Assembly: GCA_026390595.1 (NCBI GenBank)
Contig: JAPLFQ010000027.1
Coordinates: 1-42,494 of the forward strand
Length of the DNA: 42,494 nucleotides
Source of the DNA: Ignavibacteriales bacterium
Lineage (GTDB): Bacteria; Bacteroidota; Ignavibacteria; UBA10030
Direction: 5' to 3'
The translations under genes were made by a program, and so were the position numbers. Each line of letters starts with the position of its first letter. The stretch's first letter is position 1. This document shows, piece after piece, positions 1-42,494 of this stretch. The notes under the pieces were generated by a model, which saw only the letters and a program-made list of their open reading frames with translations, had not been told where the DNA came from and did no database searches.

Positions 1-51
1 GGGAGAGGTCTGCAAAACCTTTATGCGGCGGTTCGAATCCGCCCGGCGCCT
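1..51 (+). tRNA. tRNA-Cys (GCA), 3' part only
   Basis: The window opens inside a tRNA. The anticodon loop CTGCAAA (positions 10-16, anticodon GCA) is closed by a 5-bp stem (GAGGT with ACCTT). It is followed by a 5-base variable loop, a T-arm GGCGG-TTCGAAT-CCGCC and the acceptor strand CGGCGCC with discriminator T at 51. CCA is not encoded. The D-arm and 5' acceptor strand lie before the window. Confidence 0.93.
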
Positions 52-122
52 CAAGAGCTTTGAAGAGAGTGGTGCAGAACAAGTTGAACAGTGAATCGTG
101 GTCGGACCTGTGTTGAATGACT

Positions 123-149
123 GGCTCTCATTAGGAGGGCCTTTTTTTT
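123..149 (+). terminator. Intrinsic terminator after tRNA-Cys
   Basis: A 7-bp stem (GGCTCTC 123-129 with GAGGGCC 135-141, one G-U pair) with a 5-base loop is followed directly by eight T. It ends transcription from the upstream tRNA and lies only 15 bases before the first serA start codon, so serA must have a very short leader or depend on readthrough. Confidence 0.75.
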
Positions 150-164
150 GTACGCAATGCTCTG

Positions 165-1397
165 ATGCTTGAAGTCTCCTCGTCGTCTCCAATTGCCATG
201 AAGACCCTACTGCTGGAAAACGTTCACCCTGTAGCAATCTCAACCCTGCAATCCTCCGGGATGGTCGTCGTTTCCGAGAAGAAGAGCATGGATGAAAGCG
301 AACTTATTTCTGCACTCGAGGGCGTTTCGGTTCTCGGTATCCGCTCCCGCACGCAGATCACGGCGCGAGTGCTGGAGAAAGCAAAACATCTCCAGGCTAT
401 CGGGGCATATTGCATAGGAACCAATCAGATCGACCTTGAAGCGGCTTCTCTGCAAGGGATTCCTGTTTTCAATGCACCCTACAGCAACACTCGGAGTGTC
501 GCGGAACTGGTGATTGCCGAAATTGTCTTTCTCATCCGCCGGCTTCACGATAAGGTGGTCCAGGCCCATAAAGGAGTATGGGACAAATCAGCTGACAATG
601 CGCGGGAGGTACGAGGTAAGAAACTCGGGATCCTCGGGTTCGGAAATATTGGTTCACAGGTTTCAACCCTGGCTGAAGCGCTCGGGATGGATGTCTACTA
701 CCATGATATCGTTGACAGACTGACCATCGGGAATGCTACGAAGGTTGGAAGTCTCTCAGAGTTGCTGAACGTCGCAGAGATCATCACGATTCATGTAGAC
801 GGCACGCCTGCGAACAAGAACCTCATCGATGAGGATCAGTTCCGATTGATGACTGACGGCGTGATCCTGCTGAACCTCAGCCGGGGCCATGTCGTGAACA
901 TCGAAGCTCTGGCACGCAACCTGAAGAATGGCAAGGTTGGTGGAGCTGCAGTCGATGTTTTCCCCGACGAGCCAAAAGACGGCAAAGAGCCATTTTCCTC
1001 CCCATTGCAGGGACTGCCCAATGTCCTCCTGACACCGCATATCGGCGGAAGCACAGAAGAGGCGCAGGAGAATATTGCCGACTTTGTATCGAAGAAGCTT
1101 CTTGACTACCTGCAAACCGGTAGCACGTTTACGAGTGTGAATTTTCCGCGTATCAACCTGCCGAAGGCCGATGATCCGCATACTCACAGGTTGCTGCATG
1201 TGCATCGCAATGTTCCGGGTGTCCTGTCGCAGATAAACGGAATCTTCGCAAAGAACAATGTCAATGTGCTCTCACAGTATCTCCGCACGAACGAACTTAT
1301 CGGCTATGCGATCGCCGATGTGGATAGTGAATACAAAGATTCATTGTTTGATGACCTGGTTCGTGTCGATCACACGATCAAGGTGAGGATTGTGTGA
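165..1397 (+). CDS. serA: D-3-phosphoglycerate dehydrogenase
   Basis: SerA oxidises 3-phosphoglycerate to 3-phosphohydroxypyruvate with NAD, the first step of serine synthesis in the cytoplasm. At 410 residues it has the length and order of the E. coli type: a split substrate-binding domain, a Rossmann domain with GFGNIG at about 158-163, and a C-terminal ACT domain (about 340-410) that in the family binds serine for feedback inhibition. The catalytic Arg (R240 in LSRGH), the Glu of the DEP motif and the His (H292 in PHIGGST) are all present. An alternative start at the ATG at 198 (Met12) would give a protein beginning MKTLLLENV, which aligns well with family N-termini. Neither start has a clear Shine-Dalgarno sequence, so the first 11 residues are uncertain. 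Confidence 0.95.
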   Translation: MLEVSSSSPIAMKTLLLENVHPVAISTLQSSGMVVVSEKKSMDESELISALEGVSVLGIRSRTQITARVLEKAKHLQAIGAYCIGTNQIDLEAASLQGIPVFNAPYSNTRSVAELVIAEIVFLIRRLHDKVVQAHKGVWDKSADNAREVRGKKLGILGFGNIGSQVSTLAEALGMDVYYHDIVDRLTIGNATKVGSLSELLNVAEIITIHVDGTPANKNLIDEDQFRLMTDGVILLNLSRGHVVNIEALARNLKNGKVGGAAVDVFPDEPKDGKEPFSSPLQGLPNVLLTPHIGGSTEEAQENIADFVSKKLLDYLQTGSTFTSVNFPRINLPKADDPHTHRLLHVHRNVPGVLSQINGIFAKNNVNVLSQYLRTNELIGYAIADVDSEYKDSLFDDLVRVDHTIKVRIV

Positions 1398-1934
1398 TCT
1401 GAGTGCCCTTTGTGAGAAAGTTCTGTGTCCATTCCCATCTCCCCACGTCGATCCCGCCCCAATACACGTCAGGATAATTCATAAAAGCATTCGTCAGGAA
1501 TCTCCTTGTACGCCAGGGATGATCACAATCGTGAACCAGCCGGCGGATTGAAATCCGCAACGAATTGGCGAAGTTCCTCGACGCGCTGCCAAGGGCCGGC
1601 TGAATGAAAAGTTCCCCGCCCCCTGGTTCAAGGCTACCACCTCCATTCTGACGAAGCCTCAAGCTCTGTCTCACCATGCCTGCACTCTGAATCATCGAGT
1701 CAGAAAGGCAAGAAGTTGCCCGAGTCAGGAGAGAGTACATCCTCATTCGCAATTGTATTGTGAATCTGGAAAGAGGGGACAAAAGTCAAATGGCCTGTGT
1801 CCAGCCATTCCCGATCTGCTCCGATTGGTGAGTCATATCGCCAATGCAAATTTGTTGTGCCTGATTCCAGAATTCGACTCCTTAGGTTCGGGTGTGCATT
1901 TCACCGACCTCTACATCAGATCAAGGAGCCATCG
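1398..1934 (+). other. Intergenic stretch without a recognisable gene
   Basis: No frame gives a protein I recognise. A minus-strand open frame (1378-1782) has no family motif and overlaps the serA 3' end. Around 1776-1802 there is a weak inverted repeat (GGACA with TGTCC) beside a GGGGACAAAAGTC string that resembles REP-type repeats. The stretch may hold decayed accessory DNA and the promoter of the ORF6N gene, but I see no clear promoter. Confidence 0.4.
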
Positions 1935-2468
1935 ATGTCCAAGCGAACGGTCGTAGCGGTTACCTCCATCGACAAGCGCATTCTTGTGATCCGGGGGCAG
2001 AGAGTACTCTTGAGCACTGATCTCGCGCAAATGTATGGAGTTCCTCCAAAAGTCCTCATGCAGGCTGTCAGGCGCAATAAGAATCGTTTCCCGGGTGATT
2101 TCATGTTCACGTTGACGTCTGCAGAAGCGAAATTGGTCGCTGCGCACGTACTGGGTTTAAGGTCACAATTTGTGACCTTAAAACAGGGTCGTCATCTGAA
2201 GTATCCTCCGGCCGCGTTCACGGAGGAGGGGATTGCAATGCTATCATCCGTGCTCAGGAGCAAGAGGGCAATTCAGGTGAACATAGCGATCATGCGCGCT
2301 TTTGTCCGGTTGCGCGAAATTCTGGCAGCTCACAAAGAACTCGCAATCAAACTGGGTGATCTTGAACGAAGGTTTGAGACACACGACAGACAAATCCGCG
2401 GGATCTTCGAGGCGATCCGCGAGCTCATGAAGCCTCCCGAGAAGCCAGCCAGACGAATTGGATTCTAG
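1935..2468 (+). CDS. ORF6N domain-containing protein
   Basis: A 177-residue protein with an N-terminal ORF6N domain (about residues 10-100; note ILVIRGQRVLLSTDLAQMYG and AVRRNKNRFPGDFMF), a KilA-N/Bro-related DNA-binding domain found in phage antirepressors and widespread in Bacteroidota chromosomes. The middle (YPPAAFTEEGIAMLSSVLRS) is typical of the chromosomal family. The C-terminal third is helical and probably coiled-coil (KELAIKLGDLERRFETHD). The start at 1935 is chosen because AAGGAG lies 6 bases upstream; the open frame extends to 1797 but that extension is not protein-like. It has no operon partner and sits beside tRNA-Leu in a stretch of repeats, which suggests accessory or phage-derived origin. 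A role in DNA binding or regulation is inferred from the domain only. Confidence 0.85.
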   Translation: MSKRTVVAVTSIDKRILVIRGQRVLLSTDLAQMYGVPPKVLMQAVRRNKNRFPGDFMFTLTSAEAKLVAAHVLGLRSQFVTLKQGRHLKYPPAAFTEEGIAMLSSVLRSKRAIQVNIAIMRAFVRLREILAAHKELAIKLGDLERRFETHDRQIRGIFEAIRELMKPPEKPARRIGF

Positions 2469-2594
2469 GAAATGCGGAGCCAAACCGCTAGAGTTTCTTC
2501 GAGCCGGATGAGGGGTATGAATGAGCTTCGCCTTGCCTTCCCGCCCAAACTTCGTTAACTTTCCATCACGTTCAAACTCCAGACTGTTTATAAT

Positions 2595-2680
2595 GCCGGG
2601 ATGGCGGAATTGGTAGACGCACAGGACTTAAAATCCTGTGTCCTGCAAAGGGCGTATGGGTTCGAGTCCCATTCTCGGCA
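2595..2680 (+). tRNA. tRNA-Leu (TAA)
   Basis: A complete class II tRNA. The acceptor stem GCCGGGA pairs with TCTCGGC (one G-U), the anticodon loop CTTAAAA gives UAA, there is a long variable arm, and the T-arm is ATGGG-TTCGAGT-CCCAT. The discriminator is A at 2680 and CCA is not encoded. Broken copies of its 3' end follow downstream. Confidence 0.97.
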
Positions 2681-2834
2681 CAAGCAAGAAGGCGGGTTCT
2701 CGGTTGAAGGCTGATCCGCCTATGGCGGAGAGTCCCGCTCTCGGCCAATCGGTTTCACAAGAGATTACCCGTGGAGGAATCATGAGCGACCCCGAGCGAA
2801 GCGAGGGGGAGTCGAAGGATCCCATTCTCGGCAC
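2667..2834 (+). repeat. 15-bp direct repeat of the tRNA-Leu 3' end
   Basis: The last 14 bases of the tRNA plus one (TCCCATTCTCGGCAC, 2667-2681) occur again exactly at 2820-2834, 153 bases downstream. A third, imperfect copy (GAGTCCCGCTCTCGGC, 2730-2745) lies between. Such repeats of a tRNA 3' end usually mark integration or excision of mobile DNA at the tRNA. No integrase gene is present here, so this is a scar or a very small element. At 2790-2808, inside the repeat interval, the string CCCC-GA-GC-GAA-GC-GA-GGGG can fold as a hairpin with tandem G-A pairs, a REP-like unit. Confidence 0.75.
2700..2729 (+). repeat. 30-base tandem-hairpin insertion in a tRNA-Leu T-loop copy
   Basis: Between GGGTTC (2694-2699) and GAGTCCC (2730-2736), which together would form a T-arm, sits a 30-base segment. 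It consists of two adjacent hairpins, each with a 6-bp stem and 3-base loop: TCGGTT-GAA-GGCTGA and TCCGCC-TAT-GGCGGA. The same design and length occurs at 35532-35561 in the tRNA-Ser copy (22 of 30 bases identical when read in tRNA sense). The first stem here uses three G-U pairs but still folds. Confidence 0.75.
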
Positions 2835-3102
2835 GAACCAGGAGATCCCGAGCGAACTTCTGAGCACCTCATAAGCGAGAGGCGAAGTATCACGCCCTCG
2901 GCTCGAACTTCACCTGGCTTCTTCTTCACTCATCATTCGGTATTCACCGTGGCCCACGCAAGGCATGAACTTGCTCCCGCCTTGAGCATTTCGCATATCG
3001 AATAGTGATCAGGGATTTCAGACTGTCGAATGGAGCGCGAGGGATCGGCAGATCATCACATCCGGTTTGGCTGGAGAGCCTACTATCAGGGTAAAAAGAA
3101 AC
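2746..3102 (+). other. Repeat-rich spacer between tRNA-Leu and the next gene
   Basis: It contains the REP-like hairpin at 2790-2808 and the third tRNA 3'-end copy at 2820-2834. The open frame across the tRNA (2638-2874) reads ERSEGESKDP through the repeat and is not a real gene. Beyond 2835 I see no gene, terminator or convincing promoter. Confidence 0.5.
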
Positions 3103-3348
3103 ATGCGAATCATCGAGCAACACAAGCTCATCCAGGAGCTTCGGGACTATCTCCCCAAAATGTCTTCCTCCGATCGCTACGACTTTGAAATGTTCGCGAA
3201 AAGAGACAAGGATGACGAGGAACTCGATGCCTTAGCAACGGCGAAGCTCGAGGCCATTCAAAAAAGATACGTCGTGAGGAAGACAAAACAGGATATCGAC
3301 GCGCTGTTCAAAAAGCTCTCATCCGGGAGCGGCGAAAAGAAAGGGTAA
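3103..3348 (+). CDS. Small conserved-looking hypothetical protein
   Basis: An 81-residue, highly charged, probably all-helical protein (MRIIEQHKLIQELRDYL...). I do not recognise a family. The open frame can begin at TTG 3067, but the ATG at 3103 gives a more natural start; neither has a strong ribosome-binding site. Its stop codon is 3 bases before the aldo/keto reductase start, so the two are probably translated from one message. No signal peptide or membrane segment is visible. A real gene is likely from codon use and spacing, but not certain. Confidence 0.55.
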   Translation: MRIIEQHKLIQELRDYLPKMSSSDRYDFEMFAKRDKDDEELDALATAKLEAIQKRYVVRKTKQDIDALFKKLSSGSGEKKG

Positions 3349-3351
3349 TGC

Positions 3352-4320
3352 ATGAACTACAGACCATTTGGCAAGACTGGAATCAACGTGTCCGAGATCG
3401 GCTATGGTGCTTGGGGCATAGGGGGCGCGATGTGGCAGGGAGCGACCGACGACGAGTCCATGCGTGCTCTCTACAAAGCAATCGACCTTGGCATCAACTT
3501 CGTCGATACCGCACTGGTATATGGCGATGGACACAGCGAAGGCTTGGTGAGGCGGCTTGTGAAGGAACGGAAAGAGAGGATCTATGTGGCGACGAAGGTC
3601 CCGCCCAAGAATGGGCAGTGGCCGGCACAGAAGGGGGTAAAGCTCAGCGAGACGTTCCCGCACGATTACATTATCAAAAAGACCGAGCAGAGTCTCAAGA
3701 ACCTGAACCTCGATTTTGTGGACATCCAGCAGTTTCATGTCTGGGATGATACCTGGACCGAAGAGGCGGAGTGGCAGGATGCAATCAGCAAGCTGAAGGA
3801 GGAAGGGAAAATTCGGCACTTCGGGGTCTCGATCAATGATCATCAACCGGAAAATGCTCTCAGGCTCGCAGCAACGGGAAAGGTCGATACGTTTCAGATT
3901 ATCTATAACCTTTTCGATCAATCACCCGAAGACAAGCTCTTCCCATTCTGCCTGGAGAAGAACATTGGTATCATCGTGAGGGTACCCTTGGACGAAGGAG
4001 GGTTGTCAGGTATCATCACTGCTGATACAGTCTTCCCTGATGGCGATTTTCGTAACCACTATTTCAAAGAAGACCGAAAGCAGCAGATTATGGAACGAGT
4101 GTCCAATCTGATGGAGGTCGGGGGCTCCGAAGCTCACAACATCGCGGAACTGGCGTTGAGGTTCACGCTGAGTCATCCCGCGGTTTCCACAGTGATACCC
4201 GGCATGCGATCAACGACAAACGTTGTCAGAAACAGCAGCTTCTCGGATGGCAGACTCCTCAGCTCAGGACTCCTTTCCGAGCTCAAAAGCCATCGTTGGG
4301 TGCGAGATTTCTACCATTGA
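3352..4320 (+). CDS. Aldo/keto reductase family oxidoreductase
   Basis: A 322-residue NADPH-dependent TIM-barrel oxidoreductase expected to reduce aldehydes or ketones in the cytoplasm; the substrate cannot be told. The N-terminus MNYRPFGKTGINVSEIGYGAWGIGG is typical of the YajO/PdxI/Gcy-like branch. The catalytic tetrad is visible as D52, Y57, K82 and H129 (FVDTALVYG, VATKVPP, QQFHVWD). The C-terminal part has the family end VSTVIPGMRSTTNVVRN that holds the cofactor. It follows the small gene at 3103-3348 by 3 bases. No partner indicates a pathway. Confidence 0.93.
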   Translation: MNYRPFGKTGINVSEIGYGAWGIGGAMWQGATDDESMRALYKAIDLGINFVDTALVYGDGHSEGLVRRLVKERKERIYVATKVPPKNGQWPAQKGVKLSETFPHDYIIKKTEQSLKNLNLDFVDIQQFHVWDDTWTEEAEWQDAISKLKEEGKIRHFGVSINDHQPENALRLAATGKVDTFQIIYNLFDQSPEDKLFPFCLEKNIGIIVRVPLDEGGLSGIITADTVFPDGDFRNHYFKEDRKQQIMERVSNLMEVGGSEAHNIAELALRFTLSHPAVSTVIPGMRSTTNVVRNSSFSDGRLLSSGLLSELKSHRWVRDFYH

Positions 4321-4379
4321 GGGGAATTCATCCGGTACAGTGAGCAACCTGCGCAAGTGAATTTCTTTACGAATTCTCT

Positions 4380-4408
4380 GCGCCGAACTGTAAAAGGCGC
4401 TTGATTTT
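4380..4408 (+). terminator. Possible weak terminator after the aldo/keto reductase
   Basis: A 5-bp GC stem (GCGCC 4380-4384 with GGCGC 4396-4400) with an 11-base loop is followed by TTGATTTT. The stem is short and the T-run interrupted, so the call is tentative. Confidence 0.35.
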
Positions 4409-4471
4409 AGGACGAATTTTGAGTAATATTTCCAAGCTTGGTCAGGATGCAAGCCTAAGAATATGGTATTT

Positions 4472-4545
<74 letters not shown>

Positions 4546-4560
4546 CACTCCATCAGTTCG

Positions 4561-4595
4561 GTCAGAGGCTACGGAATGTCCCGCGAAGATCTGAC
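4561..4595 (+). promoter_or_regulatory. Hairpin in the thrS leader
   Basis: GTCAGA (4561-4566) and TCTGAC (4590-4595) can close a stem around a 23-base loop upstream of the terminator at 4615-4640. It may be 3' trailer structure of tRNA-Val or part of a thrS leader. I see no T-box features such as the AGGGTGGNACCGCG motif. Confidence 0.3.
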
Positions 4596-4614
4596 AAACC
4601 ATAGGAAAGCGGAT

Positions 4615-4640
4615 AATCGGAGCAACTCTCCGATTTTTTT
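4615..4640 (+). terminator. Intrinsic terminator or attenuator directly before thrS
   Basis: A perfect 8-bp stem (AATCGGAG 4615-4622 with CTCCGATT 4628-4635), a 5-base loop and a run of seven T (4634-4640) end 12 bases before the thrS ATG. It terminates tRNA-Val transcripts. Because it is so close to thrS it could also act as an attenuator for the operon. Confidence 0.8.
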
Positions 4641-4652
4641 ATCTTAGAAACG

Positions 4653-6593
4653 ATGTCACAAATTACCATAACTCTTCCAGACGGAAGCACGAAGCAGTTT
4701 GAGCAAGGGATCACCGGTCGTCACATTGCTGAGGGAATCAGCAAGGGGCTGGCGCGTGAAGCCTTGGCGGTTGAAGTCAACGGTGAGGTTTGGGATCTCA
4801 GCCGAAAAATCGATACCGACGCTTCGCTGAAGATCCTTAAATGGAATGACGATGGCGGCAAGTACGCCTTCTGGCACAGTTCCGCCCATTTGATGGCTGC
4901 GGCCATCGAGGCTCTGTTCCCGGGGACGAAATTCGGTATTGGTCCTCCGATCGAAATCGGTTTCTACTACGATCTTGATCTCGGCGAGCATACGCTGACC
5001 GGAGATGATCTTCAGAAGATTGAAGACAAGATGTATGAGCTTGTCGCAAAGGATGAACCATTCATACGCGAAGAGCGAAAGTGGGATGACGCGGCCAAAT
5101 ACTTCAAGGAGAAGAACGATCCGTACAAGATCGAGCTTCTCGAGGAGCTGAAGGGGCAGACGATCACGTTCTACCACTCAGGTAACTTTACCGATCTCTG
5201 CTACGGCCCGCACTTGCCGTCGGCTGGAAGGGTCAAGGCGATCAAACTTCTGAGCGTTGCCGGGGCCTACTGGCGCGGGAGCGAAAAGAATAAGATGCTC
5301 CAGCGTATCTACGGAGTCACCTTCCCGACGAAACAGGAGCTGGATCAGCACCTGTACCGCCTCGAGGAGGCGAAACGCCGTGATCATCGGAAGCTCGGCC
5401 AGGAACTCGAATTGTTTCTCCTTACATCAAAAGTCGGAGGCGGTCTTCCGCTTTGGCTCCCGAAGGGGACCGTGATCCGCGAGGAGCTCGAGGGTTTCAT
5501 GCGCTCCGAGCAGCGGAAGCGCGGATATCAGCCGGTCGTTACGCCGCATATCGGCAATATCAATCTGTACAAAACAAGCGGACATTATCCGTACTACAAG
5601 GACAGTCAGTTTACGCCCATCAAGGTGGAAGATGAAGAGTATCTCCTGAAGCCGATGAACTGTCCGCATCACTTCCAGATTTACGCGGCCAAACCGCGGA
5701 GTTATCGCGATCTGCCAGTACGGCTCGCGGAATTTGGCACTTGCTATCGCTATGAACAGTCCGGCGAATTGAATGGGCTGATCCGTGTGCGCTGTTTCAC
5801 GCAGGACGATTCGCATATTTTCCTGCGCCAGGACCAATTGAAAGCTGAAGTTGTGTCCGTCATCGAACTGATCCAGCTCGTGTTCACGACGCTCGGGTTC
5901 AGCGATTTCAAGACCAGGTTGTCGTTCCGGGATCCAAAAAACAAAGAGAAGTACGGCGGTGAAGACTCGCTGTGGATCCAGGCCGAGAAAGACATCAAGG
6001 AAGCGGCGGACGAAGCGAAACTCGACTACTACATAGGGATCGGCGAAGCGGCGTTCTACGGACCGAAGATCGATTTCATGGTCAAGGACGTTCTTGGGCG
6101 AACGTGGCAGCTCGGCACTGTGCAGGTCGATTATGTCATGCCGGAGCGGTTCAACCTCGAATATACCGGAGCGGATAGTCAGAAGCATAGGCCGGTGGTC
6201 GTTCATCGGGCGCCGTTTGGTTCTCTCGAACGGTTTATAGGTGTTCTTATCGAGCACTTTGCCGGGGAGTTTCCACTCTGGCTGGCACCTGTGCAGGCCG
6301 CGGTGCTCCCGATTACAGACCAGTACTTGGAGTATGCCAAGCAGGTCTTTGACGAGTTGAAGAGTGCCGGTGTTCGTGTGGAGCTTGACGACAGGAATGA
6401 GAAAATCGGATACAAGATCCGCGATTGCGAAATGAAGAAGATCCCCTTCATGCTCGTCGTCGGGGAAAAAGAGAAGACAGGCAATACTGTTTCGGTGCGT
6501 CAGCATACGAAAGGTGATCTTGGGACGGTGGAGCGCTCGGCGTTCCTCGCCAAGGTTCTCGATGCCATTCAGCGCAAATCACTCACGGTATAG
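4653..6593 (+). CDS. thrS: Threonyl-tRNA synthetase
   Basis: ThrRS charges tRNA-Thr and hydrolyses mischarged Ser-tRNA-Thr. The 646-residue protein has the full bacterial layout: TGS domain (about 1-62), editing domain with the HxxxH motif H75/H79 and the later CYGPH motif, class II catalytic core (about 240-535) and C-terminal anticodon-binding domain (about 545-640). The zinc ligand Cys is C337 in KPMNCPHH, matching C334 of E. coli. The start ATG gives the normal TGS N-terminus (MSQITITLPDGS); no Shine-Dalgarno sequence is seen between the terminator T-run and the ATG. It heads the thrS-infC-rpmI-rplT-pheST block. Confidence 0.98.
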   Translation: MSQITITLPDGSTKQFEQGITGRHIAEGISKGLAREALAVEVNGEVWDLSRKIDTDASLKILKWNDDGGKYAFWHSSAHLMAAAIEALFPGTKFGIGPPIEIGFYYDLDLGEHTLTGDDLQKIEDKMYELVAKDEPFIREERKWDDAAKYFKEKNDPYKIELLEELKGQTITFYHSGNFTDLCYGPHLPSAGRVKAIKLLSVAGAYWRGSEKNKMLQRIYGVTFPTKQELDQHLYRLEEAKRRDHRKLGQELELFLLTSKVGGGLPLWLPKGTVIREELEGFMRSEQRKRGYQPVVTPHIGNINLYKTSGHYPYYKDSQFTPIKVEDEEYLLKPMNCPHHFQIYAAKPRSYRDLPVRLAEFGTCYRYEQSGELNGLIRVRCFTQDDSHIFLRQDQLKAEVVSVIELIQLVFTTLGFSDFKTRLSFRDPKNKEKYGGEDSLWIQAEKDIKEAADEAKLDYYIGIGEAAFYGPKIDFMVKDVLGRTWQLGTVQVDYVMPERFNLEYTGADSQKHRPVVVHRAPFGSLERFIGVLIEHFAGEFPLWLAPVQAAVLPITDQYLEYAKQVFDELKSAGVRVELDDRNEKIGYKIRDCEMKKIPFMLVVGEKEKTGNTVSVRQHTKGDLGTVERSAFLAKVLDAIQRKSLTV

Positions 6594-6604
6594 GAGGCAC
6601 CCCC

Positions 6605-7162
6605 ATTAAGCAAGAGCGCGCACGAATCAATACGGAAATCAGGGCACCCCAAGTACGGGTCATCGACGACGAGGGGGCACAGCTTGGTGTTCTGACGGTA
6701 AAGGAAGCCCTCGCAGCTGCGGCGGCGAGAACGCTCGATCTCATCGAAATCGTCCCGACAGCTGATCCGCCGGTGTGCAAGATCATGGATTTCGGGAAAT
6801 ACAAGTATGAGCTTGCGAAAAAGGAAAAGCTGCAGAAGAAACACCAGCACGTCACCCTGGTAAAAGAAATCCGTTTTCATCCGAACACCGATACACACGA
6901 TTTCGATTTCAAAGTCCGTCATGCGCGGGGCTTCATCGAGGAGGGGCACAAGGTCAAGGCCACGGTGGTATTCAAGGGCCGGGAGATTACGTATCAGGAT
7001 CAGGGACGGGCGATGCTCGATAGCTTCACGGAGCAGCTCGCGGATATAGCAAAGATCGACGCTCCTGCAAAAATGGAGGGACGTCAGATGATTGCATACT
7101 ATGTGGCCGACAAAACGAAGAAGAAGGCCGAAGGCAGTAAACAAACGACAGAATCAACATAA
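6605..7162 (+). CDS. infC: Translation initiation factor IF-3 (AUU start)
   Basis: IF-3 binds the 30S subunit, prevents premature 50S joining and checks the start codon. A first-ATG call would begin at 6773, but in the same frame the family N-terminal domain starts earlier: after the initiator come [20 protein letters not shown], the standard IF-3 opening. The only sensible initiator is ATT at 6605, with GGAGG at 6593-6597, 7 bases upstream. That gives 185 residues, the usual length, with the N-domain (1-75), the linker around [17 protein letters not shown] and the C-domain (about 90-175). An AUU start is the known device by which IF-3 limits its own synthesis in E. coli. The gene begins 11 bases after the thrS stop. 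Confidence 0.95.
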
Positions 7163-7173
7163 CGGAGTACAGC

Positions 7174-7368
7174 ATGCCAAAGATGAAGAGCCGCCGGCGA
7201 GCGCTGAAATCGTACAAAGTGACGGGCAGCGGGAAGATCAAACGGCGGAAAGCATTTCGGAGCCATATACTCACATCGAAATCAACCAAACGTAAGCGCC
7301 ATCTTCGCAAACCCGGCTTGGTTTCAGAGACCGAAGCGTACAAAGTGCGACGGTTTTTGTTAGCATAA
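7174..7368 (+). CDS. rpmI: 50S ribosomal protein L35
   Basis: A 64-residue basic protein with the L35 signature [27 protein letters not shown] and the C-terminal [20 protein letters not shown]. It is a component of the large ribosomal subunit. It follows infC by 11 bases with GGAG at 7164-7167 before the ATG and precedes rplT, the universal infC-rpmI-rplT order. Confidence 0.97.
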
Positions 7369-7387
7369 TTTAGAAGGAGAAAGTTTC

Positions 7388-7735
7388 ATGCCGCGTTCAC
7401 AGAACAAAGTCGCATCCCACAGACGCAGAAAGAAAATCCTGCAGAAAGCCAAGGGCTACTGGGGTGGTCGAAGTAAAGTCTACACGATCGCAAAAGGCCA
7501 CGTAGAGAAAGCCCTGACGCACGCGTATCGCCATCGCAAAACGAAGAAGCGCGAATATCGGAGCCTCTGGGTCGCTCGTATCAATGCTGCTGCCCGTATC
7601 AACGGGACTACGTATTCCAGATTGATTGCCGGCCTGGATAAGAAATCCGTGGCGATCAATCGAAAGGTCCTTGCCGATCTGGCAGTGAACCATCCGCAGG
7701 CGTTCGCTGAGGTCGTGAAGTTTGTAACAGCATAA
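7388..7735 (+). CDS. rplT: 50S ribosomal protein L20
   Basis: A 115-residue basic protein of normal L20 length: long N-terminal basic helix (KVASHRRRKKILQKAKGYWGGRSK) and globular C-terminal domain (about 60-115). L20 is needed for early assembly of the 50S subunit and, in several bacteria, represses the infC-rpmI-rplT operon by binding its mRNA. AGAAGGAGA lies upstream of the ATG. It is 19 bases after rpmI. Confidence 0.97.
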   Translation: MPRSQNKVASHRRRKKILQKAKGYWGGRSKVYTIAKGHVEKALTHAYRHRKTKKREYRSLWVARINAAARINGTTYSRLIAGLDKKSVAINRKVLADLAVNHPQAFAEVVKFVTA

Positions 7736-7763
7736 TTTGAGTCTTCGTGTCAACCGTAGTACG

Positions 7764-7793
7764 GTCCCGACTCTTCCAGTGAAGAGCCGGGAC
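7764..7793 (+). promoter_or_regulatory. Strong hairpin between rplT and pheS
   Basis: GTCCCG-A-CTCTTC (7764-7776) pairs with GAAGAG-C-CGGGAC (7781-7793) around loop CAGT, 12 pairs with one A-C mismatch. No T-run follows directly (the nearest, TTTTGTCTTTTTT, is about 15 bases on), so it is not a standard terminator. A perfect 12-base palindrome GGCACCGGTGCC lies at 7829-7840. The region could be an RNA-processing site or pheST leader. Confidence 0.55.
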
Positions 7794-7866
7794 GGGTTGG
7801 CAGGAAGATTTTGTCTTTTTTGGGTGGCGGCACCGGTGCCTGTGACCCTATTGACGAGCCAATGAT

Positions 7867-8877
7867 ATGACAGAAAAGATCAATGAAGTCCGGAACGCAT
7901 TCGAGACTGAGATCTCCAATGCTTCTACCGACGCTGCGTTGGAGCAGATCCGCGTGAAGTACCTGTCGCGCAACGGAACGATTGCACTTCTGTTCGAAGA
8001 AATGAAAGGCGTTCCCGCGTCTGACAAACCAGCCCTCGGAAAAGTTCTGAACATGCTTAAGGGATCGGCGCAATCTGCTTTCGACGAGAGAAAGAAAACG
8101 CTGAGTGTGGCAGTCGCCAGTCAGGCCGTCAGCATCGATCTGACTCTGCCTGGTCGGCCGAAGCCGATTGGGACGAAACACCCTATCACCCAGACAATGG
8201 ATGAGATCAAGAGCATCTTCGCAAGCATGGGGTTTTCAGTGGCGACCGGACCGGAAATCGAAACAGATTACTACAATTTCGGAGCTCTGAACTTCGCTGC
8301 TGACCATCCTGCGCGTGACATGCAGGATACGTTCTTCATCTCGAAGGATGTGCTGCTGAGGACGCATACATCCCCCGTCCAGATCAGGACCATGGAGAAA
8401 CAGAATCCGCCGGTACGTGAAATCATGCCCGGCAGGGTGTATCGGAACGAAGCGGTGAGCGCCCGTAGTCTTGTCAGTTTTCACCAGATCGAGGGGCTCC
8501 ACGTTGATACGGGAGTCACGTTCAGCGATCTCAAGGGGACGCTGGTTGCCTTTGCGCATCAGTTCTACGGAAACGATGTGAAATTCAAGTTTCGGCCTAC
8601 ATTCTTCCCATTCACGGAACCAAGCGCGGATATGTATATCTCCTGTTTCCTGTGCAAAGGAAAAGGATGCAGAATGTGCAAGTTTGTAGGATGGCTGGAG
8701 TGCCTCGGCTCTGGAATGGTGCATCCCCACGTGCTGAAGAATGTCGGATACGATACGGAGAAGTACACCGGGTTCGCGTTTGGTATGGGCATCGAACGCA
8801 TTGCGTGCCTCCGATACGGTGTGGATGACCTCCGGCTGTTTTACGAAAACGATATCCGATTCCTACAACAGTTCTAA
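7867..8877 (+). CDS. pheS: Phenylalanyl-tRNA synthetase alpha subunit
   Basis: PheS carries the class II catalytic core of the alpha2beta2 enzyme that charges tRNA-Phe. At 336 residues it has the normal bacterial length: N-terminal coiled coil (about 1-85, binds tRNA) and the core from about 100 on, with HPITQTMDEIKSIFASMGF, the motif 2 region VYRNEAVSARS...FHQIEGLHVD and the motif 3 end FAFGMGIERIACLRYGVDDLR. A cysteine cluster (CFLCKGKGCRMCKF) precedes GWLECLGSGMVHPHVL, as in many bacterial PheS proteins. pheT starts 12 bases downstream. Confidence 0.98.
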   Translation: MTEKINEVRNAFETEISNASTDAALEQIRVKYLSRNGTIALLFEEMKGVPASDKPALGKVLNMLKGSAQSAFDERKKTLSVAVASQAVSIDLTLPGRPKPIGTKHPITQTMDEIKSIFASMGFSVATGPEIETDYYNFGALNFAADHPARDMQDTFFISKDVLLRTHTSPVQIRTMEKQNPPVREIMPGRVYRNEAVSARSLVSFHQIEGLHVDTGVTFSDLKGTLVAFAHQFYGNDVKFKFRPTFFPFTEPSADMYISCFLCKGKGCRMCKFVGWLECLGSGMVHPHVLKNVGYDTEKYTGFAFGMGIERIACLRYGVDDLRLFYENDIRFLQQF

Positions 8878-8889
8878 TGACGGTTTATT

Positions 8890-11313
8890 ATGAAGATCTC
8901 CCATGATTGGCTGAAAGAGTGCTTGAGTCTTTCCTTGAGGCCTGCTGCCGTCGCAGACAAACTCTCGATGGTAGGGCTCGAGGTGGCAGGGTTTGAGGAA
9001 CTTGCTGCTCGATTTGATAAGTTCGTAGTCGGCGGAGTCGTGGAGCGATCAAAGCACCCCAATGCAGATCGGCTGTCACTCTGCAAAGTGGACGTTGGGT
9101 CCGAGATGGTTGAAGTTGTCTGCGGGGCTCCGAATGTTGCTGCGGGGCAGAAAGTCGTCGTTGGTCTGGTTGGGGCCGTCATTCCTCGAAATCAGCATGA
9201 TCCTGACGGTAAGCCATTCACCCTGGAGCGGGTACACATACGCGGAGTGCAATCAACCGGGATGATTTGTTCGGAGTACGAACTGGGGCTGGGCGGTGAC
9301 TCCACCGGCATACTCGTCCTGAAAGAGAGTGCGAAACCCGGGACTCCATTTGCGAAGTTCCTGGGATTGACTGACGTGATCTACGATATGGAGGTCACCG
9401 CAAACAGGGGGGACTGGCTCAGTCACATTGGTGTGGCGCGGGAACTCCAAATGCTCACAGGCAAGAAGGCCGCGCTCAAGAAGGTGACTGTCAGGGAAAG
9501 CAAGACACCGACGACGAAACTCGCAACGGTCAAGATTCAAGACAGCGTGAGCTGCCGGCGATATTCGGCAAGAGTCGTCAGAAATGTCACAATGGGTCCG
9601 TCGCCGAAATGGATGCAGGACCGGCTTGAGTCGATCGGAATTCGGCCGATTAACAATATCGTCGATATCACGAACTATGTGCTTATGGAAACCGGGCAGC
9701 CTCTTCATGCGTTCGACTATGACAGGCTGGCCGGGCATGCGATAGTGGTGAAGCGCGCAAGCGAAGGTGATACATTCACGACGCTCGATGGAAAGGAGCG
9801 CGTGCTGAAGTCCGACACCCTGATGATATGCGATCGAGAGAAACCTGTAGCGATTGCAGGCGTGATGGGGGGAGCGAACACGGAGATCAGTGATGAGACG
9901 ACGACTGTTCTGATCGAGAGTGCGAACTTCGATCCGGGGAGCGTGCGGCGTACATCGAAGTATCTTGGTTTGTCTACTGACGCCTCGCAGCGATTCGAGC
10001 GTGGAGTTGACATCGGTATGACAGTGTTTGCTGCCAACCGGGCAGCGCAGCTGATGCAGGAATTAACCGGCGCAGAGATTCTGAAGGGCGGTATTGATTG
10101 TTATCCCAAGAAGTTGCGACCGACCTTTGTTGCTCTGCGCGTCGATCGGGCGAACGCTATCCTGGGGACATCGCTTTCAAAGGCACAAATTGTGTCGTAC
10201 TTGAAGCGATTAGACCTGAAACCGGTCGGGAAGACGAAAGACACTATCAAGTTCCAGGTCCCGTCATTTCGCTACGATATCGAGGAAGAAATCGATCTGA
10301 TCGAGGAGATTGCCCGCGCCTTTGGATATGACAACATTGAGACGAAAACTCGGACAACGGTGGACTTCGGCAAGCCGCTGCGAACGAAATTCCTGCAAGA
10401 TGAAATCCGCAGTTATCTCATCGGAGCGGGCTTCAATGAAATGCTGACCTACAGTCTGCAGGATCGCACAAAGGGCCATCTTATGGGTGACCGAGCCGTA
10501 GAAGTGCTTAATCCGGTCAGTGCTGAAGCTTCCGTTCTGAGGACGAGCCTCGTCCCTGGTGCGTTGACGGTCGTCCAGCACAACAGGTCTCATGGCCGCA
10601 AAGACCTTCGCATGTTCGAAATCGGTAACGTTTTCGGCTTGCGGGGTGAGAAAGCTGGTGAGAATCTGGATGCTTTCCTCGAGGAGGAGCGGATCCTTGT
10701 GGTTTTGTGTGGTCATTCGGGTCCTGCACAATATGGAACTGAGCATCGCAGCACCGACCTTTTTGACCTAAAAGGAGAGGTACAGGCACTGCTGTCCAAG
10801 TTTTGCCTTGACAAATACAGGTTTATTTCTTATGATAGCGCAAGCGCTTTAATTGAAAGTGCTCTAGCAGTTGAAATCAATAGTACTTATGCCGGATTTC
10901 TCGGAAAGGTTGGCAAGTCAATTGTACAAGGATTTGATATTGACGATTCCGTCTTTGTGTGTGAACTCAGTGTGACGGAGTTGCAGAAGGGTTGGGTAAC
11001 CGAGAAAAAGCTTGAGCCGTTGCCGCGGTTTCCAGGGGTGCATCGTGACTTGGCATTTGTCGTCAGCACCGCCACACAACATGGAACTGTGGCCTGGTCC
11101 ATCAGGGAGGCTGGTGGAACCCTGCTCACGGATCTGGTCTTGTTTGATATGTATGTCGGAGATCAGGTTGGGGCTGGAAGTAAAAGCTTAGCATACTCGC
11201 TGGAGTTCCAGCCAATGGATCGCACGTTGACCGATAGCGAAATTGACGCCGTAGTCACTCGGATCGTTCAACATGTCGAATTAACGTGCAACGCGAAATT
11301 GCGTGCGATATAA
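8890..11313 (+). CDS. pheT: Phenylalanyl-tRNA synthetase beta subunit
   Basis: The beta subunit holds the editing site and binds tRNA-Phe. The 807-residue protein shows the usual order: N-terminal EMAPII-like tRNA-binding domain (about 39-150, VVGGVVERSKHPNADRLSLC), B3/B4 editing domain (about 215-385), B5 domain (about 405-480), the catalytic-like core, and a C-terminal FDX-ACB domain (about 712-805, RFPGVHRDLAFVV). The stretch at about 10740-10990 is visibly richer in A/T codons than the rest. No frameshift is seen. A 42-base gap separates it from the next gene's TTG start. Confidence 0.98.
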   Translation: MKISHDWLKECLSLSLRPAAVADKLSMVGLEVAGFEELAARFDKFVVGGVVERSKHPNADRLSLCKVDVGSEMVEVVCGAPNVAAGQKVVVGLVGAVIPRNQHDPDGKPFTLERVHIRGVQSTGMICSEYELGLGGDSTGILVLKESAKPGTPFAKFLGLTDVIYDMEVTANRGDWLSHIGVARELQMLTGKKAALKKVTVRESKTPTTKLATVKIQDSVSCRRYSARVVRNVTMGPSPKWMQDRLESIGIRPINNIVDITNYVLMETGQPLHAFDYDRLAGHAIVVKRASEGDTFTTLDGKERVLKSDTLMICDREKPVAIAGVMGGANTEISDETTTVLIESANFDPGSVRRTSKYLGLSTDASQRFERGVDIGMTVFAANRAAQLMQELTGAEILKGGIDCYPKKLRPTFVALRVDRANAILGTSLSKAQIVSYLKRLDLKPVGKTKDTIKFQVPSFRYDIEEEIDLIEEIARAFGYDNIETKTRTTVDFGKPLRTKFLQDEIRSYLIGAGFNEMLTYSLQDRTKGHLMGDRAVEVLNPVSAEASVLRTSLVPGALTVVQHNRSHGRKDLRMFEIGNVFGLRGEKAGENLDAFLEEERILVVLCGHSGPAQYGTEHRSTDLFDLKGEVQALLSKFCLDKYRFISYDSASALIESALAVEINSTYAGFLGKVGKSIVQGFDIDDSVFVCELSVTELQKGWVTEKKLEPLPRFPGVHRDLAFVVSTATQHGTVAWSIREAGGTLLTDLVLFDMYVGDQVGAGSKSLAYSLEFQPMDRTLTDSEIDAVVTRIVQHVELTCNAKLRAI

Positions 11314-11355
11314 CGTGCGCCCTGTGTGTTTCAGTTAACCTTGAGGAGACCAGCT

Positions 11356-11697
11356 TTGCCAGATCAGCACCTCGAAGCTGAAGTCATAAGTGGCAAAGAA
11401 AGCAAGACGATTGAAACTTCTCTCGAAGCTCTGTGGGAGAAGGCACGTCTCGTTTCTGAAGTGCTCGTCCAGTTGAAAGAGACGAACGGCGTGCTTCAGA
11501 GGAAAGTGGACGATCTCGAAGCTGTCGAGCAGAGTTTGAAAGTGGAGCTTGCAGCGAAAGAACGGGAACTGGAACGCTTGCGTCAGGATGCGCTTCGATT
11601 GCAGTCCAATGGATCGAACATCCTCACGAAAGAAGAAAAGGAGGCACTGAAAGCAAGGATCAAGGACCTCATCGGAAAAATCAATTCACACTTGTAG
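11356..11697 (+). CDS. Coiled-coil protein between pheT and zapA
   Basis: A 113-residue hydrophilic protein, almost wholly heptad-repeat coiled coil from about residue 20 to 85 (LVQLKETNGVLQRKVDDLEA...), then a short helical tail (EKEALKARIKDLIGKINSHL). I choose TTG at 11356 because GAGGAG lies 7 bases upstream at 11343-11348; a GTG at 11326 in the same frame has no ribosome site. No enzyme motif or membrane segment is present. Its size and position directly before zapA make a cell-division or ZapB-like scaffold role possible, but that is inference. Confidence 0.75.
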   Translation: MPDQHLEAEVISGKESKTIETSLEALWEKARLVSEVLVQLKETNGVLQRKVDDLEAVEQSLKVELAAKERELERLRQDALRLQSNGSNILTKEEKEALKARIKDLIGKINSHL

Positions 11698-11781
11698 TCC
11701 TCGTGTTCTTGTTTTGATCGTGGCCATGGCTAGGTCTTTGGGAAATTCACTCGATATCTATCACTCGGTGCGTGCGAGCCT

Positions 11782-12090
11782 ATGAACGGAAAGAGCATTA
11801 AGGTCAAAATCTTCGGTTCAGAGTATCCTCTGCGCGGTGAGAATGAGGATTTTACCAAGAAGATCGCAGCCTATGTGGATACGATGATATCCACAATTCA
11901 TGAGAAGATTCCAGAGCAGCCGCCATTGACTGTTGCGGTGCTTTCTGCTTTGAATATTACCGAAGATCTGATGAAAGAACGAGAACGAAGTCAGCAGTCG
12001 TTGACACATTTGGAGACGGAGATCATCAAGCTGTCGAACTATCTCGACAATTGCCTGGAGGTTGATACAACCGTACCAAAGAGTGATTAG
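11782..12090 (+). CDS. zapA: Cell division protein ZapA
   Basis: ZapA binds FtsZ filaments and crosslinks them in the division ring. The 102-residue protein starts with the family beta-hairpin IKVKIFGSEYPLRGENEDFTKKIAAYVDTMI and continues as the helical dimerisation and coiled-coil part (LTVAVLSALNITEDLMKERERSQQSLTHLETEI). The length is typical. It follows the coiled-coil gene by 84 bases and precedes a structured RNA region, the context in which 6S RNA genes often occur. Confidence 0.9.
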   Translation: MNGKSIKVKIFGSEYPLRGENEDFTKKIAAYVDTMISTIHEKIPEQPPLTVAVLSALNITEDLMKERERSQQSLTHLETEIIKLSNYLDNCLEVDTTVPKSD

Positions 12091-12181
12091 TCTGAATCTC
12101 TCTCGCTTGTTCTTTCTCAACATCAAGACGGTCGGTACTTGATACGAGTTTCCGCACCGTCAGCCGTGATCAAAACTTATT

Positions 12182-12355
12182 AAAGAACCTGACAGTTACT
12201 TTAATAGGGAGCTTGACTCATAAGCGTGGAGCGCACGCCACCTCTTCGCCGCAAGCGGAGATGCCATGCGATGACTCCCGACCTCGTCGGGACGAGCGGG
12301 TAGTGGAAGCGTGAAATGCTTAGGCAGGCACCCACCGTGTTGAATGAGGTTCTTT
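12182..12355 (+). ncRNA. Candidate 6S RNA (ssrS-like) between zapA and rny
   Basis: The intergenic region is closed by a perfect 9-bp long-range stem, AAAGAACCT (12182-12190) with AGGTTCTTT (12347-12355), giving a 174-base RNA. Inside are short hairpins: GCGTG-GAGCG-CACGC (12224-12238), a 7-bp stem TCTTCGC with GCGGAGA (12243-12261, one G-U), and TCCCGAC-CTC-GTCGGGA (12276-12292) near the middle. A closing stem, long weakly paired flanks, about 180 bases of length and a place beside zapA all fit 6S RNA, which binds the sigma-70 RNA polymerase holoenzyme. A run of eight T lies at about 12389-12396. I could not confirm the consensus central bubble. Confidence 0.55.
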
Positions 12356-12421
12356 CAATACACCTTGATCTTCGGCCGACGAGTGCGGTTTTTTTTGCGC
12401 GAGAGTTGACGGAGGAGTTTT

Positions 12422-13984
12422 ATGGAAATCTACATCCTTGTACCGATGGTTGTTGTGTTGTGCGGTGTGATGGTCTACGCCGGCTGGTATCTGAACATCA
12501 GGATGGGACAGAGCAAGATCGGCAGCGCCGAAGAACGCGCGAAACGGATCATCGAAGAAGCGGAAAAAGACGGGAATACGCTCAAACGGGAGAAACTGCT
12601 TGAGGCGAAAGACGAATGGTACAAGCGAAAAAAGGAGTTCGAGAGCGAAGCTCAGTCCAAGAGAAACAAGATGCAGGCCTTCGAAAAACAGCTCATTTCC
12701 CGTGAAGAGAACGTTGATCGAAAACTGGACCTGCTGAGCAAAAAAGAATTGTCATTGCAGGGCCTTGAAAAGGAACTTTCAGAGAAGCGCAAAAGGTTTG
12801 ATGAGAAGGACAAGGAGCTCACCAGGCTCGTTGGCGAAGAAAACGTGCGGTTGGAGCGGATTTCAGGCATAACCCGCGAGGAAGCCAAGAAACAGCTGGC
12901 TGACAACTTGATTGAGACCGTGAAGTCCGAATCTGCCCAAATGATGAAAGAACTGCGCGACAAGGCAAAAGAGGATGCCAAGCGGGAAGCGCAAAAGCTC
13001 ATTGTTCAGGCAATTCAGCGAACAGCTGCGGACCACACGGTAGAAACGACAGTCAGCGTTCTCAACCTCGAGAGTGACGAAATGAAGGGCCGGATCATTG
13101 GCCGAGAAGGGCGAAACATCCGTGCCTTTGAAGCTGCTACCGGCGTAGATGTTATCGTAGATGACACACCTGAAGCCGTTATCCTGTCAGGGTTTGACCC
13201 GTTTCGGCGAGAAGTTGCGCGAGTATCTTTGGAGCGGCTGATAGCTGACGGTCGCATCCATCCGGCGCGGATTGAAGAAGTCGTGGAGAAGGTCAAGAAG
13301 GAGTTGGAAGAGGAAACAGTCCGGACTGGCGAGAACGCACTCCTCGAAGTTGGGTTGCACGGTGCACATGCCGAGATCGTGAAGCATGTCGGAAGAATGA
13401 AGTACCGGTCCAGCTACGGCCAAAACCTGCTTCAACACAGCATCGAAGTGTCCTTTCTGAGCGGCATCATGGCTGCTGAGCTGAACCTTGATGCCACCCT
13501 GGCAAAAAGGGGGGGATTGCTCCATGACATCGGAAAGACGATCGATCGCAGCGTCGAGGGGCCTCATGCCCTTCTCGGATTCGAGCTCTGCAAGAAGTAC
13601 AATGAGCATCCAATCGTCTCCAATGCCGTTGGTTCCCACCACGAAGATATCCCGATGGAGCATGCGATTGCTGCGCTCGTGCAGGCCGCCGATGCTATTA
13701 GTGGTGCGAGGCCCGGTGCACGTCGTGAATCAGTAGAATGGTACGTGAAGCGGCTGGAAAAGCTCGAATCGATGGCGAAATCGTTCAATGGCGTGGTCAA
13801 TACTTATGCTATTCAAGCTGGCAGGGAGATTCGCGTGATCTGCAATCACGACCTCCTCGATGATGCGGCGGCGGACCAATTGTCGCACGAAATTGCCAAC
13901 AAGATCCAGCAGGAGATGGAATACCCGGGTCAGATCAAAGTGACTGTCATTCGGGAATTCCGCTCCGTCGCATTTGCGAAATAG
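12422..13984 (+). CDS. rny: Ribonuclease Y
   Basis: RNase Y is a membrane-anchored endoribonuclease that starts mRNA decay. The 520-residue protein shows the full layout: N-terminal membrane helix (about 4-24), long charged coiled coil (about 35-200), KH RNA-binding domain (GRIIGREGRNIRAFE at about 222-236) and HD hydrolase domain (HSIEVSFLSG at about 340 and the HD pair in LLHDIGK at about 368-369). GGAGGAGTTT precedes the ATG. coaE follows after 50 bases. Confidence 0.97.
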   Translation: MEIYILVPMVVVLCGVMVYAGWYLNIRMGQSKIGSAEERAKRIIEEAEKDGNTLKREKLLEAKDEWYKRKKEFESEAQSKRNKMQAFEKQLISREENVDRKLDLLSKKELSLQGLEKELSEKRKRFDEKDKELTRLVGEENVRLERISGITREEAKKQLADNLIETVKSESAQMMKELRDKAKEDAKREAQKLIVQAIQRTAADHTVETTVSVLNLESDEMKGRIIGREGRNIRAFEAATGVDVIVDDTPEAVILSGFDPFRREVARVSLERLIADGRIHPARIEEVVEKVKKELEEETVRTGENALLEVGLHGAHAEIVKHVGRMKYRSSYGQNLLQHSIEVSFLSGIMAAELNLDATLAKRGGLLHDIGKTIDRSVEGPHALLGFELCKKYNEHPIVSNAVGSHHEDIPMEHAIAALVQAADAISGARPGARRESVEWYVKRLEKLESMAKSFNGVVNTYAIQAGREIRVICNHDLLDDAAADQLSHEIANKIQQEMEYPGQIKVTVIREFRSVAFAK

Positions 13985-14034
13985 CGGCTTTCATAGCTGC
14001 ACTTCGTTGTATCACTTCTTCCGGGGTATTTTTA

Positions 14035-14652
14035 TTGGGTCATATTCTCCGAATTGGTGTAACCGGTGGAATCGGAAGCGGGAAATCGCTTGTCTGTTCC
14101 ACGTTCTCCCGCCTCGGCGTCCCCGTCCTCTCCGCTGATAAGATCGCAAAGGAACTGATGAGCGGCAACGCAACGTTGCGGAAGGCGCTCTTGACGCTGC
14201 TTGGTTCCTCCACCTATCGTAGTAACGGCGAGCTCAATCGCCAGTACGTCGCGTCAACAATCTTCTCGAATCCAGCTCTACACGGTAAGGTCAATGCTCT
14301 TGTACACCCACGAGTTGAAGCTGAAGTCGGAAAGCGGTTTGTGAAGCTGGAGAAGGCAGGAGTCCGGCTCGGTATCGTTGAGGCTGCACTGATCTACGAG
14401 GCAGGATTTGACAAACACCTTGACTATGTGATTGTTGTTGACGCTCCTGAGGCTGATCGGATTCGACGGGTCGTTCGCCGCGACAAGCTCACCGCTGTCG
14501 ATGTCCGGAAACGGATTCGGTCGCAACAGTCGACACAGTCGAAGCTCCGCAAGGCGGATTACGTCGTTCGTAACAACGGATCGATCGATGACCTAAAGGT
14601 GTCGGTCGAATTTCTTCTTTCAATCCTGGAAAACATCGCAGGGACTTTATGA
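14035..14652 (+). CDS. coaE: Dephospho-CoA kinase
   Basis: CoaE phosphorylates dephospho-CoA, the last step of coenzyme A synthesis. The 205-residue protein has the P-loop GVTGGIGSGKS at about 8-18, the DAD-like region LSADKIAKELM, and the HPRVEAEV and VVVDAPEADRIRR motifs of the family. The start codon is TTG at 14035; no ATG exists upstream of the P-loop in frame and the ribosome site (GGGG) is weak. The stop overlaps the argD start by 4 bases (ATGA), so the two are translationally coupled. Confidence 0.93.
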   Translation: MGHILRIGVTGGIGSGKSLVCSTFSRLGVPVLSADKIAKELMSGNATLRKALLTLLGSSTYRSNGELNRQYVASTIFSNPALHGKVNALVHPRVEAEVGKRFVKLEKAGVRLGIVEAALIYEAGFDKHLDYVIVVDAPEADRIRRVVRRDKLTAVDVRKRIRSQQSTQSKLRKADYVVRNNGSIDDLKVSVEFLLSILENIAGTL

Positions 14653-15842
14653 GCGAAGAGCTGAACATGTTTCAGAAGGAAGACAAGTACTTCTTCCACA
14701 CATACAAAAGGTTGGGGCTTGACATCGAGCGGGGAGAAGGTGTTTATCTCTACGCGAAAGACGGAAAGCGATATCTCGACTTCTTCGGCGGTCTTGCCGT
14801 TAATGCGCTCGGATACAATCATTCTGGTATCAACAAGGCGATCATTGATCAGGTCAAAAAGTACATCCACCTCTCGAACTACTACGTTCAAGAACCGCAG
14901 GTAAAGCTTGCTGAGAGAGTGATCAAGGCGTCGGGATTCAAGCGCATATTCTTCGGTAACAGCGGAACTGAAGCTGTGGAAGGAGCCATCAAGGTTGCAC
15001 GCAAATGGGGGAAGACGAACGGCAAGACCGAACTGATCGGCCTGACAAACTCCTTCCACGGACGGACTATGGGAGCGCTCTCTCTCACGGAACGCCAGAA
15101 ATACCGTGAGGGATATGAACCGTTCCTCCAAAATGTATCGCATGTCGGATACAATGACGTGGCTCAACTCCGGGAAGCGGTCAATGACAAGACGCTGGGT
15201 GTGATTCTTGAGTTCATCCAGGGTGAGGGAGGAGTATTTGTAGTCAGCCCGGAGTTCGCGGCGGCGTTGAACGAAATGAGACAGAAGTTCGGTTTTCTTA
15301 TTATCGCCGATGAAATTCAGTCGGGCATCGGGCGGACGGGAAAATTTTTCGCGTTCGAGCACTTCGGCGTTCGTCCTGATATTGTGGTGATCGCTAAAGC
15401 GATCGGAGGCGGTTTACCTCTTGGTGCGTTTTTGGGCGACGATCGTGTCGCCGATGTGCTCTCCTACGGTATGCATGGTACCACGTTTGGCGGAAACCCT
15501 GTGGCATGCGCTGCCGGAAACGCCGTCCTCGATGAGGTCCTTGACAAAGGACTTATGCAGAAAGCCGGAGAGACGGGTGAGTATCTGAGGAAGCGTTTCT
15601 TGGACTTGAAGACGAAATTTCCTGCGTTCATACAGGATGTACGAGGCCATGGATGCATGCTTGGAGTCGATCTCACGCAAGATGGCCAGCCTGTCGTCGA
15701 TCAATTGCAAGAGCGGGGGATACTGGTCAATTGCACACATCAGACGGTCTTGCGTTTCTTGCCCCCCTACATTGTGACACAAGAGCATTGCGATACGATG
15801 CTCGAGGAACTTGGAGATGTCCTGAGCGGCATCCTGAAGTAG
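14649..15842 (+). CDS. argD: Acetylornithine/ornithine-type aminotransferase
   Basis: A 397-residue class III PLP-dependent aminotransferase. The closest role I recognise is acetylornithine aminotransferase of arginine synthesis; succinyl-ornithine, LysW-type or GABA-like substrates cannot be excluded. It contains GNSGTEAVEGAIKVARKW (phosphate binding), SFHGRTMGALSLT, the IADEIQSGIGRTGKFFAFEHFGV signature, and the PLP lysine K250 in VIAKAIGGGLPLGAF. The length fits ArgD. No other arginine gene is nearby. It overlaps coaE by 4 bases. Confidence 0.82.
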   Translation: MSEELNMFQKEDKYFFHTYKRLGLDIERGEGVYLYAKDGKRYLDFFGGLAVNALGYNHSGINKAIIDQVKKYIHLSNYYVQEPQVKLAERVIKASGFKRIFFGNSGTEAVEGAIKVARKWGKTNGKTELIGLTNSFHGRTMGALSLTERQKYREGYEPFLQNVSHVGYNDVAQLREAVNDKTLGVILEFIQGEGGVFVVSPEFAAALNEMRQKFGFLIIADEIQSGIGRTGKFFAFEHFGVRPDIVVIAKAIGGGLPLGAFLGDDRVADVLSYGMHGTTFGGNPVACAAGNAVLDEVLDKGLMQKAGETGEYLRKRFLDLKTKFPAFIQDVRGHGCMLGVDLTQDGQPVVDQLQERGILVNCTHQTVLRFLPPYIVTQEHCDTMLEELGDVLSGILK

Positions 15843-15884
15843 ATCCAGGTTTTCGTGAATTGTCTAACGACTTGAAAGGACTCG

Positions 15885-16553
15885 ATGAAGATCAGATGGT
15901 TCGTTTGCATTCTGACGCTTAGCCTTGCCGGAGCTTCACTTGCACCAGGACAGTTCCAAATTGCCGTGGGTCCCGCGGTGGGGGGAAACTATAACGAGCA
16001 TACAGGAACGGAACTCCCGGGAAAGGCAACTGGGGTGGGTGTCATAATTGGCGGACAGGCGAATCTCTCTTTCACAGGGTCCATTGGATTGCTCGCGACG
16101 ATATCGTTCGACAACAGAATTGGGAAGATCACGTACTCGGGGACGGACGGAGTAATCGACTATTCATCCGACGCATCCGTGACGGTTGCCTATCTTTCGA
16201 TCGAGCCTCTTTTCAGATACACGCTCCCGAACCGGCCATTCTATTTCGTTACCGGACCGAGTATTGGATTTCCCGTACAGGGGAAGTCTGAAACGACAAC
16301 CCAAATTCTTACTCCTGGTTACAGTTTCTCTAATGGCTATGCTGTCCAGACTGTAAACACAGGAATCGAGGACATGAAAGTTCGCTTCGAGTGGAAGATC
16401 GGCGGGGGGTATGTTTTTCAGATCGACAAAAAGACCGCTGTGAGCATGCATCTCGTGTACAGCCGGGGATTTACAGATATTGTGGACAAGCTTGATTGGC
16501 GGGTGAACTCGATATCGTTCCTGGGCAGTTTTCAGTTTACGCTCGGCAAATAG
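15885..16553 (+). CDS. Outer-membrane beta-barrel protein (PorT-like)
   Basis: A 222-residue protein with a signal peptide (about 1-22, MKIRWFVCILTLSLAGASLAPG) followed by alternating beta strands rich in glycine and aromatic residues, ending in SFLGSFQFTLGK. This is the form of small 8- to 10-strand outer-membrane barrels (OMP_b-brl/PorT group) common in Bacteroidota and relatives. The function is unknown. GAAAGGA precedes the ATG, and it lies 42 bases after argD. The terminal strand ends in Lys rather than an aromatic residue. Confidence 0.78.
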   Translation: MKIRWFVCILTLSLAGASLAPGQFQIAVGPAVGGNYNEHTGTELPGKATGVGVIIGGQANLSFTGSIGLLATISFDNRIGKITYSGTDGVIDYSSDASVTVAYLSIEPLFRYTLPNRPFYFVTGPSIGFPVQGKSETTTQILTPGYSFSNGYAVQTVNTGIEDMKVRFEWKIGGGYVFQIDKKTAVSMHLVYSRGFTDIVDKLDWRVNSISFLGSFQFTLGK

Positions 16554-16653
16554 AGGTTTCCCAGATCGTAGGGGGTTTTGAAGTCGAGTCGTTGGCGGGC
16601 AGTCAGTCCTCATTGTGACAACAGCGCATTGTCGGTACCACATCAGGAGTCTT

Positions 16654-17286
16654 GTGTACAGGATTGTTCTAGGGATTTTCATTTGCTCGGCCGTTCTGGG
16701 CTGCACTCAGCATAATCCAAAACCTGCCGGCCCGCAGGATATCCGGTTCGCGGTGGACACATCGCTGGTCGGCCCAGCATTTTCCGATACAGCGCTTGGC
16801 GTTTCGTTTGCACCACCCAAGGGGTGGAAGGCATTGTCCAAAAATACTCTCGAAGCGGCTCAGCGTGCGGCGGCCGAGCGTTCGAAAGGCGTAACGGGGA
16901 AAGGACGCCTCGGACAGCCCGAGTTGCTCTATGCCTGGAGCCACCCGTCATCCGGCAGCGTGGTTACCATCGCCTCGTTCGCCGGATTCGATACGAACGA
17001 TTCAAGCATGACCATGCAGGAGTTCGAAAGTTTTTTCCGGGCTTCGACGCCGAACGCCGAAATCAAATCGGCGCTCTTTTCGGCGAAGGGGTTTAAGGTT
17101 CATCAACTGAGGGTTATCGACGATCAACGGGTGAACTTCAAGATGGTTTTTAGCAGCGTTCGGTTGAAGAAGCCAATTCAGTTCGATTTTGCAGTTCCAC
17201 GGGGATCATTTCCCCTCATGATCAGAACGATCGAGTCGGTAGCGGGCTCAGTCGAGGTGTATCAATCCACAGCACCATTCAACTAA
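16654..17286 (+). CDS. Putative lipoprotein of unknown function
   Basis: A 210-residue protein with a lipoprotein signal: MYRIVLGIFICSAVLGC, lipobox AVLGC with Cys17. The start GTG at 16654 is chosen because AGGAG lies 4 bases upstream and gives a proper signal peptide; the open frame extends to 16615. The mature part (IRFAVDTSLVGPAFSDTALGVSFAPPKGW...) resembles PsbP/DUF1795-like fatty-acid or stress proteins in its APPKGWK pattern, but I cannot name a family. It precedes the small Bor-like lipoprotein by 13 bases, so the two are probably co-transcribed. Confidence 0.75.
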   Translation: MYRIVLGIFICSAVLGCTQHNPKPAGPQDIRFAVDTSLVGPAFSDTALGVSFAPPKGWKALSKNTLEAAQRAAAERSKGVTGKGRLGQPELLYAWSHPSSGSVVTIASFAGFDTNDSSMTMQEFESFFRASTPNAEIKSALFSAKGFKVHQLRVIDDQRVNFKMVFSSVRLKKPIQFDFAVPRGSFPLMIRTIESVAGSVEVYQSTAPFN

Positions 17287-17299
17287 GAGGAGTACATAT

Positions 17300-17596
17300 A
17301 TGCGGACAACAATTGTTACAGTGTTGGGGCTCCTTGCCCTGTTGGTTTTGGCAAGCGGATGCATGACGCATTATCATGTGGTTGGTGAGGGTGCCAAAGG
17401 GAGTTCAGTGGAACAAACGCGGCAGTGGTATGCATTGTGGGGATTGATTCCCATTAATTCTGTCGACACGAAGACTATGGCAAAGGGCGCGAAAGATTAT
17501 GAAATCAAGACCGAGCAAGCGCCTCTTGACATCGTCATCAACATCGTGACGAGCTTCGTGACCGTCTACTCGAGAACGATTGAAGTGAAGCGCTGA
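17300..17596 (+). CDS. Bor-like small lipoprotein
   Basis: A 98-residue protein with signal peptide and lipobox LASGC (Cys21). The mature part (FVS/WGLIPINSVDTKTMAKGAKDYEI-like core, then DIVINIVTSFVTVYSRTIEVKR) matches the pattern of the Bor family of small lipoproteins, first known from phage lambda, in which WGLxP is followed by a helical hydrophobic stretch. The role in this host is unknown. AAGAGGAG precedes the ATG. A strong terminator follows. Confidence 0.7.
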   Translation: MRTTIVTVLGLLALLVLASGCMTHYHVVGEGAKGSSVEQTRQWYALWGLIPINSVDTKTMAKGAKDYEIKTEQAPLDIVINIVTSFVTVYSRTIEVKR

Positions 17597-17617
17597 CGAG
17601 TGATGCCCCTGTTCCGC

Positions 17618-17656
17618 GGCCTGGTACACTTCGCTGTGTATCAGGCCTTCTTTTTC
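17618..17656 (+). terminator. Intrinsic terminator before purF
   Basis: GGCCTG-G-TACAC (17618-17629) pairs with GTGTA-T-CAGGCC (17636-17647) around a 6-base loop, followed by TTCTTTTTCT. It ends the lipoprotein transcript and isolates purF. Confidence 0.85.
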
Positions 17657-17703
17657 TTGAGACATCCCTCCTTGTTTAGGCCGCATTTTTTCCTTACTTT
17701 TAA

Positions 17704-19200
17704 ATGATGACAGAACTCGACCACATCGAAGGGAAACCCCGCTGCCATTGCGGCGTTTTCGGAATATTCAACCATCCCGAAGCCGCTCTCATGACGTATT
17801 ACGGACTGCACGCCCTCCAACACCGCGGTCAGGAAGCGACTGGAATAGTAACCAGCGACTTCGATCTGGTCAAACGCAGGCCCAAGTTCTACTCTCACAA
17901 GGGTGTCGGCCTCGTCGCCGAAGTGTACAAAGATCCTTCGATCCTCAAGGAAGAGCTCAGAGGCCGGGCGGCCATCGGGCACAACCGCTACTCCACTACC
18001 GGTTCAGCAGACAACAAGTTCAATATCCAACCGCTGGTTGTGAACTATCGTGCCGGCAACCTCGCTCTCGGGCACAATGGGAACCTGACAAATTTCAATT
18101 CTCTTCGCGAACGATTGCAGGCGGATGGGACGATCTTCCAATCGACGTCCGACAGCGAGATCATTCTGCATCTGACCGCGCGCAGCAAGAAAGAAGACCA
18201 GATACAGCAGATCAAGGAAGCGCTCGAGACTGTCGAGGGGGCGTATTCCCTGGTTATCCTCACCGACACGAGCCTCATTGCCGCCAGAGATCCTCATGGT
18301 TTCAGGCCGCTTGCACTCGGCAGACTGGGAACTGCGTTTGTCGTAGCGTCAGAGACGTGCGCATTCGATATCATCGGAGCCGAGTATATCGGCGAAGTGG
18401 AGCCGGGAGAAATTCTGGTGATCGACCAGGAGGGGATCGACAGCGGAACGCTGAAGTCGTACCACGTCTCGAAGCCCCCGGAGCCGCATCATTGCATCTT
18501 CGAGTACATCTATTTCTCAAGGCCTGACAGCAAAATCTTCGGTGAGAACGTCGACAAGGTCCGGCGCAAACTGGGGAAACTGCTCGCGCAGCAGTCGCCC
18601 GTGAAGCCAGAAGACGACGATGACCGCGTGGTGGTCATCAGTGTTCCCGATTCGAGCAACACTGCCACGCTCGGATTCGTGAGGGAAGCAAACAAGATCG
18701 GTGACGACGTCAAGCTCGAGATCGGACTGATCCGCAGCCACTATGTCGGACGGACATTCATCATGCCCGACCAGGCGGGGCGAGAGTTCAGGGTGAAGAC
18801 GAAGTTCAATACGGTCAAGGGAGTGATCAAAGGCCGAAAGGTGGTGATGGTGGACGACTCCATAGTCCGGGGAACCACGTCCAGGCAGCTCGTCCGCCTG
18901 ATTCGCGAAGCGGAACCGAAGGAAATCCACTTTCGTGTCACTTCTCCGCCCATCAAGTTCCCATGTCACTACGGAATGGATTTTCCCAGCAAGGCAGAAT
19001 TGATTGCTAATCGTTGCGAGAGCGATGTCGAATTGATCAGACAGGAACTTGGCGTTGATTCTCTCGCGTACCTTTCGATGGAAAATCTCCTCGAGGCCGC
19101 TCCCCACGAAAACGGGTCGCACTATTGCACCGCCTGTTTCAGCGGCGTCTATCCTGTTTCCATAGACCGCGAAACCGCCAAGGACGTCAACGACGCCTGA
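17704..19200 (+). CDS. purF: Amidophosphoribosyltransferase
   Basis: PurF makes 5-phosphoribosylamine from PRPP and glutamine, the first committed step of purine synthesis. The 498-residue protein is of the B. subtilis iron-sulfur type: a 15-residue propeptide, then the N-terminal nucleophile Cys16 (CGVFGIF), glutaminase domain (16-245), and phosphoribosyltransferase domain with the PRPP loop VVMVDDSIVRGTTSRQ (about 380-395). The four cysteines for a 4Fe-4S cluster are visible in HHCIFEY, FPCHYGMD and YCTACFSG. The stop overlaps the next start by one base. Confidence 0.97.
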   Translation: MMTELDHIEGKPRCHCGVFGIFNHPEAALMTYYGLHALQHRGQEATGIVTSDFDLVKRRPKFYSHKGVGLVAEVYKDPSILKEELRGRAAIGHNRYSTTGSADNKFNIQPLVVNYRAGNLALGHNGNLTNFNSLRERLQADGTIFQSTSDSEIILHLTARSKKEDQIQQIKEALETVEGAYSLVILTDTSLIAARDPHGFRPLALGRLGTAFVVASETCAFDIIGAEYIGEVEPGEILVIDQEGIDSGTLKSYHVSKPPEPHHCIFEYIYFSRPDSKIFGENVDKVRRKLGKLLAQQSPVKPEDDDDRVVVISVPDSSNTATLGFVREANKIGDDVKLEIGLIRSHYVGRTFIMPDQAGREFRVKTKFNTVKGVIKGRKVVMVDDSIVRGTTSRQLVRLIREAEPKEIHFRVTSPPIKFPCHYGMDFPSKAELIANRCESDVELIRQELGVDSLAYLSMENLLEAAPHENGSHYCTACFSGVYPVSIDRETAKDVNDA

Positions 19201-19760
19201 TGCTCCAACGAATCTGGACAATCTCCACGGTTCTCAGTTTCAGCCGGATATTCCTGCTCGCTCCGCTCGCGTACTTTCTTTTCTCGGCCGTCCCAAACAA
19301 CCGGGAATGGGCCGCCGTTGTCCTGCTGCTGGCCGGGATCACGGATTTTCTTGATGGATATGTCGCACGTCGCCTGCATCAGGTGACAGACTTTGGCAAG
19401 ATCATCGATCCGATCGCGGACAAGATCGCGGCAGGAGGGGGCTCGCTGATGCTCGTGCTGGTGGGGGCGATGCCTCTCTGGTTCTTGGTTGTCATCGTCG
19501 TTCGCGATCTCCTGATCCTCGTCGGCGGCATCTACATCAAGTCAAAAAAGAATATTATCACACAGTCGAACTGGCCCGGCAAGTTCGCTGTGACCTCGAT
19601 TGCCGTGGTCATGTTGCTGTCGGATCTTGCCATCCCTTCGTTGGAAGGTATCAGACAGGTTGCCATCTGGACGAGCGTGTTCCTGATGTCTCTGTCGTTT
19701 CTCCTGTATGTGCAGCGGTTGTTCGTCGGAAATTTGTTCGCAAAGAAAGGTGTGCAGTAA
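19200..19760 (+). CDS. pgsA: CDP-alcohol phosphatidyltransferase (PgsA-like)
   Basis: A 186-residue integral membrane enzyme; the closest role is CDP-diacylglycerol-glycerol-3-phosphate 3-phosphatidyltransferase, which makes phosphatidylglycerophosphate. The family motif DG-x2-AR-x8-G-x3-D-x3-D is complete in DGYVARRLHQVTDFGKIIDP plus the following IADK. About five membrane helices are visible. The start ATG at 19200 overlaps the purF stop by one base and gives MLQRIWTISTVLSFSRIFLL; the longer open frame from 19125 runs inside purF. A related alcohol acceptor cannot be excluded. Confidence 0.88.
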   Translation: MLQRIWTISTVLSFSRIFLLAPLAYFLFSAVPNNREWAAVVLLLAGITDFLDGYVARRLHQVTDFGKIIDPIADKIAAGGGSLMLVLVGAMPLWFLVVIVVRDLLILVGGIYIKSKKNIITQSNWPGKFAVTSIAVVMLLSDLAIPSLEGIRQVAIWTSVFLMSLSFLLYVQRLFVGNLFAKKGVQ

Positions 19761-20713
19761 TGTTGTTTGGTGATGCGTTCAAGAAACTCAAAGATGGCTT
19801 GACGAAGACGAGGGATACTCTCTTCAGCAAGGTCGCAACGCTCGTCAGCACGAAGAAAATTATCGACGACGACATGCTCGACCGTTTGGAGGAAATCCTC
19901 ATTTCAGGTGATGTGGGTTTTGAAACGACGGTCCTGATTCTTGACAACATCAAGAAGCGCGTCAAGCAGGAGAAAATCGAATCATCGGATCATTTGACGG
20001 ATCTCCTAAAGGATGAAATTGCCAGTGTGCTGCATGTCAACGGAAATTCTGATTCATCAGAACTTCTTCTTCCGGCCGAACCAAGGCCGTATGTCATCAT
20101 GGTGGTCGGTGTGAATGGGGTCGGCAAAACGACCACGATTGGCAAGCTGGCCAACGTCTACAAGGAAAAAGGTTACAAGGTGATCGTCGGGGCTGCCGAT
20201 ACATTCAGGGCCGCTGCCAACGAGCAGCTCGAGATCTGGGCGCAGCGTGCCGGCGTGGAGATTGTTCAGCAGGCGCGAGGAGCGGATCCGGCGGCGGTCG
20301 CTTATGATTCCCTCAGCTCGGCGATTTCACGGAAGGCCGACGTCGTCATCATCGATACCGCAGGGCGTCTCCACACGAAGATAAATTTGATGGAAGAATT
20401 GAAGAAAATTGGACGCGTGCTCGACAAGCGGCTTGCAGGCGCTCCGCACGAGGTGTTGCTTGTGCTCGACGCAACGACGGGTCAGAATGCGCTGCAGCAG
20501 GTGAAGCAATTCACGGCAGCTGTGGAAGTCACCGGGCTTGTGCTGACGAAACTGGATGGGACGGCGAAGGGGGGAATTGTGCTGGCCATAAGCCAGGAGT
20601 TGAAGGTCCCGGTCAAATTTATCGGCGTCGGCGAACAGATAGATGATTTGCAGGTGTTTGACAGAAGGGCCTTTGTGGATGCCCTCTTTGAAGGATTCAA
20701 TCCAGAAAGCTGA
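19760..20713 (+). CDS. ftsY: Signal recognition particle receptor FtsY
   Basis: FtsY is the GTPase that docks SRP-ribosome complexes at the membrane. The 317-residue protein has the N domain (about 1-95) and G domain with GVNGVGKTTTIGKLA (about 117-131), DTFRAAA, DTAGRLH and TKLDGTAKGG. It lacks a long acidic A domain, as in most non-enterobacterial FtsY. The start overlaps the previous stop by one base (TAATG), so translation is coupled to the phosphatidyltransferase. Confidence 0.97.
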   Translation: MLFGDAFKKLKDGLTKTRDTLFSKVATLVSTKKIIDDDMLDRLEEILISGDVGFETTVLILDNIKKRVKQEKIESSDHLTDLLKDEIASVLHVNGNSDSSELLLPAEPRPYVIMVVGVNGVGKTTTIGKLANVYKEKGYKVIVGAADTFRAAANEQLEIWAQRAGVEIVQQARGADPAAVAYDSLSSAISRKADVVIIDTAGRLHTKINLMEELKKIGRVLDKRLAGAPHEVLLVLDATTGQNALQQVKQFTAAVEVTGLVLTKLDGTAKGGIVLAISQELKVPVKFIGVGEQIDDLQVFDRRAFVDALFEGFNPES

Positions 20714-20719
20714 TCTCTG

Positions 20720-21736
20720 ATGAAGCTCACATGCAGCCGATACGATCTGAAGCTCAGGCACACGTTCACGATTGCACGGGGTGCGCGGGATGTTTCTCCC
20801 GTGGTCATCGTCGAGCTCGAACACGACGGGATTACGGGCTTTGGGGAGTCAGCTCCGATAGCGCGGTACGGAGAATCAATAGATTCCGTCACGTCATTTG
20901 TATCGCGCATCGATTGGACGAGGTTCAATGATCCTTTCCAGATTGAGTCGATACTGACCTCTGTCAATGGTATAGCGGAAGGGAATACGGCGGCGAAGGC
21001 ATCGATCGACATCGCTCTGCACGACTGGGTCGGCCGGAAGCTTGGGCTGCCGCTTCACAAATACTGGGGGCTCGACAAGTCCAGGACCCCTCTCACGTCG
21101 TATACGATCGGGATCGATTCCCCGGCTGTCATCGAGCAGAAAGTCCGGGAGGCTGAAGCGTATCCCATACTGAAAGTGAAGCTCGGCGGTGATAATGACG
21201 AAGAAATAATTCGTGCCGTCAGGAACGTGACGAAAAAGGCGCTTCGGGTGGACGCGAACGAGGGATGGAAAGTCAGGGAACAGGCTGTGGAAAAGATCAA
21301 GTGGCTGGAGCAGGAGGGCGTGGAATTTGTCGAGCAACCTATGCCCGCGGCTGATCTTGCGGGGACGGCATGGACGCGGGAACGCGTGAACCTTCCCCTG
21401 ATTGCTGACGAGAACTCTCTACGCCTCCACGATGTTCCAAGACTGCAGGGAGCATTTGACGGCATCAACATCAAACTTATGAAATGCACAGGACTGCGCG
21501 AAGCACTCCGGATGATTCATACGGCGCGAGCGTGCGGAATGAAAGTCATGATCGGGTGTATGATCGAGAGCTCAGTGGCGATTTCCGCTGCCGCTCAATT
21601 GTCTCCGCTGATTGATTACGCAGACCTCGACGGCAATGTCCTTATCACAAACGATCCTTTCGATGGCGTCAGAAGCCTTGACGGGGTCATCACGCTTCTG
21701 GACAGGCCGGGCATCGGAATAGAAAGGCGATCCTGA
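20720..21736 (+). CDS. ykfB: L-Ala-D/L-Glu (dipeptide) epimerase
   Basis: A 338-residue enolase-superfamily enzyme of the muconate-lactonising subgroup, best matched to L-Ala-D/L-Glu epimerase of murein peptide recycling. Visible catalytic features: acid/base Lys in K152-x-K154, metal ligands D178 (RVDANEGW), E205 (VEQP) and D230 (IADEN), and the second Lys at 252 (NIKLMK). The C-terminal DLDGNVLITNDPF is typical of the epimerases. Other dipeptide substrates are possible. It starts 6 bases after ftsY and ends 7 bases before mutL. Confidence 0.88.
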   Translation: MKLTCSRYDLKLRHTFTIARGARDVSPVVIVELEHDGITGFGESAPIARYGESIDSVTSFVSRIDWTRFNDPFQIESILTSVNGIAEGNTAAKASIDIALHDWVGRKLGLPLHKYWGLDKSRTPLTSYTIGIDSPAVIEQKVREAEAYPILKVKLGGDNDEEIIRAVRNVTKKALRVDANEGWKVREQAVEKIKWLEQEGVEFVEQPMPAADLAGTAWTRERVNLPLIADENSLRLHDVPRLQGAFDGINIKLMKCTGLREALRMIHTARACGMKVMIGCMIESSVAISAAAQLSPLIDYADLDGNVLITNDPFDGVRSLDGVITLLDRPGIGIERRS

Positions 21737-21743
21737 TTAACGC

Positions 21744-23612
21744 ATGGCAACGAAGATTCACATATTGGAAGCTGATATTGCGAACAAGATCGCTGCCGGC
21801 GAAGTGGTGCAGCGTCCCGCGTCGGCAATCAAGGAACTGATCGAGAACGCACTCGATGCAGGGGCGAAAAAGATTACGATTGTCGTTGGGGATGCGGGGA
21901 AGACCTTGATGCAGGTTGTCGATGATGGGGAGGGGATGTCGGCTGAAGACGCCGTGCTCTCATTCCAACGCCATGCGACAAGCAAAATCTCGGCAGCGCA
22001 GGATCTTGAAGCCATCGTGACGCTCGGTTTTCGCGGGGAGGCGCTCGCTTCCATTGCAGCGGTCTCGCAGGTGGAGCTGAAGACGCGACAACCGTCGCAC
22101 GACCTTGGGACCCTGATCCGGATTGAGGGGAGTGAACTCAAGGAGCAGGCTCCGGTTGCTTCTGAACCAGGGACGTCGATAACCGTCAAGAACCTGTTCT
22201 ACAACACGCCGGGGCGAAGGAACTTTCTCAAAACCCGAAACACCGAGCTGAAGAACATTTCGGACGTGGTGACGAGGATGGCCATCGCGTTTCCTGAGAT
22301 CGGCTGGACGTATGTCAGTGACGATGAGCAGCTGCTCGACCTCAAGCCCAAAGATGTCGAAGGACGACTCGCTGATCTTTTTGGTGAGAGGCAATTTCGC
22401 TCACTGGTCAAGCTCACGGAAGTGTCAGAATTCCTCACCCTCGATGGGTTCATCGGCAAGCCTGATTTCGCCAGGAAAAGCCGCTCCGAACAATTCCTTT
22501 TCATCAACCGCCGGTATGTCATCAACCGGGCCCTTAATCATGCGGTGTTCCAGGCATACGAGCATCTGATGGTGAAAGGGGCGTTCCCGTTCTACATCCT
22601 TAATCTCACGATCGATCCGAGAAAGATCGATGTCAATGTGCATCCCTCGAAGCTCGAAGTGAAATTCGAAAACGAATCCGCGATCTATCGTTTTGTTCTC
22701 ACATCGGTTCGGAAAACACTCGGTGAACATGATTTGGTCCCGTCTGTCACATTCGGCGGCGGCCAGGTGCCATCGGGACCCGATGCGCACCTCCGATTCC
22801 TTCAGAATGAGCGGATGCAGACAAATATGGCGGATTTGATGCCCCCACAGCAGAGCGATACACCAGATATCGACCTGGGCAGGGTGTTCAGAAAAGTGGA
22901 GCGGAGGATTGGAGACGATGTGCTGCAGCGCGACGGGGAAGCGACATTTCCAACGGATCTTGGCAAGTCCGCTGCCGGTGCGCCGGACCGAATCGTTCAG
23001 CACAAACCGATTGGAACGTCAGCTGAGCAGCTGTCCATACAGGACGGGAAGCCAATCTGGCAGGTGCAGAACAAATACATACTTTCACAGATACGCACGG
23101 GCCTTCTGATTGTCGATCAGCACGTCGCACACGAACGAATACTCTACGAGAAAGCGCTTTCGAACTTCGAGAACAATCTTCCCTCGACGCAGCAGCTGCT
23201 CTTTCCGCAAACGGTGCAGCTCACCGCGAGCGACTACTCGCTTGCGAAGGAGCTTGTGCCGCATCTCGAAAAGCTGGGGTTCGATCTGAAACCATTTGGC
23301 AAAAATACGGTTGTCATTGAGGGAATCCCGGCGGATGTCCGCGCCGGCGGCGAAGCCCGAATTCTTCAGGATGTTCTCGACGAATACCGGAACAACGAGC
23401 ACGCACAGCATACCGATGCCCGCGACAACCTGGCAAAGTCCTTTGCCTGCAAGGCCGCTATCAAGGCCGGGGACAGGCTCACAACAACTGAGATGCTTAT
23501 TCTCATCGACCAGCTGTTCGCGACGCAGATGCCGTACGTCTGTCCACACGGCCGGCCGATTGTGGTCAAGATCTCGATCGATGAACTCGATCGCCGCTTC
23601 GGCAGGACATAA
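21744..23612 (+). CDS. mutL: DNA mismatch repair protein MutL
   Basis: MutL couples mismatch recognition by MutS to strand removal. The 622-residue protein has the GHKL ATPase domain (ELIENALDAGAKKI, DDGEGM, GFRGEAL), the transducer domain, a linker (about 335-430) and the C-terminal dimerisation domain. The latter carries an endonuclease motif in the form DQHV-x2-E-x4-E (VDQHVAHERILYE), plus CPHGRP near the end, so it is probably of the nicking type found in bacteria without MutH. The usual Ala of DQHA is Val here. Confidence 0.96.
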   Translation: MATKIHILEADIANKIAAGEVVQRPASAIKELIENALDAGAKKITIVVGDAGKTLMQVVDDGEGMSAEDAVLSFQRHATSKISAAQDLEAIVTLGFRGEALASIAAVSQVELKTRQPSHDLGTLIRIEGSELKEQAPVASEPGTSITVKNLFYNTPGRRNFLKTRNTELKNISDVVTRMAIAFPEIGWTYVSDDEQLLDLKPKDVEGRLADLFGERQFRSLVKLTEVSEFLTLDGFIGKPDFARKSRSEQFLFINRRYVINRALNHAVFQAYEHLMVKGAFPFYILNLTIDPRKIDVNVHPSKLEVKFENESAIYRFVLTSVRKTLGEHDLVPSVTFGGGQVPSGPDAHLRFLQNERMQTNMADLMPPQQSDTPDIDLGRVFRKVERRIGDDVLQRDGEATFPTDLGKSAAGAPDRIVQHKPIGTSAEQLSIQDGKPIWQVQNKYILSQIRTGLLIVDQHVAHERILYEKALSNFENNLPSTQQLLFPQTVQLTASDYSLAKELVPHLEKLGFDLKPFGKNTVVIEGIPADVRAGGEARILQDVLDEYRNNEHAQHTDARDNLAKSFACKAAIKAGDRLTTTEMLILIDQLFATQMPYVCPHGRPIVVKISIDELDRRFGRT

Positions 23613-23642
23613 TTCACTCACGGAACAGGAAAGGCACGACGC

Positions 23643-25307
23643 ATGCACGATGGTCTGAACGGCATAGGAGAGGAGCGCTCGCGATGGGAGGAGACCGTCA
23701 AGGCCAGCGGAAAAGGGCGTGGCGTGAAGTTTACAACTGTCAGCGGTGAACCGATCGAAATGTTGTATGACCCTCACGATGTTGAGGCAATCAATTTCCT
23801 CGGTGAGGTTGGCTATCCGGGTGAGTATCCGTATACCCGCGGGATCCATCCAACCGGATTCCGGGGGAAACTCTGGACGATGCGTCAGTTTGCGGGGTTC
23901 GGCACACCCGAAGATACAAACGAACGCTATCACTATCTCCTCGAGCACGGACAAACCGGACTCTCCGTCGCCTTTGATTTGCCTACGTTGATGGGACGTG
24001 ATGCCGATGATTCTCTATCGGAAGGGGAAGTCGGCATCTGCGGTGTCTCCGTGAGTTCGCTTGCAGATATGGAACTCCTGTTCAAGGGGATCAATCTGTC
24101 GGAGATTTCGACGTCGATGACGATCAATGCTCCGGCTGCAATGGTGATGGCATTCTATCTTGCGGTGGCTGAGAAGCAGGGGTGCGGCTTCAAGACACTT
24201 CGAGGCACGACACAAACCGACATCCTCAAGGAGTACATTGCTCAGAAGGAGTGGATCTATCCTCCCAACCCGTCGATGCGGTTGATCATCGACATGTTCG
24301 AGTACTTGAACAAGGAAGTGCCCCAATGGAACCCGATCTCCGTCAGCGGCTATCACATCCGTGAAGCAGGATCGACATCGATTCAGGAGCTTGCTTTCAC
24401 GCTTGCTGACGGGTTTGCATACGTCGAGGCGGGTATCGCACGCGGGCTGGATGTCGACGAGTTCGCTCCTAGAATGTCCTTCTTCTTCAATTCTCACGTG
24501 GATTTCTTCGAGGAGATTGCCAAGTTTCGAGCTGCGCGCCGCATCTGGGCAAAGCGAATGAGAAACAAGTACGGAGCTAAGAACCCGCGCTCGTGGATGT
24601 TGCGGTTTCACACGCAGACAGCAGGCTGCTCCCTGACAGCGCAGCAACCGGAGAACAACATTGTTCGCACGGCGTACCAAGCTCTCGCCGGAGTCCTTGG
24701 CGGAACGCAATCACTGCATACGAACTCGATGGACGAAACGCTTGCGCTGCCATCGGAAAAGGCGGTCAAGATCGCCTTGCGGACCCAGCAGATTATCGCG
24801 TATGAAACAGGTGTCACCAACACGGTGGATCCGCTTGCAGGGAGCTATTTTGTCGAAGCGTTGACGACGAAGATGGAGCAGGCGGCGGAACGGTACTTTG
24901 AGACAATCGATACTCTTGGCGGCGTGATCCCAGCTATCGAAGCAGGTTTCTTTCAGCGTGAGATCGCGGATGCGGCATATCGATATCAGAGGGAACTGGA
25001 AGCAAAAGAGAAGATCATTGTGGGCGTGAATGATTTCGTGGAAGAGAAGGGGAAGATCGAGATTCCTATTCTCGTAATTTCTCCAGACGTTGAGGTCAAA
25101 CAGCGAAAACGGCTTGGAGATGTTCGCCAGAGCAGGAGCACCGAAGCGGTGGAACGATCCCTTTCAGTACTGAAACAGGCGGCAGCGGACCAGAAGAACC
25201 TGGTACCGCTCCTTCTGGAATGCGCTCGCTCGTACGTGACGCTCGGAGAAATGTGTGACGCCCTGACGGAAACCTTCGGGATCTACGAAGAACCGGCTGT
25301 CTTCTGA
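23643..25307 (+). CDS. icmA: Acyl-CoA mutase large subunit, isobutyryl-CoA-mutase-like
   Basis: A 554-residue substrate-binding subunit of a B12-dependent acyl-CoA mutase. It would normally be called methylmalonyl-CoA mutase. However, two residues that set substrate choice in that enzyme, Tyr89 and Arg207 of the P. shermanii protein, are Phe83 (TMRQFAGF) and Gln201 (EYIAQKEW) here, the pair known from isobutyryl-CoA mutase. The surrounding blocks [10 protein letters not shown] and [12 protein letters not shown] also look like IcmA. The active-site His in SGYHIREAG is kept. There is no B12 domain; the likely partner is the 138-residue gene at 29524-29940. It starts 30 bases after mutL. MCM activity cannot be ruled out by sequence alone. 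Confidence 0.85.
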
Positions 25308-25333
25308 TCGTACACCAGCAAAGAGGACCTTCT

Positions 25334-26233
25334 ATGCGCAAGGTTGTGCGTTTGATGAGGCCTGAACAGTGGCTGAAGAATTTCTTCATCTTTGCCCCCC
25401 TGATTTTTTCCAAGCATCTGTTCGACGGCGCGTACGTCTGGATGGCTGCCCAGGCGTTTCTGGTGTTCGCGCTCCTCTCCAGCACGGTGTATATTTTCAA
25501 TGACATCGCCGACCGGGAGGCGGACAGGCTCCATCCGACGAAACGAAACAGGCCCATCGCTGCCGGTACCATCACGATTACGCAAGCGGTCGGCCTCGCC
25601 ATCGGGTTGATGCTCGTTATCGGCTTCCTCGTTACGATGCTCAATGCGAAGTTCCTCTTCGTCGCAGTGGTGTACTTCGTACTGAATCTCGGCTACTCGT
25701 TCTTCCTTAAGCGTGTGATCCTGGTGGATGTGTTCATCGTTGCCGCAGGGTTCATGTTGCGCGTTCTCGCAGGGGCGTTCGCGATTCATGTTCAGGTGTC
25801 CGAGTGGCTCGTTCTCTGCACGCTCTTTGTCTCGTTATTCCTGTCGATTTCGAAACGCCGGGCGGAGCTGATGCTGGTCAAAAACTCCGAGCACTTTGAG
25901 GGGCGGGCAGCAATACGGGGATATGACATCGAGTTCCTTGATCAGATGATGACGATCGCCGCGTCGGGGATGGCAATTTCCTATGCGCTCTATACGGTTG
26001 CCGAAAGGACGATCAGCATCTTCGGTTCTTCGAATCTGATTTTCACAACGGTGTTTGTCCTGTTCGGCATTTTTCGATATCTTTATCTCGTGAGAGCCAG
26101 GAAGACGGAAGACAATCCAACTCATATGCTCACCACTGATCCGGTTACCCTGGTGAACGGTGTTGCGTGGTTCAGTGTCTGTGTCATCATCATCTATTTT
26201 TCGGATATCAAAATCTGGCTTGGAGTACGATGA
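25334..26233 (+). CDS. UbiA-family prenyl-phosphate phosphoribosyltransferase (DPPR synthase-like)
   Basis: A 299-residue membrane protein with about eight or nine helices. The opening LMRPEQWLKNFFIFAPLIFSKHLFD and the first Asp-rich motif NDIADREADRLHPTKRNRPIAAG are those of decaprenyl-phosphate phosphoribosyltransferase rather than quinone or haem prenyltransferases. The family transfers phosphoribose from PRPP to a polyprenyl phosphate, giving a lipid-linked pentose donor. A second motif region is YSFFLKRVILVDVFIVAAGFMLR. GAGGA precedes the ATG. The stop overlaps the DUF362 start by 4 bases. No epimerase gene (DprE1/2) is in the window, so the final sugar is unknown. Confidence 0.85.
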   Translation: MRKVVRLMRPEQWLKNFFIFAPLIFSKHLFDGAYVWMAAQAFLVFALLSSTVYIFNDIADREADRLHPTKRNRPIAAGTITITQAVGLAIGLMLVIGFLVTMLNAKFLFVAVVYFVLNLGYSFFLKRVILVDVFIVAAGFMLRVLAGAFAIHVQVSEWLVLCTLFVSLFLSISKRRAELMLVKNSEHFEGRAAIRGYDIEFLDQMMTIAASGMAISYALYTVAERTISIFGSSNLIFTTVFVLFGIFRYLYLVRARKTEDNPTHMLTTDPVTLVNGVAWFSVCVIIIYFSDIKIWLGVR

Positions 26234-27378
26234 AACTTCCACAACCCAAATCGCCAACGCGGATAACCGGATTCAAAACAGTTGATCCCACAGTCGTTGT
26301 CGTCAAGACGAAGCCCGCGACCGTCCTGAAGGATATCGAACGTGCGATGGAGATGGCGGGCATCACTGCCACCCTCGATGCCGGCGCACCTACAATTCTG
26401 AAAGACAACATCTCGTGGCATTTCCCGTTCCCGGCGGCCAATACCACACCGTGGCAGCTCGAGGGGACCATCCTCGGCCTGCGCAACTCCGGCTACAAGG
26501 ACCTCGTCTGTGTTCAAAACAAGACCGTCGTCACGGATGCGTTCAAGGGGGAGGACCTCAACAAGTACGTCCCGATCTTCAAGAAGTATGATATCCCCGT
26601 CCGCTTCAATTTCAAGGACGGAGATATGAAATGGATCGAGTACGCACCAAAGACTCCGCTCCTCGTGCTCGACCAAATTTATCCGGATGGCATACGCATT
26701 CCCGACTTCTTTTTCGGCAAAAACATCGTGCACCTCCCGACGGTGAAGTGCCACATCTACACGACGACCACCGGCGCAATGAAAAATGCTTTCGGCGGTT
26801 TGTTAAGCACATATCGCCACTATACGCATTCCTGGATTCACGAGACCCTCGTTGATCTGCTCGCCATCCAGAAGGAAATTCATACCGGCTTGTTCGCAGT
26901 GATGGACGGAACAACAGCCGGCAACGGGCCGGGCCCGCGCACGATGTACCCGGAAGAGAAGAATGTCATCCTTGTCGGCGCTGACCAGGTTGCGATCGAT
27001 GCGGTAGCGGCAAAGATGATGGGACATGACCCGATGAGCATCAAGTACATCCGGCTTGCACACGAGCGCGGATTGGGCTGCGGCGATCCCCGGACAATCA
27101 AGGTGGTGGGGGAGGACGTCTCGGGAGTCAATTGGAAATTCTCGGTGGGCGATAACATCGCGAGCATGGCCGGAGACCTTCTCTGGTTCAGCCCGCTCAA
27201 GAAGTTCCAGAACATATTCTTCAGAACACCACTGGTCAATTTGTTCATCTTTGGCTCCGAAGCCTATCATGACTACTACCGCTGGCCGATGAGAGATCGG
27301 CGCGTGTTCAGCAAATGGAAGCAGTCGACTCAGTGGGGAAAACTGTTCGCTGCCTACGAACCCCGCGAGGGTGGTTGA
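26230..27378 (+). CDS. DUF362 domain-containing protein
   Basis: A 382-residue protein of the DUF362 family; its biochemical role is not established. Typical features are VVVVKTKPATVLKDIERAME at the start, the central block FFFGKNIVHLPTVKCHIYTTTTGAMKNAFGG, the VMDGTTAGNGPGPRTMYPEEKNVILVGADQVAIDAVAAKMMG stretch (about residues 240-285) and RGLGCGDPRTI. The ferredoxin domain that some family members carry is absent. The start at 26230 overlaps the upstream stop (ATGA) and has GGAG just before it; the longer frame from 26167 runs inside the upstream gene. Coupling to the UbiA gene suggests joint function. Confidence 0.85.
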   Translation: MKLPQPKSPTRITGFKTVDPTVVVVKTKPATVLKDIERAMEMAGITATLDAGAPTILKDNISWHFPFPAANTTPWQLEGTILGLRNSGYKDLVCVQNKTVVTDAFKGEDLNKYVPIFKKYDIPVRFNFKDGDMKWIEYAPKTPLLVLDQIYPDGIRIPDFFFGKNIVHLPTVKCHIYTTTTGAMKNAFGGLLSTYRHYTHSWIHETLVDLLAIQKEIHTGLFAVMDGTTAGNGPGPRTMYPEEKNVILVGADQVAIDAVAAKMMGHDPMSIKYIRLAHERGLGCGDPRTIKVVGEDVSGVNWKFSVGDNIASMAGDLLWFSPLKKFQNIFFRTPLVNLFIFGSEAYHDYYRWPMRDRRVFSKWKQSTQWGKLFAAYEPREGG

Positions 27379-27448
27379 GCCATACACACCGGGTGGCCAT
27401 GTTCATAGCGGGTCTCTTCTCCACGAATCATACGAAGACGATTATCCA

Positions 27449-28300
27449 ATGAGTTCCAGAACGAGGGCTGAATTACTCCTGTTGTCAATCACGCTCATCT
27501 GGGGCAGCACGTTTGTCACCTCGAAGTACCTCCTGGACAGCATATCCCCTCTGATATTTATCGGTGTCCGGTTTTCTGTCGCAACGGTCCTGTTTGCTCT
27601 GTTCTTTCCACGGAAGGTTTTCGCTGCTCCGCGAAACGCCTGGATCAAAGGCGGGATTTTGGGAGTCTTGTTGTTCATCGGATTTGCGACTCAAACAATC
27701 GGGCTTCAGTACACGGGTGCAACGAAATCTGCGTTCATCACCGGAATGATGGTCGTCTTCACTCCCATCTGCCAGCTTTTGATCGAACGACGGGCTCCCA
27801 AAACCGGAAACATCGTTGGGATCCTGCTCGTCACCGCAGGTCTCTACTTCCTTACTTCTCCAGGGGGATCCGAGTTCAATCTGGGAGATGGCCTCAACCT
27901 CATCTGCGCGGTCACGTTTGGGTTCTACATTGTATACCTCGATGTCTTTTCGAAAGAGGTTGATGCTGTACATCTTATTATGGCCCAGTTCATCGTGTGC
28001 GCGGTCCTCGGGCTGGCCTCAGGATTTACGTTCGAGGCAATCAGATTTGTGCCCTCGGTGGATGGAACGCTGGCTTTGCTCTACCTCATTGTTTTTGCCA
28101 CCATCATTGCGCTTTTCGTTCAGAACCGCTATCAGAAAGATACCACTCCGACGCGCAGTGCGGTTATTTTTTCTATCGAACCTGTGCTCGCAGCAGGGTT
28201 CGCCTATGTCCTTCTGGGGGAAGTCCTTGGCGCTCTCGGGGTGTTTGGCGGTGCATTAATCGTAGGGGGGGTCCTCGTGTCGGAGCTCTCACCGGGATAG
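27449..28300 (+). CDS. EamA (DMT) family transporter
   Basis: A 283-residue inner-membrane protein with ten predicted helices in two EamA repeats: repeat 1 begins LLLLSITLIWGSTFVTSKYLL (about 9-29), repeat 2 near LICAVTFGFYIVYLDVFSKEV (about 150). This family exports small metabolites or amino acids; the substrate cannot be told. The start ATG 27449 gives a standard N-terminus; a GTG at 27371 would add 26 unlikely residues and overlap the upstream gene. The ribosome site is weak. A GC hairpin at about 28303-28321 follows without a T-run. Confidence 0.9.
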   Translation: MSSRTRAELLLLSITLIWGSTFVTSKYLLDSISPLIFIGVRFSVATVLFALFFPRKVFAAPRNAWIKGGILGVLLFIGFATQTIGLQYTGATKSAFITGMMVVFTPICQLLIERRAPKTGNIVGILLVTAGLYFLTSPGGSEFNLGDGLNLICAVTFGFYIVYLDVFSKEVDAVHLIMAQFIVCAVLGLASGFTFEAIRFVPSVDGTLALLYLIVFATIIALFVQNRYQKDTTPTRSAVIFSIEPVLAAGFAYVLLGEVLGALGVFGGALIVGGVLVSELSPG

Positions 28301-28429
28301 TGCTTGGGTGGAGCTCTCCCAAATGTGGCAACGGCAAAATCTCTGGCTTGACCGATCTCACACAGGCAGGAGAATAGCGAAAAAAGTACTTGAGTTTCAT
28401 ACTGCAAAGATCTACCTTCTAACCAGCAT

Positions 28430-28846
28430 ATGAAAAACCTCGTACGCCTCATAGTAACCCTTGCACTTGCCGTCGTGATCGTCGGAACTCTTCCAGCGAT
28501 CATCATCAAGGATCGTCCAACAGCACAGAGCAATGGATCGAACGTTGTTGTCCGGTGGACAACGATTGATGAAACAGGGGTCGAGGGTTTCCAAGTGCTT
28601 CGCCGAAACGGGTTAGCGGGCGAATTTGCTTTGATCAGTGGTTCAGTCATCGCCGCGAAAGGCAACAATTCGACGTACGACTTCACCGACAGTGATGTAT
28701 TCAAGAGTTCCAGCGGTATCTTCCAGTACAGGGTTCGAATCCTCAACGGACAAAACCCTGCTCCCGAGACTGAAATTGTCACCGTATCTCATGTGAGTTC
28801 TGCTTCAAAACGCACATGGGGCAGCATCAAAGCGATGTTCCGATAA
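28430..28846 (+). CDS. Small exported protein with Fn3-like pattern
   Basis: A 138-residue protein with an N-terminal hydrophobic segment (about 5-26, signal peptide or anchor) followed by a single beta-sandwich-like region: VVVRWTTIDETGVEGFQVLRRNG and FDFTDSDV...FQYRVRILNG follow the fibronectin type III pattern seen in cell-surface proteins of this bacterial group. The C-terminus is basic and short. The function is unknown. A weak promoter (TTGAGT, 17-base spacer, TACCTT, 28390-28418) lies just upstream. A terminator follows. Confidence 0.65.
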   Translation: MKNLVRLIVTLALAVVIVGTLPAIIIKDRPTAQSNGSNVVVRWTTIDETGVEGFQVLRRNGLAGEFALISGSVIAAKGNNSTYDFTDSDVFKSSSGIFQYRVRILNGQNPAPETEIVTVSHVSSASKRTWGSIKAMFR

Positions 28847-28872
28847 TTGTCTGTCCATAGGCTGTTCACCCG

Positions 28873-28904
28873 AAGCGATACCCTGTTATCGCTTTTTCTG
28901 TTTT
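28873..28904 (+). terminator. Intrinsic terminator before maf
   Basis: A perfect 8-bp stem (AAGCGATA 28873-28880 with TATCGCTT 28887-28894) with a 6-base loop is followed by TTTCTGTTTT. It ends the Fn3-like gene 8 bases or so before the maf start codon. Confidence 0.8.
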
Positions 28905-28911
28905 ATGACGT

Positions 28912-29496
28912 ATGAAACTGCCTCCGCTCATACTCGCATCGCAATCGCCCAGACGTAAGGTTCTTTTGAAGCAGATCGGCCTGACGTTTACTGTTCGGCC
29001 GAGTCATGTGCGCGAAGATGTGCTCAAACACGAAGCGCCAGAGCACAATGCGAAACGGATTGCGCTCAGCAAAGCCGTAGAGATCGCGAAACGCACGAAA
29101 AGAGGTATTGTCATCGGCGCTGACACGATCGTTGTGCTGAAAGGCAAGATCCTTGGAAAGCCGCGCACGCCGGCCGAAGCGAGGAGGATGCTCAGGAGTT
29201 TAAGCGGCAGAATGCACACTGTGTACACGGGCTTTGCGCTGATCGATGTGAGGTCGGGCAGGAAGACCGTGCAAATCGAGAAAACACGTGTGTGGTTTCG
29301 AACGCTCACGCCGCAGGAGATTGCAGATTATGTTTCCTCAGGCTCGCCGATGGACAAGGCGGGCGCGTATGGTATTCAGGATGATTATGGAGCGGTGTTT
29401 GTGAGACGAGTTGAGGGATGTTTCTACAATGTTGTCGGGTTTCCGCTGACGAAGTTCTACATGGTTCTGCAGGATTTTGTCCGCGATGATCATTGA
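28912..29496 (+). CDS. maf: Maf/YhdE family nucleotide pyrophosphatase
   Basis: A 194-residue cytoplasmic nucleoside triphosphate pyrophosphatase, likely acting on dTTP/UTP or modified nucleotides. The signature SQSPRRKVLLKQIGL is at residues 10-24. Further family blocks are IGADTIVVLKGKILGKPRTPAEARRML, SGRMHTVYTGF and SPMDKAGAYGIQDDYGAVFV. The length is normal. It lies directly after a terminator, so it probably has its own promoter or a very short leader. The B12-binding gene follows 27 bases downstream. Confidence 0.94.
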   Translation: MKLPPLILASQSPRRKVLLKQIGLTFTVRPSHVREDVLKHEAPEHNAKRIALSKAVEIAKRTKRGIVIGADTIVVLKGKILGKPRTPAEARRMLRSLSGRMHTVYTGFALIDVRSGRKTVQIEKTRVWFRTLTPQEIADYVSSGSPMDKAGAYGIQDDYGAVFVRRVEGCFYNVVGFPLTKFYMVLQDFVRDDH

Positions 29497-29523
29497 TCGA
29501 TGATTCAAAACGGAGTGGAGTGT

Positions 29524-29940
29524 ATGGGACAAAAGACTCGAGTGCTCATCGCAAAAGTGGGACTTGATGGTCATGACCGTGGGGCGAAGGTTGTAGCTGC
29601 TGCCCTTCGGGATGCCGGGATGGAAGTGATCTACAGCGGCTTACGGAAGACCCCCGAGATGATCGTTGAGGCGGCACTTCAGGAAGACGTCGATGCAGTC
29701 GGCATCAGCCTGCTGAGCGGTGCGCACATGACAATATTCCCAAAAGTGCTACAGCTCATGCGTCAGAAGGGATTGAATGACGTCCTTCTCTTCGGCGGCG
29801 GGATCATCCCCGAAAAGGATATCAATGAGTTGAAGGGAATGGGTGTCGGAGAACTTTTTACGCCAGGCGCATCGACAAACGATATTGTCTCGTATGTCAA
29901 ACGCTGGTCCGGAGAACGCAGCGGTGAGGTACGCGTGTGA
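29524..29940 (+). CDS. icmB: Acyl-CoA mutase B12-binding (small) subunit
   Basis: A 138-residue cobalamin-binding domain protein with the DxHxxG motif ([10 protein letters not shown], about 15-24), the GISLLSGAH segment and [10 protein letters not shown], all of the B12-binding Rossmann fold. It holds the cofactor for the large subunit at 23643-25307, which lacks this domain. The size is that of stand-alone IcmB-type or archaeal MCM small subunits. ATG 29524 is used because GGAGTGGAG precedes it; the frame from 29500 has no ribosome site. The two subunit genes are separated by about 4.2 kb and four unrelated genes. Confidence 0.9.
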
Positions 29941-29971
29941 CGGTTGTGTCCGCCGTGTGAACAAATGTCCT

Positions 29972-30020
29972 GAAAACAAAAAAACCCGCTCACGGTTGCC
30001 CGGAGCGGGTTTTTGTTTTC
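29972..30020. terminator. Bidirectional terminator between icmB-like gene and csp
   Basis: CCCGCTC (29985-29991) pairs with GAGCGGG (30003-30009). The flanking A-run before and T-run after extend the inverted repeat (GAAAAC...GTTTTC), so it can terminate both convergent genes. Confidence 0.9.
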
Positions 30021-30033
30021 TGAGAGATGAAAA

Positions 30034-30237
30034 CTAGGGTGCCTTCTTAACGTTGACAGCCTGCAGGCCTTTGGCGCCCTGTTCAACTTCGAATTCCACA
30101 GTGTCGCCTTCCTTCAGCGTCTTGTAGCCTTCGCCGTTGATGGACTTATAATGCACGAACACGTCTTCACCAGTGCTTCGTTTGATGAAGCCATATCCTT
30201 TCGCATTATTGAACCACTTGACTGTACCTTGTTCCAT
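30034..30237 (-). CDS. csp: Cold-shock protein (CspA family)
   Basis: A 67-residue single-stranded RNA/DNA-binding OB-fold protein that melts mRNA structure. The RNP1 motif KGYGFIKR and RNP2 motif DVFVHY are both intact, and the C-terminus [11 protein letters not shown] is typical. AAGGAAG is upstream of the ATG. A promoter about 200 bases upstream gives a long 5' leader, as in cold-inducible csp genes. Confidence 0.97.
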
Positions 30238-30436
30238 AAGGTTACTTCTTCCTTATAGGGTTAAACATGCACACCTAATTTTTGTCTCTCAAAAACAAAA
30301 GATGTCCAGCTGTGCCCGACACCCTTCATTAAGGTTGTTTCACACACCCCCGCAGGACAAGTCATACAGCCTGCAGAGAGAGACAGCCAAAACCACTTCT
30401 GCTGAAACAAAAACGGTGTTGGTGAATTACACTGCG
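30238..30436 (-). promoter_or_regulatory. Long 5' leader of csp
   Basis: About 190 bases lie between the predicted start of transcription near 30430 and the csp ATG. The segment includes a hairpin (GCAGG with CCTGC at roughly 30353-30374). Long structured leaders control cspA by temperature in E. coli; a similar role here is inference. Confidence 0.5.
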
Positions 30437-30465
30437 AGTATAGCATTTGTTGGAATTAAAAGCAA
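30437..30465 (-). promoter_or_regulatory. Sigma-70-type promoter of csp
   Basis: On the minus strand TTGCTT (30465-30460), a 17-base spacer and TATACT (30442-30437). Both boxes are close to consensus and the spacing is ideal. Confidence 0.7.
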
Positions 30466-30597
30466 GACCCGCCAATTCGGAGGCCGGATGGCGAGCACGA
30501 GTGACCCATGGCCCACGGATCATCTTTGGCGTACAAAACTCGAAAGGGGAGCGCCTAATCCATTGAGTTCCAATGACTTTAGCTTCGGGTGGCGACC

Positions 30598-32937
30598 CTA
30601 CGCCTCTTCGTCAAGCCAAATTCCAAATTCTCCCGCATCGTCATCTCCGGGGGAGGTCTCATCCCGGGACATCTCCTTCGGCCTCAGGATCTTCATCTCC
30701 TTGGGGTCGAACCCGAACAGATCTTCAGCTGAAAAGACCCTCTTGAAGTCCTCGGGTTCAAAGAACGCGTCGAACTTACGTGAGCACTCATTCAGCCTTT
30801 CGGTATAGTAGGCTGTATTCTCGTCGGGGAAGTTCGGTTCCCACTCCTCGGCGAGCTTGCAGTTGTCAACTATTTTGACGCCTGCGTGCGTACCCGTCAC
30901 ATAGTAAGAAATGCGATCTCCGGGTCTCACCGTCAATCCGGATCGTTTGGCAACTTCATACGCTGCTGCGGGCTTTCGATTGCCTTCCGCGATGCCCCGG
31001 TCGTAGTCATCGAGAGAGTCACGGATAGTCTCCGTTCGGCAGAAATCGACAGCGTCCCATCTGTGCTGGGTGATGTCGTTGAGTAACGAAACATAGAGCC
31101 TGTGCAATCCCTGAATATCGTGCTGGAGCAGATGACTGACACAAAATTGGATGTAGTTCTTCGCAAATCGCTCCAGTGTGCGCGAGATCAGCGAACTTCC
31201 ACGAATGGTGAGCCTGTTCTTATAGTCGAGCAGCGCGTAATTCTTCTTCTTGTAGCTCAGCATCTGTTTGTATCTGCCTGCCAAAACTAGGTTGATGCCC
31301 GCCGGAAGTGATTGGGAGAGCTTCTCTACGAAAACCAACTCCTGCTCTTCGCCGCGTACATTATCCGGGGGAATGAAGTACAGTCCGTCCGTGTCGGCCT
31401 CGATGACCGTCCCATTGTGGAGTTCGACCTCGCGAATGATGATGCGGAGAAACTCCTGACCGGTCGAAGTCACCCGGTCCGCCTGTTCGTAGTCGTTGAA
31501 GAGCCCGCGTGGATATCCAAGATAGCCGTAGAACGAGTTGATGAGGATTTTCAGCGAAGATTGAAATGCATCAAGGGCCGACTGTTCCTTCTCATGGGCG
31601 CTGCTGTTCATTGCACGCTTCGCGTCGAGGCGCGCGGTCGTGAGCGATTGGAGGAGACGTGAAAAGACTCTCAATTCATCCGAGGCTGGTTGAATCTCCT
31701 GCGTGAGCATGATTGAAGGGTAGAGTGATTCGATATCAGCATGGAGAACACCCTCGACTATTCCAGTCATGAAAATGTCAGTGTACCCGCCGGTCTGCTG
31801 GCCGCCCCCCTGTGCCTTCGGGACGCTGTGCTTCTGACGAATGTATTCACGCAACATCATCAATTCGATTTTCGCGGAGCTTCCGGCTCGTACGACCGCC
31901 TCATAGGAAAGGGGCACCATGCGCGACTGAAAGAAATAGCTCGGAGATAAGTGTTCGCCGAGATAACGGATTTCGGCGCAATCCCGCTCGGCCTGGGCGA
32001 TCACCTGACCCGGCTGCCCGCTCCAGACGGAGGCGATCCGGTCGTGATCTATCATCGCTGCCGGCTTCGATGCGAACTCGAAGTGCTGAGCGAGATAGCG
32101 GAGATCATACTGCTCCAGTTTTCGTCGGGATGACGAATACGCCTGGGCCAGAGCTCTCGTATCGATGCAATGACGCCCCGCAACTTCGTAGACTGCATTT
32201 TCGAATCCAGGCTCGAGCGGGGTTCCACGCGGGGAGTATGATCTGAGATCTGACTCATCTCTCCCAATTGACAATCCTATGGAATGCAACTCACCGCGCC
32301 GAGCAAGATAGGGAAGGACGTGGTCGATCAGATCGTGTCCTTCGATCACATCCGGGTTCTTCTCGCGGATAGCCTGCACGAAATGTCTCAGCATCTCAGG
32401 TTCTGAAAGCTTGCGCCCGTCTATGATCTCTTCCCATCCGAAATTATCAGCAAGGGCGATGACGATAATCCTGTCTTCAGTTCCCGACTGAAGAAGGAAT
32501 TGCGTGATCGGATCGGGTTTGAGGAGGAGAGGAGTCAGTTCCGAATAATGTCCGGCCCGCTTCAACGCGCTCTTGTTGTACGTAGTGAGGATGAATCGGA
32601 TGGCTTCCCACATGTCGTTCCATCGCGGGAAGGCCACGAGGTGACGATAATAGTTCGACCCGGTCAGCTCTTTGATCCAGAACCGCTTCTGGTAGTTCTC
32701 GAGGAGGACCGGGCTCGACAGGAAGAAGAACGGAAAGAACTCGGCGTCGGCCGACGTGATCTGCCCTGCGGCCCCCTTGAGCCGATCGTCGCGCGCGCCG
32801 CGGAGATACAACCGGACAGATGACTCGTTAAGCTGCTGGACCGCCACGACATTGTTCAGCGAATTCTGACCGAACAGAATTGGATCGAATCCGCCTGGGG
32901 GTGCCGCCTCCGTGTCACTTCTTTTTGATGTCGACAT
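30598..32937 (-). CDS. Family-B DNA polymerase with degenerate exonuclease domain
   Basis: A 779-residue family-B polymerase. The polymerase motifs are intact: [11 protein letters not shown] with D401; [14 protein letters not shown] (463-475); [10 protein letters not shown] with D515 and D517. The 3'-5' exonuclease motifs are not: the place of Exo I (DIE) reads DPIT (142-145), and Exo II reads [12 protein letters not shown] (200-211), where the metal-binding Asp of the usual FDLPYL is Val. Only an Exo III-like Asp (D319) remains. It therefore probably synthesises DNA without proofreading, in repair or damage bypass. It differs from E. coli Pol II (motif A DYKSLYPS) and looks more archaeal. 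The start overlaps the slipin gene by 23 bases without a ribosome site. Confidence 0.92.
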
Positions 32938-33703
32938 TCAGAAACGGCTTCAACAGGTCTATCGGAACGGGGAAGATTGTCGTTGAGTTATTCTCCGTGG
33001 CGATTTCCCGCAGTGTCTGGAGGTACCGAAGTGTGAGAGCACTCGGCTGGTCCGAGAGGATTTTCGCCGCGTCGGCAAGGCGCTGGGATGCCTGGAATTC
33101 CCCTTCGGCTGCAATGATTTTTGATCGCCGTTCGCGCTCGGCCTCGGCCTGTTTGGCCATCGCCCGCTGCATCTCCTGTGGAAGATCGATTTGTTTCACT
33201 TCGACATTCGATACCTTGATGCCCCATGGCTCGGTGTGGTTGTCCATGATCTGCTGCAGCTTCATATTGATCTTCTCACGCTCGGAGAGCAGTTCGTCCA
33301 ACTCCGACTGTCCCAGAACGCTGCGGAGGGTTGTTTGCGAAAGCTGGGAGGTCGCAAAAAGGTAGTTCTCAACATCGAGGATAGCCTTGTCGGGATCCAT
33401 CACGCGAAAATAGACCACAGCATTCACTTTGATTGAGACGTTGTCCTTCGTGATCACGTCTTGTGGCGGCACGTCCATCACGACTGTGCGGAGACTCACC
33501 TTGATCATCCGATCGATCAAGGGCACCAGGATGATCAGTCCGGGCCCGTTTCCCATGCCGCCTGGATTGAACACTGCCTTGGATTTCCGGCCAAGCCTGA
33601 AAATAACTGCCCGCTCATAGTCCCGTAAAATTCTGATGGAATTTCCTATGATGATAAGGACGAAAGCGATTGCCGCAATAATAAGCACCGCAACGGGTTG
33701 CAT
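32915..33703 (-). CDS. Slipin (SPFH/band 7 membrane protein)
   Basis: A 262-residue stomatin-like protein: an N-terminal membrane helix (about 3-20, [20 protein letters not shown]), then the SPFH domain ([13 protein letters not shown]...[20 protein letters not shown]) and a C-terminal helical segment rich in Ala and Glu ([23 protein letters not shown]). Slipins form membrane oligomers, and their partner NfeD-type proteases cleave their C-termini. The start is ATG 33703 with AGGAG upstream. It follows the NfeD gene by 29 bases, the usual pair. Confidence 0.95.
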
Positions 33704-33732
33704 GGTGAACTCCTTTCTGATGGTACTGTCAG

Positions 33733-35022
33733 CTACTTGCGCTCCTCTTGAACGCGCAATGTGAGGTTTTCGAATCCTACTATTCTGACCTTTGAATTCG
33801 CTGGAATCTCGCCCGAAACGGAGAGTGCGTTCCAAATCTCTCCGCGGACTCTCACGCGTCCATGCGGATTGAGTGGCGTGATAGCCTCGCCGAACAGGCC
33901 GAGGAGGGCCTCCATTCCTGTCGTCGGTTTCGACTGCAGCGCACGCAGGCCGAATCCTACGACGAACATGAAGAACACGAGTGTCAAGGCAGCGCAGGTA
34001 AGTATGACACTCCAGGAGATCTGAACAAATTCGAGTGCAGAATCCGATCGTATCAGCATCATGGATCCCAGAATGAGTGCGATCAATCCTCCAACCGAGA
34101 GAACGCCGTGGCTGGCGACCTTGAGGTCAGCTACGAACAAAATGATGGCGAAAACGATGAGTGCGAGACCAGCGTAATTTATTGGGAGTGTGTGCAATGA
34201 ATAGAAGGCGAGGATGAGGCTGATTCCTCCAACGACACCGGGCAATACCGAACCGGGATTGTACAGTTCGAATAGAAGCCCATATATGCCGAGCAACATC
34301 AGTACGTATGCGATATTCGGATCGCTCAGGGTGTCAAGCAATCGCTCGGTGAAACTCATCTCCCATTCTTCAATTGACTGGCCTTTGGTGTGCAGTGTTG
34401 TCGGGCCGGAGGGGAGCTCGATTGTTCTTCCGTCGAGAGCCGCCAGCAGGCTGTCCGTGTTCCTGGCAACCAGATCGATGACCCCCATCTTCAGCGCCTC
34501 TGTTTCCGTAATAGAAAGGCTGCGGCGGACTGCTTCTTCAGCCCAGGTGATGTTTCGATGCCGCTTTTCTGCAATGGTTCGTACAAAAGCAGCAGCATCG
34601 TTCGTGGCTTTTTCCATCATCGTTGTGTCCATGCTTCCCTGCAGCGTCACCGGATGGGCGGCCCCGATATTCGTGCCGGGAGCCATGGCTGCAACATGGG
34701 CAGCAAGAGTTATGAACACTCCGGCAGACGCAGATTGCGAGCCGGGAGGGGAGACGAACACGATGATCGGAATTTTCGACTCAAGGATATCACTCACCAT
34801 CGCCCGTGTAGATTTCAGAAGACCGCCGGGGGTATTGAGAAAGATGATGAGACACTGAGCTTGCTTCTCGGTTGCCGATTGGATGCTGCTGTGGAGGTAT
34901 TCCGCCGCGGCGGGATTGATCGTCTTGTCTATTCGGATGGCGACGATCTTCTGTGCAATCGCCGGAACGGTGAGAAATGGAGTGAGAAGAACTAAGAGGG
35001 TCACACTTCGCAGGATCTTCAT
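33733..35022 (-). CDS. nfeD: NfeD family membrane serine protease (ClpP-like)
   Basis: A 429-residue protein with a signal peptide (1-23), a ClpP-class serine protease domain (about 25-215), four or five membrane helices (about 240-370) and a C-terminal OB-fold NfeD domain (about 385-425). The catalytic dyad of the archaeal homologue PH1510 (Ser97, Lys138) corresponds to S99 in SASAG and K138 in MMEKATND. It is the long form of NfeD. It is expected to act on slipin, encoded directly downstream, in membrane quality control. Confidence 0.95.
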
Positions 35023-35153
35023 GGGAGAGCTCCTGACTTGCTCGCTGAAGTGCAGAGAATAGGACCGCGACTAAGGCCGCGGCGATTTACTCTGGGCGAA
35101 AGAACTGCGATGATCTAGCGACTTGTTGTTGAACTGTCAGAGTTCAGTGGTTG

Positions 35154-35240
35154 CGGAGAGAGTGGGATTCGAACCCACGGTACCCTTTCAGGCACACACG
35201 CTTTCCAGGCGTGCCAGTTCAGCCACTCCTGCATCTCTCC
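35154..35240 (-). tRNA. tRNA-Ser (GGA)
   Basis: A complete class II tRNA on the minus strand. The acceptor GGAGAGA pairs with TCTCTCC, the anticodon loop CTGGAAA gives GGA, there is a long variable arm, the T-arm is GTGGG-TTCGAAT-CCCAC and the discriminator is G. Its 5' end is 9 bases after the stop of the GIY-YIG gene, so the two may share a transcript. Its first 70 bases plus one are duplicated at 35562-35632. Confidence 0.97.
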
Positions 35241-35249
35241 GTTGTCTTC

Positions 35250-35510
35250 TTACTTGTTCCTTCGGGCGTATTGGGGGTATTGCACATCCAACCACGCTCT
35301 TCCAACTCCGGTCTTCAGAAAAACTTCACGACGTCGAGCTGAAGACAAGTCAGGAAACTCTTCAATGTGAATCAAGATCCAAGGTATGCCGCCTTTTGTA
35401 AAACGACTTCTTCCTGCGTTGTGTTCATCAAGCCGTTTGGCAGCGTCGACGGCGCTTCCTGCATAGCGCTTCTGTAGGCTTTCACTCCAGAGAACGTAAA
35501 CCTGAACCAT
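35250..35510 (-). CDS. GIY-YIG endonuclease domain protein (UvrC-like small nuclease)
   Basis: An 86-residue stand-alone GIY-YIG nuclease. The GIY part is YVL (5-7), the YIG part YAG (16-18); the catalytic Arg (R26 in KRLDEH), H30 and metal-binding Glu (E63 in RREVFLKTG) are present, so it may be active. The start at 35510 gives the normal N-terminus MVQVYVLWSE; the open frame continues upstream into the duplicated tRNA, which is not coding. It lies between a broken and an intact copy of tRNA-Ser(GGA), as if part of a 391-base element inserted at this tRNA. Confidence 0.9.
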   Translation of the reverse strand: MVQVYVLWSESLQKRYAGSAVDAAKRLDEHNAGRSRFTKGGIPWILIHIEEFPDLSSARRREVFLKTGVGRAWLDVQYPQYARRNK

Positions 35511-35531
35511 AGGCAAGTAATGATGGGATTC

Positions 35532-35561
35532 TCCGCCGGAGGCGGATGCGCCTTCGGCGCA
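35532..35561 (-). repeat. 30-base tandem-hairpin insertion in the tRNA-Ser T-loop copy
   Basis: Read on the minus strand, two adjacent perfect hairpins with 6-bp stems and 3-base loops, TGCGCC-GAA-GGCGCA and TCCGCC-TCC-GGCGGA, lie directly after the GGGTTC at the end of the tRNA fragment. They are followed by GAGAATCCCA, whose GAATCCCA matches the tRNA-Ser T-arm continuation. The same architecture is at 2700-2729. Confidence 0.85.
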
Positions 35562-35632
35562 GAACCCACGGTACCCTTTCAGGCACACACGCTTTCCAGG
35601 CGTGCCAGTTCAGCCACTCCTGCATCTCTCCG
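35562..35632 (-). pseudogene. Truncated tRNA-Ser(GGA) copy (5' 70 bases)
   Basis: This segment is an exact 71-base copy of 35171-35241: one leader base and tRNA-Ser nucleotides 1-70, ending in the T-loop after GGGTTC. The 3' half of the T-arm and the acceptor strand are missing, so it cannot make a working tRNA. The repeat period is 391 bases and encloses the hairpins and the GIY-YIG gene. Confidence 0.95.
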
Positions 35633-36157
35633 ATGAATGCTGATGGTGCGGTTTCGGTGGTTCTTGCCTAGTCCAGGCTCATCCAGAAACTACAAACCTC
35701 TCACGAATCTACAACTGAAACAATAATAGCAAAAGATGGCTGAAAATGCAAAGGACTTCGATCGTGAGACAAGCTTTTCTACGAAATTAACACTGAGAGT
35801 GGAGTGGGAAGAATGTTGTACACGCTCATTTCGAACGAAGTCGGAACATTCTGGCAGCCGAGGAGTAGCAGCATGTTTGAAGTCGGTTTGAATACCAGTT
35901 GCGAAGCATCATGTTCACTGCGAGTCTGTGGAAGTGGGGAGGGGGTGTCCGGAAAGCGGATGTGGTGCTTCCCGCATGACCAATCGAATCCCGTCAGTGA
36001 TCAACTCCTCGAAGAATTGTGGCGGGCAATCTCCGGCCTGGGAGAATAGCGGCGGAGGAACGCGTGAGGAGACGAAGCAGCCGGTAGGGATCGTCACAAC
36101 GAAGTCGACCGAGAGCTCTGGCCGGCTTCCAAAACGCTTTTTTTGATGTTCGCTCGT
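35633..36157 (+). other. Intergenic stretch with no supported gene
   Basis: Short open frames exist on both strands (for example 35804-36049), but none resembles a known protein or has a ribosome site. The region should hold the promoter of the minus-strand tRNA-Ser fragment/GIY-YIG/tRNA unit. I see no clear repeat or RNA in it. Confidence 0.4.
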
Positions 36158-36186
36158 TTGAACTTCTTCAAATCAAATCGTATATT
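36158..36186 (+). promoter_or_regulatory. Promoter of tRNA-Ser(CGA)
   Basis: TTGAAC (36158-36163), 17-base spacer, TATATT (36181-36186), 22 bases before the mature tRNA 5' end. Confidence 0.7.
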
Positions 36187-36208
36187 ATCTAATTATTAGC
36201 AGCCACAC

Positions 36209-36296
36209 GGAAGGGTGCGAGAGTGGTTGAATCGGCCGGTCTCGAAAACCGGAATACCGCATTGCGGTATCGAGGGTTCGAATCCCTCCCCTTCCG
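36209..36296 (+). tRNA. tRNA-Ser (CGA)
   Basis: A complete 88-base class II tRNA. The acceptor GGAAGGG pairs with CCCTTCC, the anticodon loop CTCGAAA gives CGA, the variable arm is ATACCGC-ATT-GCGGTAT, and the T-arm is GAGGG-TTCGAAT-CCCTC. The discriminator is G and CCA is not encoded. Confidence 0.97.
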
Positions 36297-36661
36297 CAAG
36301 CAATAAAGTCGCTTTCCCGCCACGCTATTCTACACGCCGTTGTCTTTCCCCAATAACACTTTGAAGGCTCGTGTTCACGCGAGCCCCACACGACTCAGGA
36401 TCCCATATCAAGTCGAGCTGCATCAAGTCCGACCGTCGGCTTCCTTGATGCCCGAGTGCGGCAGCAGAGTGCCAGATTCATCGTTCACGGTCAGGCAGGC
36501 TTGACGAGTTCCTGCGGAAGGTTTCACGATCATCGCGGCCGGATATCGTCAGTTACAAGTACCAAGGAACAAAACGACATGCTCGTTTGTTTGGGATATG
36601 GATGAAGTGAGCGGCGAAAAGTGGAACGAATGCGGCGCGGGATGGTGGTCAGGCAGTTACC
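36297..36661 (+). other. Intergenic stretch with no supported gene
   Basis: I see one hairpin (GGCTCG with CGAGCC, about 36367-36386) without a T-run and no coding sequence. The end of the stretch leads into the perR promoter. Confidence 0.4.
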
Positions 36662-36690
36662 TTGACATTACCTGTGCGTTTTGATATATT
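36662..36690 (+). promoter_or_regulatory. Promoter of the perR-like gene
   Basis: TTGACA (36662-36667), a perfect -35 box, 17-base spacer and TATATT (36685-36690), 31 bases before the ATG. No classical PerR box (TTATAATnATTATAA) is visible. Confidence 0.85.
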
Positions 36691-36721
36691 GCCAACGATA
36701 ACTGCTAAGTAAAGCGTCAGA

Positions 36722-37117
36722 ATGCAAATCCTCGGAACAAAGCGAAGCAGACAGCGAGAGAAGATCTTTCAGGTCCTTAAGCGGACAACTTCTCATCCGA
36801 CCGCGGAATGGGTTCACGAACAGGTTCGTGAACAGATTCCCCGGGTGTCTCTTGGCACCGTCTACCGCAACCTCCACATCCTTACAGCGCAGGGGAAAAT
36901 TCGCGAACTCGATTTCGGTGAAGGACTTCACCGGTACGACGCGACCATAGAACAACACTACCATTTTGTTTGTAAACAGTGTGGCGTTGTGAGGGACCTC
37001 GCAGTTCCTCCTCAAGATGACCTCCACGATCGGGTCCGCGATGCTGTCCCGGGCACGATCTCGGCGCACCGCTTGGATTTTTACGGGGTCTGCAACGATT
37101 GCCTGCGTAAGGCCTAA
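36722..37117 (+). CDS. perR: Peroxide-responsive repressor PerR (Fur family)
   Basis: A 131-residue Fur-family metalloregulator. The N-terminal winged helix carries the recognition helix in VSLGTVYRNLHIL; the C-terminal dimer domain has the structural zinc site C84/C87 (VCKQC) and C124/C127 (VCNDC). Residues in line with the PerR regulatory iron site are present: H25 (SHPTAEWVHEQ), D73, H79, H81 and D92 (the PerR-type Asp rather than the Fur Glu). In PerR oxidation of these His residues by peroxide releases DNA. Two peroxiredoxin genes follow, which supports the assignment over Fur or Zur. Confidence 0.88.
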   Translation: MQILGTKRSRQREKIFQVLKRTTSHPTAEWVHEQVREQIPRVSLGTVYRNLHILTAQGKIRELDFGEGLHRYDATIEQHYHFVCKQCGVVRDLAVPPQDDLHDRVRDAVPGTISAHRLDFYGVCNDCLRKA

Positions 37118-37337
37118 GTTCCTTGTCCGGCTCTCTCGTTGAGGTTGCGAACGAACCATCAACCTGAAAAGCACCTTGAGCGTTTCTTCTTGGATCACGA
37201 GACGAAGATTCACCAGTCCCGCTGGCGTTCCGCAAGCCTGTTCCAGCATCTCTGGTGTGTTTTCTGTCCTGCGTTCGGACATACAAGTCGTGCACAATAA
37301 CTCAAATCAATAATTCCAGATGAATGTTGGAGGTGCT

Positions 37338-37811
37338 ATGGCCGTACAAGTTGGAGACAAAGCTCCCGATTTTACACTCGTGGATGGAGACAAGAAACCC
37401 CGTTCGCTGACCGAGTTTCTGGGAAAGAAGACAGTCCTTGCCTTCATCCCCGGAGCGTTCACCGGCGTATGCACGAAGGAAGTGTGTGCATTGAGGGATT
37501 CAATGAGTCGGTTCAACGAATTGAATGCCCATGTGGTGGGAATCAGCGTCGACGCCCCGTTCTCGAACAAGGCATTCGCAACGCAGAACAACCTGCAATT
37601 CCCGGTGCTTTCAGACTACAGCCGGACAGCGGTGAAGGCATACGGTATCGTGCTGGAGAACTTTGCAGGCCTTGTGGGTTATGCTGCTGCAAAAAGATCT
37701 GTATTCATTCTCGATAATGCCGGGGTGGTTCGGTACGTATGGGTGAGCGACAATCCCGGCGTCGAGCCAAACTATGAAGAAGTGTCCAAGGCGCTCGAGG
37801 CGATCCGATAA
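37338..37811 (+). CDS. Peroxiredoxin (AhpE/Prx5-like)
   Basis: A 157-residue thiol peroxidase that reduces H2O2 or organic peroxides. The peroxidatic Cys is C45 in PGAFTGVCTKEVCALRD, with a second Cys at 50. The region VLAFIPGAFT and the SVDAPFSNKAFA block fit the AhpE/BCP-related group. The ATG at 37338 has GGAGG 4 bases upstream and is preferred to 37320. It is 220 bases after perR and probably under its control. Confidence 0.9.
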   Translation: MAVQVGDKAPDFTLVDGDKKPRSLTEFLGKKTVLAFIPGAFTGVCTKEVCALRDSMSRFNELNAHVVGISVDAPFSNKAFATQNNLQFPVLSDYSRTAVKAYGIVLENFAGLVGYAAAKRSVFILDNAGVVRYVWVSDNPGVEPNYEEVSKALEAIR

Positions 37812-37864
37812 AGTGTTCTCGACGTGCCCGCAATAAGGAATGAAGAAAGGGAAGGAAATCCAGC

Positions 37865-38317
37865 ATGCTGAAGATAGGTGAGAAGGCGCCTCCGTTCACT
37901 CTTCCGACGGGAGATGGAACATCAATTTCTCTGAAGGATCTTCGGGGAAAAAAGGTTGTTCTGTATTTTTACCCGAAGGACGATACGTCTGGTTGCACGA
38001 AGGAGGCATGCTCCTTCCAGGAGAATCTCCCGGCGCTCAAGAAGAAAGGAGCGGTTCTTCTGGGGGTCAGTGCGGACACCGCCGCATCGCACGGGAAGTT
38101 CGCGGCGAAATATGACTTGAGTTTCCCCTTGCTGAGTGATGAAAAAAAAGAAACGCTGAAGGCGTACGGTGTCTGGAAGGAGAAATCGATGTACGGGCGG
38201 AAGTACATGGGCATCGAGCGAACGACTGTTCTCATCGACGAAACAGGACGAATTTCCATGGTGTTTTCAAAGGTGAAGGTCGACGGCCACACCGATGAAG
38301 TGCTTGCAGCACTCTAA
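37865..38317 (+). CDS. bcp: Thioredoxin-dependent thiol peroxidase (Bcp/PrxQ)
   Basis: A 150-residue PrxQ-type peroxiredoxin with peroxidatic C44 and resolving C49 in DDTSGCTKEACSFQE, the family's C-x4-C arrangement. The rest (FPLLSDEKKETLKAYGVWKEKSMYGRKYMGIERTTVLID) is standard. It uses thioredoxin as reductant. It is 53 bases downstream of the first peroxiredoxin, and queD starts 17 bases after it. Confidence 0.95.
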   Translation: MLKIGEKAPPFTLPTGDGTSISLKDLRGKKVVLYFYPKDDTSGCTKEACSFQENLPALKKKGAVLLGVSADTAASHGKFAAKYDLSFPLLSDEKKETLKAYGVWKEKSMYGRKYMGIERTTVLIDETGRISMVFSKVKVDGHTDEVLAAL

Positions 38318-38334
38318 AGAACGGAGATTAACTG

Positions 38335-38742
38335 ATGGTGTATGTGACGCGCAGGGCGGTATTCAGTGCATCCCACCGCCTCTACAATCCTCAACTTACC
38401 GAAGCTGAGAACGACAGGATTTATGACAAATGTTCAAACAAGAACGGCCACGGTCATAACTACGTTGTGGAGGTGACCGTCGCCGGCAAACCCCGGCCAG
38501 AGACAGGCTATGTCATAGATCTGAAAAAGCTCAAAGAGATTGTTGGAAGGGAAATCATCGACAAGGTCGACCATAAGCACTTGAATCTGGATGTGGAGTT
38601 CATGCGCGGTGTGATCCCGACCGCGGAGAACATTGCGAAAGCATTCTGGATAGTCCTGTATCCGAAGATCCCGGAAGGGACACTGTATTCGATTCGACTT
38701 CATGAAACCGAGAACAACGTCGTGGAATATCGAGGCGAATGA
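38335..38742 (+). CDS. queD: 6-pyruvoyl-tetrahydropterin synthase / QueD family
   Basis: A 135-residue T-fold enzyme. Zinc ligands are H14 (SASHRL), H39 and H41 (NGHGHNY); catalytic Cys is C33 ([12 protein letters not shown]); the C-terminal [10 protein letters not shown] holds the pterin-anchoring Glu. It acts on dihydroneopterin triphosphate, giving either 6-carboxytetrahydropterin (queuosine pathway) or 6-pyruvoyl-tetrahydropterin (biopterin pathway). It overlaps folE by 4 bases. No queC or queE is nearby, so a biopterin role is possible. Confidence 0.92.
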
Positions 38743-39326
38743 CTATGAAGAAAGCTATGGGCGGCAAAGATTTCGAGCAAACGATTACGGATCTTCTCGT
38801 TCACCTTGGTGAGAACCCGAAACGAGAAGGATTGACCAAAACACCTGATCGGGTGGCGAAAATGTATCAATTCCTTACGAAGGGGTATCACGAAGATGTC
38901 GAAAAGGTTCTGAACAAAGCGGTTTTCACAGAGCGGTACAGCGAGATGGTCATCGTTCGCGATATCGATTTCTTCAGCCTCTGTGAGCACCACCTCGTCC
39001 CTTTCTACGGAAAGTGTCACATTGCGTACATACCAAACGGAAAGATCATCGGACTGAGCAAGCTGCCGAGAGTCGTCGAGGTTTTCGCAAGGCGGTTGCA
39101 GGTGCAGGAGCGATTGACGCAGGAGATCGCCGAAACGATCTTCAAGTACCTGAAGCCTCGGGGGGTCGGCGTCGTGATGGAAGCCCGTCACCTCTGTATG
39201 ATGATGCGGGGGGTCGAGCAGCATGACTCCGCCGCCACCACGAGCGCAATGCTGGGTTCGTTTCGTGACGATGTGAAAACCCGAACGGAGTTTCTCACGC
39301 TTTTGCAGCGCCAACTCGGACATTAG
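38739..39326 (+). CDS. folE: GTP cyclohydrolase I
   Basis: FolE converts GTP to 7,8-dihydroneopterin triphosphate, the precursor of folate, queuosine and biopterin. The 195-residue protein has the zinc site Cys and His in [10 protein letters not shown] and the second Cys in RHLCMMMRG, and the family end [12 protein letters not shown]...RTEFLTLL. Its start overlaps the queD stop (ATGA); an alternative start is the ATG at 38745. It supplies the substrate of the gene before it. Confidence 0.97.
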
Positions 39327-39328
39327 CC

Positions 39329-40048
39329 ATGGCATCAGTACGCACCGTCTGGATCACTGGCGCGAGTTCAGGAATTGGCAGGGCTCTCGCTGAAGAATTC
39401 GCATCACACGGTGACACCATCGCCGCAAGCGCCCGCACGTCAGCAAATCTTGCATCGCTGCAAAGTCAGATTGTATCCTCTTCAGGGACCTGCATGGTGT
39501 TCCCATGCGACATCACAAACGCGGAACAAGTCTATTCTTCGTCTGAAGCGATTCGTACAGGGTTGGGTCCGGTTGATATCCTGATCAACAATGCCGGGGT
39601 GACGTATTTCAAAGATTTCATGTCCACGACCATCGAGCAATTTGATGAGGTTATGGCCACGAACCTGCGAGGGACGTTTCTCGCTACGCAAGCTGTCCTG
39701 CCGGGAATGCTTGAGAAGGGGCGAGGATTGATTCTCAATGTGCTTTCATTCGCAGCGAAGGCTGTGTACACCGGATCGTCAGCGTACGCAGCTTCGAAAG
39801 CGGGAGCAGAGGCCATGATGAATGTCCTGCGGGCAGAAACACGAAGCAGGGGAATCAAAATCGTGAATGTGTATCCCGGTGCGGTGTTGACGCCGATCTG
39901 GCATCCCAAGCACCGCGAGAAGTATGGGGACCAGATGATGAAGCCGGATGAAATCGCCAGGATGCTGTATTACGTGAGCTGTCAACCCCCCTCGATGGTC
40001 GTTGAGGATATCGTTATTCGTCCACAAGTTGGAGATTTGCAGGTATGA
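39329..40048 (+). CDS. Short-chain dehydrogenase/reductase (first of a pair)
   Basis: A 239-residue classical SDR with the cofactor motif TGASSGIG (10-17), NNAG and the active-site Ser-Tyr-Lys (SFAAKAVYTGSSAYAASKAG). It starts 2 bases after the folE stop and overlaps the next SDR by 4 bases. The substrate is unknown; next to PTPS and folE, a pteridine reductase such as sepiapterin reductase is a possible role. The end has an extra VVEDIVIRPQVGDLQV segment as in YdfG/FabG-like proteins. Confidence 0.88.
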   Translation: MASVRTVWITGASSGIGRALAEEFASHGDTIAASARTSANLASLQSQIVSSSGTCMVFPCDITNAEQVYSSSEAIRTGLGPVDILINNAGVTYFKDFMSTTIEQFDEVMATNLRGTFLATQAVLPGMLEKGRGLILNVLSFAAKAVYTGSSAYAASKAGAEAMMNVLRAETRSRGIKIVNVYPGAVLTPIWHPKHREKYGDQMMKPDEIARMLYYVSCQPPSMVVEDIVIRPQVGDLQV

Positions 40049-40758
40049 ACCTCAAGGGCTCAGTTGCGTTGGTCACAGGCGCAGGACGCGGAATTGGCCG
40101 TTCCGTCGCGCTGTCCCTGGCGAAAGAAGGCGTTGAAGTGATTCTGACTGCTCGAACCGTGGCGGAATTGAATCAGGTGAAAAAGGAGATAGAGTCGAGT
40201 GGTGAGAGGAGCTCAGTTATTCCGGCTGATCTCACGGATGACCGACAAATCGCAAAGCTCTTTGAAGAGCTGCAGAGGCAGTATCAAAGACTCGATATTC
40301 TTGTGAACAACGCCGGCATCGGTGTATTTTCACCAGTTCGTACGCTCGCACTTGGTGATTTTGACAGGATGTGGAGTCTGAATATGCGTGCGGTCATGCT
40401 GGCGACACAGCATGCACTGAAGTTTATGGAGGCTCAGAAAAGCGGTGCGATTGTGAATGTCGCGTCGCTTGCCGGCAGAAATGCATTCATTGGTGGTGCA
40501 GGATATGCCGCGACGAAATGGGCTCTGATAGGTTTTTCCCGGTCACTCATGCTCGAAGTCCGCGAGCACAATATTCGTGTGGTGACGATTTGTCCCGGTT
40601 CAGTTGATACTTCTTTTTCCCCAACCCCAAAGGACCCCTCAAAGTCGGAGAAAATTCTCCATCCGCAAGACGTCGCAGATACAGTTCTGGCAGCTCTCAT
40701 GCTTCCAGAACGGGCGATGGTCAGCGAGATAGATATCCGGCCGACCAACCCCAAATAA
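40045..40758 (+). CDS. Short-chain dehydrogenase/reductase (second of a pair)
   Basis: A 237-residue classical SDR with TGAGRGIG (11-18), NNAGIG, and Ser-Tyr-Lys in VNVASLAGRNAFIGGAGYAATKWAL. It resembles the 3-oxoacyl-ACP reductase-like group. It is distinct from its neighbour but shares the C-terminal segment VSEIDIRPTNPK, so the two may be an old duplication or a heteromer. Its ATG lies inside the stop of the first SDR (ATGA). Confidence 0.88.
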   Translation: MNLKGSVALVTGAGRGIGRSVALSLAKEGVEVILTARTVAELNQVKKEIESSGERSSVIPADLTDDRQIAKLFEELQRQYQRLDILVNNAGIGVFSPVRTLALGDFDRMWSLNMRAVMLATQHALKFMEAQKSGAIVNVASLAGRNAFIGGAGYAATKWALIGFSRSLMLEVREHNIRVVTICPGSVDTSFSPTPKDPSKSEKILHPQDVADTVLAALMLPERAMVSEIDIRPTNPK

Positions 40759-40787
40759 CTTGTTACCGTTCTTCGTCGTTAGAACTG

Positions 40788-41297
40788 TCAGCGTTCCATC
40801 GGTCCAGGAGGCTGGGCAACCCTGCGGGCGTTTCGCCCTTTCCGCATGATTTGTGCAGCTCGACCTCGGATGATGCTTGCCTTTTGCTGAGCCCAGAGTC
40901 TGGCCGACGCCTTCTTCCAGATTTTCTGTTGCTCCGGTGTGAGAAGCTTGTTCACGGCGAACCAGTGATCGACACGAAGAACGCGCTGCACTGATTGCAG
41001 TTGCGAGATCTCGGCGAGCTTCTTCTGTATTGCCGCCTGATTGGGCTGTTCGGCCTTGAACATCTCTGCAAGTTCCAGGCGGGCGGTCTTGCCGCGGGCC
41101 TGTTGGTCAACGGATCTCTTGCCAAGTTCGAAGCGGAGACTCTCGATGCTCTTTTTCTGTTCATCGGTAAGTTTCAGCAATCGAACGAAGCGATCTCGAT
41201 TGTCGGTACTGCTGTTCGGCCGGTTGAGCCTCTCCTGAGCGAATGAAAGGCAAAGCGGCAGGAGGAGAAGACTGACAGCGATGAGGACCTTTTTCAT
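40788..41297 (-). CDS. Spy/CpxP-like periplasmic protein
   Basis: A 169-residue exported protein: signal peptide (1-20, MKKVLIAVSLLLLPLCLSFA), then all-helical sequence with two LTxxQ-type motifs, LTDEQKKS and LTPEQQKIWKK, the mark of the Spy/CpxP family of periplasmic chaperones and metal/stress sensors. The basic C-terminus (RGRAAQIMRKGRNARRV) is unusual. The start ATG 41297 has GGAG upstream; the longer frame from 41339 would bury the signal peptide. It stands alone and convergent to the SDR pair. Confidence 0.82.
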   Translation of the reverse strand: MKKVLIAVSLLLLPLCLSFAQERLNRPNSSTDNRDRFVRLLKLTDEQKKSIESLRFELGKRSVDQQARGKTARLELAEMFKAEQPNQAAIQKKLAEISQLQSVQRVLRVDHWFAVNKLLTPEQQKIWKKASARLWAQQKASIIRGRAAQIMRKGRNARRVAQPPGPMER

Positions 41298-41401
41298 AAT
41301 TCCGTCTCCAGAGTGAAAAGCCAAGTTGAGTGGATTCATGCATTAGATAGCAATCGACGGTGATGGTTTAACGTCCGGGCTGGTTTTCAGCAGGATGTTT
41401 C

Positions 41402-41430
41402 TTGCAATCAAAGAACAGGTTTGATATATT
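41402..41430 (+). promoter_or_regulatory. Promoter-like sequence abutting the TPR gene ribosome site
   Basis: TTGCAA (41402-41407), 17-base spacer, TATATT (41425-41430). The -10 box touches GGAGG (41431-41435), so transcription from it would start about 4 bases before the ATG and omit the ribosome site. Confidence 0.5.
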
Positions 41431-41440
41431 GGAGGGAGAA

Positions 41441-42494
41441 ATGGTCAACGTGCGATCGATCCGCGCAACAATACTTGCCTTTGTACTCCTTCTGAGCCTT
41501 AGCCAGTCCGGCTGTTCAGTATTCAGCTCTATTGGTGGCTGGTTTTCGCAGAGCTACGATGACACAGTCGCCTATTTCAATGCCTACTACAACGCCAAGC
41601 GGCTCTTCGATGAAGCAGAAACCGAAGTGCTGGCGGCGCGGGCAACATTGAAGGCGAAGTCGGGTAATCCCAACCAGCCTGTGTCAACAGGGTCGACGGC
41701 AAAGCAGAAATTCACCGCAGTCATTGACAAATGCTCCAACGTATTGTCCTTCTATCCAAAAAGTGGTGTGGTCGATGATGCTCTGTTCCTGATTGGAAAG
41801 TCGTACTTCTACCAGGAAGAATTCGTGAAGGCGGAGCGGAAATTCACTGAACTCCTCGCCAAGAATCCTAAGCGCTCAATGGCTCTGGAAAGTCAGCTCT
41901 GGCTGCTGAAGACGATGCAGAGACTGAACAAATTTGATGACGCTCTCCGCGTCGGACAAGACCTCGCTCTGGCTGCTGCAGGTGAAGGCAAAGAGAACAT
42001 TGCCGGAGAGGCGTTGATGATCCTGGGGGATATCGCTGTTTCCCAGAAGAACACGGACGTTGCCATCGATCACTATGCGAAGGCTGTAGCAACCGCGAGT
42101 GATGGGTCAATGCGGGCCGAAGCCCAGATAAAGGTTGGTGACCTGTATTTCTCGCTGCCTGATTACGAAAAGGCGGCTCTTGCGTATGCTGATGTCGAGA
42201 AGTACTCACCGGATGAATCCTCTCTGTACGATAGCCAGCTGCAGACGGCGATCGCATATCGGCTGTGCGATAAGTTCGACCAATCGATCTCGGTACTTCG
42301 GAAAATGGAGTCCGATTACCGTTTTCTCGGTTACCGGGGAACAATCCGCTATGAGCTCGGCCTCACGCAGGAAAAGAGCGGCAAGCTCGACGAAGCTATC
42401 GATATGTATCGTCTCGTCGACACCACCAATGCCAAGACCGAGGCGGGAGCGAAAGCGGCGTTTGAGCTTGGGAGGCTTTATCAGTATGAGCTTG
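41441..42494 (+). CDS. TPR-repeat lipoprotein (cut by window end)
   Basis: At least 351 residues, running off the window. It begins with a signal peptide ending in LSQSGC (Cys25), a somewhat unusual lipobox with Gln at -3. This is followed by a long series of TPR-like helices (VDDALFLIGKSYFYQEEFVKAERKFTELLAKNP, then GEALMILGDIAVSQKNTDVAIDHYAKAV and later repeats). This form is common for BamD/YbgF-like or outer-membrane assembly lipoproteins in Bacteroidota and relatives. The start ATG has GGAGG 5 bases upstream. The exact function and the C-terminus are unknown. Confidence 0.88.
   Translation, partial: MVNVRSIRATILAFVLLLSLSQSGCSVFSSIGGWFSQSYDDTVAYFNAYYNAKRLFDEAETEVLAARATLKAKSGNPNQPVSTGSTAKQKFTAVIDKCSNVLSFYPKSGVVDDALFLIGKSYFYQEEFVKAERKFTELLAKNPKRSMALESQLWLLKTMQRLNKFDDALRVGQDLALAAAGEGKENIAGEALMILGDIAVSQKNTDVAIDHYAKAVATASDGSMRAEAQIKVGDLYFSLPDYEKAALAYADVEKYSPDESSLYDSQLQTAIAYRLCDKFDQSISVLRKMESDYRFLGYRGTIRYELGLTQEKSGKLDEAIDMYRLVDTTNAKTEAGAKAAFELGRLYQYEL

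Follow-up and report, generated by a model that had tools for sequence, protein, structure and literature searches.

Small GIY-YIG nuclease genes between intact and partial tRNA genes point to a widespread family of minimal selfish elements in bacteria

Mobile nuclease genes have been described that act on tRNA genes or restore the gene that they enter. In phages T4 and T6, the free-standing GIY-YIG homing endonuclease SegB cuts within tRNA genes (PMC13096335; PMC2988022). The available section of one of these accounts places the SegB motif RAWTSGAAC (reverse complement GTTCSAWTY) at 23/83 sites, states that in T6 the tandem amplification of a tRNA together with segB itself needs SegB activity and that the donor allele is usually a poor substrate for free-standing GIY-YIG enzymes, and reports no tRNA isotype preference for SegB (PMC13096335). 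In fungal mitochondria, mobile open reading frames (ORFs) carry a replacement gene end, as described for atp6, atp9, cox2, and nad3, and in the part of the account that was available one of these cases is a GIY-YIG gene (PMC3630166). Sponge mitochondria harbour repetitive and double hairpin elements in RNA genes, which the available part of their description presents as short, often arranged in tandem pairs, and composed of conserved stems and variable loops (PMC2800124). Bacterial GIY-YIG genes accompanied by tRNA fragments are undescribed in the full texts searched, a coverage outside which most subscription papers and all preprints fall. Here, we describe such a locus and its relatives; as far as found, their parts have precedents in SegB, fungal mobile ORFs, and hairpin elements, while the combination has none.

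The locus lies in a stretch of 42,494 nucleotides from an Ignavibacteriales bacterium (GenBank assembly GCA_026390595.1, contig JAPLFQ010000027.1, positions 1-42,494), called the window below. Read on the minus strand, nucleotides 1-70 of tRNA-Ser(GGA) are followed by a 30-nt double hairpin, nucleotides 71-78 of the tRNA, a short leader, a GIY-YIG gene of 86 aa, a gap of 9 nt after its stop codon, and the intact tRNA-Ser(GGA) (Table 1). The initial annotation had reported an exact 71-base repeat of this tRNA, a 391-base unit, two hairpins, and the 86-residue gene at 9 bases from the intact tRNA, and all of these features are present: the direct repeat (35171-35241 and 35562-35632, spacing 391) begins 1 base upstream of tRNA nucleotide 1, and its length excludes a chance origin. 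The same annotation let the partial tRNA end in the T-loop, which is incorrect, since the double hairpin is an interruption that splits the tRNA between GGGTTC and GAATCCC, with a further 8 nt of tRNA sequence beyond it (35524-35531). The nuclease gene is probably under the control of the tRNA promoter, because the sequence preceding the fragment looks, by eye, like that directly upstream of the tRNA in relatives free of the element. The next gene downstream of the intact tRNA (33733-35022, minus strand) is taken to encode an NfeD-like protein. An assembly artefact is unlikely, because two loci from two other genera (L072 and L077) share this architecture at tRNA-Ser(GGA) and tandem arrays of similar units exist in single-contig genomes. 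In a further locus from the genus of the window (L093), the nuclease gene and the intact tRNA are present and the contig stops before the position of the fragment.

Table 1. Features of the tRNA-Ser(GGA) locus, with positions counted from the first letter of the window.
Feature	Coordinates	Strand	Remark
Intact tRNA-Ser(GGA)	35153..35240	-	
5' fragment of tRNA-Ser(GGA), nt 1-70	35562..35631	-	No difference from intact copy
First 15-nt hairpin of the double hairpin interrupting the T-loop	35547..35561	-	
Second 15-nt hairpin of the double hairpin	35532..35546	-	Pattern recurs: 15 matches in own genome, backwards control 0
tRNA sequence GAATCCCA (nt 71-78, 8 nt) after the hairpins	35524..35531	-	Divergent beyond
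GIY-YIG nuclease gene, 86 aa	35250..35510 (stop included)	-	PF01541
Presumed tRNA promoter upstream of the fragment	35700..35760 (approximate)	-	By-eye likeness to tRNA upstream stretch in empty sites

The window protein matches PF01541 with an E-value of 4.1e-10 and 40.2 bits against a curated cut-off of 22.6, as scored on the longer open frame. In an alignment of 63 relatives, Y5, Y16, G18, R26, H30, A58, E62, and K66 are invariant, among them Y5, Y16, G18, R26, H30, and E62, which we take to be the catalytic residues of GIY-YIG nucleases. The protein is under purifying selection, with dN/dS values of 0.05-0.41 in 10 of 13 pairs and saturated dS in the remaining 3. Its closest solved relatives are UPF0213 proteins (1ywl, 1zg2) and SLX1 chains, and these single-domain UPF0213 proteins and SLX1 are like the nuclease of the elements across the whole domain. 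No tRNA link is known to us for UPF0213 or SLX1, and the low-scoring GIY-YIG genes of the same genomes have none. The intron endonuclease model TIGR01453 is weakly matched by 15 of the 63 proteins and not by the window protein. A group I intron is rejected, since neither the window nor 20 loci contain an intron family that reaches the Rfam gathering score, and so is an integrase-type element at a tRNA attachment site, because the 391-nt unit has room only for the 86-aa GIY-YIG gene. Phage origin or phage carriage is not supported: a search of viral contigs for close relatives yielded none for the window protein or for the protein of locus L026, and the latter has four weak matches among phage records, all below 60% identity.

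The PF01541 profile finds nine matches in the genome of the window and matches in all 41 genomes examined. The first 38 loci include ten, all from one subfamily, in which a tRNA stands next to the gene on the same strand. A first profile built from 11 sequences, ten of them tRNA-linked, was used on 32 genomes of the family, and a broader one, from the alignment of 63 sequences, on the 296 genomes of the phylum sample, of which 109 contain a subfamily match at E<=1e-20. For counting, six repeat loci and domain matches covering fewer than 46 profile positions were dropped and identical sequences were merged; array units were counted singly unless identical, so that the counts are not fully independent. 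Of the 147 subfamily members thus retained (matches of at least 70 bits, 204 loci), 107 have an intact tRNA gene within 250 nt, on the same strand in every case (107/107); when at least 300 nt are known on both sides, the proportion is 95/124. The link fades with the score, to 2/8 at 60-70 bits and 0/23 at 20-60 bits, the latter comprising three truncated pieces of the subfamily (L097, L118, and L153) and 20 other GIY-YIG genes. Since the seed had been chosen partly by tRNA proximity, the members of the own family and order were recounted without the 11 seed loci, and 47/56 are near a tRNA. In a test set of phylum loci absent from profile building (best matches of L155-L184, 23 after merging), 19 of the 21 with flanks are near a tRNA, all on the same strand. 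The targets comprise twelve amino acids and 25 anticodon types. The window locus is thus one case of a widespread pattern at many tRNA genes in many bacteria, and like segB, as described in the section available, the free-standing GIY-YIG gene adjoins tRNA genes (107/147). The alternative picture raised at the outset, of GIY-YIG genes distant from tRNAs and lacking partial tRNA copies or of a unique artefact, is not what this subfamily presents.

Many of the 40 members that lie more than 250 nt from any detected tRNA are at contig ends or are extra array units, and those viewed are mostly array units, contig ends, or N-masked stretches; no other structured RNA stands alongside members without a tRNA at the gathering score. 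Four loci (L075, L082, L170, and L192) contain a GIY-YIG lineage without tRNA whose protein ends in KNYLT and which, by eye, has CCCCGTGAGAT repeats around or near it; in L075 these are inverted on both sides. This lineage is perhaps a sister element with a different target. A scan of named genomes found five relatives elsewhere (Levyibacteriota, Phaeodactylibacter, Levybacteria, Bacteroidetes, and Armatimonadetes), all five with a close tRNA on the same strand. In their whole genomes, 13 of 29 matches are near a tRNA, all on the same strand, and 7 have a far-side fragment, so that the tRNA link in other phyla is looser than in the main sample; contamination of metagenome-assembled genomes (MAGs) may be behind these matches.

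Beyond the nuclease gene, on the side away from the intact tRNA, a fragment of that tRNA is present in 89 of 97 testable members, compared with 0/97 for reverse-complemented and 0/97 for shuffled tRNAs, which bears out the earlier expectation that related genomes also pair the nuclease gene with partial tRNA copies. The fragment is found in 43/45 members with the tRNA downstream and in 46/52 with the tRNA upstream, and it is polar: 37/45 fragment sets hold the 5' end of the tRNA when the tRNA is downstream of the nuclease gene, and 43/49 hold the 3' end when it is upstream. Ungapped fragments are identical to the neighbouring intact tRNA at 3044 of 3082 nt, and 110 of 137 are perfect. The proposal that a duplicated 5' part restores the intact tRNA fits the window locus, but about half of the cases rebuild the other side with a 3' fragment, as the intact tRNA is upstream in 56 and downstream in 51 of the 107 members. 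As in the fungal mobile ORFs, in so far as their available description goes, an endonuclease gene stands in an essential gene with a duplicated part that restores it and the native part left behind, here as an intact tRNA with a far-side fragment (89/97). Unlike in the fungal ORFs of that description, which concern protein genes, carry a foreign and diverged part, and provide 3' parts only, the gene here is a tRNA, both sides occur, and the carried part gives no sign of foreign origin, being nearly identical to the local tRNA (3044/3082 nt).

Partial tRNAs also shape how these loci are read. The proteins thought at first to join a tRNA-derived N-terminus to a GIY-YIG domain have a counterpart in stop-to-stop frames, where the layout alone produces the join, so that these frames are not evidence for fused proteins. 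At the other end, the nuclease frame of four loci (L019, L034, L028, and L068) extends into the downstream tRNA gene and stops at a TAG inside it. Elsewhere in the window (2595-2836), tRNA-Leu(TAA) is followed by two remnants of its own 3' end without a GIY-YIG gene between them, the first directly preceded by a TCCGCCTATGGCGGA hairpin (2715-2729); these remnants may be left from an element that has since been lost.

Of the 93 loci that have a strong fragment, 80 show two tRNA segments separated by an interruption of 8-75 nt. The interruption nearest the nuclease gene, classified for 78 loci on the tree described below, falls in the D zone in 28, the T zone in 25, the anticodon zone in 24, and the V zone in 1. 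Among 37 exact interruptions, in which no tRNA base is lost or doubled, 15 are directly after GTTC, and 9 of these 15 lie between GTTC and SAWTY. The T-loop, earlier regarded as the break point, therefore does recur but is one of several points. On the tRNA strand, the SegB motif of the section available is the T-loop sequence GTTCSAWTY, as at these nine interruptions. This match is suggestive only, because GTTC is present in 106/107 intact tRNAs, and the section does not give the SegB cut position relative to the motif; owing to the same frequency of GTTC, the T-loop cases alone are no proof of specificity. Four complementary bases at the insert ends occur in 9/37 inserts versus 12/1850 controls, and a strict GC-rich hairpin in 40/91 pseudo-tRNA regions versus 7/527 control windows. 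With 51/91 regions lacking a strict hairpin, the hairpin is not upheld as an obligatory part of the element; a laxer test (one mismatch allowed, stem of at least 6) finds one in 86/94, but its controls score high as well (425/564).

Where hairpins of L007, L072, and L077 are compared by eye, stems agree and loops vary, with paired stem changes in L077. In tandem pairing, stem conservation, and variable loops, the double hairpins resemble the sponge mitochondrial ones as far as these are described in the available text (PMC2800124); unlike them, they are bacterial and interrupt tRNA fragments at exact points, next to a nuclease gene. Hairpins are also found away from tRNA genes. The matches of the pattern TCCGCCNNNGGCGGA in the genome of the window (Table 1) fall at ten sites, two of which are tRNA fragments of the window. 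In L207, L209, and L211, 30-nt double hairpins are inserted exactly and in frame between the NPF and N codons of three genes (between TTC and AAT) and add ten residues, for example SAGGGSAYGG. Because of these ten sites and the three insertions among them, hairpin pairs are also dispersed mini-elements, some of which have a T-loop-like target. Within a predicted 6S RNA of the window (12158-12382), positions 12276-12292 form a TCCCGACCTCGTCGGGA hairpin, which the genome matches at one other place.

A tree of 105 proteins (105 of 107 rows) has few columns and many unresolved forks. The amino acid of the tRNA requires 23 changes on this tree versus a shuffled mean of 65.9, and none of 200 shuffles is as low. 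The side of the intact tRNA requires 27 changes (shuffled mean 35.1, lowest of 60 shuffles 31), and the interruption zone, which is only partly lineage-bound, requires 25 (shuffled 37.8, lowest 30). These counts indicate that a lineage keeps its tRNA and switches side and, less often, the interruption point. Six species of the window genus have differing sets of tRNA targets among the fetched loci. The elements depart from SegB as the available section describes it: they reside in bacterial chromosomes, encode a protein of about 85 aa consisting of the nuclease domain only, form tRNA-specific lineages, and have polar partial tRNA copies and hairpin interruptions (PMC13096335).

The initial annotation had proposed a comparison of strains with empty and filled sites, and empty sites exist within the genus of the window. 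Two species (L121 and L122) contain an identical 88-nt tRNA-Ser(GGA), and their 3-kb loci have no GIY-YIG match and no fragment near the tRNA; in L122, a single match of 16 nt lies at a distance of 1.4 kb. A third species (L125), with a 94% tRNA and a shorter locus, likewise has no GIY-YIG match or fragment near the tRNA. The intact tRNA-Ser(GGA) retains the presumed target and is identical (88/88) in filled and empty genomes, so that the donor is not protected by its sequence, and a resistant tRNA as an escape from self-cutting is rejected for Ser(GGA). A related lineage is present at tRNA-Ser(GGA) in several genera, apparently at the same locus, as judged by gene context. Tandem arrays of fragment and nuclease gene occur, also in single-contig genomes, and the intact tRNA is single in the arrays viewed; tandem amplification of a nuclease gene and a tRNA is a further likeness to SegB in the section available. 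The single-contig genome of L185 has five GIY-YIG matches at 450-nt spacing, each accompanied by a CCTGCCTGCCGTCAGGCAGG hairpin and by a fragment that looks like the 3' end of a tRNA. The contig of the window opens with a truncated tRNA match (1-51), and several GIY-YIG matches of relatives are at contig ends; assemblies may break at tRNA arrays.

We consider it rather probable that these loci are minimal selfish elements based on a free-standing, homing-type GIY-YIG endonuclease, with every lineage dedicated to a single kind of tRNA gene; in their manner they would be related to phage SegB, which provides a tested parallel. Next to the observed layout, polarity, recurrence, tRNA specificity of lineages, conserved catalytic residues, purifying selection, and presence and absence within the genus, cleavage and mobility are what we infer. 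The nuclease would break a tRNA gene at a loop-encoding sequence, in the window that of the T-loop (between GGTTC and GAATCC), and repair from an element-carrying copy would insert the nuclease gene and a second stretch of tRNA. The layout is the one expected from such repair, as one side regains a whole tRNA: an intact tRNA would be rebuilt on one side and a truncated one left on the other. A hairpin pair in the fragment, at the presumed break point, would render it uncuttable, and the fragment could then act as an arm of homology. If the intact copy were cut and the fragment used for its repair, units would be added and tandem arrays generated. A wider version is possible, though less likely than not: a home-and-rescue drive, in which families of tRNA-matched elements of less than 400 nt break a tRNA gene, supply or reconstruct an intact tRNA, and protect the fragment by a hairpin pair at the cut point, and in which the same nucleases seed hairpin pairs at T-loop-like sites elsewhere in the genome, including in frame in protein genes.

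Other explanations start from parts of the same evidence. The nuclease could be a structure-specific enzyme, similar to UPF0213 or Slx1, that acts on hairpins or cruciforms, with the hairpin pairs as the true mobile units, mobilised in trans and in cis, and tRNA loops merely resembling the target. Its best solved relatives, the double hairpins at ten sites of the own genome with three exact in-frame 30-nt insertions between NPF and N, and interruptions mostly in the D, anticodon, or T zones all agree with this, but it does not explain by itself the duplicated tRNA part, the polarity, and the tRNA-specific lineages, and many fragments lack a strict hairpin, which makes it unlikely. It is improbable that the loci are without present mobility and represent old tandem tRNA duplications, with a passenger nuclease gene on the tRNA promoter and with truncation and hairpins as later decay. 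As in tandem duplication, the fragments are local and nearly identical to the neighbouring tRNA, and the tRNA-Ser(GGA) lineage persists at what appears to be one locus in several genera; against this stand the different tRNA sets of six species of one genus among the fetched loci, the empty sites, the recurrent exact interruption points, the polarity rule, and the purifying selection on the protein. A benefit of tRNA dosage to host or element, in which the nuclease would drive tandem amplification of its tRNA neighbour against tRNA-cutting toxins or defences, could appeal to the existence of arrays and to the precedent of SegB in the available section (PMC13096335), but is very improbable given that the viewed arrays repeat tRNA fragments with a single intact tRNA, so that dosage is not raised. 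Toxins that cut tRNA often attack loops, and the GIY-YIG protein Slx1 acts on DNA. That the protein is such a toxin, directed at tRNA as RNA, with the fragments as decoys, is hardly credible even though the interruption points match loops, as interruptions would spoil a decoy and the GIY-YIG enzyme SegB acts on DNA in the section available (PMC13096335).

Genes for tRNAs are essential and strongly conserved and are therefore ideal targets for selfish elements, provided that gene function is kept. The loci described here point to a family of very small selfish elements, widespread among bacteria, that invade essential tRNA genes and yet spare them. If this is true, the elements keep the tRNA working with a tiny unit and one protein of 85 aa, in many bacterial genomes (109/296 of the phylum sample), and their nucleases and targets are naturally matched sets in which the origin of specificity in GIY-YIG enzymes can be studied. 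They would also account for many of the odd tRNA fragments and wrongly called reading frames found next to tRNA genes, and they may provide compact tRNA-specific nucleases.
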